A stretch of 52,343 nt of DNA, from the NCBI GenBank assembly GCA_003221895.1, contig QHUJ01000128.1:1-52343 (forward strand). Reading direction: 5' to 3'. Of this stretch, positions 1-52,343 are shown piece after piece (the first letter of the stretch is position 1; each line of letters starts with the position of its first letter). Source of the DNA: Gemmatimonadota bacterium (lineage in GTDB: Bacteria > Gemmatimonadota > Gemmatimonadetes > Gemmatimonadales > GWC2-71-9). The notes beneath the pieces are model-generated. The model made no database searches. It saw only the letters and a program-made list of their open reading frames with translations, and was not told where the DNA came from. The position numbers and the translations under genes were made by a program.

Positions 1-7
1 CGGCGGA

Positions 8-1051
8 CTAGCGCGTGAGCGCGACGGTCGGCTCCCGATCGGGCGACGATTTCCCCAGGCCGAGGACATGGTGCGCGACGCCGCGCAAGAAGCCGACCCC
101 GTAACCGACGTGAATCGCCAGGAAGGCGATCGGCAGCACGAGCGCGCAGGCGAGCCCGTGTTTGCGAGCGGCTGCGAGGCCACTGCCGATCGACAACGCG
201 GCGTAGCTCCCGGTCATGGCCGCAAAGGCGATCTGAGCGCCATCGAACCACGGGCTCAGCGCGGCGCTCGCTGTCAGGCACAGGATGAAACACGCCGGCA
301 CGAGCTGCCGCAGGTTCATCACACGTCCGACCTTTTTCGCGACGAGCGGCTTGAAGTAGCCGTACTGATACCACATGCGGGCCAGCTGGCCGAGCGACTC
401 GCGCGCGTAGTAGTAGGCGACGACCGACGGCTCGAGCAGCACGCGGCCTCCCTGCTTGTTGAGCCGGAAGTTCAGCTCATCGTCCTGATTGCGCGGCAGC
501 TCCTCGTCGAACAGACCGATGCGCTGAAAGACCTCGGCGCGGAAGCAGCCGAACGCGACCGTATCGACCCAGCGTCGCTCCCGGCTGCCGATGCGGAACC
601 GCGAATTGCCCACGCCGAACGGATGCGAGAGCGCGATGGCGATCGCGCGTCCCACCGCGGTGGGAGTGGCGGGGCGCGTCACGACCACGCCGCCGACATT
701 GTCGGCGCCGGTCTCCGCGAGGGCGGCGATGGAGCGCGGGATGTACTCGGGGGGGTAGACGACGTGGGCATCCATGCGGACGATGATGTCGCCGCGGGCA
801 GCCCGAATCGCCACGTTGAGCGCCGAAGGCGTGATGTGCTTCACGTTGTCGAGCAGGCGCACGCGCGGATCGCGCGCCACATACTCCTCGACGATCGCTC
901 GGGTCCGATCCGAGCTCATCCCGTCGACGACCAATACCTCCATCTGATCATGCGGGTGCTGCGTCGCAAGGATCGAATCGAGGCACGCCCCGATAAAGCG
1001 CTCCTCGTTCAAGCACGGCATGATGACGGAGACGAATGGCGCCGTAGTCAT
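8..1051 (-). CDS. Family 2 glycosyltransferase, membrane-anchored
   Basis: A complete 347-residue GT-A fold glycosyltransferase that should add a sugar from a nucleotide-sugar donor to a lipid-linked acceptor at the inner face of the cytoplasmic membrane. Visible family features are the N-terminal 'VSVIMPCLNEERFI' strand, VVDGMSSDRT (41-50), the DxD-type RMDAH (92-96), and QDDELNFR (189-196), followed by about three C-terminal hydrophobic segments (roughly 250-325). Its ATG overlaps the stop of the upstream ligase gene as ATGA, so it is the fourth gene of a coupled leftward operon. The protein at 11595-12635 is a close paralogue over its full length. Donor and acceptor cannot be told from the sequence. 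Confidence 0.9.
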   Translation of the reverse strand: MTTAPFVSVIMPCLNEERFIGACLDSILATQHPHDQMEVLVVDGMSSDRTRAIVEEYVARDPRVRLLDNVKHITPSALNVAIRAARGDIIVRMDAHVVYPPEYIPRSIAALAETGADNVGGVVVTRPATPTAVGRAIAIALSHPFGVGNSRFRIGSRERRWVDTVAFGCFRAEVFQRIGLFDEELPRNQDDELNFRLNKQGGRVLLEPSVVAYYYARESLGQLARMWYQYGYFKPLVAKKVGRVMNLRQLVPACFILCLTASAALSPWFDGAQIAFAAMTGSYAALSIGSGLAAARKHGLACALVLPIAFLAIHVGYGVGFLRGVAHHVLGLGKSSPDREPTVALTR

Positions 1052-2394
1052 TTGTTGTCGGCGCGTATGACGTGACGAACTTTTCCACTGGAGCTGCGCG
1101 GCAGCTCGGCCACCGGTTCCAGCACGATTTCCAGATCACCCAGACGCTTGCGCAGCCGTTCGACGATGGTCTCGCCGTTCGAGTCGGCGAACTCGGGCGC
1201 GGGCACGAAACGGGCGCGGATGCGCTGCGGCGTCTCCTGCACGATCTGGCTCTGGCGCACCGGGAGACCGTAGAACACGGGATTCAGCCAGAACACCCGC
1301 CGGCCATCCGACGTCACCAGCAGATCGCTCGTTCGTCCTTCGAGTCCCGCGATCATCGGCAGCGTGCGGCCGCAGGGGCACTGCTCCGTCGCCGGCGAGA
1401 GGCGGCCGCGGTCGCCGAGGCGATACCGGATCAACGGCATGGCGTCGTTGACGAGCCCGGTACAAATGAATTCCCCGTCCAGCTCTTCAATCAAGCCGAC
1501 TTCGGGCCACTCATGTAATCCGCGGGACTCGCACTCGCTGGCCGCGGCGACATTCTCCGTGCTGCCGTAGGTCTCCCGGACGGGACAGTCGAACGCGGCG
1601 CTGATGATGTCCCGCTGCGGTTCGACGAGCGGTTCCCCGCTCGTGACCGCGACTTTCATGCGCAGATCAACGCGGCCGGCGCGGAGCACCCCTTGCGCCA
1701 GCGCATACAGGGATGACGTGTAGCCGGTCAGGCAGCGGATCTCGTACCGGGTGAGCGCGTCGAGGTACGCGGGGATCATGTCCTCGGCGAGATGGAACGT
1801 CGACATGTACAGCTCTCGCGCGGCGCCGTTCCAGACCCAGAATGGAGGCCGGCGTTGGTCGAGCGGCGTGACGAGCTGTCCGCCGAGTCGCGCGCAACGA
1901 TCTTCGGGCAGGACGCCATACCAGCGCCGGCTGCGCGCGGCGGCCAACGCATACAAGTGACGCAGCGCGCTGCGGCTCTTTCCGATCGAGAGCGGGGTAC
2001 CGGTGGTTCCGCTGGTCGGCTCCTGGAATACCGCGCCGTGGCCCGACATGAGAAACGCGCGCGGCTGTTGGCGGAGCGCTTCCTTCTCGAGGATCGGCCA
2101 ATTCTCGAGCAGCTCCCAGGACGCGTGATCGCCGGCGCGCCGGCGCGCCTGCCACGCATCGCGATAGTAGGGCACCCGCGTGGCGGCCTGTTCGAGCAAG
2201 GCGGCGACGTGGGATGCTCGCCACGTGCTCCATTGCTCGGCCGACCAATGCTCGCGCTCCAGGGCTTCGGCAACGAGCCGCTCCGAGTCGGCGCCATAGC
2301 GCCAGCGCCGCAGGTAGTAGCCGCGCAACGTGGCCGCCGCCGAGCGAGCCGCCACCGGCAGCCGATGATAGAGACCGAGCAGGAGGTCGGTCAC
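1048..2394 (-). CDS. CapK/PaaK-family adenylate-forming ligase
   Basis: A 448-residue member of the phenylacetate-CoA ligase-like (CapK) branch of adenylate-forming enzymes, which activate a carboxylic acid with ATP. Motifs in order: ATP-binding loop TSGTTGTP (127-134), YGSTE (276-280), RYRLGDR (323-329), a CPCGR cysteine pair just after it, and a C-terminal SSSGKVRH with the expected lysine. I chose the GTG at 2394 because it overlaps the preceding gene's stop as GTGA; an upstream in-frame ATG would lie 40 bp inside that gene. In polysaccharide loci CapK-like proteins are assumed to help put acyl substituents on sugars, but the substrate here is unknown. Confidence 0.85.
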   Translation of the reverse strand: MTDLLLGLYHRLPVAARSAAATLRGYYLRRWRYGADSERLVAEALEREHWSAEQWSTWRASHVAALLEQAATRVPYYRDAWQARRRAGDHASWELLENWPILEKEALRQQPRAFLMSGHGAVFQEPTSGTTGTPLSIGKSRSALRHLYALAAARSRRWYGVLPEDRCARLGGQLVTPLDQRRPPFWVWNGAARELYMSTFHLAEDMIPAYLDALTRYEIRCLTGYTSSLYALAQGVLRAGRVDLRMKVAVTSGEPLVEPQRDIISAAFDCPVRETYGSTENVAAASECESRGLHEWPEVGLIEELDGEFICTGLVNDAMPLIRYRLGDRGRLSPATEQCPCGRTLPMIAGLEGRTSDLLVTSDGRRVFWLNPVFYGLPVRQSQIVQETPQRIRARFVPAPEFADSNGETIVERLRKRLGDLEIVLEPVAELPRSSSGKVRHVIRADNK

Positions 2395-3443
2395 GATCCA
2401 CGGACCCGTTCGGTGATGGCGGCGAGCGGCCACAGTGTCAACCGCAGCGCCGCATCCCAGTCGCCACGGACGAGACTGCGGCCGAGCTGTCGACCTTGAA
2501 TGCGGCCGGTCACCTGGAGTGCCGGGAAGTAAAAACCTTTCTCACGCACGGACGGATATCCCCACTTGCCCGGCGCAAACCGCCGCCGGATCTGCGCGGG
2601 CAGCAAGGCCGTGCCGAGCAGCCGCTCATTGACGAAGTCGACGTAGCTCAGATAACACCCCAGGCCTTCGAGGCCACCGTGCGATCGGGCGGTGGCCACT
2701 ACGTAGTCCCAATCGAGCCGAGGTGTCCGCAGGATTTCGATGGTCTGCACGACGTCGCACAGATGGAATGAGCGCCGCCCCGTCACCTTCTCCAGCCCCT
2801 GCAGGACCAGCTGATCCTCGACCGAGGGAATGCGGAACTCTGTGCCCCCCATGATCACCGCCCGGGCATTGCGGTCGAGTGTTTTCGCAAACGCGGCGTG
2901 CTGGCCCGCGCTTCCCACGCGGCCATGGCGCACGTCGAACACGAGAGCCGATGCCGGGTCTCCCCCCGTGGCGATCGAGTACAGTGTATTCGCAGCGACC
3001 CGAGCCGTGAGGCTTGGCTCCTGGCGCGTGACCGGCAGACCCTCGAACACCAACTGGTCGGTGGCCGAGCTGTCACTGAACACCAGGACATCCACGTCGT
3101 CGCCGACATCCGGAAAGCGCTGCAACGCTTTGGGCGCCATCCAGGCGAGGCCGTGTCTCGCGGCATTCGACTGGATGTGTTGCAGCACCGCAAGCATGGA
3201 ATGTCCCCGAGCCCGCTCCTCGACGGCCGCGCGTACCAGCATCCGCGGCGCTACCCCGCTCGCCATGAATCGATCGGTGACGCGAACGATCACCGTATGA
3301 TGCCGCGCGACACGCTCCATCAACTCCCAGTCCACGCCGTCAAGTGACGGGCGTGCGCGCTCGTCGAGCAGGACGCGAAGCATGAGCTGCGCGTGGGTCG
3401 CCACGGTCGACGCAGGGGGGGCGGGGGCGGGGCGGGTCGTCAT
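2391..3443 (-). CDS. Nucleotidyltransferase-like protein (NTP_transf_5 type)
   Basis: A 350-residue protein resembling the uncharacterised nucleotidyltransferase family often found in exopolysaccharide loci with HPr-kinase-like or AsnB-like partners. The key sign is GDDVDVLVF (114-122), with paired acidic residues in the position that binds metal in polymerase-beta-type nucleotidyltransferases, inside an otherwise helical protein. It is coupled on both sides (ATGA with the GT4 upstream, GTGA with the ligase downstream), so it is made together with glycan-assembly enzymes. The same GDxD arrangement recurs in the N-terminal half of the protein at 19322-20788. Substrate unknown; activity is inferred from the motif only. 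Confidence 0.65.
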   Translation of the reverse strand: MTTRPAPAPPASTVATHAQLMLRVLLDERARPSLDGVDWELMERVARHHTVIVRVTDRFMASGVAPRMLVRAAVEERARGHSMLAVLQHIQSNAARHGLAWMAPKALQRFPDVGDDVDVLVFSDSSATDQLVFEGLPVTRQEPSLTARVAANTLYSIATGGDPASALVFDVRHGRVGSAGQHAAFAKTLDRNARAVIMGGTEFRIPSVEDQLVLQGLEKVTGRRSFHLCDVVQTIEILRTPRLDWDYVVATARSHGGLEGLGCYLSYVDFVNERLLGTALLPAQIRRRFAPGKWGYPSVREKGFYFPALQVTGRIQGRQLGRSLVRGDWDAALRLTLWPLAAITERVRGS

Positions 3444-4705
3444 GAGGACACGAGCGCCGGTATGAGCACCGGGCGAGCAGGCTGATTGGCACCCAGCAGT
3501 GCGGCGAGCCGACGGCCGTTGCGGGTCATATCGAACAGATCTTCGGTGCGGCGTCTGGCACGCTCGGCGAGGCCGGCGCGCAACGCGGCGTCGTCGAGGA
3601 GCCGCGCGATCGCGCTCGCCAGCGCCTGAACATCGCGTGGAGGCACGAGGATGCCGCAGCGGCCATCGTCCAACGCCTCGGGGATGCCGGCCACGCGCGA
3701 TGCGATCACGGGTGTGCCGAGCGCCATCGCCTCACGCAAGACGTTGGGGAGTCCGTCGCCAAGACGGTCCGATGGGTGGACCAGCGCGGTCGCTGCGCTC
3801 ATCGCGTCCCGTACCTCGTCGAACCGGAGCCAGCCGCGAAATGTCACGGCGCTCCCGATCCCCAGGGTTTGCGAGAGGCGTTCGAGTGTGGCGCGCTCCG
3901 GTCCATCGCCGACGATCTCCAGCTCGACGCCGAACCCGCGATCGGCGAGCTGACGCACCGCATGCAGCAGGTAGGCAAAGCCTTTGTCGCGCGCGAGCCG
4001 GCCGACGGCCAGCAGGCGGCGCGCCGGCCGGCCGGATGGCTGGTACGGGAATGCGCTCCCGGCCAGATCCAGTCCGTGATAACACACGTGGATCTTCGGC
4101 GCGAGCGTCGCCGCCGCGTCTGCGTAGCGCTGCAAGATGAAGTCGCGATTGAATGCGCAGCACGTGATGATGTTGTCGGCGTATTCGAGCTTCTGCCGCA
4201 GATAGGCCGGGCGGAAGTAGAGATCGGTGCCGGCGTGCACCCAAATGGAGAACGGCACGCGTCGCCGTTGCAGGCGATGAAACAGATAGGCGCAGGTGCC
4301 GGCGTAGTTGCCCCAATACGCGAGGACGTGGTCGTACCGGTCGCCAAAACGCTCGGCCGCGGCCCACGCTGTGGGCGCGACGTACGCGGTCTTGGCGAGC
4401 GGCATCACGCCATGCGGCAGCGCCGCCAGGGTGGCGGCAATGGTGTCGCGTGCGAAGCGGCCCCGACCGCGCCAACCACCGCGCACGCTCGCCCCCAGAC
4501 TCTCGCGCCAGTCCAGGTGATGCACACGCTCGCGCGGGAGCACCTGATCGAGCGTCGGGTCTGCATACTGCCACATTGCGACGTCGAGCGGGTGGATCGG
4601 AAAGACGTCGACGGAGACACCCGCATCGATCAAGCCCCGCATGTCGCGCTCGAAAAACGTGGCGACACGCGCGGGATATTTGCTCGTGAAGACGGCCAGT
4701 TTCAC
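3440..4705 (-). CDS. Family 4 glycosyltransferase
   Basis: A 421-residue GT-B fold glycosyltransferase, first gene of a four-gene leftward operon. The C-terminal donor-binding half is clear: LLAVGRLARDKGFAYLLHAV, then GLPNVLREAMALGTPVIAS with the family's E-x7-E-like helix that binds the nucleotide sugar. The N-terminal half begins LAVFTSKYPARVATFFERDM, as in GT4 enzymes of colanic-acid-type pathways. There is no signal peptide or membrane span, so it acts in the cytosol or at the membrane surface. Translation starts at a GTG. Upstream lies an activator-type dyad (4856-4873), but I found no sigma-54 element for this gene. Confidence 0.88.
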   Translation of the reverse strand: MKLAVFTSKYPARVATFFERDMRGLIDAGVSVDVFPIHPLDVAMWQYADPTLDQVLPRERVHHLDWRESLGASVRGGWRGRGRFARDTIAATLAALPHGVMPLAKTAYVAPTAWAAAERFGDRYDHVLAYWGNYAGTCAYLFHRLQRRRVPFSIWVHAGTDLYFRPAYLRQKLEYADNIITCCAFNRDFILQRYADAAATLAPKIHVCYHGLDLAGSAFPYQPSGRPARRLLAVGRLARDKGFAYLLHAVRQLADRGFGVELEIVGDGPERATLERLSQTLGIGSAVTFRGWLRFDEVRDAMSAATALVHPSDRLGDGLPNVLREAMALGTPVIASRVAGIPEALDDGRCGILVPPRDVQALASAIARLLDDAALRAGLAERARRRTEDLFDMTRNGRRLAALLGANQPARPVLIPALVSS

Positions 4706-4792
4706 CGGACGACTCGTGGGAAACTGGGTGCCGGGCGCGAATGAGCTTGTGCCATCACGGACTTCGTGAGCAGGACCCGTGCGTGGAGAGCG

Positions 4793-4807
4793 CTAACGTA
4801 ACGTTAG
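4793..4807. repeat. Palindrome between divergent operons
   Basis: A perfect 6-bp inverted repeat, CTAACG-TAA-CGTTAG, 88 bp upstream of the leftward GT4 gene. It could be an operator or a small hairpin in the leader. It occurs once in the intergenic regions I read and has a different sequence and spacing from the TGTNGC-N6-GYNACA dyads, so it would be read by a different protein if it is functional. Confidence 0.4.
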
Positions 4808-4855
4808 GAATTACATGGTCTTACAGATTGCGCACGCACGCCGCGAGGGGTCTGA

Positions 4856-4873
4856 TGTAGCAAAGGCGTTACA
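4856..4873. promoter_or_regulatory. Activator-type dyad, site A
   Basis: TGTAGC-AAAGGC-GTTACA, followed on the right by TCTGCGCG. The same half-sites, spacer length and flank recur at 15764-15789, and with variation upstream of most leftward operons in the window. It lies 151 bp upstream of the leftward GT4 gene and about 140 bp before the riboswitch of the rightward lipoprotein operon, so it could serve either. No -24/-12 element with correct spacing was found on either side. The call as a regulatory site rests on its recurrence. Confidence 0.6.
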
Positions 4874-5012
4874 TCTGCGCGCCACCCGGATGTGGAAATC
4901 CCAGCGCGCCAAGCTGCAACAAAATCAAGGGGTTCCGAGGTATTTCGCACCGGGCCGAGTTGATCTGTGTCACAGTACTGGGTGGGTAGCGCTCCCTACA
5001 TTGGCCCTCGCA

Positions 5013-5103
5013 CGCTGCTCAGAGCAAACCCGTCGAAAGACGGCGACGCAGAGCTACGGGGCTAACGCGGTTGCACGCCGCCATGTCCGCCGGGCCGCCA
5101 GCG
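5013..5103 (+). promoter_or_regulatory. GEMM-I riboswitch (cyclic di-GMP-I class, A20 variant)
   Basis: The leader of the lipoprotein operon matches the GEMM-I aptamer of Vibrio Vc2 closely. P1 pairs CGCTG (5013-5017) with CAGCG (5099-5103). AGAGCAAACC precedes a P2 hairpin CCGTC-GAAA-GACGG (5030-5043) with a GNRA loop. Then come GACGCAGAGC (Vc2 GACGCAAAGC) and GGGGCTAAC. The P3 stem GCGG/CCGC follows at 5067-5070 and 5078-5081. By my alignment the base equal to Vc2 G20 is A and A47 is kept. In GEMM-I RNAs, A20 is the signature of the variants that sense 3',3'-cGAMP or are promiscuous; G20 types sense cyclic di-GMP. The ligand therefore needs testing. Confidence 0.85.
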
Positions 5104-5142
5104 ATCCCATATCGGGTCGACCATGGCGGCCCGGTTCGTTTT
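5090..5142 (+). terminator. Riboswitch-controlled intrinsic terminator
   Basis: CCGGGCCGCCA (5090-5100) pairs perfectly over 11 bp with TGGCGGCCCGG (5124-5134), and TTCGTTTT follows. An inner stem (CGATCCC with CGGGTCG around ATAT) extends the hairpin. The 5' arm of this terminator is the last part of the riboswitch aptamer, including half of P1, so aptamer folding and terminator folding exclude each other. The simplest reading is an ON switch: bound ligand holds the aptamer, the terminator cannot form and the lipoprotein operon is transcribed. Confidence 0.75.
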
Positions 5143-5163
5143 CACTCATCGGGAGAGGCGTGC

Positions 5164-8058
5164 ATGACCGTCACGAACAAGCTGGTCCTCGCGGCCCTAG
5201 GCATTGCTGTATTCGTGTCCTGTGAAAAGGTCGTGGCACCAGGATCGATTTCGCAGTTTGCCCTCTCTCCGAACAGCGTCACCCTGCAGGCCAATCAGAT
5301 AGAAGACTTCACAGCCGTCGGGTACACGAGCACCGGCGACAGCGCCGATGTCGCCGTCACGTGGACCGCGACGGGCGGCACCGTGGACGCGACCGACAAC
5401 GGGCGGCGGCATTACGGGCACTATCACAGCGCCGCTTGCGGCGTCTTCCACGTGGTCGCCACCAGCCATCCGGGAAACCTCTCCGACAGCGCCATCGTGA
5501 CGGTGGCGGGGTGTAATGTGTCGGTCGCCTCGGTCGCCGTGAGTCCATCGAGCGGCACTGTGGCCGTCAATCAATCCGTGCACCTCAGCGCGACGCCGAA
5601 GGACGCCAACGGCAACGCGCTGTTCGGACGTGCGATTGCCTGGTCGAGCAGCAACACCTCCGTGGCCGTGGCCGACGTCAACGGCAACGTGACCGGTCTG
5701 GCGCCTGGATCAGCGGCGATTACGGCGACAAGCGAAGGGCAGAGTGGCACGGCGGCGATCACGGTGACGGACGTCGCCGTTGCCTCCGTGGCAGTCTCGC
5801 CGGCCTCCGCCAGCGTTGCGGCGGGAAGTACGGTGCAGCTCACCGCGACACCCAAAGACGCGAACGGCAATACCCTCTCAGGTCGAGTCGTGACGTGGTC
5901 GAGCAGCAACACCGCGGCCGCGGTCGTCAACGCGAGCGGTCTGGTGACGGGTATCGCGGCTGGTTCGGCGACGATTACGGCGACGAGCGAAACGAAGACC
6001 GGTACGGCGGCGATCACGGTGACGGCCGTCCCCGTTGCCTCCGTGTCCGTCTCGCCGGCCTCCGCCAGCGTTGCGGCGGGGAATACGGTGCAGCTCACCG
6101 CGACACCCAAAGACGCGAACGGCAATACCCTGTCAGGTCGAGTCGTGACGTGGTCGAGCGACAACACCGCAGCCGCGACCGTCAACGCGAGCGGTCTGGT
6201 GACGGGTATCGCGGCTGGTTCGGCGACGATCACGGCGACGAGTGAAGGGCACAGCGGTACCGCGGCGATTACCGTCACGGCCTCATCGGGTGGGTTGTGC
6301 ACCACCAGCACGACCTCCTTCCAGAACGCCGCATTCGACGTCCAGTCCGGCTCGTTCACGGCCGCCTTCGACGCCACCCCGAACGGGGCGGGCATCGATG
6401 CCCTGACGGGCCTGTCACAGGGCGCGGCGGCGACGTACACGGACCTGGCCGTGATCGTCCGCTTCAACTCGAGCGGCGCCATCGACGCCCGCAACGGCGG
6501 CGCGTATGCGGCGGACAACGCGATCCCGTACAGCTCCGGCACCAGCTATCACTTCCGCGTCGTGGTCGACGTCTCGAGTCACACCTACTCGGTGTACGTG
6601 ACCCCGTCGGGTGGCAGTGAGCAGACCGTCGGCAGCGGCTACGCATTCCGCAGCGAGCAGAGCGCCGTGACATCGCTCGGCAACTGGACGCTGACCGCGC
6701 TATCGGGCGCTCACACCGTTTGCAACTTCGGGATCACCGGCTCCGCGCCGCCCGCGCCGGTGGCCACGGTGAGCGTGTCGCCCGCGTCGGCGACGATCAA
6801 TGACGGGCAGACGCAGCAGCTGTCGGCGACTCCCCGGGACTCGAACGGTACCCAGCTCTACGGGCGGGTCGTGACGTGGTCGAGCAACAACACCGCGGCT
6901 GCCACAGTGAGCAGCAGCGGGCTCGTGAGCGGCATCGCCGCGGGCTCCGCGACGATTACGGCGACGAGCGAAGGAAAGAACGGCACCTCGGCCATCACCG
7001 TGGTGCACATGCCGGTTGCGTCGCTGACCGTCACGCCCGCTTCCGCCAGTGTTTCGGCGGGCAGCACGGTACAGCTCACCGCGACACCGCGGGACGCCAA
7101 CGGCAACGCGTTGGTCGGGCGGACCGTCACGTGGTCGAGCAACACCACGGCCGCCGCGACGGTGAATGGCAGCGGGCTCGTTACGGGCGTCGCGGCCGGC
7201 TCGGCGACGATTACGGCGACGAGCGAGGGGCAGAGCGGGACGTCCGCGGTTACCGTGACGCCCCCCGGCACCTCGCAGTTCGGGCATGTCTTCATCGTGA
7301 CCGAGGAGAACACCGATTACGCGTCAGTCACGAGCTCGAATATGCCGTACCTCATGGGGCTGGCGGCGCAATACGGGCTGGCGACGCAGTACTACGCCAA
7401 CACCCACCCATCGATCGGCAACTACTTCGAGCTGGCGACGGGCCAGGTTCTGACGAACGACGACGGCTCGTCGGTGATCGAGAATGTGCCGAACATCGTG
7501 CGCAGTCTCGTGAGCGCCGGGAAGACGTGGAAGTCGTACGCGGAGAGCATTCCCAACGCCTGCTTCCTCGGCGGCGATACGGGGAACTACGCTCGCAAGC
7601 ACAACGTCTTTGCCCTGCTGTCGGATGTGGCGAACGATCCGACGGGACAGGCGTGCAACATCGTGCCCTTTACGCAATTCGCGACGGATCTGGCGAGCGG
7701 TACGTTGCCGGCCTTCTCGAACATCGTGCCGGACCTCTGCAATGACGCGCACGATTGCTCGTTGACGACGGCCGACACCTGGCTGCGGACGAACATCGGG
7801 CCGCTGCTCGCCAACGCGACGTTCCAGCAGGATGGTCTGTTGATCATCGTGTTCGACGAGTCTGGCGGTGACAACGCCAACGGCGGCGGCCGCATCGTCT
7901 GGGTGGCGGTGAGCTCCAAGTCGAAGCCTGGCTACCAGTCGACCACGCTGTACCAGCACCCGAGCACCCTGCGGCTGATCCTGAAGGCGCTGGGTGTGAC
8001 GTCATATCCCGGCGCGGCCGCCACGGCGCCGGACATGAGCGAGTTCTTCAACCCATAA
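5164..8058 (+). CDS. Large BIG2 lipoprotein with lectin-like and phosphoesterase domains
   Basis: A 964-residue exported lipoprotein: a short hydrophobic signal ends in the lipobox FVSC with Cys20. Domains in order are an Ig-like module (about 24-110), three BIG2-type repeats (about 118-375), a concanavalin-A-like jelly-roll region (about 377-529), two more BIG2 repeats (about 530-700), and a C-terminal phosphoesterase of the acid-phosphatase/phospholipase C type (about 701-964; HVFIVTEEN, then YYANTHPSIGNYFELATGQ). It probably stands off the outer membrane and acts on or binds surface glycan or lipid. The ATG at 5164 has GGGAGAGG 6 bp upstream; the earlier in-frame ATG at 5071 lies inside the riboswitch. 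Translation of this operon should follow the riboswitch state. Confidence 0.88.
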   Translation: MTVTNKLVLAALGIAVFVSCEKVVAPGSISQFALSPNSVTLQANQIEDFTAVGYTSTGDSADVAVTWTATGGTVDATDNGRRHYGHYHSAACGVFHVVATSHPGNLSDSAIVTVAGCNVSVASVAVSPSSGTVAVNQSVHLSATPKDANGNALFGRAIAWSSSNTSVAVADVNGNVTGLAPGSAAITATSEGQSGTAAITVTDVAVASVAVSPASASVAAGSTVQLTATPKDANGNTLSGRVVTWSSSNTAAAVVNASGLVTGIAAGSATITATSETKTGTAAITVTAVPVASVSVSPASASVAAGNTVQLTATPKDANGNTLSGRVVTWSSDNTAAATVNASGLVTGIAAGSATITATSEGHSGTAAITVTASSGGLCTTSTTSFQNAAFDVQSGSFTAAFDATPNGAGIDALTGLSQGAAATYTDLAVIVRFNSSGAIDARNGGAYAADNAIPYSSGTSYHFRVVVDVSSHTYSVYVTPSGGSEQTVGSGYAFRSEQSAVTSLGNWTLTALSGAHTVCNFGITGSAPPAPVATVSVSPASATINDGQTQQLSATPRDSNGTQLYGRVVTWSSNNTAAATVSSSGLVSGIAAGSATITATSEGKNGTSAITVVHMPVASLTVTPASASVSAGSTVQLTATPRDANGNALVGRTVTWSSNTTAAATVNGSGLVTGVAAGSATITATSEGQSGTSAVTVTPPGTSQFGHVFIVTEENTDYASVTSSNMPYLMGLAAQYGLATQYYANTHPSIGNYFELATGQVLTNDDGSSVIENVPNIVRSLVSAGKTWKSYAESIPNACFLGGDTGNYARKHNVFALLSDVANDPTGQACNIVPFTQFATDLASGTLPAFSNIVPDLCNDAHDCSLTTADTWLRTNIGPLLANATFQQDGLLIIVFDESGGDNANGGGRIVWVAVSSKSKPGYQSTTLYQHPSTLRLILKALGVTSYPGAAATAPDMSEFFNP
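5779..6288 (+). repeat. Two near-identical 255-bp BIG2 units
   Basis: Within the lipoprotein gene, the units starting at 5779 and 6034 are almost identical at DNA level (exactly 85 codons each). For example, the stretch through GACACCCAAAGACGCGAACG is shared without change. The other BIG2 units in the gene have diverged much more, so this pair is a recent duplication or has been homogenised by gene conversion. Confidence 0.8.
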
Positions 8059-8073
8059 CGAATTGGAACGACC

Positions 8074-10761
8074 ATGACCTTCAAGCACAAGCTCTCGTCG
8101 CGCCTGGCCCGGTTGTGGGCCCGTCGTGCCCCCGCGGCTGCGGTCATCGCCGTTGGGGTTATCTTTGGATGCTTGCGCGCCGTTCCAACCGATGCTCGTA
8201 CTCTTGTGAGGCTCGTCATCCTGCCGCCGCTCGTGAGCCTCGCGGTGAACCAATCCACGGACTTCTACGTCTTCGGAATCACTGACGCCAACGATTCTGT
8301 GGCCGTCGCCGTCGACTGGAGCGCCACGGGCGGCACCATCATCGATTCCTCCGTGGTCAACGGCAATGGCATGCACAAGGGGCATTTCAGAGCCGGTGGC
8401 CAGCCGGGCAGTTACAAGGTGATGGCGAACGATCCGGCCAGCGGGAAGTCCGACAGCGCCAGCGTTGTCGTGACCTCGACGGTCTCCTCGATCGCCTCGG
8501 TGGTCGTCATCCCCGCGAATGCGGGCGCGGCCGTCGGAGGCACGATCCAGTTTGTCGCGGTTCCGCTCGATGCCAATGGCACTGCGCTGGGTGGCCGCGT
8601 CATCTCCTGGTCCAGCTCCAACACATCCGTCGCGAGCGTGGACGGCAACGGGCTGGCGACCGCGCTGGCGGCCGGTACCGCCTCGATCACTGCGACCAGT
8701 GAAGGCGTAACGGGCAGTGGGACCCTTGCCGTCAGCACCACGGTCCTGCCGGTTGCCTCGGTTACGATCAGCCCGGCGTCCGCTTCGGTTGTCGTCGGTC
8801 TCACCGCGCAGCTGAGCGCGACCCTGCGGGACGCGAACGGCAATACGGTGACCGGCCGCACCATCACGTGGTCGAGCACCAGTGCGTCCGTCGCGACCGT
8901 CAGCGGGACTGGATTGGTCACGGGCGTCGCCGTCGGCTCGGCGAGCGTGATCGCCACGAGCGAAGGCAAGGCAGACACCGCGGTGGTGACTGTCACCTCC
9001 GCCGCGCCCCCCCCGGTGGCTTCGGTCACCATCAGTCCCGCGTCTGCATCGGTGGTTGTCGGTCTCACCGCACAACTGAGCGCGACCCTGCGGGACGCGG
9101 GCGGCAATACGCTGACCGGCCGCACTATCACCTGGTCGAGCACCAATGCGTCCGTCGCGACCGTCAGCGGGAGTGGATTGGTCACGGGCGTCGCCGTCGG
9201 CTCGGGGAGCGTGATCGCCACGAGTGAAAGCAAAGCGGACACCGCGGCGGTCACTGTCACCTCCGCCGCGCCCCCCCCGGTGGCTTCGGTCACCATCAGC
9301 CCGGCGTCCGCGACGGTGTTTGTCGGATTCACGTCACAGCTCACCGCGACGCTGCGGGACGCGAACGGCAACCTGCTGACCGGCCGCACGATCACGTGGG
9401 CGAGCAGCAATACCTCCGTCGCAGCCGTCAACGGGAGTGGAGTGGTCACGGGCGTCACCACAGGTTCGGCGAGCGTGACGGCCACGAGTGAAGGCAAGGT
9501 CGGCACCGCGGCGATTACGGTGACGACGCCTCCGCCGCCACCGACGGGCTCGTGCCTTACCCAATCGGGCCCCCTCGTCACGTTGAGCGGGCTGCAAACG
9601 TCGACCTACGAGACGACGAGTCTCGCCGGCTCGACCAGGATGGACGCCACGACGGTGCAGTTCCTCGTCGATCAGTCGGTGAACGTGGTGACCCGCGTCG
9701 GTGGTGGGGACGGTATCTGCTGGTCCGGAGGCGAGATCCTCGGCCAGTACGTGCCCGCGACGCCGTGGACCACCATGCACGACAAGTACGGGATGATCCC
9801 CGGCTCGCACGCGAGCGCGAACCTGATCCACATCGAGAACCTCACGGTCTTCGATCAAGGGGATGGCATCAGCTTTGACACCCAGCCCGACAGCGCGTGG
9901 TCGATCCGCAACGTGCACGTCAAGTACAGTCGGGATGATTGCGTCGAAAACGATCTCATGAATGACGGCACGGTCGATTCGTCGTTCTTTGACGGATGCT
10001 ACGACATCATGAGCGCCCAGGAGTACACGTCAGCCCACGACGGGAGCAACAAGCTCATTACGATCAGCAACTCGCTTGCGCGACTGCAGGAGATGGACGC
10101 TATCTATGAGACTGGATCAGCAGTCCCGCGGCATGAGGCGATTTGGAAGTGGAGTTCCATTGGGCCGAAGCTCGCCTTGTACAATAACGTTTTTCGGGCT
10201 GATGCCCCTTCGATCTCTGGTCAGGGCGCCCGCATGTACATGGCGCCACCGCCCGGCAAGCTGGCGGACTGCTCGAACAACGTCATGGTGTGGCTCGGTC
10301 CCGGGTCGTTCCCCGAGACCCTGCCCACCACGTTCAACGGGAAACAATGTTTCACGATCATGACCGGGGCGGCCGGCCTCGCATACTGGGACGCGGCCGT
10401 CGCAGCGTGGCACGCCGCTCACCCGAATACGCTGCCGGATGTGGCACCGCCCATCGTGGGGATGTATTCCCCGGGACTTACCGGCAGCACGACGCTCACG
10501 GGCGTCGTGACCCTGAGGGCGACTGCGGTGGACGACCGCGACGTGGTTGGCGTTCAGTTCCAGATGAACGGCACGTCCATCGGTGCCGAAGTGACGACGG
10601 GTGGAGTCAGCGGTCCTGGTGCTACCGGCCCCACGAAGTATGCGCTCTCGTGGGACTCGCACGGCGTGGCGAACGGTACCTATACCCTCACGGCGATCGC
10701 GAGAGACGCCGTTGGCCACACCACGACCTCAGCCGGCGTGACGGTGACGGTAAGCAACTAG
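8074..10761 (+). CDS. BIG2 lipoprotein with predicted beta-helix domain
   Basis: An 895-residue lipoprotein, 15 bp downstream of the previous one and in the same riboswitch-led operon. The signal peptide ends in VIFGC (Cys33). It then has an Ig-like module, four BIG2 repeats (about 139-486), and a region (about 490-770) rich in short turns such as VTRVGGGDGICWSGG and HIENLTVFDQGDGISFDTQ. That region looks like a right-handed parallel beta-helix of the kind found in polysaccharide-binding or -cleaving proteins. A final bacterial Ig-like domain (about 793-895) ends in VTVTVSN. No catalytic residues could be assigned. With its neighbour it suggests a cyclic-dinucleotide-controlled pair of surface proteins that bind or process the glycan made here. 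Confidence 0.82.
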   Translation: MTFKHKLSSRLARLWARRAPAAAVIAVGVIFGCLRAVPTDARTLVRLVILPPLVSLAVNQSTDFYVFGITDANDSVAVAVDWSATGGTIIDSSVVNGNGMHKGHFRAGGQPGSYKVMANDPASGKSDSASVVVTSTVSSIASVVVIPANAGAAVGGTIQFVAVPLDANGTALGGRVISWSSSNTSVASVDGNGLATALAAGTASITATSEGVTGSGTLAVSTTVLPVASVTISPASASVVVGLTAQLSATLRDANGNTVTGRTITWSSTSASVATVSGTGLVTGVAVGSASVIATSEGKADTAVVTVTSAAPPPVASVTISPASASVVVGLTAQLSATLRDAGGNTLTGRTITWSSTNASVATVSGSGLVTGVAVGSGSVIATSESKADTAAVTVTSAAPPPVASVTISPASATVFVGFTSQLTATLRDANGNLLTGRTITWASSNTSVAAVNGSGVVTGVTTGSASVTATSEGKVGTAAITVTTPPPPPTGSCLTQSGPLVTLSGLQTSTYETTSLAGSTRMDATTVQFLVDQSVNVVTRVGGGDGICWSGGEILGQYVPATPWTTMHDKYGMIPGSHASANLIHIENLTVFDQGDGISFDTQPDSAWSIRNVHVKYSRDDCVENDLMNDGTVDSSFFDGCYDIMSAQEYTSAHDGSNKLITISNSLARLQEMDAIYETGSAVPRHEAIWKWSSIGPKLALYNNVFRADAPSISGQGARMYMAPPPGKLADCSNNVMVWLGPGSFPETLPTTFNGKQCFTIMTGAAGLAYWDAAVAAWHAAHPNTLPDVAPPIVGMYSPGLTGSTTLTGVVTLRATAVDDRDVVGVQFQMNGTSIGAEVTTGGVSGPGATGPTKYALSWDSHGVANGTYTLTAIARDAVGHTTTSAGVTVTVSN
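8752..9540 (+). repeat. Three tandem 264-bp BIG2 units with C8 tracts
   Basis: Units begin at 8752, 9016 and 9280, each 88 codons apart. The first two are nearly identical over most of their length. The junctions carry runs of eight C (9007-9014 and 9271-9278) coding for Ala-Pro-Pro-Pro linkers. Both the long repeats and the homopolymer runs are prone to slippage or recombination. Confidence 0.8.
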
Positions 10762-10780
10762 AAAGTGCAGACGTGCTAGG

Positions 10781-10817
10781 AACCCATCCCTCCGCTTTGG
10801 GGGGATGGGTTTTTTTT
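10781..10817 (+). terminator. Strong intrinsic terminator
   Basis: AACCCATCCC pairs with GGGATGGGTT around a short loop and runs into eight T. It ends the rightward lipoprotein operon 20 bp after its stop. The stop codon of the convergent deacetylase gene lies within the T-run. The minus strand has no T-run after the hairpin, so it is unlikely to work for the leftward operon. Confidence 0.92.
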
Positions 10818-11625
10818 ATGAGGGCTTTGCGAGGGGCCGTTGGCTCTGCCGCTGCACGTAGTAGCGGTACGGTCCGGGTAGCGCCGCCCGGACGAAGTTC
10901 TTGACTCGGCGGACCAGCATCGCCCGACCCCAGCCATTGAAATGCGCGAGCCGCCCGATCCGCGCGGCTGGTGTGGCCGCCTTCGGCGAGAAACGGCCTA
11001 CCATCCAGCATCCGTCGACCAGCTCGGCAGTGAGCGTCGGCTCGCAGGTGAAGAGGTAGCGCAAGCCTGCGGGGCCGGCGGTTGCCAGTACCAGCGGCGA
11101 GATGTCTCCGCCCGGCACGGCGGCGGCGATGCACGGCTCGCCCAGGAGATCGGCCAGCCGGTCGCAGCTGATGCGCCACTCGGTCATCATCTGGTCCCGC
11201 GTCAGCTCGCGGAAGATGTCGGGGTGGGTATGCGAGTGACTGCCGACGATGTGCCCGCAGCCGCGCAGGTACCGGATTTGGGGGGCATCGAGAAAGCCCG
11301 GCGTTCCGATGCGGTCGGTCGTGACGAAGAAGTGGCCGAGCCACCCGCGGCGGCACAGCTCATCGCCGATCTCGACCGCGCTGCGCCCCCCATCGTCAAA
11401 GGTCAGTAACAGCCGCCGGCCGGGGGTCGTGAAGTCGATCGCCGTGACGAGCTCGGCACGCATGGCCGCGCCCGCGAGTGCGTCGAGGTGCTTCGCGAAG
11501 GTCGCCCAATCGTGTTTGAAGACCGTGGCGCCGGGACCTTCGAACCCTGAGTCCCGGGGATCGTCGGTCACGTCGTGATACGCGAAGACGGCTGTCAGCG
11601 CGACAGCGGTAGGCTGGCCGGCCAC
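10816..11625 (-). CDS. Polysaccharide deacetylase (NodB-type)
   Basis: A 269-residue carbohydrate esterase family 4-like enzyme expected to remove N- or O-acetyl groups from a glycan or its precursor. It has FAYHDV near the start, the metal-binding LLLTFDDGG (72-80, paired Asp), and GSHSHTH (128-134) for the His ligands. No signal peptide is visible, so it probably acts on the cytoplasmic side. I chose the GTG at 11625, which has AGAGGA about 11 bp upstream; it overlaps the end of the GT2 gene by 31 bp. An open frame continues upstream to 11763, but that would overlap the GT2 gene further. Last gene of its operon. Confidence 0.82.
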   Translation of the reverse strand: MAGQPTAVALTAVFAYHDVTDDPRDSGFEGPGATVFKHDWATFAKHLDALAGAAMRAELVTAIDFTTPGRRLLLTFDDGGRSAVEIGDELCRRGWLGHFFVTTDRIGTPGFLDAPQIRYLRGCGHIVGSHSHTHPDIFRELTRDQMMTEWRISCDRLADLLGEPCIAAAVPGGDISPLVLATAGPAGLRYLFTCEPTLTAELVDGCWMVGRFSPKAATPAARIGRLAHFNGWGRAMLVRRVKNFVRAALPGPYRYYVQRQSQRPLAKPS

Positions 11626-12635
11626 GTCCGGCGGGATCCTCTGAGGAATTCGATCACGGATCGCAGATAGCCGATCCCGTAACTGAAATGGACGATAGGA
11701 AAGACCAGGGCAAGTGTTGCCATGGTCCGGAGGCCCGACTTGCGCGCCGCAACCAGCGCGCACCCTACCGCGGTGAGGATGTACGTCGCGGCCATCCCCG
11801 CGAGCACCACGCGGGCCGAGTGAATCCGCGGGGCGAGGATGGCGCTCACGAGGAGTGACAACAGGAAGAGCGGTGGGACGAGCTGCCGGAACGTGGTTAC
11901 GCGGCCCAGCTTCCCGACGACGAGCGGCTTGGAATACCCGTACTGGTAGTACATGCGAGCGACCTGACGCAGCGTCTCGCGCGCGTAGTAGTACGCCACG
12001 ACCTGCGGGACGAGCAACACGCGTCCGCCTGCGCTGATCAGGCGCGCGTTGAATTCACTGTCTTCGTCGCGCTGGTGTTCGTCGAACAGCCCAACCCGGT
12101 CGAATGTCTCCCGGCGGCAACAGAAGAACGCCACCGTGTCCACCCAGCGCGATTGGCGCACGCCGATGCGGAAGTAGGCGTTGCCGACGCCGAACGGGTG
12201 CGACAGCGCGAGCGCGATCGCACGACCGACGGGTGTTTCGGTGGCGGGCTGGGTGACGATCACCCCACCCACGTTGTCAGCGCCGGTTTCCACGAGCGCG
12301 GCCACGAGGTCGCCGATGTAGTTGGGCGGGTACAGCGCGTGGGCGTCCATGCGCACGATGATCTCGCCGGCGGCGGCGCGAATGCCGACGTTCAGGGCGA
12401 TCGGCTGAATCCGCCCGGGGTTGTCGAGCACGCGGATCATCGGATATCGGTTCACGTACTCGTTGAGAATGGCCAGCGTGCGGTCCTCGCTCCGCCCGTC
12501 TACGACCAGCACTTCGAGGCGATCGTGGGGGTACGTCGTCGAGAGTATGGAGTCGAGGCAGCGCGCAATGAAGCGCTCTTCGTTGCGGCACGGCACAATC
12601 ACCGTCACCGTGGAGCGCTGGGAGTGGGTGGTCAT
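11595..12635 (-). CDS. Family 2 glycosyltransferase, membrane-anchored (paralogue)
   Basis: A 346-residue GT2 enzyme, aligned end to end with the protein at 8-1051: CRNEERFIARCLDSILSTTYPHD here, CLNEERFIGACLDSILATQHPHD there. The VVDGRSEDRT and RMDAH (DxD-type) motifs are kept, there is an acidic DEDSEFNARL in place of QDDELNFRL, and the C-terminus carries about three membrane segments. The ATG at 12635 overlaps the stop of the ATP-grasp gene as ATGA; the longer upstream frame lies inside that gene and was rejected. Together with its paralogue it suggests that two related glycans, or two steps with similar acceptors, are made at this locus. Confidence 0.9.
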   Translation of the reverse strand: MTTHSQRSTVTVIVPCRNEERFIARCLDSILSTTYPHDRLEVLVVDGRSEDRTLAILNEYVNRYPMIRVLDNPGRIQPIALNVGIRAAAGEIIVRMDAHALYPPNYIGDLVAALVETGADNVGGVIVTQPATETPVGRAIALALSHPFGVGNAYFRIGVRQSRWVDTVAFFCCRRETFDRVGLFDEHQRDEDSEFNARLISAGGRVLLVPQVVAYYYARETLRQVARMYYQYGYSKPLVVGKLGRVTTFRQLVPPLFLLSLLVSAILAPRIHSARVVLAGMAATYILTAVGCALVAARKSGLRTMATLALVFPIVHFSYGIGYLRSVIEFLRGSRRTWPASLPLSR

Positions 12636-13975
12636 GCCTGGATCGCCATCACCGTCTCCGAGACCTGGCTCGGGGGAGGGGAGGCAGGAGCAGGGGCTGG
12701 CATAGGCGCGGCCACCGGCGCGGACGGGAGAACCGCGCGCTGTGTCGCGGGTGCTCGACGGTGCCACAGCCGCTCGCGCACGACGCGCCCGAGCTCAGCA
12801 GCGCCCTGCACCCATTCGCCCACGCTCGGCCACGGATCGTTCCAACTCCACATCTCGCTTCTTGTGCCGCGCGGCTGCGGTCCCAGGATTTCCCAGAACC
12901 CCTTCGCCCAGCTGGGATAGGGGACAGGACAACCCGGAGGCGGACCATCGAGGATGAAGAGCGCGCGTTTCACGTCGCCCCACAACCAGCGAAGCGTGAC
13001 GCCGGACTTGTAATCGACCGGTGCAGCGACAGGCATGTTGCCGATCAGCGCTGTCCACATAGCGGGGAAGTCGACGCCTGCGGCGACGGCGAGCGCGAGC
13101 GAGCTCCAGAACCGGCCGTTGACCTCCATGAGGCACGGCTCGCCCTCGCCATCATCGCGGAACTCCACCATGGCCGGTCCATGCCAGCCCATCGCGGCGA
13201 GCAGCCGCATCGACGGCTCGCGCAAGCGGGGCTCGACCGGAATCGACCGGCGAAGACTGCTGCCCGAGCCCGACGGTCGGATATCGCGGAGCCGCTCGTG
13301 CGCGAACCAGACGATGGGTGTGCCGCGGTCGTACAGCGCAAACACGCCCTTGCCGCGACCGCCGACCACGCCCTGGATCAGGGGCCAGAGTGTGCCCTGG
13401 CGGCACGCGAGCACCGTCGCTTCGAGATCGGCCTCATTCTGTACGTATTCCGCGCCGTGAGCCGCTACGTAGTGGTTGCCGTCCCAGTAGTCGCTCAGAC
13501 GCGGCTTGACGATGCACGGATAGCCAACGGCAGCCGCGGCCTCGCGCGCCTCGGCGAACGACGTCGGGAATCCCGTGGGTGGAATGCGCACGCCACACGC
13601 TTGGGCAAACCTCAACGTGCTCGCCTTGTCGAAGGCACGCAGCAGCAGGTCCGTGGGACCGCAGCCGAGCCGCATGCCCCAACGCTCCCATTCATGGCGC
13701 TCGGTGTTCAACATCAGGCAGGTGCGCTCGCGCTGCGGCAAGACGACCTGCACTCCCTGCACGCGAGCCCAGTCGCGCACTTCGGCCAGAGCCGCGACGC
13801 TGTCGCCGGACTGGTGGAAGGAATCACGGCAGTAGCGGGACCAGGCGGCGAGCGGGCGCCGCGTCGGGCTTGCGATGAACACGGTGGCGCCGCCGCGCCC
13901 CAGTGAGCGCGCGCAGGCGAGCGCCTGATTGGTGTGTCCGTCGAGGACCAGGACGCGCCGGTTATGAAACGGCAT
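12632..13975 (-). CDS. ATP-grasp ligase-like protein
   Basis: A 447-residue ATP-grasp protein, the fold that joins a carboxylate to an amine or similar nucleophile using ATP. The pre-ATP-grasp domain begins VLVLDGHTNQALACARSLG. The nucleotide-binding lysine is in YPCIVKPRL (Lys157), and the metal-binding end is FRDDGEGEPCLMEVNGRFW (EVNGRF about 283-288). Similar free-standing ATP-grasp proteins in polysaccharide clusters are thought to attach amino acids or modify sugar acids, but the substrate is unknown. It overlaps the upstream fusion gene by 14 bp and the downstream GT2 by 4 bp, so all four genes of this operon are translationally coupled. About the last 60 residues are Pro/Ala-rich and low in complexity. 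Confidence 0.82.
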   Translation of the reverse strand: MPFHNRRVLVLDGHTNQALACARSLGRGGATVFIASPTRRPLAAWSRYCRDSFHQSGDSVAALAEVRDWARVQGVQVVLPQRERTCLMLNTERHEWERWGMRLGCGPTDLLLRAFDKASTLRFAQACGVRIPPTGFPTSFAEAREAAAAVGYPCIVKPRLSDYWDGNHYVAAHGAEYVQNEADLEATVLACRQGTLWPLIQGVVGGRGKGVFALYDRGTPIVWFAHERLRDIRPSGSGSSLRRSIPVEPRLREPSMRLLAAMGWHGPAMVEFRDDGEGEPCLMEVNGRFWSSLALAVAAGVDFPAMWTALIGNMPVAAPVDYKSGVTLRWLWGDVKRALFILDGPPPGCPVPYPSWAKGFWEILGPQPRGTRSEMWSWNDPWPSVGEWVQGAAELGRVVRERLWHRRAPATQRAVLPSAPVAAPMPAPAPASPPPSQVSETVMAIQA

Positions 13976-15644
13976 CGGTCGTCTCCATGGCTTGCAACGA
14001 GGGCTTCTGTCGAGTCAGCACGGAGCGGTAGATCGCGATGACGTCCTGAGTCAGGCGCCGTTCATCCAGTGCCTGGATCGTCTCCCGCCCGGCAATGCGC
14101 CGGCCTGCGCGCAGGACGCGCTCCAACGCACGCGCGATCGTCGCCGGCTGATCGTCGGCGCAGAGCTCGCATCCTTCGATGCGCTGCAGGCGCAGCGGCA
14201 CGTCGCCGACAGCCACCGAGACCACCGGGAGATCGCAGGCGAGCGCCTCCTTCACGACGTTGGGCGATCCCTCCTGCATGGAGGTGAAGACCAGCGCGTC
14301 GCACGCATTCATGTAGAACGGGATGTCCGAGTGTGGAGCGCCCCACGCCACCACGAGCTCGGCACCGAGTGACGGATCGACCAGCTCGAGTGCCGCTTTC
14401 GCGAGCCAATACCGCTTGCGGGTCAGGGCGGGGTCTCCCGCGAACAGCACGAGCCGCTTGTCGGCCGGCAGGGCCAGGTGCCGGCGCGCCTCGTTCTGCG
14501 GAATGAGGCGAAAGAGACCCAGGTCGAGTCCCGACGGAATGACGTGTGCGCGCGCCGGCGGCGGCACGAAGCGCGTCATATGCTCGGACACAACCACCGT
14601 CGCGTCGGCGCGGCGCGCCACGAACTGGGAGGCGAGCTTGAGCAGCCGGCCCCCGGTCGTGAGGCGCCCGGCCGCGTCCTCGATGCCCTGGAGATCGTCG
14701 CCGCGGAACGTCACCACCAGGGGCAGCCGCTTCGGCAAAGCGAGCACGCCGCTCTGACCGAACTGGGCGTGCACGAGATCATAGTTGCCTCGCCGGACCC
14801 GCCGCCCCGCTTCCAACCACGCCTTGACGTAGTTCCAGGGTTTGCCGTTGCCTTTGAAGTGGAAGACATCCACATGGACACCCGCAGCCTGCAGAAACTC
14901 CACCTGGCGTTTGATGAAGAACGTGGTGCGCGGGCGCCCGTCGGGAACGGGCCACTCGCTGGTAATCATCAGCACGCGGATCGGGAGGGCGGAGCCCGAT
15001 CCCTCAGCGGTGGCGGTTCCCACTCGCTCCATGGCGATGCGGCGCAGATCGTCGCGTGCCGTGCCCGGATCGTCATTGCGGAGCTTCACGGCATTCGCCA
15101 CCCGCCCAAACACGCGGGTATACGCGTTCCAGCGATCACGTAGGTAGGGCACCGAGTATTCCTGCTTGCGGGCGAACGCCACTTCGGGGCGCGTCTCCAC
15201 GAGGATCGGCAACGCCGGCGTTGGAGTGAAGACCTTGAGCACGCGAGTCCAGAGTCGGCCCCAGATGCTCTCGCTCCAAAGGTCCACGAGCGTGTCGTAG
15301 TGATAGCGGTCCATGACGAGAATGCGACGTTGAATCCCTTCGATGTAGGCGCGATAGCAGAGCAGCACGAGGACGTCGATCGGGTAGATCAGGCGTCGCA
15401 GCACTTTGCTCCACACGACGGCGTTGCGAATGCGGCGTGCAAGTGATGGGTTCGCGTCTCCCGGCTGGGAAACAGTTGGGCCCACGCCACCATCGCGCAC
15501 TTTGCGGAACGCCGCGTAGACGCCGACGTCGTGGTCGAGATGAAGCACCGCGACGGGTACACCACGCTCTTCCAGAGCCGCGAGCAGCCCCTGGATCAGC
15601 GTCGACTTCCCAGCCCCATCTAAGCCCGACAAGGTGATCAGCAT
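13962..15644 (-). CDS. Thymidylate-kinase-like / family 4 glycosyltransferase fusion
   Basis: A 560-residue single frame with two enzymes. Residues 1-205 are a P-loop kinase of the thymidylate-kinase type: Walker A SGLDGAGKST (6-15) and the DR motif in MDRYHYD (111-117). Residues 221-560 are a GT-B glycosyltransferase: LMITSEWPVPDGRPRTTFF, LFAGDPALTRKRYW and GSPNVVKEALACDLPVVS with the donor-binding glutamate. Joining a kinase to a glycosyltransferase suggests that a glycan or its lipid carrier is phosphorylated as it is made; this is inference. It is the first gene of the operon, with activator-type site B 120 bp upstream. Confidence 0.85.
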   Translation of the reverse strand: MLITLSGLDGAGKSTLIQGLLAALEERGVPVAVLHLDHDVGVYAAFRKVRDGGVGPTVSQPGDANPSLARRIRNAVVWSKVLRRLIYPIDVLVLLCYRAYIEGIQRRILVMDRYHYDTLVDLWSESIWGRLWTRVLKVFTPTPALPILVETRPEVAFARKQEYSVPYLRDRWNAYTRVFGRVANAVKLRNDDPGTARDDLRRIAMERVGTATAEGSGSALPIRVLMITSEWPVPDGRPRTTFFIKRQVEFLQAAGVHVDVFHFKGNGKPWNYVKAWLEAGRRVRRGNYDLVHAQFGQSGVLALPKRLPLVVTFRGDDLQGIEDAAGRLTTGGRLLKLASQFVARRADATVVVSEHMTRFVPPPARAHVIPSGLDLGLFRLIPQNEARRHLALPADKRLVLFAGDPALTRKRYWLAKAALELVDPSLGAELVVAWGAPHSDIPFYMNACDALVFTSMQEGSPNVVKEALACDLPVVSVAVGDVPLRLQRIEGCELCADDQPATIARALERVLRAGRRIAGRETIQALDERRLTQDVIAIYRSVLTRQKPSLQAMETTDAVS

Positions 15645-15763
15645 CCTGTCTTTTCGAGGTCTCTCCTACTGCCGCAGAGCAGGACGCGTGCGGAGAGTGC
15701 CGCGCTGTAACATCTTGAACAGCAATCAGTTATGTCTTGTATCACTGCGAGACCGGCAGTCTT

Positions 15764-15781
15764 TGTAGCAGCTCCGTTACA
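15764..15781 (-). promoter_or_regulatory. Activator-type dyad, site B
   Basis: TGTAGC-AGCTCC-GTTACA followed by TCTGCGCG, identical to site A except in the spacer. It is 120 bp upstream of the kinase-glycosyltransferase operon. On the minus strand CGGCAC, a good -24 element, begins 63 bp towards the gene (15697-15702), the same distance as at the better promoters. The -12 GC is not at the normal spacing, so the promoter is only half convincing. The site sits just past the stop of the upstream O-antigen ligase gene. Confidence 0.65.
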
Positions 15782-17108
15782 TCTGCGCGGGCGTCACGTT
15801 ACGCCCGGACAGACCAGGACTTCGAGGTGGGGAGAGCGCCGCGAGGTCTGCAGCGTGGTCTTCCCCTGCTTGCGCGTAGGACAGAGCGAACCAGAAGAGC
15901 GGTGTAATGAACCAATCGCCGCTCATGTTCGACGCCATGGCAGTGACGGCGAGGGCCAGCGGCAGGGTACCGTCGGGGCCTTTGCGTGCCCGCCAGGCGC
16001 TCAGGAAGCAGAACCAGGTCCCCATCAGAAATGGGATCGCGGAAACGAGGCCCGTGGCGCTCAGCACCTCGAGCACCGAGTTGTGCGTGCCGCGCCGCCG
16101 GCGCACGCGCTCTTCCAATCGCCGGCCGAGCTCATACTTGTTGTTCGCCGGTCCCCATCCGAAGAACGGCCGTTCCACGATCATTCCCACCACGGTGGGA
16201 TAGATCAGCTCGCGACCGGTGAGCGTGCCGGTCTCGAGCGTGTCCTCCATCCGGTTGCGCATTACCTCGGAGTTGTAGGCGGCGACAGCGATCGCACCAA
16301 TGAGGAGCACGGCGAGCGCCATGTTGCGTGCCAGGTGCCGCAGATCACCGCTCTGAAACAAAAACGCCAGGATCCCGAGCGCGACAGCGAGGAGGCCGCC
16401 GCGGGACCCGGTGTTGGCGACGGCGTACGCGAGGAAACCGATCAGCGCAGCGCCGGTAACCGGTTTGCGCCACCAAGTCTTGCGGAAGTGGCCAAACGAC
16501 AGGCCCACCATGACGATCAGGCCCGCTCCCAGGATCATGGCCGCGTGATTCGAGTTCTGTCCCAGCGCGGAAACGCGCGTCCCGCCGGTTTGCACCTTGT
16601 GCAGGGTGGTGAGAATCCCGAGGAACGGCATCGCCGCGCGTGCGATGCAGGCCACCGCGAACGTGGCGAGCGCGCGTACCGCCACGGTCTGCGACCGCAT
16701 CAGATTGCGACCGATACAGAAGATCAGGAACAACTCGACGAGGGACGCCAGCATCTTCGACACTTCGAGCCAGTAGTCCGCGCCGTTGGCGACCGTCGCG
16801 ACGTGGTCGCGGCCGCTGATCGCGGCGGCCACCAGGAACGCATAGAAGTAGACCAGGAACCAGCGTGCGGCGCGCGTCAGGCGGCCGAAGCTCGCGGAAG
16901 GCGCAAGAAACGTCGTCGCCAGAAACAGTGCGCCTACCGCGGTCGGGATCTCGATCGGGAAGGACGACGCATCGCGGTCCGAGAACTCGTATGGGATCGA
17001 CAAGACAAAGAGATAGAAGGCGAAGCAGATGATCTGGGTCGTAAACGCTGTGACGGCCGGCCGCGGCCGGGTGGCTGCTACCTGCGCCGGGAGCGCGGTG
17101 ACGGTCAT
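15777..17108 (-). CDS. O-antigen ligase/polymerase (Wzy/WaaL-like membrane protein)
   Basis: A 443-residue multispanning membrane protein, with about ten to twelve hydrophobic segments, of the O-antigen ligase/polymerase superfamily. It would join lipid-linked repeat units, or transfer them to an acceptor, on the periplasmic side. Family signs are ANTGSRGGLLAVALG, then the large periplasmic loop with VERPFFGWGPANN and THNSVLEVL carrying the conserved His. The ATG at 17108 overlaps the flippase stop as ATGA. A much longer open frame reaching 18293 runs out of phase through the flippase gene and reads as arginine-rich nonsense, so it was rejected. Last gene of its operon. Confidence 0.87.
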   Translation of the reverse strand: MTVTALPAQVAATRPRPAVTAFTTQIICFAFYLFVLSIPYEFSDRDASSFPIEIPTAVGALFLATTFLAPSASFGRLTRAARWFLVYFYAFLVAAAISGRDHVATVANGADYWLEVSKMLASLVELFLIFCIGRNLMRSQTVAVRALATFAVACIARAAMPFLGILTTLHKVQTGGTRVSALGQNSNHAAMILGAGLIVMVGLSFGHFRKTWWRKPVTGAALIGFLAYAVANTGSRGGLLAVALGILAFLFQSGDLRHLARNMALAVLLIGAIAVAAYNSEVMRNRMEDTLETGTLTGRELIYPTVVGMIVERPFFGWGPANNKYELGRRLEERVRRRRGTHNSVLEVLSATGLVSAIPFLMGTWFCFLSAWRARKGPDGTLPLALAVTAMASNMSGDWFITPLFWFALSYAQAGEDHAADLAALSPPRSPGLSGRNVTPAQM

Positions 17109-18679
17109 CGTGACAGACGACTCAGCTCGCGGACTCGCCAGAGCACGGTCCGGCGATAGTGCGCCGGTAACCCACTGAAAACCGCGGCGCCAAGGATCAG
17201 CACGAAAGTCGCGGCGACGCCCAGCACCCACACCGCCCAGTGGTCGACAATGAGGTATTGGCCGAAGTACGCGCACCCGGCGAAGACCAGCGTCAATACG
17301 ATCAACGGCCGGATGAACGTGGCCAGGCTCGGCGTGCTCGCGCTGTTGAGGCACGAATGGGCCAGCACTGGATACGCGATGCTCTGGGTCATGCGACCGG
17401 CGAACATCCCGATGCACAACCCGATCATGCCGAAACGCCACGTCAGCACTGACGCGAGCGCGATGGTGATGGCCGCGGTCGCCGCGGCCACGATGACGCG
17501 CCGGCGCGGCTGCAGGGTCGCGTCGATGATGAACGAGTCGCTGCGAATCAGCGCGGTCTGCGTCATGATGAGCACAATGAACAGGTTGATCAGCGGCCCG
17601 GCGTAATTCACCGAACCGACCCACATGGACAGAAACGACCGGTTCCACAAGAGGATCGTGCCACCAACGGACGCGGCGAACGCCCATGTTACCGCCAGCA
17701 GCTCGTAGCGGAGGCGAGCAGCCTTGTCCATCTGTTGCTTGCCGATGAGACCGCCGATCCCCGGCGTCGCCCCACCCGCCGCGAGCAGATGCACGTTGAT
17801 GGCCAGCCGGGCAGCGTGGCCCGTGAGCACATACGACGCCACGGCACCGGGGGAGACGAGGATGCCAAGGATAACGGCATCGCTCGCGAGCAGCAGCTTG
17901 GCGATGGCTTCGCCCCCGGAATACCAGGCCGATAGGCCGAGTAGCGAGCGCACATCGGCCTTGGTGGGCCGCGCGACGCCAAACCAGGGGATGTATTTCC
18001 GCACCACGTACCAGAAGGTCACGCCGAGCAAAACGCCGAACACGATCTGCGAGGCCGCGGCACCTGCGATCCCGAGTCCCACACCGATGGCGCCGGCCGT
18101 CATCGCTCCGCCGAGCACCTCGAGACCGGCCTGAAGACCCATCCGCTTGTAGCCCAGATTCATTCCCCGGAGCACCGACTCGGGGAGCGAGGCGAGGTTC
18201 GCAAACAGCAGGCTGACGACCAGCAAAGCGGCGGTGAGGCGGACGCTCGGCTGCACCGCGGGAGCCACCTGCGTGAGCTTCGGCGCGAGCCACACGACGA
18301 CGGCGCCCGCCGCCAGAATCACCGGAATAAAGAGCAGCCAGACCACGAGTGCGGCACCGATGTAGCGGCGCTTGGCCTCGTCGTCTTCACTGTCCTGGAG
18401 GTTGGATACGACCAGGCGCAGGGCCTGCGTCGGCCGCCCATCGCCGGCGGTGAGATAGCCCACGAGGCGGCCGAGCATCTCCCAGACGCCGTAGAGTGAG
18501 CGGCCCAGCCCAGCGACCAGGATCGGAATGACGATGAAGTTGATGGCGATTTTCGCGCCGTAGTCGAGCAACGAAGCCGCGACGTTCAGCCCGGCCCGTC
18601 GCGTCAGGCTCGCGCTGCCCGAGCGCCTGGCGGTCTGGGAGGGGGGGCGGACTGCCAACCCGGCGATCTCAGTTCCCAT
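17105..18679 (-). CDS. Wzx-type oligosaccharide flippase
   Basis: A 524-residue polytopic membrane protein (about 12-14 spans) of the polysaccharide-transporter branch of the MOP superfamily. It would flip undecaprenyl-diphosphate-linked repeat units across the inner membrane. It begins after a hydrophilic tail with NVAASLLDYGAKIAINFIVIPILVAGLGRSLYGVWEML, typical of the first two helices. A paralogue with the same opening pattern (YALEYGAKTVVGLIVTPILVSHLG) is encoded at 30998-32545. Its start overlaps the upstream kinase gene by 11 bp and its end overlaps the ligase/polymerase gene, which supports a dedicated flippase-ligase pair. Confidence 0.9.
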   Translation of the reverse strand: MGTEIAGLAVRPPSQTARRSGSASLTRRAGLNVAASLLDYGAKIAINFIVIPILVAGLGRSLYGVWEMLGRLVGYLTAGDGRPTQALRLVVSNLQDSEDDEAKRRYIGAALVVWLLFIPVILAAGAVVVWLAPKLTQVAPAVQPSVRLTAALLVVSLLFANLASLPESVLRGMNLGYKRMGLQAGLEVLGGAMTAGAIGVGLGIAGAAASQIVFGVLLGVTFWYVVRKYIPWFGVARPTKADVRSLLGLSAWYSGGEAIAKLLLASDAVILGILVSPGAVASYVLTGHAARLAINVHLLAAGGATPGIGGLIGKQQMDKAARLRYELLAVTWAFAASVGGTILLWNRSFLSMWVGSVNYAGPLINLFIVLIMTQTALIRSDSFIIDATLQPRRRVIVAAATAAITIALASVLTWRFGMIGLCIGMFAGRMTQSIAYPVLAHSCLNSASTPSLATFIRPLIVLTLVFAGCAYFGQYLIVDHWAVWVLGVAATFVLILGAAVFSGLPAHYRRTVLWRVRELSRLSR

Positions 18680-19319
18680 TGGCTTCGATCAGATCGAGAA
18701 CGCGGGTCGACACGCGTTCGGGCGTGTCTCCGTCGCTGCTCAGCGAGACCACCCGGACATGGTTCTCGGCGGTGAGAGCGGAGATGACCCCCGCGTAGGC
18801 TTCCCGGTAGGTGGCGCTGAAGGTCGCAATCTCCGCGTCGGTCTTATGCTTCATCGGATGCGGCTTGGCGCGCTCGCGGACTCGGCTTGCCAGGACGGCG
18901 TCGGGGGCGTCAAGCAGCACGACGACATCGAGCGCGCGCGCCCATTCCCGGGCGGTGTCGCGCCACCACGCCGCCATCGCGGCATTGCGCAGGCGATCGC
19001 GGCCATACACCTGGAGCCAGGCGAGGGCGAATACGGGGCCTTCATCGAGGAGTACGAGCCGTGTCCCGGCCGCGCGCTGGCGCTGGAGCAGCCGATGCAG
19101 TGTCCGGAGCCGGATGATGTGCCGCAGGTCTTCCCACGGGAGCGACCGGGTGCGGATGCAGAGCGCCACGAGCGCGGGGATCGATTGGAGGGCGCCGATC
19201 ACCCACCACACGCGCGGCAGTCTGAAGATGCTGGCCCGCGTCGCGCCCGGCTGTTGCGAGAGGCGCTCGGTCAGACTGCTCTTGCCGGCGCCGGCAGGAC
19301 CAACGACCTCTGCAACCAT
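18669..19319 (-). CDS. P-loop kinase, thymidylate-kinase-like
   Basis: A 216-residue nucleotide-binding protein with Walker A GPAGAGKSS (7-15) and an acidic VVLLDAPDAVLASRVRER in the C-terminal half, as in thymidylate/adenylate-kinase-type folds. The ATG at 19319 starts 2 bp after the stop of the nucleotidyltransferase-kinase gene; the frame upstream of it lies antiparallel to real coding sense and has no kinase features. It is one of three kinase-like domains in this half of the locus. Being squeezed between a flippase and a nucleotidyltransferase-kinase, it more likely modifies a glycan intermediate than makes dTDP, but the substrate is unknown. Confidence 0.78.
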   Translation of the reverse strand: MVAEVVGPAGAGKSSLTERLSQQPGATRASIFRLPRVWWVIGALQSIPALVALCIRTRSLPWEDLRHIIRLRTLHRLLQRQRAAGTRLVLLDEGPVFALAWLQVYGRDRLRNAAMAAWWRDTAREWARALDVVVLLDAPDAVLASRVRERAKPHPMKHKTDAEIATFSATYREAYAGVISALTAENHVRVVSLSSDGDTPERVSTRVLDLIEANGN

Positions 19320-19321
19320 GG

Positions 19322-20788
19322 CTACAGCTCCGCCCAGATGATCGTCTTGAGGTCCGCGATCACCTCCGCCAGGGGCCGGCCGGCGTCGACGAAGCGGGCG
19401 CCGCTGCCGGACCAATCGGCGGCGCTGATCGACATGTTCCGGGCGCGCACGTAGTCCGCCGGCTCGGTCGTCTTGCGCCGCACCGCCAGCTCGGGATCGA
19501 TCCGCAGCACGATCAGCACGTCGGGCGCGAGGATGTCCTGGTAGTACCGCTGCTCGCGTCGCATGAGCCAGCGGCCGAGCGCATTCCTGGACAGGCGTTC
19601 GGCGTATGGGTCGAGCCTTGGCCCGGCGAGCTCGTAGTTCTGTGGCATCGGATAGCGCTCGCACAGCGCAATACCCCCTGCAAGCGCAAAGCGGCGCGCG
19701 GCCAGGTACAGGCGGTGGCGATCGCGGGCCGTGCACAGCTCGCGCACGCACTGGAGGTATCCGGGGAACTCCCTTGGATCGTCCGGCTCATTCTTGAATC
19801 TCCGCCAGATCTTCAGCAGCCCGCCGACGAGCAGCGTAAGCACCGACCGGGGCGGGCGACCGAGATGCGCCGTCATGACATCGAGGTCGCCCCCGAGCCA
19901 GGCAGCGAGCTCCTGCGTGCAGGTGGACTTGCCGGAGCCGTCGCCGCCGAGCAGCGCAATTACGGTGCCGCCGTGCGCCAACCGCTTCTTCGCCGGTGCG
20001 GCCCCGAGCCGTCCGCCGAGTGTCAGCAGCGAGCGAACCTTAAGCATGACCTTCAGCGCGGTCGGCGCTCGCTTGGCATGGGATTGCAGGTTGCGGTGCA
20101 GCTGTCGGCGCAGAGTCACGCGACCCCACCGGGAGTATCCGGGCCGCAGCGACGCGAGACATTCGTCCACGAAGAGCATCGATATCGTGGGGAGATGCTG
20201 TGCCAGGACGTCGGCCAGCCGGTGCAACTCGGCCTGCTTGAGCAGCGCATCCAGTTCTCCTTGGATTGCCTTGAGCCACTTCGGCTCGCCACCCAGCACA
20301 TCCCGCCAGCGATGCCGCTGCACCATCCGAATCGCAAAAATCAGCAGCTCGAACTCGGGTGCCGGCGTACGGAAGACGTTGCGATGCGTCGTCGATTGGA
20401 GCAGCGCCCGCTCGAGCGGCAGGCGATAGATCGTCGTCCAGAACCCACCGGTCAGTAGTTGGTAGTGGACGTGGATGTGAATCAGGCGCCCGGTCGCGGG
20501 GTCCAGCCCGAAACAGCTCTCCATGCCTGCGACCCGGGATGCCGGGGGTGGTGTCGCGCGGCGAAAGCCCAGCTCCTCGAGCACGGCCGTGAAAAGCGGC
20601 TCGGTCGTGCGGTCGACCAACAGGTCGATGTCCCCTTCGCCCGACATCCAGCGCTTCTTCTTCCAGTTGCCCTTCCACTGGCAGCAGTAATTGACGTTGC
20701 GCCGCTCGAGCGCATCTCCCAGCTCGAGCACCAGAGAGCGGGGGGCTATGTCGAGACGAGGAGGCGATTCGACCGGGATATCGGGCAC
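19322..20788 (-). CDS. Nucleotidyltransferase-kinase fusion
   Basis: A 488-residue two-domain protein. The N-terminal half has the nucleotidyltransferase motif GEGDIDLLVDR (50-60) and a histidine-rich HIHVHY strand (about 104-109). The C-terminal half is a thymidylate-kinase-like P-loop protein with GGDGSGKST (281-289) and the acidic LIVLRIDPELAVRRKTTE near the end. I chose the GTG at 20788, which has GGGAGA 6 bp upstream; an upstream ATG at 20866 would lie inside the previous gene. The substrate is unknown. The combination suggests transfer of a nucleotide or phosphate to a sugar or lipid, followed or preceded by phosphorylation. Confidence 0.78.
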   Translation of the reverse strand: MPDIPVESPPRLDIAPRSLVLELGDALERRNVNYCCQWKGNWKKKRWMSGEGDIDLLVDRTTEPLFTAVLEELGFRRATPPPASRVAGMESCFGLDPATGRLIHIHVHYQLLTGGFWTTIYRLPLERALLQSTTHRNVFRTPAPEFELLIFAIRMVQRHRWRDVLGGEPKWLKAIQGELDALLKQAELHRLADVLAQHLPTISMLFVDECLASLRPGYSRWGRVTLRRQLHRNLQSHAKRAPTALKVMLKVRSLLTLGGRLGAAPAKKRLAHGGTVIALLGGDGSGKSTCTQELAAWLGGDLDVMTAHLGRPPRSVLTLLVGGLLKIWRRFKNEPDDPREFPGYLQCVRELCTARDRHRLYLAARRFALAGGIALCERYPMPQNYELAGPRLDPYAERLSRNALGRWLMRREQRYYQDILAPDVLIVLRIDPELAVRRKTTEPADYVRARNMSISAADWSGSGARFVDAGRPLAEVIADLKTIIWAEL

Positions 20789-20802
20789 GTGCTTTCTCCC
20801 GG

Positions 20803-23800
20803 TCAGTGGCACGTCCCACTGCCTGCGTCCGTCGCTGTCTGTCCTGCCACCGGGATGAACTGCCACGAGTAGCCGGCATCCGCGAGCGACAGTTTCAGCA
20901 CCCCGTACACGCCGCTGATCCGGACCTCACTGTTCGCGGTGATCAGCGTGCTGGGACCGTCTAGTCCCTCGCCGCCCGTGCCGACGATGAACTCGCGCAG
21001 CCCGTTCGCATCGGCCACGCCCGCCGACGTCTGTGGGGCGAACCGCTCGTAGTCGCGCATCTGTGCGTTGACGATGATCTCGGCATGGGCTGCGTAGAGG
21101 TCATCCCAGAACGGCTTCACGGTGTTATTCGGGTAGAACGTGCTCGAGGTGGTCGAGTAGAACCGCGGGTGGTGCCAGACCGCGAGTACGCACTGCTTCG
21201 CCGTGGCGGCGAGGTCGTTGCGGAGCCACGTCTCCTGGGGTGATCCCACGGCGGTGGAGACGAATGCGTTATTGCTGTTCAGCATGAGGATGTGCCACGC
21301 ACCCAGGTCGAAGCTGTAGTACCCCCGAGTGGGGTCACCGGCCACCGCCCCGTAGTAGCCGAAGTAGCCGGCCGCCGTGGCGCTCGAGTCGTAGTCGTGC
21401 TTTCCCGGCACCGGGTAGGTGCGCGCTTTGTATCGCCCCCACGTCGGATCGTAGCAGGTCTGGTACGCGGTCAGCGTTCCCTCGTATTCTCCGCCGGCGG
21501 AGAATACGGTGCCCTGCACGGTGTCGAGGATTGCGGCGGTGGCGTCGTCGCCCGTGCGAGTGCAACGCGAGATATTGCCCGCGCCCACGAGTGTGGCGGC
21601 GACCACCGGCGGCGTGATCGTCATCGTTGCCGTGCCGCTGCCCGCACCGCCATCCTTGTCCGTGACGGTGACGGTCACGAGCGCCGTCCCTGCGGCGGTG
21701 TAGCTGTGACTCGCCTGGATCGGAGCGGCCGCAGTACTCTTCGTGCCCGTCGTCGGGCCCGTCCCATCGCCCCAGTCGATGGAGTAGGAGAACGTGGCGT
21801 CGTTAATGCCCGGGTCACTGAACGTCGCGTTGACCGTCAGCGGCAGGCCCGCCATCACGGTTTGATTGGCGCCGGCGTTCACCGTGGGTGCGACGTTGGC
21901 GATCGTCGCCGTCGTGCTGACGGGCGCGCTCGACGCACCGTGCGTGTCGGTGACGGTCAGCGTCACGACGAATGTGCCATTGTCGACATACGTGTGGCTC
22001 GGCGCGACGCCGCTGCCCGTCGTGCCGTCGCCGAACGTCCAGGCGTAGGTGAGCGCGTCACCGTCGGGGTCCGAGGAGCCGGCGCCGTTGAAGGTGACGG
22101 GGCTGCCCTCGCTCCCCGTGTAAGGTCCACCGGCGGCCGCGGTCGGCGCATTGTTGGCGGCCGCCACCGTCACGGTCGCCGAGGCCGAGCCGGCGCCTCC
22201 ATCCTTGTCCGTCGAAGTCACCGTCACACTCCTCGTGCCGGCGCTCGCGTAGGTGTGCGCGGCCGTGATCGGAGTGCTCTGGCTCGCGACGCTGCCACTC
22301 GTCACGATCGAGCTGTCCCCCCAGTCGATCGTGTAGGACCAGGGACCATCGCCCGTTCCCGCATCGCTGAACGTGGCGGTGAAGCTGAAGCTCGCGCCCA
22401 CACTTGCCGACTGCGCTGCCGCCGTCACCACGGGCGTTGCATTGGCGATCGTGATCGTCTGCGTCACGGGCGCCCCGGCGAGCCCGCGCACATCCGTCAC
22501 GGTCAGCGTGACGGTATAGGTCCCGTTGTCGGTGTAGGTGTGGCTCGGTGTGATGCCGCTGCCGCTCGTGCCATCCCCGAAGGTCCAGGCGTAGTTCAGC
22601 CCGTCGCCATCGGGGTCGGACGATCCGCTGCCATTGAACGTCACAGCGCTGCCTTCGGTACCGGTTGCGGGGCCGTTGAGTACGGCGACGGGCGGGTGGT
22701 TGACGGCCGATGCCGCGTCATGGCACAGACCGCTCCCCGCGTCCATGAATGTCGAGCCCGCCACGGGAATGAATTGCCATGTGTAGGAGCCGTCATTGAG
22801 CGTCAGCTTCACGACGCCCCACGTGTGCGTGTTGATGACTTCGCTGTTGGGAACCCGCGGCGGGCTGCCGCCGTCGAGGCCGGTGCCGCCCGTGCCCACG
22901 ATGAACGCGCGAATGCCGTACAGCGTGTCGAGGACCTGAGCCGGCGTCTCGGGCGCGATACGCTCGTAGCTGTGCTTGTGCCCGTTGAGGACCACGTCCA
23001 CGCCGTACTTGTACAGCGTGTCCCACAGCGTCTGATACTTGGGGTTACTGGTGATTGCCACTCCCGAGACGAAGCGGGGCGCGTGCCAGTAGGCGAGGGT
23101 GCACCGCCCGCTGTGCAGCGCGAGGTCGTTGCGGAGCCACTGCACTTGCTGCGAGGCCGGCGTGATATCGAGCTCGCCATTCAGTGCGATGACGTGCCAG
23201 GTGCCGAGGTCGTAGCTGTAATAGCCTTTCGTCGGATCTCCAGCAGCGGCACCGAAGTAGCCGAAGTAGCCGCTGGCGCCCGAGATCATATACTCGTGAT
23301 TACCGACCACGGGCTTGGTGCGGGTCTTGTGGCGGCCCCAAGTCGGCTGGTAATAGTTCGCAAAGTCGCTGCTCGATCCGTTCTGATAGGCGTTGTCGCC
23401 GAGCGTGAAAACGGTGCCCTGAATGCCGTCGAGCAGGTTGGCGGTGAGGGAGTCACCGGGGTACGCGCCGTCGGCGATATCGCCAGCGCCCACGAGCACG
23501 GCACCACTGGTCGGCGCCTGCGTCACGGCGAGCGAATCCGATCCCGACATCCCGAACGCGTTGGTGACGGTCACGCGTGCACTGTCCGGCAGCGTCGCAT
23601 AGACGTGGGACGCGACGACTGGTGTTACGGTCGTCTTGGTTCCGGTCGTCGAAGTCCCGTCGCCCCAGGTGATCACGTAGTTCCAAGGCGCGTCGTTCGG
23701 CCCAGGATCGGTGAAGCTGATGGTCACGCTGACGGTGTCGCCCGCATTCGCCGCCTTGTCCGGCCCCGCGTCCGCGGTGGGCGTCATCGGTCCCTGGCCC

Positions 23801-24762
23801 CAGCACGCCCCGGTTCCCGCGTCGCTCGCCGATTGTCCCGCGACCGGCACGAATTGCCACGCATAGCTGCCCTGACTCAGCGTAAGAGCGAGAACGCCGT
23901 ACACGTTGGGGATCTGCACTTCACTGTTCGGAATAATCAACGTGTTGGGGCCGTCGAGTCCTTCACCGCCGGTCCCGACGGTGATCTGGCGGATGCCGTT
24001 CACCGGATCTGCCACGCCGGCGCTGGTCTGCGGCGCGAACCGCTCATACCCGCGCATGTGCGCGTTCAGGATAAGCGTCGCGTGGGCAGCGATGAGGTCG
24101 TCCCAGAACGGCTTCACCGACGACGACGGTGAAAACGAGCTGGCGGTCGTCGAGTAGAACCGGGGGTTATGCCACATCGCCAACACGCACGGTTTCGTGT
24201 TCGCGGCGAGATCGGCCCGGAGCCAGGTCTCCTGCGGTGATCCAACGGCGGCCGGGACTTTGGTGTAATTGCTGTTGAGGACGATGATGTGCCAGTAGTT
24301 GCCGATGTCGTAACTGTAATAGCCACCTGGCGCGGTGCCCGCTGCCGCGCCGAAATACGCGAAGTAACCCGCCGCGGTCGCACTCGAGTCGTACTCGTGA
24401 TTCCCGGTAGCCGGATAGGTCCGCGCCTTATGACGGCCCCAGCTCGCGTTGTAGCAGGTGAAATTGGCAGCCGTGCCGTTCGGGTAGGCGTTGTCGCCGA
24501 GTGTGAAGACCGTACCGGAGATCCCGTCGAGCAGGTTCGCCGTGGCCTCGTCGTTCGTGCGATCGCACCGCGCGATGTTTCCCGCTCCTACCAGCGAGAC
24601 CGTGCTGGCGTTGAACTGGAAGCTCGGGCGTGGACCCGTCCCGACTTCTGTCGGGGCGGGCGGTCCTTGATCGCCGTGACACATCGTCAACAGCAATGAC
24701 GCAATTACAACGAATACCGATGTAAGCCGCCCGGAGGGCGGCGCAGGGATGTGCCGTGGCAT
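20803..24762 (-). CDS. Lipoprotein with three metallophosphoesterase modules and PKD domains
   Basis: A 1,319-residue exported lipoprotein (lipobox LLTMC, Cys28). It is built as metallophosphoesterase 1 (about 57-335), one PKD-like domain, metallophosphoesterase 2 (about 422-682), four PKD-type Ig domains with YAWTFGDGT cores, and metallophosphoesterase 3 (about 1056-1319). Module 2 keeps all purple-acid-phosphatase-like metal motifs: GAGD, GDNAY, GNHEY, WHAPR, GHKHSYER. Module 1 has GAGN and AHMRGYER. Module 3 has GAGN, AGGEYE, GKHDY and AQMRDYER and is probably inactive. The ATG at 24762 was chosen for its signal peptide and an AGGG about 9 bp upstream. It heads the operon with the flippase and ligase. 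Confidence 0.88.
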   Translation of the reverse strand: MPRHIPAPPSGRLTSVFVVIASLLLTMCHGDQGPPAPTEVGTGPRPSFQFNASTVSLVGAGNIARCDRTNDEATANLLDGISGTVFTLGDNAYPNGTAANFTCYNASWGRHKARTYPATGNHEYDSSATAAGYFAYFGAAAGTAPGGYYSYDIGNYWHIIVLNSNYTKVPAAVGSPQETWLRADLAANTKPCVLAMWHNPRFYSTTASSFSPSSSVKPFWDDLIAAHATLILNAHMRGYERFAPQTSAGVADPVNGIRQITVGTGGEGLDGPNTLIIPNSEVQIPNVYGVLALTLSQGSYAWQFVPVAGQSASDAGTGACWGQGPMTPTADAGPDKAANAGDTVSVTISFTDPGPNDAPWNYVITWGDGTSTTGTKTTVTPVVASHVYATLPDSARVTVTNAFGMSGSDSLAVTQAPTSGAVLVGAGDIADGAYPGDSLTANLLDGIQGTVFTLGDNAYQNGSSSDFANYYQPTWGRHKTRTKPVVGNHEYMISGASGYFGYFGAAAGDPTKGYYSYDLGTWHVIALNGELDITPASQQVQWLRNDLALHSGRCTLAYWHAPRFVSGVAITSNPKYQTLWDTLYKYGVDVVLNGHKHSYERIAPETPAQVLDTLYGIRAFIVGTGGTGLDGGSPPRVPNSEVINTHTWGVVKLTLNDGSYTWQFIPVAGSTFMDAGSGLCHDAASAVNHPPVAVLNGPATGTEGSAVTFNGSGSSDPDGDGLNYAWTFGDGTSGSGITPSHTYTDNGTYTVTLTVTDVRGLAGAPVTQTITIANATPVVTAAAQSASVGASFSFTATFSDAGTGDGPWSYTIDWGDSSIVTSGSVASQSTPITAAHTYASAGTRSVTVTSTDKDGGAGSASATVTVAAANNAPTAAAGGPYTGSEGSPVTFNGAGSSDPDGDALTYAWTFGDGTTGSGVAPSHTYVDNGTFVVTLTVTDTHGASSAPVSTTATIANVAPTVNAGANQTVMAGLPLTVNATFSDPGINDATFSYSIDWGDGTGPTTGTKSTAAAPIQASHSYTAAGTALVTVTVTDKDGGAGSGTATMTITPPVVAATLVGAGNISRCTRTGDDATAAILDTVQGTVFSAGGEYEGTLTAYQTCYDPTWGRYKARTYPVPGKHDYDSSATAAGYFGYYGAVAGDPTRGYYSFDLGAWHILMLNSNNAFVSTAVGSPQETWLRNDLAATAKQCVLAVWHHPRFYSTTSSTFYPNNTVKPFWDDLYAAHAEIIVNAQMRDYERFAPQTSAGVADANGLREFIVGTGGEGLDGPSTLITANSEVRISGVYGVLKLSLADAGYSWQFIPVAGQTATDAGSGTCH

Positions 24763-24861
24763 GCCGGTAGAGCCCTGCATGCAGCATGCGCGCAACACCT
24801 GTCCGAAACCTCATGTGCGGCATGGCGTTGCGCAAAGCGACGGGAGCCGCCAGCGGCCCGG

Positions 24862-24879
24862 TGTCGCAGCTGTCTTACA
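24862..24879 (-). promoter_or_regulatory. Activator-type dyad, site C
   Basis: TGTCGC-AGCTGT-CTTACA followed by GCTACGCG, the same layout and flank as sites A, B and E. It lies 100 bp upstream of the triple-metallophosphoesterase operon, in the gap after the neighbouring gene's stop. No correctly spaced -24/-12 pair was found, although a GG on the minus strand lies 63 bp away. Confidence 0.6.
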
Positions 24880-24916
24880 GCTACGCGGTTGGCCTGTTAC
24901 GGCAGGCTGGACCCCA

Positions 24917-26134
24917 TCAGTGACACGAGGCCGTCCCGGAATCGTGGAATTCGTGGTGCACCGGGGGCAATGTCTCGAGGAACTCCCAGTGATACGAGTC
25001 GGCGAACAGGGTGAGCTTGAGCGCGCCGTGCTCCATGGCCCCGACCTCGCTGTTGCCGACGCCGACCTTCGCCGCATCGAGCGAGTCGTAGCCACCCCCT
25101 CCCGTGCCGGCGACGAATTCACGGATTCCGCGTGCGCGGTCGAGTGTGCCGTCCGGCTTCTGGGGGGCGAACCGCTCGTAGTTGTGCTCGTGTCCAACGA
25201 GGATCACATCGGCGTTGGCATCGTACAGTGCCTGCCAGAACGGTTGCTGCAAGGTGTCGCTGCCGTGCGCTGTGCCCGAGCTGAAGCGCGGATGGTGCCA
25301 CATGGCCAGTGTGCACGGCGCCGGATGCGCGGCGAGGTCCTTGCGCAGCCAGTCGAGCTGCTTGTCGCGACTGAGCGCTCGGCCCGCAGCCACGGATTCC
25401 TCGAAGCTCGAATTCAAAACGATGATGTGCCAGGAGCCCAGGCCATAGCTGTAGATGCCCATGGGCTGGGTGCCCGCGGCGACCCCGAAGTACGCGAAGT
25501 AGCCGTCGGCCGTCGTGTCGTGATGGTACTCCTGGAACTCGTGGTTGCCGGACGTGGGATGCGTCCGCTTCTTGAAGCTGCCCCAGGTCGGGGCGTAGCA
25601 GTTCGCGTAGTCGGTCGCGGTGGCGTTGGGATACGCGTTATCGCCCAGCGTGAACACGGTGCCAGGAATCGTGTCGATCAGCGCGGCGACCCGTTGCGAG
25701 TGCGGCAGGCCACACGCTCCGATGTCGCCAGCGCCGATCAATACCTGGGGTGTGCCCGCGGGTTCCACGATGACGGTGGCGGTGTCGTTGGCCGTGGCCC
25801 CGGTGGACGCGCGACCCGTGAGGCTCACCGCGTACTGCCCGACCGCCGCGTAGGCGTGGCTGGTCGAGATCATCCCGTCGGAGCCGGCACTGCCGCTGTC
25901 GGCGGAGCCGTCACCCCACGTGAGCGTCCAGCGATACGAACTGCCGTTCGCACCTCGCGGGGCGACGCGCGCGGTGACCGAGACCGCCGTGCCGGGGGAC
26001 GTGCGCATGTCGACGCCCACGTCGACCGACGGAGCGGGGGGAGGTGGAGGAGGGCCGTCGCTCGCCTTGCACGTGGCGGCCCACACCGCCACCGTGGCCA
26101 CGACCGCCAACATCCCTACGCGTGCGTATCGCAT
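24917..26134 (-). CDS. Metallophosphoesterase lipoprotein
   Basis: A 405-residue lipoprotein: signal peptide ending WAATC (Cys22), a proline-rich linker, one PKD-like Ig domain (about 30-125), and one intact metallophosphoesterase (about 135-405). The metal motifs are GAGD, GDNAY, GNHEF, WHHPR and GHEHNYERF, as in purple-acid-phosphatase-like enzymes. It is the single-domain relative of the three modules next door, and it shows that the motif losses there are real. The ATG at 26134 has AAAGGA 4 bp upstream and was preferred to the ATG at 26155. It lies 27 bp after the methyltransferase gene and is probably co-transcribed with it. Confidence 0.88.
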   Translation of the reverse strand: MRYARVGMLAVVATVAVWAATCKASDGPPPPPPAPSVDVGVDMRTSPGTAVSVTARVAPRGANGSSYRWTLTWGDGSADSGSAGSDGMISTSHAYAAVGQYAVSLTGRASTGATANDTATVIVEPAGTPQVLIGAGDIGACGLPHSQRVAALIDTIPGTVFTLGDNAYPNATATDYANCYAPTWGSFKKRTHPTSGNHEFQEYHHDTTADGYFAYFGVAAGTQPMGIYSYGLGSWHIIVLNSSFEESVAAGRALSRDKQLDWLRKDLAAHPAPCTLAMWHHPRFSSGTAHGSDTLQQPFWQALYDANADVILVGHEHNYERFAPQKPDGTLDRARGIREFVAGTGGGGYDSLDAAKVGVGNSEVGAMEHGALKLTLFADSYHWEFLETLPPVHHEFHDSGTASCH

Positions 26135-26161
26135 GTCGTCCTTTCGGGGGTCCATCCAAGC

Positions 26162-26914
26162 TCAGACTGCGGGAGGCAGCAGCACGCCCAGGTAGTGCGT
26201 GAGCAGGAAGGGAAAGCTGGCCAGCATAGCTGCGGCAAGCCGGGAGCGGGCCGCCACCCAGCGCGCGACCGGCGGGGCGAGAGTGACACGGCGCAACTCC
26301 ACCTTGTAGCCCGGGAACAGTTCGCGGATCTCCTGCTTGCCGATACCCTGGACATCACGATTCCATGGGTTGTCGAAGCGGAAGTCGTACCAGAGAATCA
26401 AGCCTCCAGGCTTCAACACGCGGCGCATCTCACCCGCTATCTGGCGCCTGACGGGCCGGTCGAGGACGGCGGTGAGCGTCGTCGCCTGCAGCACGAGGTC
26501 GAACTCCTCCGCGGCCCACGGCAACTGGGTAGCGCTGCCGCACTCCAGCCGCACGCCGGGCGGGCACAGGCGCTGCGCTTCGGATACGCGATCGGGCAGT
26601 AGATCGATCCCGGTGATGTCGGTGGGCTGCGCTCCCCAGCGAACGAAGTCGCGCAGCCAGCCGCCCGTGCCGCAGCCCACCTCGAGAATGGACTTGGACG
26701 CGAGCGGCAGAAAGTCATGACGCGCGAGCGCGCGCAGCGCGGCGCGCTCCCGCTCTTGCCGGTTAAGCAGATGGCCGGCGTTGGACCAGGAGTAGCGAGG
26801 GTCCTTCTGCGGCCGCTTTGCCCACGCCAGCCGCATCCGCTGCTCTTCAGCGGCCACACTGGGTGGGAAAGCGTCGGGTACTGCGAGCCCTGGAGACCGG
26901 GGCGCGACCATCAT
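26162..26914 (-). CDS. SAM-dependent methyltransferase
   Basis: A 250-residue class I methyltransferase. Motif I is SILEVGCGTGGWLRDF (75-90), followed by an acidic GIDLL, then FDLVLQATTLTAV and the RRVLKPGGLILWYDFRF strand typical of the type-11 family. A hydrophobic C-terminus (AAAMLASFPFLLTHYLGVLL) may rest on the membrane. It probably methylates a sugar or its lipid-linked precursor, given the neighbours. The ATG at 26914 has GGAGG 6 bp upstream. Upstream lies a 111-bp tandem repeat that carries two copies of the activator-type dyad. Confidence 0.83.
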   Translation of the reverse strand: MMVAPRSPGLAVPDAFPPSVAAEEQRMRLAWAKRPQKDPRYSWSNAGHLLNRQERERAALRALARHDFLPLASKSILEVGCGTGGWLRDFVRWGAQPTDITGIDLLPDRVSEAQRLCPPGVRLECGSATQLPWAAEEFDLVLQATTLTAVLDRPVRRQIAGEMRRVLKPGGLILWYDFRFDNPWNRDVQGIGKQEIRELFPGYKVELRRVTLAPPVARWVAARSRLAAAMLASFPFLLTHYLGVLLPPAV

Positions 26915-26960
26915 GGGGCTCCTCCACGCTGAGCCTACATGTGCCGACAGGATCTTGATA

Positions 26961-27182
26961 CTCGCGACCGGAGCGTCTAACTGCCCTCGTTGCAGCCGGT
27001 TGCGGGTGTACGCGCAAATCTGGTCAGGCAGCTTGTTGCAGCTGGCTCACAGCCACGCCGCATCTTCCATGCTCGCAATCGACCCACCTAATTCATCTCG
27101 TTGCAGTCGGTTGCGGGTTCACGAGCAAGTCTGGTCAGGCAGCTTGTGGCAGCCTGCTCACAGCTATGCCGTGGCGACGTTG
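26961..27182. repeat. 111-bp tandem duplication carrying two activator-type dyads (D1, D2)
   Basis: Two imperfect copies in direct orientation are offset by 111 bp. Matching blocks include CTCGC, CTAA, CTCGTTGCAG, TCTGGTCAGGCAGCTTGT and CTCACAGC. Each copy ends in a dyad: TGTTGC-AGCTGG-CTCACA (27034-27051) and TGTGGC-AGCCTG-CTCACA (27145-27162). The second copy runs into the 3' end of the sugar transferase gene, whose stop is at 27164-27166. A weak sigma-54-like element (minus-strand AGGTGGGTCGATTGCG, 27074-27089) lies 57 bp from D2. The duplication doubles the putative activator sites of the methyltransferase operon. Confidence 0.75.
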
Positions 27183-27865
27183 CTGCTCGCTGCGGTCCCC
27201 GTTACCGGGGCGACGAGCTTTCGCGCCTCGGCCATTTCCGGTTGGTCACCGAACCGGCGTCGGCCACACACGACGGCGACGATGAGCCCCACGGTCCGGG
27301 CGACGAGCACGGCATCGTAGCTCAGGGACGCGCGGTGCACATACACCTGGTCCAGCGCCAGGCGGACGGGAAGCAGTCGCTCCACGTACGCCTGCTCGGG
27401 ATTGCTGGAGCCGACGAGGTCGTCTCCGTGCGTGTAGTCGTACAGCGTGCCGGGACTCGTCAAACCCGGTGACACGCGCAGCAGCTCCCGGTGTGCGGGC
27501 CCGTAGTAGCGCTCCACGATGCGCGCATTCTCGGGTCGTGGTCCCACAATCGACATGTCACCCCGCAAGATGTTGATGAGCTGCGGAAACTCATCGAGCT
27601 TGACCCGGCGCAACCAGGCGCCGAGGCGAAAGACTCGTGGGTCCCGCGCGGCGGTGATGATGCTGTCGAAGCCGGCGTGATCGACGTGCATCGTCCGGAG
27701 CTTATACATCGTGAAGGAGCGCCCGTTCCGACCGATGAGGTCAGCCCGGTAGAAGATCGGGCCGGGACTCGACAGGCGGATCCCGATCGCCGCGACCGCG
27801 AGCACGGGACTGATGACGATCAATGCGACTGCGGCGAGCAGCACATCGAGGAGACGCTTGATCAC
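27164..27865 (-). CDS. Initiating sugar-1-phosphate transferase (polyprenyl-phosphate)
   Basis: A 233-residue bacterial sugar transferase that would start repeat-unit synthesis by moving a sugar-1-phosphate from a nucleotide sugar to undecaprenyl phosphate. It shows the family in full: a single N-terminal membrane hairpin (VLLAAVALIVISPVLAVAAIGIRL), SPGPIFYRADLIGRNGRSF, MYKLRTM, and LDEFPQLINILRGDMSIVGPRPE. This is the short form, lacking the multi-span N-terminal domain. The start is a GTG overlapping the upstream stop as GTGA. A second enzyme of the same family is at 46405-47133. It is the last gene of a long operon, an unusual place for the initiating enzyme. Confidence 0.92.
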   Translation of the reverse strand: MIKRLLDVLLAAVALIVISPVLAVAAIGIRLSSPGPIFYRADLIGRNGRSFTMYKLRTMHVDHAGFDSIITAARDPRVFRLGAWLRRVKLDEFPQLINILRGDMSIVGPRPENARIVERYYGPAHRELLRVSPGLTSPGTLYDYTHGDDLVGSSNPEQAYVERLLPVRLALDQVYVHRASLSYDAVLVARTVGLIVAVVCGRRRFGDQPEMAEARKLVAPVTGTAASSNVATA

Positions 27866-29304
27866 GGCACGGCTCCCACCAGCTCGTACGGTTGCGGCAC
27901 CCTCGCGTAACGCTCCATGGCGTGCTCCATGGCCCAGGGGAAGAGCGGGCGATACCGGTGATCGTGCGGGCCACTGGGCAGCAACGACCGCGCGGCAACC
28001 GCCCAGCGGCGCACGCTGCTCCAGCGCGCAGGCGAGAGGCCGTGACGCTCGAGCCAGGCCCCGTAGTCCTGGCGCGCCGATTCCGAGAGGCGCCCATCCG
28101 ATTTGAAGAACAGGACCGATGCGGCCTTCTTGGACTGCCCGAAGTGCTCACCACTCACGCCGGACTCCTCGAGCACTCGGCGGCAGATCGGGCGGCTGTA
28201 GCGCGATCCCGTCGACCAGCGCGCCATCGCCTCCGAGCGACTGATCGCGCTGATCTCGTCGATGTTGCGAGCACCCAGGAACGGCACCGGGCAATGCACG
28301 AACCCGGCCCACAACCGGTACTCGGTGAGGGAGAGGCCGGACTGGTCGCCGCGCGTGAGATGGTCGCCCTGGCCCCGCGTGCTCCACACCCGGTCGCCAT
28401 GGAATCCCGTCAGGAGCAGCCGGCGCTTGAGCTGTGCCGCCGCGCTGCTGAAGTACACGTCCTCGCCTTTCGCGTCGGCAGAGAGAAACGGGACCTCGGG
28501 TAAGGTGGTCGCGCGCCAGGCATCGCGCTCGATGACCGTGAGCCGGATATCGAGGGCCGCCGCGATCGCCGCCCCGCTGTCTTGCTCGCCCGAGCCGGAG
28601 CGATCGAATGCGATCGCTTCTCGAAGGCCCGGACGGGCCAGCGCCGCCACCGTGGCTGAGTCGTAGCCGGACGAGATCGTTCCCAGGGGATCGAATACGA
28701 ACGAACGACCTGGGGCGGACGCGTTCTCCATGAGCCGGGCGAGCGACGATTCGAGAAACGCGCGATAGCTGGGGAACGATGCAAAGCTCCGCGCCGGCCT
28801 GGGCTTCGTGACCTCGCGCAGCGACTGCCCGTCCCAGACGAGGTTGTGGTAATACGTGAACCGTATCTCGCCTTCTGATGTCGCGAGCGTGCGTGTGTAG
28901 CGAGCGAGACCCGCCGTAATCGACTTGAAGTCGCGAAAATACGCGGGGTAGGCGGGGTCCACACTGGCTCCCACCGTTGCCAGCAAGCAGACCAGGGAGT
29001 TCGACACCCAGGTCGCGCCGCAGGCCGTCATGGACTGCAGACGGTCCACGGTCGAGGCAGAGGAGACGAACGTCACGCTGCTGCCCAGCAACCCCCACCG
29101 CAGGCGGCCACCGGATCCGAACACCACGTCGGTATGATCCATGTCGCCGAGCGGATAGGGCCCATCCCAAACCGCTTCTCCGAACCACTCCTGCTTGATG
29201 GCGACGTCCGACCCATGAAACACGTCGACCGTGTCGCCGGGAGTCAGTCGCGCGAGCCATGCCAGGGGAGGCCAGGCGGGCATTGCCGTATAGCGCAGCC
29301 GCAT
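27862..29304 (-). CDS. Asparagine-synthase-like amidotransferase domain protein
   Basis: A 480-residue protein with the synthetase half of asparagine synthase B: the pyrophosphate-binding loop appears as TISSGYDSATV (around residue 210), followed by a mostly helical C-terminus. The N-terminal Cys glutaminase of true AsnB is absent. In its place is a region with VDVFHGSDV that is shared with the neighbour at 29304-30998. I chose the ATG at 29304, which overlaps the upstream stop as TGATG and has GGAG 6 bp before it. Such proteins in glycan loci are suspected of amidating uronic acids or modifying peptides; the substrate here is unknown. Confidence 0.8.
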   Translation of the reverse strand: MRLRYTAMPAWPPLAWLARLTPGDTVDVFHGSDVAIKQEWFGEAVWDGPYPLGDMDHTDVVFGSGGRLRWGLLGSSVTFVSSASTVDRLQSMTACGATWVSNSLVCLLATVGASVDPAYPAYFRDFKSITAGLARYTRTLATSEGEIRFTYYHNLVWDGQSLREVTKPRPARSFASFPSYRAFLESSLARLMENASAPGRSFVFDPLGTISSGYDSATVAALARPGLREAIAFDRSGSGEQDSGAAIAAALDIRLTVIERDAWRATTLPEVPFLSADAKGEDVYFSSAAAQLKRRLLLTGFHGDRVWSTRGQGDHLTRGDQSGLSLTEYRLWAGFVHCPVPFLGARNIDEISAISRSEAMARWSTGSRYSRPICRRVLEESGVSGEHFGQSKKAASVLFFKSDGRLSESARQDYGAWLERHGLSPARWSSVRRWAVAARSLLPSGPHDHRYRPLFPWAMEHAMERYARVPQPYELVGAVP

Positions 29305-30998
29305 CAGCGTCTCCATCCCTGGGCAAGGCTGGCACCCGCCACCGTCGCGGGCGGGGGCAGGGTCGGGGAATTCCGGCGAATCGAGCCCGGCAGCTTCACA
29401 CCGGCCGCCTCGAGCTGCGTCGCGAGCCGGGCTGCCAGCACACTCGCGGCCCAGATAAACAGCGCGCGCGGGAAATCCACGCGTGGCCACAGGTAGGCCC
29501 ATGGCGTATTCGGCGGCTCGATCTTGAACAGCTTCTTCCGCATCAGGTGCCAGCTGCGCACGAAGGGCCAGGCCACGCTATTGAGCACTCCGTGCAGATA
29601 GACGAACAGCGCGGAGCATTGCTGCGTGGCCTGCAGGTAGGCGAAGAACTGCCGGCGTAATTCGCGCTGCATGGGGTAGGTCGGCCGCTCGACGACCGCT
29701 TTCTTGCGCCCGCCGTACAGGTTTCCGGGCACACCAGCGCTTTCGAGGATGCGGCGCGGGATGGGGCGGTCGTAGTCGCCGGGGACACGCCACCGCGCCA
29801 TCTCCGCTGACGTCGCGATGATCGCGAGATCGCGAATCGAGCGCGCGAACAGCGACGGCACCGCGATATTGACCATGCCGCATTTCAGCCGGATCTCCGA
29901 CAACATCAGCGCCGCGGTATCGCCGCGCAGCACGCCGCTGTCCTGATAGACGCGCTCCCAATGGTTGGTGTCCCACACCTCGTCGCCCTGGAACCCGGTG
30001 TAAACCACCGCGGCGCCGTCGCGTTGCTCGAGATGATGAGCGAGCGAGTGCAGCACGGTCGACGTGGGCGCGCAGCCGGGCGCGAGGAAGTAGAGTTCGT
30101 TGTCGGTGATCCGGGAACGACGGCGCTCGAGGTACTTGGTGCGGAGCCCGAGCAAGTCGGCCACCGGCTTGCCGTCATCGAGTCCCGTCCGGGGACTGAG
30201 CCAGGGAGGGATATGGGAATTGGAGCGACGGCTCGTGAAGCAGAGCTCGATGCCGAGGTCCTTGATGAGCACGGCGGCGGCGGTCGAGTCGTATCCCGAC
30301 GAAATCGTCGCGAACGCGCGCATGGGGACGCGGCGCTCAGCGCTCGTGTAATTCGCGCGCAGTTTGAGTAGAGCATCCTCGACGAGTGCGCGATATTGCT
30401 CGAACGAGGCCAGCGCCGGCGCGGTTCGGCGTGATTCGAACCGAATTTCACTGCCCGCGACGACCAGGCTCTCGTCGTACAGCTGGTAGAAGGTGACGAT
30501 CTCCGGGTGCAGCACGCGAAACGCGCGTTGATAGGCAGCCGGTCCCTGCCGGATCGCGTATGTCTCCGCACGATAATCGTGGGCCGGATCGAGCGCGGCG
30601 CCGGTGAAGCCGAGCATCAATGCGAGACTGTTCGAGACCACGAGGTGATCTCGGTACTCGCAGTAGATCAGCCGATTGACGAGCGCGCTGGACGGGACAA
30701 AATGCACCGCTCCAGCCTCGACGCGAATGCCCGTGCCGAAGAAGTGGTTGCTCTGATGGAAGTCGCCGCTCCGGAACTCCCCATCCCAGGTGCCTTCGAC
30801 GATCCAGTCATCGCGCCGCTCTACCGCGGTGCCGTGATAGACGTCCACGCGCCGTCCGCCGCCCCCCGCCCCCCCCGCCCCCCCCGCCCGCCCCCCCCGC
30901 CGGTCGGGTTCGGCGATGGCGAGCCAAGCGAGACGTTGCAGGCCCGCCACTTCGTGGCAGTGCAGCGTGGAGGTCGGCATGGGCCGGGGAGCGGACAT
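29304..30998 (-). CDS. Asparagine-synthase-like protein with poly-glycine insert
   Basis: A 564-residue paralogue of the downstream protein. It has ISSGYDSTAAAVL (pyrophosphate loop, SSGYDS 233-238) and the shared VDVYHGTAV opening, and it also lacks the N-terminal glutaminase cysteine. Residues 35-48 are a glycine-rich insert (GGRAGGAGGAGGGG) absent from the paralogue and encoded by runs of six to eight G. The ATG at 30998 overlaps the flippase stop as TGATG; the long frame upstream is arginine-rich nonsense inside the flippase gene. A slip in one G-run would truncate the protein near residue 45, so expression may be variable. Confidence 0.8.
   Translation of the reverse strand: MSAPRPMPTSTLHCHEVAGLQRLAWLAIAEPDRRGGRAGGAGGAGGGGRRVDVYHGTAVERRDDWIVEGTWDGEFRSGDFHQSNHFFGTGIRVEAGAVHFVPSSALVNRLIYCEYRDHLVVSNSLALMLGFTGAALDPAHDYRAETYAIRQGPAAYQRAFRVLHPEIVTFYQLYDESLVVAGSEIRFESRRTAPALASFEQYRALVEDALLKLRANYTSAERRVPMRAFATISSGYDSTAAAVLIKDLGIELCFTSRRSNSHIPPWLSPRTGLDDGKPVADLLGLRTKYLERRRSRITDNELYFLAPGCAPTSTVLHSLAHHLEQRDGAAVVYTGFQGDEVWDTNHWERVYQDSGVLRGDTAALMLSEIRLKCGMVNIAVPSLFARSIRDLAIIATSAEMARWRVPGDYDRPIPRRILESAGVPGNLYGGRKKAVVERPTYPMQRELRRQFFAYLQATQQCSALFVYLHGVLNSVAWPFVRSWHLMRKKLFKIEPPNTPWAYLWPRVDFPRALFIWAASVLAARLATQLEAAGVKLPGSIRRNSPTLPPPATVAGASLAQGWRR
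30862..30898 (-). repeat. G-run tract inside coding sequence
   Basis: On the coding strand there are runs of 8, 3, 8, 8 and 6 G separated by single C bases (plus-strand C runs at 30891-30898, 30887-30889, 30878-30885, 30869-30876 and 30862-30867). They code for the poly-glycine insert about 100 bp after the start codon. The layout fits both a slippage-prone contingency tract and a G-quadruplex in the mRNA. Confidence 0.85.
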
Positions 30999-32545
30999 CA
31001 GCGGTGCCTGCCGATGATGGCGGCGACGCGCGCGCGCAGCATATGGCGATCGGCGGACGACAGTCCGATGGCGAATGCGATGACACCGGCGAGCGCGAAG
31101 GTGAGCGACACGCCCGCGATCATCGGCAGCCATCCGGACACCACAAGTGCCGAGCCGGCGCCGGTCGCTGCGGCGAACAACGCGGCCAGCACGATGATCG
31201 GCCAGAATGGGCTGGCTGTAGCGGTCTCTTCCCCGTCGAGACACGCGCGCGCGACGCGCGGGTAGCCGATGCTTTGCACTGCGCGCCCGGCGAGGATGCT
31301 GACACACAGGCCAGGCAGTCCGAGGAGCGGGGTCAACGTGATCATGCCGGGCAAGGTGAGGACCGCAGCGGCGGCGCCGATCTGGACGCGGCTCCTGGGG
31401 CGCAACGCGGCGTCGATGACGTACGAGTCGGCCCGGATGAACGCGCTCTGCATCGCGATGAGGACCAGGAGCAGATTCACGAGGGGCCCGGTCCACTGTT
31501 GGTCACCCACCCACAGCGTTAGGAATGAGCGATTCCACACGAGAATCGTCGTCCCGGCCGCTGCCGCGAACAGCCACGTCAGCACGAGAACCTCGTGACG
31601 TACCAGCGCCGCCCATTCGAACTGCTTGCGACCGATCAGGCTGCCCAGTCCGGGCATCGCGGAGGTTACGGCGGCGCTGTACAGGATCACCACGGTGCGC
31701 GCGGCGTAGCCCGTCAGCACGTACATCGTCACGACCGTCGGGGACAGCATCGCCCCGATGATCACCAGGTCGCTGGCGAGCAGCAGCTTGGCGACGAGAT
31801 CGCCGATGGACAGCCACCCGCTCATGGCGAAACACGACCGGATATCCGCGCGCTCGGGTCGCGCCACACCGAGCCAGGCGACGTACGCGCGCGCGATCAG
31901 CCAGTAGGCAAGACCGGTGAGTGCCGCGAGCACCAGCTGCGCCCCCGCGACGCCCGCGAGGCCCAGCCCGGCGTACGCCGCGCCCGCAGTGAGCAGGCCG
32001 CCGACGAGGCTGAGACTGGCCTGCAGCTCCATGCGCTTGTAGCCGAGGTTCATCCCGTACAGCACCGACTCGGGGATCGCGAGTGGACCGCCGAGGAGCA
32101 CCGCCGCGACCATGAGCGCGCACGCCAGCCGCACCACACTCGAGTAGGCGGGATCGACGCCGGTCAGTGCCGGGGCAAACCACGTCAAAGCCGCTCCGCC
32201 CAGGACGGCGAGCGGCAGAAACAGCAGCCACACCAGGAGCGCGCCGCCGACGCCGCGCCGTTGCGCCGCCGTGTCGTTCGAGCGCTGGCGGCTGGCAACC
32301 AGCAGTCTGAGCGCTTCGGCGGGCCGGCCACTGATCGGGGTCAGGTAGCTCGCTAGCCGGATGAGCACCTCGTAGACCCCGTACAACATCTGGCCGAGAT
32401 GGCTGACGAGGATCGGCGTGACGATCAGCCCGACGACGGTTTTCGCGCCGTACTCGAGCGCGTACGCCACGGTCGTGAGAGACGCCCGCTTGGTGAGTGT
32501 CGGTGGCGCGGGGGAAGCCGCGGAAGTCGTCGTCGCGTTGGTCAT
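30998..32545 (-). CDS. Wzx-type oligosaccharide flippase (paralogue)
   Basis: A 515-residue polytopic membrane protein of the polysaccharide-transporter family, similar throughout to the flippase at 17105-18679. Both have an 'YGAK...PILV..LG..LYG(V)(Y/W)E' opening, both carry LNVAASLLD/ALEYGAK-type first helices, and both share AxESVLxGMNLGYKRM near residue 170. The ATG at 32545 overlaps the stop of the upstream oxidase gene as ATGA. It should export the repeat unit started by the sugar transferase at the end of the same operon. This operon has no polymerase/ligase of its own. Confidence 0.9.
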   Translation of the reverse strand: MTNATTTSAASPAPPTLTKRASLTTVAYALEYGAKTVVGLIVTPILVSHLGQMLYGVYEVLIRLASYLTPISGRPAEALRLLVASRQRSNDTAAQRRGVGGALLVWLLFLPLAVLGGAALTWFAPALTGVDPAYSSVVRLACALMVAAVLLGGPLAIPESVLYGMNLGYKRMELQASLSLVGGLLTAGAAYAGLGLAGVAGAQLVLAALTGLAYWLIARAYVAWLGVARPERADIRSCFAMSGWLSIGDLVAKLLLASDLVIIGAMLSPTVVTMYVLTGYAARTVVILYSAAVTSAMPGLGSLIGRKQFEWAALVRHEVLVLTWLFAAAAGTTILVWNRSFLTLWVGDQQWTGPLVNLLLVLIAMQSAFIRADSYVIDAALRPRSRVQIGAAAAVLTLPGMITLTPLLGLPGLCVSILAGRAVQSIGYPRVARACLDGEETATASPFWPIIVLAALFAAATGAGSALVVSGWLPMIAGVSLTFALAGVIAFAIGLSSADRHMLRARVAAIIGRHR

Positions 32546-33762
32546 GCCGCCTGCTCCTGCCCGTGCAGGCGCATGTCGATCTGCTGACCCAGATAGGCGG
32601 CGAGCGAGAGCGCGCACGTGAACGCGGGTGAGACGGCGTTGAGGATGTGGAACGAGCGATCGTCGCCCTCGTAGCGGAAGTCCATCTCGAGGCGGCGTTC
32701 GCGCAGATCGTAGAGTTGCGCGCGGATCCCCGGCCGGCCCCAGCGCTGGAACGCGGCGGGGTGTAGGCCATCGACGAGCGCCGCGGCGCGGCGCACCAGG
32801 CCACCGCGCCCACCGGCACCGAGTTCCGCGACGGCCAGGCGACGGAAGACCGGGTCACTGGCCAGCATCATCAGCTCGCGCCCGGCAATCGTCAGACATT
32901 CGCTGACCGAGAAGCCGCGCAATCCGCCGTAGTGCTCGCGCCAGAGGGCAGGCATGGCGCTCGGCCCGATCTTTTCGCTGCCGTCGAGGCAGCGGGTCAG
33001 ATGCACGCCGAGGAATGGATTCGCCAGCGTGGGCACGGGATAGATGTGCGTGCGCAGGCGGAGGGCCCCGGGCTCCCCGAGCAGGTACAGGCCGCGGAAG
33101 GGGAGGATACGGTAGCGCTCCGAGAACCCGTAATCGCGCGCGACGCGGTCCGCGTAGAGACCGGCCGCGTTGACGACATAGCCAGGCTCGAGCAGGCCGC
33201 TCGTCGTGTGTACGCTGCCGGCGCCGCGCACCCGACCGCGGTACGCGGTGCCAGTGCGAATCGTGATTCCGGCAGCGCGCGCGTCAGCGACGAGCGACGC
33301 CATGATGGCCGATGGCGACACCGTAGCGGTGCGTGGGGAAAAGAGCGCCCACTCGTGCGTCCGAGCCCGGGGCTCGATGCGCCGCGCTTCCTCGGCGGTG
33401 AGGAGCTCGAGCGTGACGCCGTTCGCTGTGCCGCGACTCTGCAGCTCCTCGAGGCCTGGCAGGTCCGCCGCGCAGGTTGCCACGACGAGCTTGCCGCACC
33501 GCAGCAGGGGCAGCTTCCGCTCGACGCAGTAGGCCGCGAGCTGGCTATTGCCGTCGCGGGTGAGCCGCGCCTTCAGCGTGTCGGCGCTGTAGTAGAAGCC
33601 GGCGTGGAGGACGCCCGAATTACGGCCGCTCGCATGCAGGCCACACGCCTGCTCCTTCTCGAGCAGGGTGACCGAGCAGTCTCCGTAGCGTTGCTTGAGG
33701 TCGAGGGCGAGCGTGAGTCCGAGGATGCCACCGCCCACCACCAGAAAATCCGTGGTTTGCAC
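32542..33762 (-). CDS. lhgO: L-2-hydroxyglutarate oxidase-like FAD enzyme
   Basis: A 406-residue FAD-dependent oxidoreductase of the LhgO/L-2-hydroxyglutarate dehydrogenase family. It has the N-terminal dinucleotide fold DFLVVGGGILGLTLALDL (about 4-21), the family block HASGRNSGVLHAGFYYSADTLKARL, and a C-terminal HLTRCLDGSEKIGPSAMPA region. LhgO normally oxidises L-2-hydroxyglutarate to 2-oxoglutarate and feeds electrons to the membrane quinone pool. Here it is fused by overlap (ATGA) to a flippase gene in a glycan operon, so it may act on a 2-hydroxy-acid substituent or recycle a by-product; that is inference. The start is a GTG, 23 bp after the upstream stop. Confidence 0.83.
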   Translation of the reverse strand: MQTTDFLVVGGGILGLTLALDLKQRYGDCSVTLLEKEQACGLHASGRNSGVLHAGFYYSADTLKARLTRDGNSQLAAYCVERKLPLLRCGKLVVATCAADLPGLEELQSRGTANGVTLELLTAEEARRIEPRARTHEWALFSPRTATVSPSAIMASLVADARAAGITIRTGTAYRGRVRGAGSVHTTSGLLEPGYVVNAAGLYADRVARDYGFSERYRILPFRGLYLLGEPGALRLRTHIYPVPTLANPFLGVHLTRCLDGSEKIGPSAMPALWREHYGGLRGFSVSECLTIAGRELMMLASDPVFRRLAVAELGAGGRGGLVRRAAALVDGLHPAAFQRWGRPGIRAQLYDLRERRLEMDFRYEGDDRSFHILNAVSPAFTCALSLAAYLGQQIDMRLHGQEQAA

Positions 33763-33785
33763 GGACGGTCAGTTGCCTCGCTGGG

Positions 33786-35780
33786 TCACACGATCGCCGC
33801 CTCACGGTGCGCAGGCGACGGGGCGGGGTGAGCAGGAATCCAGTCGGTGCGGCGTCGCCGAGGCTTCGTGAACGCCTGCTGCAACGCCTGCACATTGTGA
33901 TAGGCCGCGCTCTGGTAGGCGCGCAGGCCCGGCTCGGCGGACACGGCGGCCGCGACTTCCTTGATGCCGGCCGCAACCGTGTACTCCGGCTCGAACCCGA
34001 GCGTGCGCCGGATCTTCTCGAAGCTGACGCGATAGTCGCGCGGATCGGGGACGTTCGCCTGGTGCGTGACGTGCACACCCCCGACGATCTCGGCCACCAT
34101 GTTGCCCAGGTCGGCGATGGTGTGGTTCAGGTCGTCGCCGCCGACGTTGAAGATCTCGCCGGCCACCAGCGCCGCCGGCGCTTCGAGTGCGCGGATGAAC
34201 GCGCGGGCGGCATCGCGGCAGTGCACATTGGGACGCCACTGATTGCCGCCGAAGATGGCGATCTTGCCATCGACCACGGCGCGCACCGTGAGGGTGTTTA
34301 CCACCAGATCGAAGCGCATCCGCGGCGACAGACCGAACACGGTGGAGAGTCGCAGCACCACCGGCTCGACGGCGCCGGCGCGGTCGAACAGGATGCTCTC
34401 ACTCAGCACCCGCGTGCGGGCGTACAGCGACACCGGGTTGAGGCGCGACTGCTCGGTGAGCAGGTCGTGATTGCTCGCTCCGTAGACGCTGCAGCTGGAG
34501 GCGAACACCACGCGCTGCACGCCGTAGAAGTTGCACGCCTCGATGAGCACCTTGGTCGCGGTGTAATTGAGGTTGATCGTCTCTTCGGGATCGAGGTTGC
34601 ACGCCGGGTCACCGACGATCGCGGCGAGGGCGATGACGCCGTGCACGTCGCGCAGCGCCCTGCTGACGTCCCGGCTGTTGCACACGTCGCCCGTGATGAT
34701 TTCAAGCCGCGGATCGGAGAGGCCGTGCAGCCCTGCGTGCCCATAGTCGAACCGGTCCAGGACGCGCACATGGTAGCCGCGCTCCAGCAGCATGCGCGTG
34801 AGATGCGAGCCGATGAATCCGGCGCCGCCGGTCACGAGGACGCGGCGCAGGCCGTTCGTCGCCGTGTGCCGTTTCGCCCCGGCGGGCATCAAGGCGAGCA
34901 GCTCATCGAACGTGACGCCGCCCGGCCGGTGAACGTCCCGGCCCTGGACGAAACGGGCGATGCCGCCGACGGCCCGTACGCGGATGCCGACATCTTCGAG
35001 GCGCCGCCCGAAGGTGCGGATCACCTCTCGCTGCGCGTCGGGCATGGCAACGATGACCTCGCTGACGTCCTCACGCTCGGCCAGCTCGAGTGCATTCTGC
35101 AACGTCCCCAGCACCGGGATGCCGTTCACGACGGCGTCCTGCTTGGCGGGATCGTCGTCCAGGAAGCCGACGAGCTCTACTCCGGGTACCCCGCCCGCAG
35201 TCAGCTCGCGGGCGATCGACAAGCCGTGTCGTCCGGCCCCGGCGATCAACACGCGGCGGGCAGGCGACCCGTCGGTCACACGCCGGCGGAGCGGGGCGTT
35301 CGCCAGGAGCGACCAGCGGCGCAACCCGCGCGCGCTGACGCTCAGCAACAGCATGAACGAGACGATCAGCAGGACGGTCGCGAGTGAGAGGTCCAGCGTG
35401 CCCGCCGCCCGGAGACCGAGCAGGGCCAGCAGCACGAGGCCGCACGACGCGGCGAGCGCGAACGCCTCGGACAGGCTGGTGTAGCGCCAGATGCTGCGAT
35501 AGCTGCCGCTGAGCGTGTCGGTGACAACGAGCAACGCGCCCACGAGCAGTGCGAGCATCGCCGTCTCAAGCAGACCGTACCGGGCCAACCCTTCGCCGGC
35601 GGCAACCGCGGCCAGCACGGCGCCCGCGGCGCACAGGAGGTCCACCGCGACCTTTGCGAGACGCCGCATCGCCGGCTGGCGCAGGGCGTCATCGAGGGTG
35701 CGCGCTCCCGTAGCGAGGAAGCGCGCCGGCCAGGCGACGCGGCGAGCCAGATAGTCGAATTCAAATCGGAGGGATGTCAT
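33786..35780 (-). CDS. Membrane/NAD-domain protein fused to an SDR epimerase
   Basis: A 664-residue fusion. Residues 40-150 hold about four membrane spans. They are followed by a Rossmann domain with VLIAGAGRHGLS (177-188) like the first NAD domain of CapD/WbpM-type proteins (FLDDDPAKQ, GTLQNALELA). The CapD dehydratase domain is then replaced by an extended SDR: VLVTGGAGFIGSH (314-326), SSCSVYG (428-434), and YARTR (453-457) where the catalytic YxxxK is expected. So the lysine is arginine. It probably alters a nucleotide sugar at the membrane. It heads a seven-gene leftward operon. Confidence 0.8.
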   Translation of the reverse strand: MTSLRFEFDYLARRVAWPARFLATGARTLDDALRQPAMRRLAKVAVDLLCAAGAVLAAVAAGEGLARYGLLETAMLALLVGALLVVTDTLSGSYRSIWRYTSLSEAFALAASCGLVLLALLGLRAAGTLDLSLATVLLIVSFMLLLSVSARGLRRWSLLANAPLRRRVTDGSPARRVLIAGAGRHGLSIARELTAGGVPGVELVGFLDDDPAKQDAVVNGIPVLGTLQNALELAEREDVSEVIVAMPDAQREVIRTFGRRLEDVGIRVRAVGGIARFVQGRDVHRPGGVTFDELLALMPAGAKRHTATNGLRRVLVTGGAGFIGSHLTRMLLERGYHVRVLDRFDYGHAGLHGLSDPRLEIITGDVCNSRDVSRALRDVHGVIALAAIVGDPACNLDPEETINLNYTATKVLIEACNFYGVQRVVFASSCSVYGASNHDLLTEQSRLNPVSLYARTRVLSESILFDRAGAVEPVVLRLSTVFGLSPRMRFDLVVNTLTVRAVVDGKIAIFGGNQWRPNVHCRDAARAFIRALEAPAALVAGEIFNVGGDDLNHTIADLGNMVAEIVGGVHVTHQANVPDPRDYRVSFEKIRRTLGFEPEYTVAAGIKEVAAAVSAEPGLRAYQSAAYHNVQALQQAFTKPRRRRTDWIPAHPAPSPAHREAAIV

Positions 35781-35905
35781 GCGTGCGAGTCCACATCAGG
35801 TCTCGTGCCTTGGGGTGTTGCGCGCGTGAGCACGACTAACTCACAACCGTGCTGTGGGTTGCTTCGCCATGAGCGTGCGCCGCGCTCGTGCGCGTGAGCA
35901 CGCTT

Positions 35906-35923
35906 TGCCACAGAACGGCCACA
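35906..35923 (-). promoter_or_regulatory. Activator-type dyad, site K
   Basis: TGCCAC-AGAACG-GCCACA, 126 bp upstream of the membrane/SDR fusion gene, with the same left half as site E. I found no correctly spaced -24/-12 element. The same gap contains an exact 13-bp direct repeat, GCGCGTGAGCACG, at 35822-35834 and 35890-35902. Confidence 0.5.
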
Positions 35924-35953
35924 CTTTAGTCCCAGCTGCGTCACAGGAAAATG

Positions 35954-36655
35954 TCAGATGGGCATCCGGCCGGCGCGCAACGCGCGGCGGACGGTCATGA
36001 ACACCTCCGCGGCGTCCATGCAGACCTGGTTGCCCCACGCGCGGCCGCGATTGCGCAGCGCGTCGATCGAGCGCGGATGTGGGTAGGGTCGCACTTCGCT
36101 CTCATAGCACGCCATCGCGCAGAGCTTTTGCTCGAGCGTCTGCGAGATGTCGACCCACGTATCCGGGACGAACGAGCGCGGGTAGCCCCACTCCGTGCTG
36201 CTCGCCGTGTCGAACACGTATACGGCCTCGATAAACGATTCGAGCGGCCGGGTGGCGACGAGCGCCGCGCGGAACAACAGCTCGTGGTCGCGGTTGGCAT
36301 CGCTTCCGAATTGGCAGTAGACGACGGACGGCCGTACGTCCCGCACGACGCGCTCCAGCGGAGCGATCAGGTCGAGCAGCGAGAGCGTATCGAGCCGCTG
36401 ATCGGGGAAGCCCAGCTGCCGGGATTCGACCAGGCCGAGGACCTCGGCGGCACGCTGCGTATGCTGGGTCTGTCCCACGCCGTCGGGCCCGTACCGCAAG
36501 GATTCCCCTTCACAGGCAATGACGGCCGTGACCGCGTCGCCGGCGCGGGCATGCAGCGCGAGGGTCCCGCCGCACCCCAGGACTTCGTCGTCCGGATGCG
36601 CGGCGATCGCCAGCACGCGGCGCGGTTCACCGGCGGGAACCGCGAGCGCGTTCAT
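35954..36655 (-). CDS. PIG-L family N-deacetylase
   Basis: A 233-residue zinc deacetylase of the LmbE/PIG-L family, which removes acetyl groups from N-acetylglucosamine-containing substrates. The metal motif AAHPDDEVLGCGG (about 18-30) is intact, and a later QFGSDANRDHELLF supplies the third ligand and catalytic residues. The start overlaps the aminotransferase stop as ATGA. With a DegT aminotransferase beside it, it probably tailors an amino sugar for the glycan. No signal peptide is seen, so it acts in the cytosol. Confidence 0.87.
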   Translation of the reverse strand: MNALAVPAGEPRRVLAIAAHPDDEVLGCGGTLALHARAGDAVTAVIACEGESLRYGPDGVGQTQHTQRAAEVLGLVESRQLGFPDQRLDTLSLLDLIAPLERVVRDVRPSVVYCQFGSDANRDHELLFRAALVATRPLESFIEAVYVFDTASSTEWGYPRSFVPDTWVDISQTLEQKLCAMACYESEVRPYPHPRSIDALRNRGRAWGNQVCMDAAEVFMTVRRALRAGRMPI

Positions 36656-37875
36656 CGGCGGTACCGCCGGACGACGTCGAGCACCGCCTCGATGACATCC
36701 GTCACGTCGGCGTCGCTGAGCCGCGGATTCAACGGCAGGCTCAGCATCCGCTCATAGTTGCCGAACGCGATGGGGAAGCTGTCGGGCCGGTACTGGTACT
36801 TCGCGCGATAGTAGGGGTGCAGATGGATCGGGATGAAGTGCACCGACGTCCCGATATTGCGGTGCCGGAGCTCCTCGATGAACGCGTCCCGGCCGATCGT
36901 GAGCGCGTCGGGCCGCAGTCGCAGCACGTACAGGTGCCAGGCGTGCTCGACCTCGACGCGGCGCGCTGGCAGCTCGAGCGCGTCGTTGTCGCCGAACGCG
37001 TCGTCGTAGGCGCGCACCACGGCGTGGCGCCGCTCCTGAAAGCCGCCGAGCTTGCGCAGCTGCCATAGCCCGAGCGCCGCCTGGATGTCAGGCATGTTGT
37101 ACTTGAAGCCCGGCAAGACGACTTCATAGAACCAGTGACCGCCGCGGTCGTAGCGTTTCCAGGCGTCGCGACTCATGCCGTGCAGCGCGACGATCCGCGC
37201 GCGCTCCACGAACGCGGTCTCGCCGGTGAGCATCCCGCCTTCGCCGGTCGTGAGGTTCTTGGTCGCGTAGAAGCTGAACGCCGCCGGATTGGTGCCGGAC
37301 CCGATGCGCCGGCCGCGATAGCTTGCGGGGAGGGCGTGGGCCGCGTCCTCGATCACCGTCAGCCCATGCGCGCGCGCGATCTCGTTGATCTCATCGAGCG
37401 CCACGGGGTGGCCGGCGAAGTGGACCGGCAGGACGGCGCGCGTGCGCGGCGTGACGGCCGCCGCGACACGCGCGGGGTCGATGTTCAGCGTATCAGGCTC
37501 GACATCGACCAATACGGGTCGTGCCCCGACGTGCTCGATCACATTCACCGACGCCGCGAAGGTCATCGGCGTCGTGATCACCTCAGCGCCCGGCTCGATC
37601 CCCGCCGTCACCAGCGCCGTGTGGAGCGCGGCCGTGCACGAATTGAGCGCCAGGGCGCCGCCCGTCGGTGCTCCGACAAAGCCGCCAAAGTCCTGCTCGA
37701 AGCGTTTCGTCTTCGGTCCGCTCGTGATCCAGCCGGACCGCAGGGTATCGACCACCTCGGCGATTTCCTCTTCGCCGATGAGCGGGGGTGAGAACGGGAG
37801 AAAGTCGCGCCGCGCCGGGGGTGCAGAGGGCGGGGACGCGGGAGGAGTCGTCGTCAGATGTGCCGGAATTGCCAT
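36652..37875 (-). CDS. DegT/DnrJ/EryC1/StrS sugar aminotransferase
   Basis: A 407-residue PLP enzyme that would convert a keto nucleotide sugar into an amino sugar, usually with glutamate as donor. It shows SGWITSGPKTKRFE near the start, the cofactor-binding VIEDAAHALPASY (174-186), and the Schiff-base lysine in SFYATKNLTTGEGGML (Lys206). The first 25 residues are a Pro/Ala-rich extension not usual for the family. It is the first gene of a two-gene operon with the PIG-L deacetylase. A well-formed sigma-54 element and activator-type site E lie upstream, so it is probably activator-dependent. Confidence 0.9.
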   Translation of the reverse strand: MAIPAHLTTTPPASPPSAPPARRDFLPFSPPLIGEEEIAEVVDTLRSGWITSGPKTKRFEQDFGGFVGAPTGGALALNSCTAALHTALVTAGIEPGAEVITTPMTFAASVNVIEHVGARPVLVDVEPDTLNIDPARVAAAVTPRTRAVLPVHFAGHPVALDEINEIARAHGLTVIEDAAHALPASYRGRRIGSGTNPAAFSFYATKNLTTGEGGMLTGETAFVERARIVALHGMSRDAWKRYDRGGHWFYEVVLPGFKYNMPDIQAALGLWQLRKLGGFQERRHAVVRAYDDAFGDNDALELPARRVEVEHAWHLYVLRLRPDALTIGRDAFIEELRHRNIGTSVHFIPIHLHPYYRAKYQYRPDSFPIAFGNYERMLSLPLNPRLSDADVTDVIEAVLDVVRRYRR

Positions 37876-37908
37876 GGCCTCGTCGTCGTTGGTTGCCGCC
37901 GCACCAGA

Positions 37909-37924
37909 AGCAACCCGTGCGCCG
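37909..37924 (-). promoter_or_regulatory. Sigma-54 promoter of the aminotransferase operon
   Basis: The minus strand reads CGGCGCACGGGTTGCT. GG and GC are separated by exactly 10 bases and the -12 part TTGCT is perfect against consensus TGGCAC-N5-TTGCW. The predicted start leaves a leader of about 23 bases before the ATG. Activator-type site E begins 64 bp upstream of the -24 GG. Confidence 0.7.
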
Positions 37925-37986
37925 CCGACGATGTTGTGTGATCAAACGGGTTACGGCATATGGCGGGGGGGAGACGGACGGCCGCT

Positions 37987-38004
37987 TGCCACGCACGCGT
38001 TACA
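37987..38004 (-). promoter_or_regulatory. Activator-type dyad, site E
   Basis: TGCCAC-GCACGC-GTTACA followed by ACTGCGCG. The right half and flank match sites A and B; the left half matches site K. It lies 64 bp upstream of the sigma-54 element at 37909-37924, the same distance as at 39805 and 48980. Confidence 0.65.
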
Positions 38005-38073
38005 ACTGCGCGGGCATTCTGCGACGCCACACGCGCGCTGCGCGCGCACGCGTGGCGTGGTGGTCAGCCGGGA

Positions 38074-39615
38074 TTACTTGTCGGGACCGGCCAGCAGATC
38101 GCGCTGCAGGCCGTGGCGCTCCATCAGACGGTAGAACGTGGTGCGATCGACTTTGGCGAGCCGAGCCGCCTTCGACAGGTTGCCGCCGGCGCGGATGACG
38201 ACGCGGGTGAGATAGCGCTTGTCGAACGCCGCGAGCAGCCGGTCGCGGCCCGCGTAGTAGCCGTCGTCCTCCGCTGGCTGCGCCTCGGTCGCCTCGGTGA
38301 GCAGCTCGTCGTCGCTGCGTCCCTCGTAGATGAACGGGATGTCGTCGACGCCGACTTCCGCGCCGGCCTCGAGCATCACGACCGCGTGCTCGATCACGTT
38401 CTGCAACTCGCGCACGTTGCCGGGCCACGGATGCGCGCGCATCGCCCACAACGCGGCCTTGCTGAACGTCGGCAGGGCCTCGTCGGGGTTGCGATGGCGG
38501 CGCCAGTACTGTTCGAGGAAATGCGTCGCCAGGAGCGGAATGTCTTCGGTGCGGTCGCGCAGCGGCGGCACCTTGATCGGCACGACGCGGAGGCGGTAAT
38601 AGAGGTCGTCGCGCAGGATGCCCTGGCGCACCGCGGTCTCCGCATCACCGTTGGTCGCGGCGATGAACCGCACGTTTACGACCGCGTCGGTCTGCTCGCT
38701 GCCGACGCGCCGGACGACGCCGTCCTGAATCACGCGCAGCAGCTTCGCCTGGATCGGCTTCGACATTTCGATGAGCTCGTCCAGGAACATCGTGCCGCCG
38801 TGCGCCGCCTCGAGCAGCCCGGGTTTGTCGCGGATGGCGCCGGTGAACGCGCCCTTCACGTGCCCGAACATTTCCGATTCGAGCAGGGCCTCGGGGAGCG
38901 CCGCGCAGTTCACCGCGATGAGGGGACGGCTCGCCCGCCGGCTGTGGCGATGGATGAATTGCGCAATCATCTCCTTGCCGCTGCCGCTCTCGCCGGTGAT
39001 GAACACCGAGGCATCGGTAGTTGCGACACGACGGGCAAGGGCGATCGCCTCGCGGCAGGCGGGCGCGACCCCCAGAACCGGCGGGCCGTCTTCCTCGGCC
39101 TCTTCAGTGCCCGACTCGCGCAGCGCTCGCGTCTCGCGGCCGACGAGCACGGTGTGGGTCGCGCGGCCGACGAGCACCTGCAGCTGGCTGCCGGTGAACG
39201 GCTTGGGCAGATAATCCCACGCGCCGGCGCGCAACGTCTCGAGCGCCGTCTCGACCGTCGGCTTGCCGGTCACGACGATGACGATCGCGTCGGCATTCGC
39301 GGCCAACGCAGCGGCGAGCAGCTGCATGCCCGGAACACCGCTCATGTACAAGTCGATGAGGACGATGTCGAATGCGCGGCGCTGCAATGTCTCGAGCGCC
39401 TCTTCGCCGCGGCCACAGGTCTCGACCTGATAGCCTTCGAACCGGAGCGCGGTCGCGCAGCTGTCGCGCAACGTGCGCTCGTCGTCGATCACCAGGATGC
39501 GCACGCTCGTTTTCGTCGCTGCATCGATCGGGAGAAGGCGCGACACGTCCGCGGCGGTGGTGCCATTGTTGCGACGCGCCGGAGCTGCGAGTCCGTGGGG
39601 CGAGGAGCTCTGCAT
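38074..39615 (-). CDS. NtrC-family sigma-54 response regulator
   Basis: A 513-residue transcription activator. The receiver domain has IDDERTLR, phospho-acceptor Asp88 in VLIDLYM and Lys138 in YLPKPF. The AAA+ domain has Walker A GESGSGKE (208-215), the sigma-54-contact loop GAFTGA (255-260) and Walker B TMFLDEL. The C-terminus is a Fis-type helix-turn-helix ([27 protein letters not shown]). The ATG at 39615 has GGAGA just upstream and was preferred to one 12 codons earlier. Its own promoter region carries a sigma-54 element and the dyad, so it is probably autoregulated or controlled by its paralogue at 47288-48871. Confidence 0.92.
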
Positions 39616-39725
39616 TCTGTCTCCGACTTGGTCCCGACAGCGACGCGTCATTCGGCGCGGGCGATTCGGGAGTGGTGCGCGGTCAACAGGTGTTCGGGCT
39701 CACGGGTCGCGCGGGCACATACGTT

Positions 39726-39741
39726 AGCGAATTCAGTGCCG
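39726..39741 (-). promoter_or_regulatory. Sigma-54 promoter of the first NtrC-family gene
   Basis: The minus strand reads CGGCACTGAATTCGCT: GGCAC is perfect at -24, and GC follows after 10 bases with T after it. The -24 GG lies 65 bp downstream of dyad F. The predicted leader to the ATG at 39615 is about 100 bases. Confidence 0.65.
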
Positions 39742-39804
39742 CAGTCCTAGCCCCTATAGAGGCAATTCTAACACGCAATCGCGTCTGCGCGTGACATTCA
39801 ACCT

Positions 39805-39822
39805 TGTCGCAATTGTGTTACA
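39805..39822. promoter_or_regulatory. Activator-type dyad, site F, in a 407-bp divergent gap
   Basis: TGTCGC-AATTGT-GTTACA, lying between the leftward regulator gene and the rightward Wzc/Wza operon (start 40023). It fits the leftward sigma-54 element at 39726. For the rightward operon I see only an AT-rich patch (TATATAAAAT at about 39986-39995) that could be a -10 region, with no good -35, and no clear ribosome site before the ATG. Apart from these signals the gap from 39616 to 40022 shows nothing I can name. Confidence 0.65.
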
Positions 39823-40022
39823 GAGCACATAACGGCCTTGCGCCCGCTCACGTCGCAGCGTCGCATCCCCGCCTATGCGGGCGGGTTGCGGCTCCGGCGC
39901 GCACGCCGGCCCACGGTATCAAGCTTGCACCAGCGTCTTCCGTTCTGGTCGGAGCGTTCGCGAAAGCACCCCTACGCCAACAGGATATATAAAATCGGTA
40001 TGCCCGTGATGCCCAACGCGTC

Positions 40023-42419
40023 ATGATCGGAGAACTGCCTTCACCGCGGCCGGAGAACGATCCGCGCACGACCACAACCGTCATCCAGCCGCACGGGACC
40101 CGTCCTGTCAGCATCGCGTCCGCGCAGGAGCCGCCGCCGCTCGCCCAGTGGCCACGCTATGTCTCTGCCGCCCTGCGCTATAAGTGGCTGGTGGTGGGCG
40201 CCACGCTGGTCGCCACTGCCGCCGGCGTTGGCGCGAGCTTCTTGCTGGCCCCCGAGTATGTCGCCCGGGCCACCGTGTGGATCTCGATCTCGGCGCACCC
40301 GGCGCCGCGCGATCAAGGGCCGATCTGGTCCGGCCAGCTGCCGATCTCCACGGGTTGGACCGATCTGCTGCGCACGAACGTCGTCCTCGAAGAAGTGGTG
40401 CGCGCGCGGCAGCTGTACCTGACGCCGAAGGAACCCGCCGACTCGGATCTGTTCAGCGGTTTCCGCGCGGCCGACAGGATCCGGCCGGGGAGGTACTACC
40501 TGGTGATCGATGCCACCGGTCACCGATTTGCGCTCCAGGACAAGCACAAGACCGAGCTGCAGCATGGCGCGACCGGTGAGCCGGTCGGCACTGCGCTGGG
40601 ATTCCTTTGGACGCCCCCCGCCGAGAAGCTGACGCCGGGACGCCGCGTGGAATTCGACGTGGACGCGCCGTACGAAGCCGCCCGCAAGCTCGGCAAGCAT
40701 CTCAAGACGAGCCTCGATCTGGACGGAAACTTCCTGCGGCTCGAGCTCGCGGGTGACGACCCGGTGCAGATCACGGACATCGTGAACACCGTCGGGCAGC
40801 GCTTCGTCGCGGCCGCGGCCGATCTGAAACGTCAGAACCTGACGGAGCTGTCGCGCATCCTGGGGGACCAGCTGGACAAGGCGCGGACGGAGCTCACGTC
40901 CGCCGAGCAGTCGCTCAAGCAGTTCCGGATGTCCGCCGTCACAGAGTATACCGAGGGCACGGCGTCGATCGCGCCCAACATGCAGTTCCCCCATGACCCG
41001 GTGTTTGCGGGGCTGTTCGACATGAAGGTCAACCGCGAGGAGCTGCGGCGCGACCGGGCGGCCATCGACCGCATTCTCGCGCAGGGCTCCGATGCCGACC
41101 TCGCGGTAGACGCGCTGACGATGATCGGCTCAGTCCAGAAGTCCACCGAGCTCGCCCAGGCGCTGCGCGATTTGACGAGCAAACAAGCCGAGCTTCGGGC
41201 CATCCGGAGCCGCTATACGGATGCCAGCCCGGCGGTGCAACGGATCGCGTTGGATGTCAAAACGCTGCAGCGCCAGACGATTCCCTCGCTGGCGACGCAG
41301 CTCGCGAGCGAGCTCGGGTTGCGCGAGACCGAGCTGGCCCAGCGCATCAACGCCGCCTCAACCGGCTTGCGGCGCATTCCGCCGCTCGCCGTCGAGGAAG
41401 AACGCTTAGTGCGCGAAGTCACCCTGCGCGACCAGGCGGTCTCCAACCTGACGGCCCGCTACCAGGAAGCGCGGCTCGCGGAAGTGAGTGCCATCCCCGA
41501 TGTGCGGCTGATCGATCCCGCCGTCCAACCGGAAGACCCGGCAGCGAGCTGGACCAAAATCCTCATCGCGCTCGCATTGCTGGGCGGTCTCAGCGCCGGC
41601 ATCGCGGGAGCGGTCGTGCTCGATCAGAACGACAAACGCGTGCAGTACCCGGAGGAGGTGACCGGCGCTCTCGGACTCACCATCCTCGGCGCCGTGCCGC
41701 ATCTCGAGCGCAACGGCAACGGTCGCGCGAAGGCGGGCGCGCTCGAGGCGGTGGAGGCCCTACGCGCGATCCGGCTCAACCTGCTGCATGCGCACGGTGC
41801 CGGACCAACCGTCGTGACGGTGACCAGCCCGGGTCATAGCGACGGCAAGTCATTCGTTGCATCGAACGTCGCCGTGGCGTTCGCGGATGCCGGTTTTCGC
41901 ACCCTCCTCATCGACGGGGACGTGCGCAAGGGTGTGCTGCATCGCACGCTCAAGGCGCCGCGGTTACCGGGACTTGTTGACGTGTTGATGGGGAAGGTCC
42001 CCGTCGCGCAGGCCATCCAGTCAACCACGTACCGCACGTTGTCCTTTCTGCCCTCGGGGACGCGCACCCAGATAGCGCCGGTCCTCGTGAGCTCGGCCCC
42101 CTTGCCACGACTGCTCGCCGAGTTGCGGCCCAACTACGATGCGGTAATCGTCGATAGCCCGCCGCTCGCCGCCGGCGTGGACGCCCTCGCCCTCGGCACC
42201 GCGACGGGAGCCATGGTGCTCGTGCTGCGGACGGGCTACAGCGATCGGGAAATGGCACAGAACAAACTCCAAGCGCTGACGCACCTCCCGATTCGCGTGC
42301 TCGGTGCGGTATTGAACGACGTCCGCGGCAGCCGCTATAAGTACTACTCATACTACCTCGAGGGCTACGAAGCGCGCGACGAACAGCCCGCTTCGCGCCT
42401 CATGCGAGCACCGGAGTAA
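40023..42419 (+). CDS. Wzc-like polysaccharide co-polymerase with BY-kinase domain
   Basis: A 798-residue inner-membrane protein that controls chain length and export. It has a Wzz-type domain with membrane spans at about 54-76 and 514-536 enclosing a periplasmic region with long coiled coils. The cytosolic bacterial tyrosine kinase follows: Walker A VTSPGHSDGKS (about 601-611), Walker A' LLIDGDVRKG (about 629-638) and Walker B AVIVDSPPL (about 706-714). The C-terminus ends in a tyrosine cluster, SRYKYYSYYLEGYEA, the usual autophosphorylation site. The first 45 residues are an unusual Pro-rich cytosolic tail. It forms an operon with the Wza-like exporter 4 bp downstream; the matching phosphatase is probably at 50178-50738. 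Confidence 0.92.
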   Translation: MIGELPSPRPENDPRTTTTVIQPHGTRPVSIASAQEPPPLAQWPRYVSAALRYKWLVVGATLVATAAGVGASFLLAPEYVARATVWISISAHPAPRDQGPIWSGQLPISTGWTDLLRTNVVLEEVVRARQLYLTPKEPADSDLFSGFRAADRIRPGRYYLVIDATGHRFALQDKHKTELQHGATGEPVGTALGFLWTPPAEKLTPGRRVEFDVDAPYEAARKLGKHLKTSLDLDGNFLRLELAGDDPVQITDIVNTVGQRFVAAAADLKRQNLTELSRILGDQLDKARTELTSAEQSLKQFRMSAVTEYTEGTASIAPNMQFPHDPVFAGLFDMKVNREELRRDRAAIDRILAQGSDADLAVDALTMIGSVQKSTELAQALRDLTSKQAELRAIRSRYTDASPAVQRIALDVKTLQRQTIPSLATQLASELGLRETELAQRINAASTGLRRIPPLAVEEERLVREVTLRDQAVSNLTARYQEARLAEVSAIPDVRLIDPAVQPEDPAASWTKILIALALLGGLSAGIAGAVVLDQNDKRVQYPEEVTGALGLTILGAVPHLERNGNGRAKAGALEAVEALRAIRLNLLHAHGAGPTVVTVTSPGHSDGKSFVASNVAVAFADAGFRTLLIDGDVRKGVLHRTLKAPRLPGLVDVLMGKVPVAQAIQSTTYRTLSFLPSGTRTQIAPVLVSSAPLPRLLAELRPNYDAVIVDSPPLAAGVDALALGTATGAMVLVLRTGYSDREMAQNKLQALTHLPIRVLGAVLNDVRGSRYKYYSYYLEGYEARDEQPASRLMRAPE

Positions 42420-42423
42420 CACC

Positions 42424-43269
42424 ATGCGTTCCATGTCACTGCTCGCTCTCGCTGCGTGCGCTGCCCTGGGTCTTCCCCGGAATGCCGTCGCGCAAAAACC
42501 GCCACAACCGCTGTCGCACCGTCTGATTGTCGCGCGACCGGAGCTCGAGCGGTATCTCGGCCAGCTCCGCGAGCAAGCGCTGACGCCAAAGCGCGGCGGT
42601 CTATCGGAGGATTTCCTGCGCGGCGAGACCACGTACGTGCAGCAACGGCTCACGGAGGGAGACTTCCGCGTCGGCGACCGGTTGCTGGTCATGGTGGAAG
42701 ATCCGGGGCCCATCGCGGGCGTCATAGCCGGCGCGGGCTTCCCGCCAGCCAAGACGCCGGAGCAGCAGCTCTCAGACACGTTTACGGTGGGGACCAACCA
42801 GGAAGTGCCACTGCCGGGCGTTGGTATCGTGTCGCTGCGTGGCGTGCTGCGCTCCGAGCTGGAGCCGTTCCTGACGGTCCAGATCGGCCGGTACATCAGA
42901 GATCCGGTGGTGCATGTGCGCCCGCTCATCAGTCTCGCGGTCAGCGGCGGCGTGTTGAAGCCCGGCTATTACACCGTGCCGGCCAATTCCGTGCTCCCCG
43001 CGGTGATCACGGCTGCCGGCGGAAGCGTTAAAGGCGGGGCGTTGAACGACGTCGCTGTCAGACGAAGCGGTCACGTCGTGATGGATAAGCACGAGGTTCG
43101 CACGGCGGTCGCAGCAGGGCACACGATCGACGAAATGGACCTGCATCCCGGCGATGAAGTGGTGGTTCCGGAGAAGACTGGTGGTGCCTACGACGCCGTC
43201 AAATTCACAGCGGTGCTGCTGTCAATCCCGATTTCGCTCTACACACTCGGGCAGATCTTCAAACATTAG
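42424..43269 (+). CDS. Wza-like polysaccharide export protein
   Basis: A 281-residue outer-membrane export protein. It has an N-terminal signal peptide ending near AVAQ (a LAAC at 9-12 leaves open a lipoprotein reading), a poly-export domain with TEGDFRVGDRLLVMVEDPG (about 77-95), and an SLBB-type domain with LAVSGGVLKPGYYTVPANS (about 175-193). The C-terminus is a hydrophobic helix, KFTAVLLSIPISLYTLGQIFKH, as needed for the alpha-helical pore of Wza. It is shorter than E. coli Wza, with one clear SLBB domain. It should pair with the Wzc-like protein. Its stop overlaps the convergent gene by 4 bp. Confidence 0.9.
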   Translation: MRSMSLLALAACAALGLPRNAVAQKPPQPLSHRLIVARPELERYLGQLREQALTPKRGGLSEDFLRGETTYVQQRLTEGDFRVGDRLLVMVEDPGPIAGVIAGAGFPPAKTPEQQLSDTFTVGTNQEVPLPGVGIVSLRGVLRSELEPFLTVQIGRYIRDPVVHVRPLISLAVSGGVLKPGYYTVPANSVLPAVITAAGGSVKGGALNDVAVRRSGHVVMDKHEVRTAVAAGHTIDEMDLHPGDEVVVPEKTGGAYDAVKFTAVLLSIPISLYTLGQIFKH

Positions 43270-43724
43270 TTGATGCGTAGGGAGATGCCCGAGCTGGTCG
43301 TTCCTGTCACCGCGTAGGCTTCGACGGCGAGTGCGCCGATCAACCACCAGCGGCGCGCACGCGCTGGCAGGACCGCGGCGACGCCGAGCGTCGTTACCGC
43401 GGCGGCGGCGGTGTAGGTGTTGACCTGGCCGACGGTCGGCCGGGGCCCGATGATCGGGTTGGCCTCGTGGAATCCCCTCCAACTCCCTCGCGCAACGGAC
43501 CGGGTCTGCGCCGCGTCCACCCACAAGACTGCCAGGAAGCCCCCCGCCAGGCCGATATCCGTGGCGCTCCAGGAGGGGGCATGGCGAGTCACGCTAGTGA
43601 TCGGCAAGGACCAGCGCACCCCGACGGGGCTCGACGAGTAGGGCGTCTGCGCCTGCTGGGCGCGCACCGCGCCGGGCGCGAGCGAGGCGAGGACAGCCGC
43701 GAGGGGGATTGCACAGCGTGCCAT
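43266..43724 (-). CDS. Small exported or membrane protein, unknown function
   Basis: A 152-residue protein with an N-terminal signal (RCAIPLAAVLASLAPGAVRAQ) and about three further hydrophobic segments. A polar NPIIGPRPTVGQVNTY block sits between them, a pattern I have seen described only for unnamed membrane proteins. The ATG at 43724 gives the better signal peptide; one at 43742 is also possible. It overlaps the end of the convergent exporter gene by 4 bp. Its position next to Wza and below a putative activator dyad (43792) suggests a role in the same system, but nothing in the sequence gives a function. Confidence 0.6.
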   Translation of the reverse strand: MARCAIPLAAVLASLAPGAVRAQQAQTPYSSSPVGVRWSLPITSVTRHAPSWSATDIGLAGGFLAVLWVDAAQTRSVARGSWRGFHEANPIIGPRPTVGQVNTYTAAAAVTTLGVAAVLPARARRWWLIGALAVEAYAVTGTTSSGISLRIN

Positions 43725-43791
43725 GCCGCACCGCTCGGGCAAGGGCGGTGCCAGTCAAAGTGTGCGGGGTTTTGGCCTCAGAATCGGGTAG

Positions 43792-43809
43792 TGTAAGTGA
43801 CCCGTGACA
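43792..43809 (-). promoter_or_regulatory. Activator-type dyad, site I (weak)
   Basis: TGTAAG-TGACCC-GTGACA followed by GATGCGTG. The geometry and flank resemble the other sites, but it lies only 68 bp before the start of the small exported protein and has no promoter at the usual distance. Confidence 0.4.
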
Positions 43810-43839
43810 GATGCGTGGAGCTTATATAGAGGAAGGAGA

Positions 43840-44808
43840 CTAGGCGGAGTACCCCTGAAGCCAACCCTGGCTCGAGTCGGCGCGGGCTCGCTGCAGCGCC
43901 ATATCCGCCTGCTGCATCAGGGCCGCCACGTCGACCGACGTCTTATCCGCCGCGGCAACACCATGATAGCCTGCCCGTACCCGCAGCTTCGGGAGCGCCG
44001 GGACGTTTGCGCTCGCAGGCTTGGCGACGATCGCAGCACCCAGCCGCTCCGCCAGCTGCCTTGCCTGTGCCGCGTCCGTATCGACCGCGACCACCGCGAA
44101 CGAGTTCGTGCTGAGCCGGCCGATCGCGTCCGAATGTCGGGTTGCTGAGCGCAGCGCGCTGGCGATGCTCCGCAGGACCCACAGCGGAGGAGAGGGATGG
44201 TCGCGAGGCTCAGTGGTGGCTGCTTCATCCGAGGACTCCACGTAACCGGCGCCGTCAATCTCGGGCGCCAGGAGCACGCAACACAACGCCACATGGCGGC
44301 GCGTGGCGCTTGCGGCCAACTCGTCCGCCCGCCGCAGCAGACCGCGCATGTTGTAGACGCCCGTCGCCTCATCTACCAGGCCCTGCGAGCGTGCCTGATC
44401 CGCCTCGAGCTTGGCCGGTACGTACACTCCGAGCATCGCGACGAGCTCTTCGGCATCCACCGGTTCTCCCAGGCATGCCCAGGCACTGGCCTGCAGCGCT
44501 GCAATCCGGTCGCGCCGCGTTGGCGGCCGCGACAACGCCAGGAAGATCGGCGTGCTGGGGGAAACGAGGTTCTCGTCGGTGAGCTGGCGGCACAGCGCAT
44601 AGCCATCGCCATCGGGAAGCTGCTCGTCGATGATGACGGCGTCGGGTGGGTTGGTCCGGATGCGCTTGAGCGTCTGGGCGCGATTGAACGTCTTGCCCAC
44701 GACATAGCCGTACGGGGCGAGGATGGTCGCCAGAGAACGGCTGGTCCACTCATGCGTGCTAGCAATCAAGAGGTCGACAGGCCGTGCTGCCGGTCCCCGT
44801 GTGGGCAT
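43840..44808 (-). CDS. Receiver protein with degenerate GGDEF domain
   Basis: A 322-residue protein. The first half is receiver-like: Asp61 in VIIDEQLPDGDGY is present, but the usual KP lysine is Glu in CLGEPVD. The second half begins like a diguanylate cyclase (LVDEATGVYNMRGLLRRADE, cf. DxLTGLxNRR). It has ATRHSDAIGRLSTNSFAVVAV, so the catalytic GGDEF is STNSF, and it cannot be expected to make cyclic di-GMP. It may bind a partner or a nucleotide, or stand as a remnant. The ATG at 44808 has AGAGGA 6 bp upstream and was preferred to one at 44877. It lies opposite the histidine kinase gene. Confidence 0.8.
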   Translation of the reverse strand: MPTRGPAARPVDLLIASTHEWTSRSLATILAPYGYVVGKTFNRAQTLKRIRTNPPDAVIIDEQLPDGDGYALCRQLTDENLVSPSTPIFLALSRPPTRRDRIAALQASAWACLGEPVDAEELVAMLGVYVPAKLEADQARSQGLVDEATGVYNMRGLLRRADELAASATRRHVALCCVLLAPEIDGAGYVESSDEAATTEPRDHPSPPLWVLRSIASALRSATRHSDAIGRLSTNSFAVVAVDTDAAQARQLAERLGAAIVAKPASANVPALPKLRVRAGYHGVAAADKTSVDVAALMQQADMALQRARADSSQGWLQGYSA

Positions 44809-45074
44809 TACCAGTCCTCTCATCACAAGCGGTGCTGCACTCATGGCCGCGCTCCAGAAGTCATAATTCATCTGCACGATGCGTGCGCGGCGTTCCAGCG
44901 CTAAGATGGCCCCCTGCAGCTAATTGGCCGAACCACTGTTTTTCATCTTTTCAAACTGCAGCAGGAGGCCCACAGCGCTGTGGAATCGTCGCGCAGTGCG
45001 GTCGCCGCAGCGGTGTTGGAAAAGCGCACAATTGTGACGGGTCCGCAAGGGTGAATGCCCAGCAGGGGTTGACA

Positions 45075-45108
45075 CCTAGCAACTTCCCTAGGAGCGTGTA
45101 GCTTACAC
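45075..45108. repeat. Two small palindromes before the histidine kinase gene
   Basis: CCTAG-N8-CTAGG (45075-45092) and GTGTA-GCT-TACAC (45096-45108) lie 22-55 bp before the kinase start, next to a TTGACA (45069-45074) with no matching -10. They may be operators. The rest of the 322-bp gap from 44809 to 45130 shows nothing I can name. Confidence 0.35.
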
Positions 45109-45130
45109 TCGCCCTATCGACCACGGTCTG

Positions 45131-46303
45131 ATGCCTTTAGAACGCTCGTCACAACTGATCGGTACTGAGTCCGCGCCGGCCAGTAAGCGCAGCGGGCTTG
45201 TGGACATCCCGCCAGAACTGCTGCAGTTCGCCGTGCGCCACGTCACCTCATCGCCGCAAGAATTTCCCCATCCGTCGCCGGCCGACGTGAGCGCCGTCGC
45301 GGCCAGCGTCGTGGACGCGGTGTCGGAGATGCAGGTCACACCCGCCGCGGTTATGGACGCCCGGGCTTTGTCGCATCTGGGGGGCCGTCTCCTCGATGTG
45401 ATGCGTGGTGAGGTGATGCGTCGGTGGAAGGCGTACGGGATCACGGAGACCCAGTTGCCGGTGTTGTTGCTCGCGATGGAGCGCGCGCGCGACGCGGTCG
45501 CGAATCGCGCCGCGCATCAACTCGTGTCGCAACTCGGTGGCACCGCCGGCTTGGAGCTGCTCGGCGAAGTCGCGCACGACATGCACTCGCCGCTGGCCTC
45601 GATCCTGGTGCTCGCGGAGACGCTGCAGCGGGAGGAAAGTGGTCCATTGACCGAGATGCAGCGCCGGCAGCTCGGACTGATCTGCACCGCCGCGCTCGGG
45701 CTCAGCTCGGTAGGCAGCGACATCATCGATCTGAACCGCAGTCATCTGCTGCTGGAGCCGAAACCGATTCCGTTTTCGGTCGCGAGTGTGCTGGAATCGG
45801 TGGCCGACATCGTGCGCCCCATCGCCGAAGTGAAGCGCCTTGCCGTTCGTCTGGAGCCACCGCATATCGACGAGCGGGTGGGACACCCCGTGGCGCTGAG
45901 GCGAGTGCTGCTGAATCTCACGACCAACGCGCTGAAGTTCACTGAGAACGGATTCGTCGAGATCGGCGCACTCGAAACCAGCCCGGGTCGGGTGGAGTTC
46001 GCGATTCGCGACAGCGGGCGGGGCATCGATCCGGCGATGATGCCGACGTTGTTCGATTCCGTCCGCGATGCGCCACGCGGGTACGATCAGCGTGCTGGAA
46101 AGATGTTCTCCACCACGGGATTGGGACTCGCCATCTGCCGCAAGCTTGCCGAGGGGATGGGTTCGGAGCTGAAGGTCGAGACGCAGCTGGGCCGGGGCAC
46201 GCGCTTCTACTTTGAGCTGGACCTACCCGAGATCACGTCGCGGCGCGATGCCGGCCGCACTAGCGATCCCGAACGCAGACGGCAGGAAACCCCCGCGGCC
46301 TAG
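45131..46303 (+). CDS. Cytosolic sensor histidine kinase
   Basis: A 390-residue kinase without a membrane span or recognised sensor domain. The phospho-acceptor box is GEVAHDMHSPLASIL with His149. The ATP-binding domain has LLNLTTNALKFTENG (N box), IRDSGRGIDPAMM (G1) and TTGLGLAICRKLAEGMGSEL (G2). The helical N-terminus (1-140) may be the input or dimerisation region. No receiver gene is directly attached, but two NtrC-family regulators lie within 6 kb on either side, which makes it their likely phosphate donor; this is inference. No good ribosome site was found, so the exact start is uncertain. Confidence 0.88.
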   Translation: MPLERSSQLIGTESAPASKRSGLVDIPPELLQFAVRHVTSSPQEFPHPSPADVSAVAASVVDAVSEMQVTPAAVMDARALSHLGGRLLDVMRGEVMRRWKAYGITETQLPVLLLAMERARDAVANRAAHQLVSQLGGTAGLELLGEVAHDMHSPLASILVLAETLQREESGPLTEMQRRQLGLICTAALGLSSVGSDIIDLNRSHLLLEPKPIPFSVASVLESVADIVRPIAEVKRLAVRLEPPHIDERVGHPVALRRVLLNLTTNALKFTENGFVEIGALETSPGRVEFAIRDSGRGIDPAMMPTLFDSVRDAPRGYDQRAGKMFSTTGLGLAICRKLAEGMGSELKVETQLGRGTRFYFELDLPEITSRRDAGRTSDPERRRQETPAA

Positions 46304-46404
46304 GCGGCCGCGCCAGACGAACCCGGTCGCCAGACCGAGTCCCACCGCCACCCACTACAGCAGCGCAGGTCCGATGTGCTGTGGTTACTGTATGCGAAGC
46401 AGCC

Positions 46405-47133
46405 CTACCAGGCGCCGAACTTCCCCGCGACCACCGGTAACGTGCGCAGCATGATGCGTACGTCTTCCGTCAGCGAGCGACGGCCGAGGTACTCGAGGTC
46501 GAACGCGAGTTTGCGGCGGACGTCATCGATCGAGCTGTCGTAGTGCTGGTTGATCTGCGCCCAGCCCGTGATGCCGGGCCGGACGCGCTGGCGCGCCTGG
46601 TATCCGGGAATCTGGTCACGCAGCTGGGTGAAGATCGCCGGCTGCTCGGGGCGCGGGCCGACGATATCCATGTCGCCGAGGAGAACGTTCACGAGCTGCG
46701 GCAGCTCATCGAGTCGATAGAAGCGCAGGATGCGACCGATCCGGGTAACGCGAGGATCGTCGGGCGTGGCCCAGACCTGTCCGGGCTCATCGGGTCCCCT
46801 GGTCTCGCCGTTGACCCGCATCGTGCGAAACTTGAAAATCGTGAACGGCTTGCCGCCGAAGTCGGTCGAGCGGTAGCGCTTGCCCCACGGCAGCAGCCGT
46901 CGGCGATTCAGCCCGACACGGGTCTGGGAGTAGAAGACGGGCCCGGGCGAGCTCAGTTTGACGGCGATGGCAATGATCGCGAGCAACGGCAGGGCGACGA
47001 TGAGCGCGACCAACGCGAGCGTCACGTTGAGGACACGGCGCGCGACGTCGACGGCGGAAATTGCCGCCAGGCGTCGCCCGTATCTCCGCCGCGGGACGTC
47101 GGGTTGCTCGAGAGCAATTGGGAACGTAGTCAT
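46405..47133 (-). CDS. Initiating sugar-1-phosphate transferase (paralogue)
   Basis: A 242-residue polyprenyl-phosphate sugar transferase like the one at 27164-27865: a membrane hairpin (VTLALVALIVALPLLAIIAIAVKL), SSPGPVFYSQTRVGLNRRR, IFKFRTM, LDELPQLVNVLLGDMDIVGPRPEQ and a C-terminal VRPGITGWAQIN, the last as in enzymes using UDP-hexoses. It stands alone with its own predicted sigma-54 promoter, unlike its paralogue at the end of an operon. Two initiating enzymes imply that two repeat units or two first sugars are in use. Confidence 0.92.
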   Translation of the reverse strand: MTTFPIALEQPDVPRRRYGRRLAAISAVDVARRVLNVTLALVALIVALPLLAIIAIAVKLSSPGPVFYSQTRVGLNRRRLLPWGKRYRSTDFGGKPFTIFKFRTMRVNGETRGPDEPGQVWATPDDPRVTRIGRILRFYRLDELPQLVNVLLGDMDIVGPRPEQPAIFTQLRDQIPGYQARQRVRPGITGWAQINQHYDSSIDDVRRKLAFDLEYLGRRSLTEDVRIMLRTLPVVAGKFGAW

Positions 47134-47168
47134 CTGCGCGAACTCGGGGTTCGGTTGCCCCCTGCAAA

Positions 47169-47184
47169 CGCACGCGCCATGCCT
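47169..47184 (-). promoter_or_regulatory. Sigma-54 promoter of the second sugar transferase
   Basis: The minus strand reads AGGCATGGCGCGTGCG: GGCA at -24 and TGC at -12 with the GG-N10-GC spacing. A shifted reading, TGGCGCG-N5-TTTGCA, overlaps it with one extra base. The -24 GG lies 66 bp from the dyad at 47249, and the leader would be about 25 bases. Confidence 0.55.
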
Positions 47185-47225
47185 GATTCAGCGGCGCTGA
47201 AATCAGGCACAGAGCGTCAGTTTGT

Positions 47226-47266
47226 TGTCGTGAGCAGACGACAGGCTGTTGTGAGAGGGTGCTACA
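47226..47266 (-). promoter_or_regulatory. Paired activator-type dyads, site G
   Basis: TGTCGT-GAGCAG-ACGACA (47226-47243) is a perfect 6-6-6 dyad. TTGTGA-GAGGGT-GCTACA (47249-47266) is a weaker one with the GTAACGCG flank seen elsewhere. Both lie upstream of the second sugar transferase. Paired sites are common for NtrC-type activators. Confidence 0.55.
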
Positions 47267-47287
47267 GTAACGCGTGTGGCGCGGCTG

Positions 47288-48871
47288 CTACACCGAGTTC
47301 TCCTGCCCGACGGCGTTGCCGCTTGTATCGGTTTGCGGCTCGGCCGCGGTGAGCACCCGGCGATCCAGCCCATGGCGCTCCATCAGACGATACAGGGTCG
47401 TGCGATCGACGCCGGCCACGCGCGCGGCGCGGGACATGTTGCCACCCGCCTGCGCCAGCAGCTGCCGCAAGTAGTGCAGCTCGAAGTCGGCGATCAGCCG
47501 GTCGCGTGCGGCGTAATACGGCTCGTCCGCCGAGATATTGGCCGGCCCCCACGCGGTGGACGCTTCCTGCGGGCGGTCGCCCAGTGACGGAATATCCTCG
47601 GGCCGGATGTCGCCGCCGGGTTCGAGCAACACCACCATGTGCTCCATGACGTTCTGCAATTCGCGCACGTTCCCTTTCCAGGAGCGGGAGCGGAGTGCGC
47701 GCACGGCGGCATCCGAGAATTTCGGAAGCGGCGTCGTCGAGCCGCGGTGGCGCGTCCAGTACTTCGACAGGAAGAACTCCGCCAGCAGCGAAATGTCCGA
47801 CGGCCGCTCGCGCAGCGGCGGCACATGAAGCGGCACGACCCGCAGCCGGTAATACAGATCCTCGCGCAACACGTGCTGCTCGACGGACTCCTCCGGGTTG
47901 CGATTGGTGCAGGCGATGAACCGCACGTTGACGACCGCGTCGGTGTTCTCGCTGCCCACGCGACGGACTACACCGTCCTGGATCACGCGCAGGAGCTTGG
48001 CCTGGATCGATTTCGGCATCTCGACGAGCTCGTCGAGCAACAGCGTGCCGCCATTGGCCGCCTCCAGGAGGCCGGGCTTGTCGCGCACCGCGCCCGTGAA
48101 TGCGCCCTTCACATGTCCGAACATCTCCGATTCGAGTAGCGGCTCGGGCAACGCGGCGCAGTTGATCGCGACGAGGGGCCGGCTGCTGCGGCGGCTGTGG
48201 TAGTGGATCAGCTGGGCGATCAGCTCCTTGCCGCTGCCGCTCTCCCCCGTGATGAACACGGAGGCATCCGTGGGAGCGACCCGCCGAGCGAGATCGACCA
48301 CGCGCTTGAACGCCGGCGCCGTGCCCAGCACCCGCACGAGGTCGCTGTTGCCATTCTCCCGCGCGAACGCCGCCTGCATGGCGTACGATTCGCGGGCGAC
48401 CATCACGGCGTGCGCCGCGCGACCGATCAGCACTTGCAGATGGGTCGCCGAAAACGGCTTGGGCAGGTAGTCCCAGGCGCCGGCGCGGAGTGCTTCGAGA
48501 CTCGTCTCGACACTCGGGTTCCCGGTGATCATGATGGCGATCGTGTCGGGATGCGCATCCAGACAGCCACGCAGCAGCTTCATCCCCGGGACGTCGGACA
48601 TGTAGAGATCGAGCAGGACGACGTCGAAGGGCGTGCGTCGCAACAGGTCTTTCGCCTCTTCGCCGCGGCTGCACATGCTCACCTGATAGCCTTCGAATTG
48701 CAGCACGCTGGCGCAGCTTTCACGCAGCGTGCGCTCGTCGTCGACGATCAAAATGCGAATCGTCGACTTGACGTCCGGCGTCAGCTGCGAGATGGCGATG
48801 AGTTCGGGATTGCGATTCGACCGGCTCGCGGGTCCCCGCGAGGCTCGGTCAGACGGCAGCGGTCCGGCCAT
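47288..48871 (-). CDS. NtrC-family sigma-54 response regulator (paralogue)
   Basis: A 527-residue close paralogue of the regulator at 38074-39615. It has phospho-acceptor Asp88 in VLLDLYM, KP lysine in YLPKPF, Walker A GESGSGKE (209-216), GAFTGA (256-261), LLLDEL, and a Fis-type helix-turn-helix nearly identical to the other's ([27 protein letters not shown]). The recognition helices are so alike that both probably read the same DNA site. The ATG at 48871 has GGAGAGAG upstream and was preferred to frames starting up to 81 bp earlier. Its own promoter has a sigma-54 element and two dyads. Confidence 0.92.
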   Translation of the reverse strand: MAGPLPSDRASRGPASRSNRNPELIAISQLTPDVKSTIRILIVDDERTLRESCASVLQFEGYQVSMCSRGEEAKDLLRRTPFDVVLLDLYMSDVPGMKLLRGCLDAHPDTIAIMITGNPSVETSLEALRAGAWDYLPKPFSATHLQVLIGRAAHAVMVARESYAMQAAFARENGNSDLVRVLGTAPAFKRVVDLARRVAPTDASVFITGESGSGKELIAQLIHYHSRRSSRPLVAINCAALPEPLLESEMFGHVKGAFTGAVRDKPGLLEAANGGTLLLDELVEMPKSIQAKLLRVIQDGVVRRVGSENTDAVVNVRFIACTNRNPEESVEQHVLREDLYYRLRVVPLHVPPLRERPSDISLLAEFFLSKYWTRHRGSTTPLPKFSDAAVRALRSRSWKGNVRELQNVMEHMVVLLEPGGDIRPEDIPSLGDRPQEASTAWGPANISADEPYYAARDRLIADFELHYLRQLLAQAGGNMSRAARVAGVDRTTLYRLMERHGLDRRVLTAAEPQTDTSGNAVGQENSV

Positions 48872-48902
48872 GGCTCTCTCCGATGGTATTGTTGCACCGA
48901 AC

Positions 48903-48918
48903 GGCACAGATTGGGCCT
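48903..48918 (-). promoter_or_regulatory. Sigma-54 promoter of the second NtrC-family gene
   Basis: The minus strand reads AGGCCCAATCTGTGCC: GGC at -24, TGC at -12, GG-N10-GC spacing. Its GG lies 63 bp downstream of the proximal dyad at 48980, and the leader to the ATG at 48871 would be about 22 bases, as at the aminotransferase operon. Confidence 0.55.
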
Positions 48919-48979
48919 GCTGCATCGACGTCGGCAGCTTATGGCCTGACAACGAGTTACGTTTCCCACGCCCAGGGAG

Positions 48980-49039
48980 TGTGGCGCCGGATCAACAGTG
49001 CGGTTGTATCAAACCCGCGAATGTGGCAAAGGTGCCACA
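48980..49039 (-). promoter_or_regulatory. Paired activator-type dyads, site H
   Basis: TGTGGC-GCCGGA-TCAACA (48980-48997) and TGTGGC-AAAGGT-GCCACA (49022-49039), 42 bp apart, about four helical turns. The second is a perfect inverted repeat and the clearest copy of the motif in the window. Both lie upstream of the second NtrC-family gene. Confidence 0.7.
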
Positions 49040-49046
49040 CGGTGGC

Positions 49047-50087
49047 CTAGCTGGGGAGCGCTGCCTGCGAATATCCGGGCTCCATCTGGGGGATCCGCCG
49101 CGCCACCGTGGTTCTGGGTGCCCGGTTGGCTGGAGCGGGGGCATGGAGACGCTCGCGACAGTACGCCACCGTGCGCCGCAGCCCAGCTTCGAGGTCCACG
49201 GTGGGGACGTAGCCGAGCTGCTCGCGCGCCCGCGCGATGCTCGCCTGGGAGTGCCGCACGTCGCCAGCGCGGACCGCGTCGTATAGCGGCTCGGTCTCCG
49301 TCTCCACGCCTGCGACCGAGGCGATCTGGTGCCACAGGTCGCGAATGCTCGTTGCCGTGCCGCACCCGATGTTGAAGACGGCGCCGGCGACCAGATCGGC
49401 GGGTGCATGACAGGCGAGCAGGTTTGCGTCCACGACGTTCGTGACAAACGTGAAGTCGCGCGTCTGGGCCCCGTCGCCGAAGATGATCGGCGGGTCGCGG
49501 TGCAGGGCGGCCGCGATGAACAGGGGGATCACGGCGCCATACTGCGAATCGAGGTTCTGGCGCGGGCCGAAGATGTTGAAGTAGCGCAACACCACGGTCT
49601 CGAGTCCATTCGTCCGCCAGAACGCCTGGCAGTAGGCCTCGCCCGCGATCTTCGACGCGGCATACGCCGACAGCGGGCTCGGCAGGAGCCCCTCGTGCTG
49701 GGGGACTTCGACGGCATCCCCGTAGGCCGCCGTCGATCCGGCGAACACCACACGGGTCACCCCGGCCTCGCGCGCCGCGAGCAACACGTTTAGAGTCCCG
49801 GTGACATTCGTATGATGGGCGGCGAGGGGATCGCGCGTCGCGCGGGGTACCGATGTGACGGCGGCGTGATGAAACACGTAATCGACGCCCTGCATGGCGC
49901 GCCGGCAAACGTCGAGGCGCGCGACGCTGCCACGGATGAACCGGATGCGGTCGCGCGCGGCGCGCAGGTTTTCACGGCGTCCGGTCGAGAGATCGTCGAG
50001 CACCGTGACCGCGGCGCCGTCGCGCACGAGCCGCTCGACGAGATGCGAGCCGATGAACCCAGCGCCGCCAGTGACAAGGTATCGCAT
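49047..50087 (-). CDS. NAD-dependent nucleotide-sugar epimerase
   Basis: A 346-residue extended SDR enzyme of the UDP-hexose or UDP-N-acetylhexosamine 4-epimerase type. It has VTGGAGFIGSH (5-15), FHHAAVTSVPRAT, GSTAAYG and the intact catalytic YAASK (Tyr142, Lys146). It would supply a galacto-configured sugar nucleotide to the glycosyltransferases. The ATG at 50087 begins MRYLVTGG directly, as usual; a GTG ten codons earlier is less likely. It stands alone, divergent from the tyrosine phosphatase. Confidence 0.9.
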   Translation of the reverse strand: MRYLVTGGAGFIGSHLVERLVRDGAAVTVLDDLSTGRRENLRAARDRIRFIRGSVARLDVCRRAMQGVDYVFHHAAVTSVPRATRDPLAAHHTNVTGTLNVLLAAREAGVTRVVFAGSTAAYGDAVEVPQHEGLLPSPLSAYAASKIAGEAYCQAFWRTNGLETVVLRYFNIFGPRQNLDSQYGAVIPLFIAAALHRDPPIIFGDGAQTRDFTFVTNVVDANLLACHAPADLVAGAVFNIGCGTATSIRDLWHQIASVAGVETETEPLYDAVRAGDVRHSQASIARAREQLGYVPTVDLEAGLRRTVAYCRERLHAPAPANRAPRTTVARRIPQMEPGYSQAALPS

Positions 50088-50155
50088 GCCGGTCCGCTCA
50101 GGCACGAACCGGGCCACGGACTCGGCTTATTTTTTGCCCGGAGAGGAGCTGCGCG

Positions 50156-50173
50156 TGTCGCGTGAGGGCAACA
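50156..50173. promoter_or_regulatory. Activator-type dyad, site J, overlapping a ribosome site
   Basis: TGTCGC-GTGAGG-GCAACA fits the motif perfectly. Its position is odd: the spacer contains the GAGG of the phosphatase ribosome-binding site, 4 bp before the ATG. It is 69 bp upstream of the divergent epimerase with no room for the usual promoter distance. It could repress rather than activate, or be fortuitous. The nearby AT-rich TTATTTTTT (about 50127-50135), between CCGGGC and GCCCGG, may hold a promoter. Confidence 0.4.
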
Positions 50174-50177
50174 ATGG

Positions 50178-50738
50178 ATGACTCTTGTGCATGATCTACT
50201 GGTGCGGGTCCGCCGCACACCCGAACGCCTGCTCCATCCGCTGCGCCGGCGCAAGGCCGTCGCAGCCCTGCGGGCGCGCCCGCGCCCGGCGGCGTTGCTC
50301 GTGGTGTGTCACGGCAACATCTGCCGCAGCCCGCTCGCAGCGGAGCTGCTCGCTCGCGCGGTCGCGCCGTTTGGCATCGTCGTGCGCTCGGCGGGGCTGA
50401 TCGGATTCAATCGACCGGCACCGGCCGAGGCGATGGCCGCCGCGGAACGCCACCGCGTGAACCTCTCCGACCACCGCTCAACCCTTATCACCGCGCAGTT
50501 GGCCCGCGCCGACCTCATCATCGTAATGGATCCCACCCAGCGGCGGCACATCTGCGAGCGGTTCGGCCGGCGACCGGCCGACGTGATCCTGCTCGGTGAC
50601 TTCGATCCGGGACCGGTCGAGACACGAACGATCCGCGATCCGGTGGATCAGCGCCGCGACGTGTTCGACGAGGTCTATGCGCGCATCGCGCGGTGCGTGC
50701 AGGGACTCGCCGCCGTCCTGGCGGGCACGAAGAGCTAG
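50178..50738 (+). CDS. Low-molecular-weight protein tyrosine phosphatase (Wzb-like)
   Basis: A 186-residue phosphatase with the Cx5R loop VCHGNICRSP (43-52; Cys44, Arg50) and the general-acid IRDPVDQ (Asp154). An N-terminal basic extension of about 38 residues precedes the usual start of the fold. In capsule systems the enzyme removes phosphate from the Wzc tyrosine cluster to allow polymerisation. It lies 7.8 kb from the Wzc-like gene rather than beside it, but it is the only such phosphatase in the window. Confidence 0.9.
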   Translation: MTLVHDLLVRVRRTPERLLHPLRRRKAVAALRARPRPAALLVVCHGNICRSPLAAELLARAVAPFGIVVRSAGLIGFNRPAPAEAMAAAERHRVNLSDHRSTLITAQLARADLIIVMDPTQRRHICERFGRRPADVILLGDFDPGPVETRTIRDPVDQRRDVFDEVYARIARCVQGLAAVLAGTKS

Positions 50739-50767
50739 CCCCCAACGCGGTGTAGCGCGCGGGCCAT

Positions 50768-50794
50768 AGCTGTTGCGCCCGCGGCGCAGCAGCT
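50768..50794. terminator. GC-rich hairpin after the phosphatase gene
   Basis: AGCTGTTGCGCC pairs with GGCGCAGCAGCT over 12 bp (one G-U) around a 3-base loop, about 30 bp past the stop. No T-run follows, so it may be an mRNA-stabilising hairpin rather than a true intrinsic terminator. Confidence 0.45.
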
Positions 50795-50900
50795 ACGCAA
50801 CGCTGCGCGCGGAGTGACGTCGCCACGAGAGCCTCGAGCGGTCCAATCCTTGCCCAGGAGCACGCGCGGTTGCGCGACTCCTCGGGAAAAGGCGGCATGT

Positions 50901-52343
<1,443 letters not shown>

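Follow-up and report, generated by a model that had tools for sequence, protein, structure and literature searches.

A natural A20 subclass of GEMM-I riboswitches, most likely sensing 3',3'-cGAMP, upstream of Big_2 lipoprotein genes in Gemmatimonadota

The window, by which we mean the whole 52,343-nucleotide stretch of Gemmatimonadota DNA that was analyzed, contains a GEMM-I aptamer and an overlapping terminator upstream of two genes for putative lipoproteins. The features of this locus, with the evidence for each, are as follows.

5013..5103, + strand: GEMM-I (c-di-GMP-I, RF01051) aptamer including a 5-bp P1 (cmscan; P1 covariation in 38 distinct relatives)
5023, + strand: A at the ligand-specificity position, Vc2 G20 (cmscan alignment; A in 39/40 class members)
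5050..5051, + strand: A47, a conserved pocket base, and G48, a subclass signature together with A20 (GACGCAGAG/GACGCAAAG split by base 20)
5098, + strand: C92, also inside the terminator 5' arm (cmscan alignment, pocket-base comparison)
5090..5100, + strand: terminator 5' arm, comprising the P3 3' strand, C92 and the start of P1 (11 consecutive Watson-Crick pairs with 5124-5134)
5124..5134, + strand: terminator 3' arm (pairing with 5090-5100; terminator scan)
5135..5142, + strand: U-rich tract TTCGTTTT (window sequence; similar tracts in genomes G028 and G034)
5164..8058, + strand: gene 1, a 964-aa putative lipoprotein with Big_2 repeats and a C-terminal Phosphoesterase domain, PF04185 (Big_2 6.8e-74; PF04185 4.7e-26; N-terminus)
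8074..10761, + strand: gene 2, 15 nt downstream of gene 1, encoding an 895-aa putative lipoprotein in which Big_2 and Big_7 domains are found (domain matches; N-terminus)

Both downstream reading frames have lipobox-like N-termini. Gene 1 is taken to start at the ATG at 5164; the upstream TTG start in the raw list of reading frames would give 995 aa. We infer the surface location and the function of these Big_2 targets. A conserved N-terminal motif, M-[TP]-F-x-x-KL-x-x-RLA (consensus MxxxxKLxxRLAxxR), precedes the signal peptide at 8074-8170 and in many other proteins downstream of related riboswitches (e.g. L064, L063 and L074). On the minus strand, the lipoprotein operon is bordered by genes for glycosyltransferases and a polysaccharide deacetylase (3440-4705 and 10816-12767). 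The product of 43840-44877, also on the minus strand, joins a response regulator receiver to part of a GGDEF domain (match from profile position 58). No sigma-70-like promoter was found upstream of the window riboswitch.

The aptamer is the only Rfam match in the 52 kb window (cmscan, Rfam 15). It scores 56.9 bits against RF01051 at 5013-5102 on the + strand (gathering score 35, E = 1.5e-8) and covers model positions 1-87 of 87, which bears out the near-full GEMM-I match of the original prediction. P1 has five base pairs (5013-5017 with 5099-5103). The GNRA caps that had been described for both P2 and P3 are found at P2 (GAAA) and not at P3. The covariance-model alignment was also used to check base 20, and it places an A there as had been claimed: A5023 is model position 11, unpaired and immediately 5' of G21-C22-AAA. 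The three-helix fold is kept with its pocket, for which G21-C22-A23-A24-A25, A47 in J2/3 (5050) and C92 in J1/3 (5098) are all present. In the GEMM-I family, C92 is the partner of the ligand's G. The equivalents of A20, A47 and C92 in the crystallized cGAMP riboswitch are A14, A41 and C75 (PMC6274999). Among 38 distinct related aptamers, 14 pairs in the structure have two-sided changes, compared with a shuffle mean of 4.3. As far as sequence can indicate, the window RNA appears to be a real riboswitch belonging to a natural A20 subclass of GEMM-I, and its ligand is most likely cGAMP.

The 3' end of this aptamer can form a second structure. An 11-bp terminator arm pairing with it had been predicted, and the pairing of 5090-5100 with 5124-5134 is indeed Watson-Crick throughout and is followed by TTCGTTTT; a terminator scan picks up the same site. 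The 130 nt from 5013 to 5142 fold at -65.7 kcal/mol, against an average of -50.2 for shuffled versions (z = -4.1), none of which, out of 200, did as well. This minimum-energy fold is the terminator form, and the forced aptamer form has an energy of -46.5 kcal/mol. The U-tract is interrupted in the window terminator and almost missing in the C196 paralogue of the host genome, and tracts resembling TTCGTTTT or TTTCGTTTT occur at the subclass members of G028 and G034. Because the 5' arm overlaps P3, C92 and P1, the terminator and the ligand-bound aptamer are mutually exclusive, and the simplest reading is thus an ON switch in which ligand blocks termination. When no ligand is bound, an intrinsic terminator would form with the aptamer 3' strand of the nascent RNA as its 5' arm, ending transcription upstream of the gene. 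Binding would fix 5090-5100 within P1 and the three-way junction, the terminator would be blocked, and both Big_2 surface lipoproteins would be transcribed. Ligand should, by this layout, turn transcription of the two genes ON.

The same design recurs in related genomes. The host genome has four GEMM-I aptamers, three with A20 (on contigs C125, which is the window, C196 and C90) and one with G20 (C57). When 115 GEMM-I matches in 61 related genomes were classified, 57 had G20 and 39, from 16 of the 61 genomes, were subclass members that combine A20 with CUCAGA-GC-AAA and nearly always with GACGCAGAG. The remaining A20 matches were mostly of another make (GAGCACACC...CCGCAAAA). If the class is defined without reference to base 20, then an A is found there in 39/40 members. 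The sole member with G (L097, G013:C12:38522-38621) is in a genome without a GGDEF protein of the Ser type described below. Base 48 divides along similar lines, with GACGCAGAG accompanying A20 in 37/38 cases and GACGCAAAG accompanying G20 in 28/30. The best stem that the aptamer 3' end can form with downstream DNA has a median score of 26.5 in the subclass, 19.0 in shuffled sequence and 17.5 in G20 members (p = 3e-13), and at least five T in the next 9 nt after the stem are found for 63% of the subclass compared with 4% of G20 members. A terminator built from the aptamer 3' strand is a property of the subclass, present in most of its members and lacking in the G20 paralogues, and the complementarity between the two strands is kept across genera. 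Big_2 domains are present in 27/31 proteins downstream of the subclass.

Two individual aptamers deserve mention. The host genome's only G20 aptamer (L003, G000:C57) is upstream of a glycerate kinase gene and is followed by a separate hairpin and T-run that do not use the aptamer 3' strand. An apparent spread of the subclass to Armatimonadetes/ANGP1 was set aside, since the aptamer at L192 is identical to that of G028:C184 and the metagenome-assembled genomes come from similarly named soil samples, which makes a mis-binned contig likely.

The search for a Hypr-type enzyme that had been suggested for this genome yielded a Ser-type GGDEF protein. Among 16 GGDEF matches in the host genome, most of them canonical, G000:C76:18068-18523 has a MASE1 sensor and a GGDEF domain with Ser at the PleD D344 / GacA S348 position. 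It also has the GGDEF motif, RATD at the I-site and, at the cross-dimer position, His in place of the Arg of canonical enzymes. The Ser is Hypr-defining, its combination with GGDEF is the active one, and a non-Arg cross-dimer residue favors cGAMP (PMC6456294, PMC8835794); together these residues mark cGAMP makers (PMC6456294). All three sequence features are present here. The Ser and the GGDEF motif are invariant in 30/30 orthologues of the MASE1-GGDEF enzyme, and the cross-dimer residue is His in its own genus, Tyr in most others and Gln in G115. We consider this protein a candidate cGAMP synthase on the strength of these residues, and cGAMP for the window switch would come from it.

The candidate resembles the Hypr GGDEF GacA (Gmet_1914, PDB 6d9m/5vs9) in Ser348, in the GGDEF motif and in its non-Arg cross-dimer residue, which is Tyr in GmGacA (6d9m) as in most orthologues. 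A 'GHLVGS' motif is shared by GacA and most orthologues of the Gemmatimonadota enzyme. Unlike GacA, the latter has a MASE1 membrane sensor domain in place of Rec, and its GGDEF domain is only moderately similar to 6d9m (E = 3e-25), which is not its best PDB match. The Gemmatimonadota Hypr enzyme possibly originated independently of GacA. The host genome also encodes two near-identical GGDEF proteins fused to Fe-S or Fe-hydrogenase-like domains (L009 and L010; G000:C136:885-1355 and G000:C44:8114-8584) that have Asn at the base-selectivity position. GGDEFs of this Asn type are found repeatedly in the order, also in genomes without the A20 subclass.

Switch and enzyme tend to occur together. Of 288 genomes in the order, 34 have the subclass pattern, 30 the Ser orthologue and 23 both. 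The enzyme is present in 23/34 riboswitch genomes versus 7/254 others (Fisher p = 7.6e-20 by genome), and the association also holds by genus (7/12 versus 3/67, Fisher p = 2.7e-5), by genus within family f1 (p = 4e-4) and among high-quality genomes (14 with both, 4 and 4 with one, 137 with neither; p = 2e-13), all of these tests ignoring phylogeny. The co-occurrence partly reflects shared ancestry, a concern that the genus-level results and those from a second phylum reduce without removing it. A DNA-motif search found 35 Ser/Thr-type GGDEFs of any kind in the order, 30 of which are the MASE1-GGDEF orthologue. Association with the Ser orthologue is weak for G20 riboswitches and negative for an A20 variant with 'GCACAC'.

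The second phylum is Nitrospirota, which was reached through the riboswitch pattern. Ser-GGDEFs were found in 3/3 genomes at first and, in one Nitrospirota class, in 6/6 genomes, of which 5/6 have the riboswitch subclass. One of these Ser-GGDEFs has GmGacA as its best PDB match (E = 2e-48), and the subclass member L166 has the same terminator layout as the window's. In another Nitrospirota locus (L320), the subclass leader precedes a CxxCH-rich putative multihaem cytochrome, which is closer to the Geobacter theme.

There are exceptions in both directions. No Ser/Thr GGDEF was found by motif search, which could miss synthases that lie outside the motif, in six subclass genomes: G015, G039, G108, G248 and G253 (93-99% complete) and G254 (83%). 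In these, a different synthase may serve, c-di-GMP may be the signal, or the pathway may have been lost. Asn-type GGDEFs were rejected as the missing synthase because they are also found in genomes without the switch. Conversely, no GEMM-I match was found in three family f3 genomes that have the enzyme.

The 'GCACAC' variant (GAGCACACC...GGCCGCAAAAC) occurs in 13 genomes, all without a Hypr orthologue. In many of these it precedes STAS-domain genes, encoding a small protein in several genera of family f1 (L106, L091, L099, L104, L108, L111, L095, L109 and others), and it possibly has a distinct ligand or function. Its distribution shows that A20 alone is not diagnostic, and we do not take this base by itself to prove cGAMP sensing.

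Some leaders contain more than one aptamer. Two or three A20 copies are found in a row in G001 and G002. At five loci from three genera, L025 (G007:C17), L053, L057 and L026 (G028) and L067 (G034:C77), the leader of a single Big_2 lipoprotein gene has an A20 switch with its terminator and, 68-96 nt further on, a G20 aptamer whose 3' end is about 20 nt from the start codon. A CCTC element adjoins the G20 aptamer and, judged by eye, could pair either with the 5' flank or with the Shine-Dalgarno region. This order of elements suggests that one ligand would control transcription and the other translation, and it would be hard to explain why A20 and G20 aptamers share transcripts if they responded to one and the same ligand. 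The tandem leaders are predicted to act as cGAMP AND c-di-GMP gates. No c-di-GMP-I/c-AMP-GMP pair is listed in the tandem table of PMC9481103. We put the chances as about even that Gemmatimonadota have a second, cGAMP circuit beside c-di-GMP, composed of a MASE1-Hypr cyclase and an A20/G48 lipoprotein regulon, some members of which join both messengers on one mRNA as an AND gate outside the published tandem list.

For the window itself, the leader is probably a GEMM-I transcriptional ON riboswitch with a pocket (A20, A47, C92) built for 3',3'-cGAMP, most likely made by the MASE1-GGDEF protein of the same genome. The aptamer, its base 20, the competing terminator, the conservation of the subclass, the Ser signature of the enzyme and the co-occurrence are computed features, and from them we infer the identity of the ligand, including the choice between cGAMP and dual specificity. 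The proposal that cGAMP or c-di-GMP turns on the two Big_2 lipoproteins gains support from A at base 20, the Hypr candidate, the co-occurrence in the order and in Nitrospirota, and the ON-terminator layout.

The Vc2 G20A mutant retains affinity for c-di-GMP, which makes dual sensing possible. The leader could then be a working ON switch that senses c-di-GMP alone or equally with cGAMP, its A20 simply loosening the pocket and the Hypr enzyme having indirect relevance. The mostly canonical set of 16 GGDEF matches, the six genomes at least 83% complete in which the subclass is present and the Hypr enzyme was not detected, and the confinement of the other A20 variant to genomes without a Hypr orthologue all favor this explanation. 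However, the subclass and Ser-GGDEFs strongly co-occur in two phyla, G20 paralogues are kept alongside A20 members both within cells and within mRNAs, and A20 is fixed (39/40) and paired with G48, so that we regard it as a serious but distinctly less probable account. A decayed or constitutive leader that keeps its terminator and has lost ligand control might explain the imperfect U-tract and a terminator fold computed, with ligand absent, to be more stable by about 19 kcal/mol than that of the aptamer, but the aptamer is full-length with all pocket bases, compensatory changes are seen among its 38 distinct members, and the terminator arm stays complementary across genera, all of which make such decay very improbable. 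That A20 and G48 read another purine-containing cyclic dinucleotide is scarcely credible: although known cGAMP structures do not account for G48, C92, which partners the guanine half, is invariant, and c-di-AMP binding in this scaffold took C92U besides G20A (PMC7288161).

The cGAMP switch favored here has relatives among described systems. It shares A20, A47 and C92 with the GEMM-Ib 3',3'-cGAMP riboswitches of Geobacter (e.g. Gs1761 and Gmet_0970). The Geobacter RNAs are ON switches for cGAMP in genomes that also encode a Hypr GGDEF, features with predicted counterparts here (PMC6456294, PMC8835794). Unlike GEMM-Ib, the junction and P2-P3 are Vc2-like (CAGAGCAAA...GACGCAGAG) with G48 present, the main targets are Big_2 lipoproteins instead of cytochromes and other extracellular electron transfer genes, and the hosts are Gemmatimonadota and Nitrospirota. 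The architecture is that of the Vc2 c-di-GMP-I riboswitch, and the natural RNA resembles its engineered G20A mutant (PDB 4YB1), which binds cGAMP (PMC6274999, PMC7288161), whereas A20 here is natural and fixed, occurs with G48 and is joined to a terminator-based expression platform. The cluster-3 c-AMP-GMP aptamer of Desulfobacca acetoxidans, which binds c-AMP-GMP better by in-line probing, is a homologue that likewise has A20 naturally and shares its genome with G20 paralogues; its tandem partners are AdoCbl switches, whereas here A20 aptamers share transcripts with other A20 copies or a G20 aptamer (PMC9481103).

A literature search, whose coverage did not include key papers of 2015-2017, found no paper tying Gemmatimonadota to cGAMP riboswitches or Hypr enzymes. 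Gemmatimonadota is a common, little-cultured soil phylum, and cGAMP riboswitches have been characterized mainly in Geobacter-like Deltaproteobacteria. In the leaders that pair A20 with G20, nature provides a direct test of how two near-identical messengers are kept separate in one cell. Together, the switch and the enzyme point to an uncharacterized signaling pathway in Gemmatimonadota. If this is true, then riboswitch-plus-Hypr signaling would extend to Gemmatimonadota and Nitrospirota, a MASE1 membrane sensor would be added as an input domain, and cGAMP would gain a new output in surface lipoproteins with Ig-like repeats.
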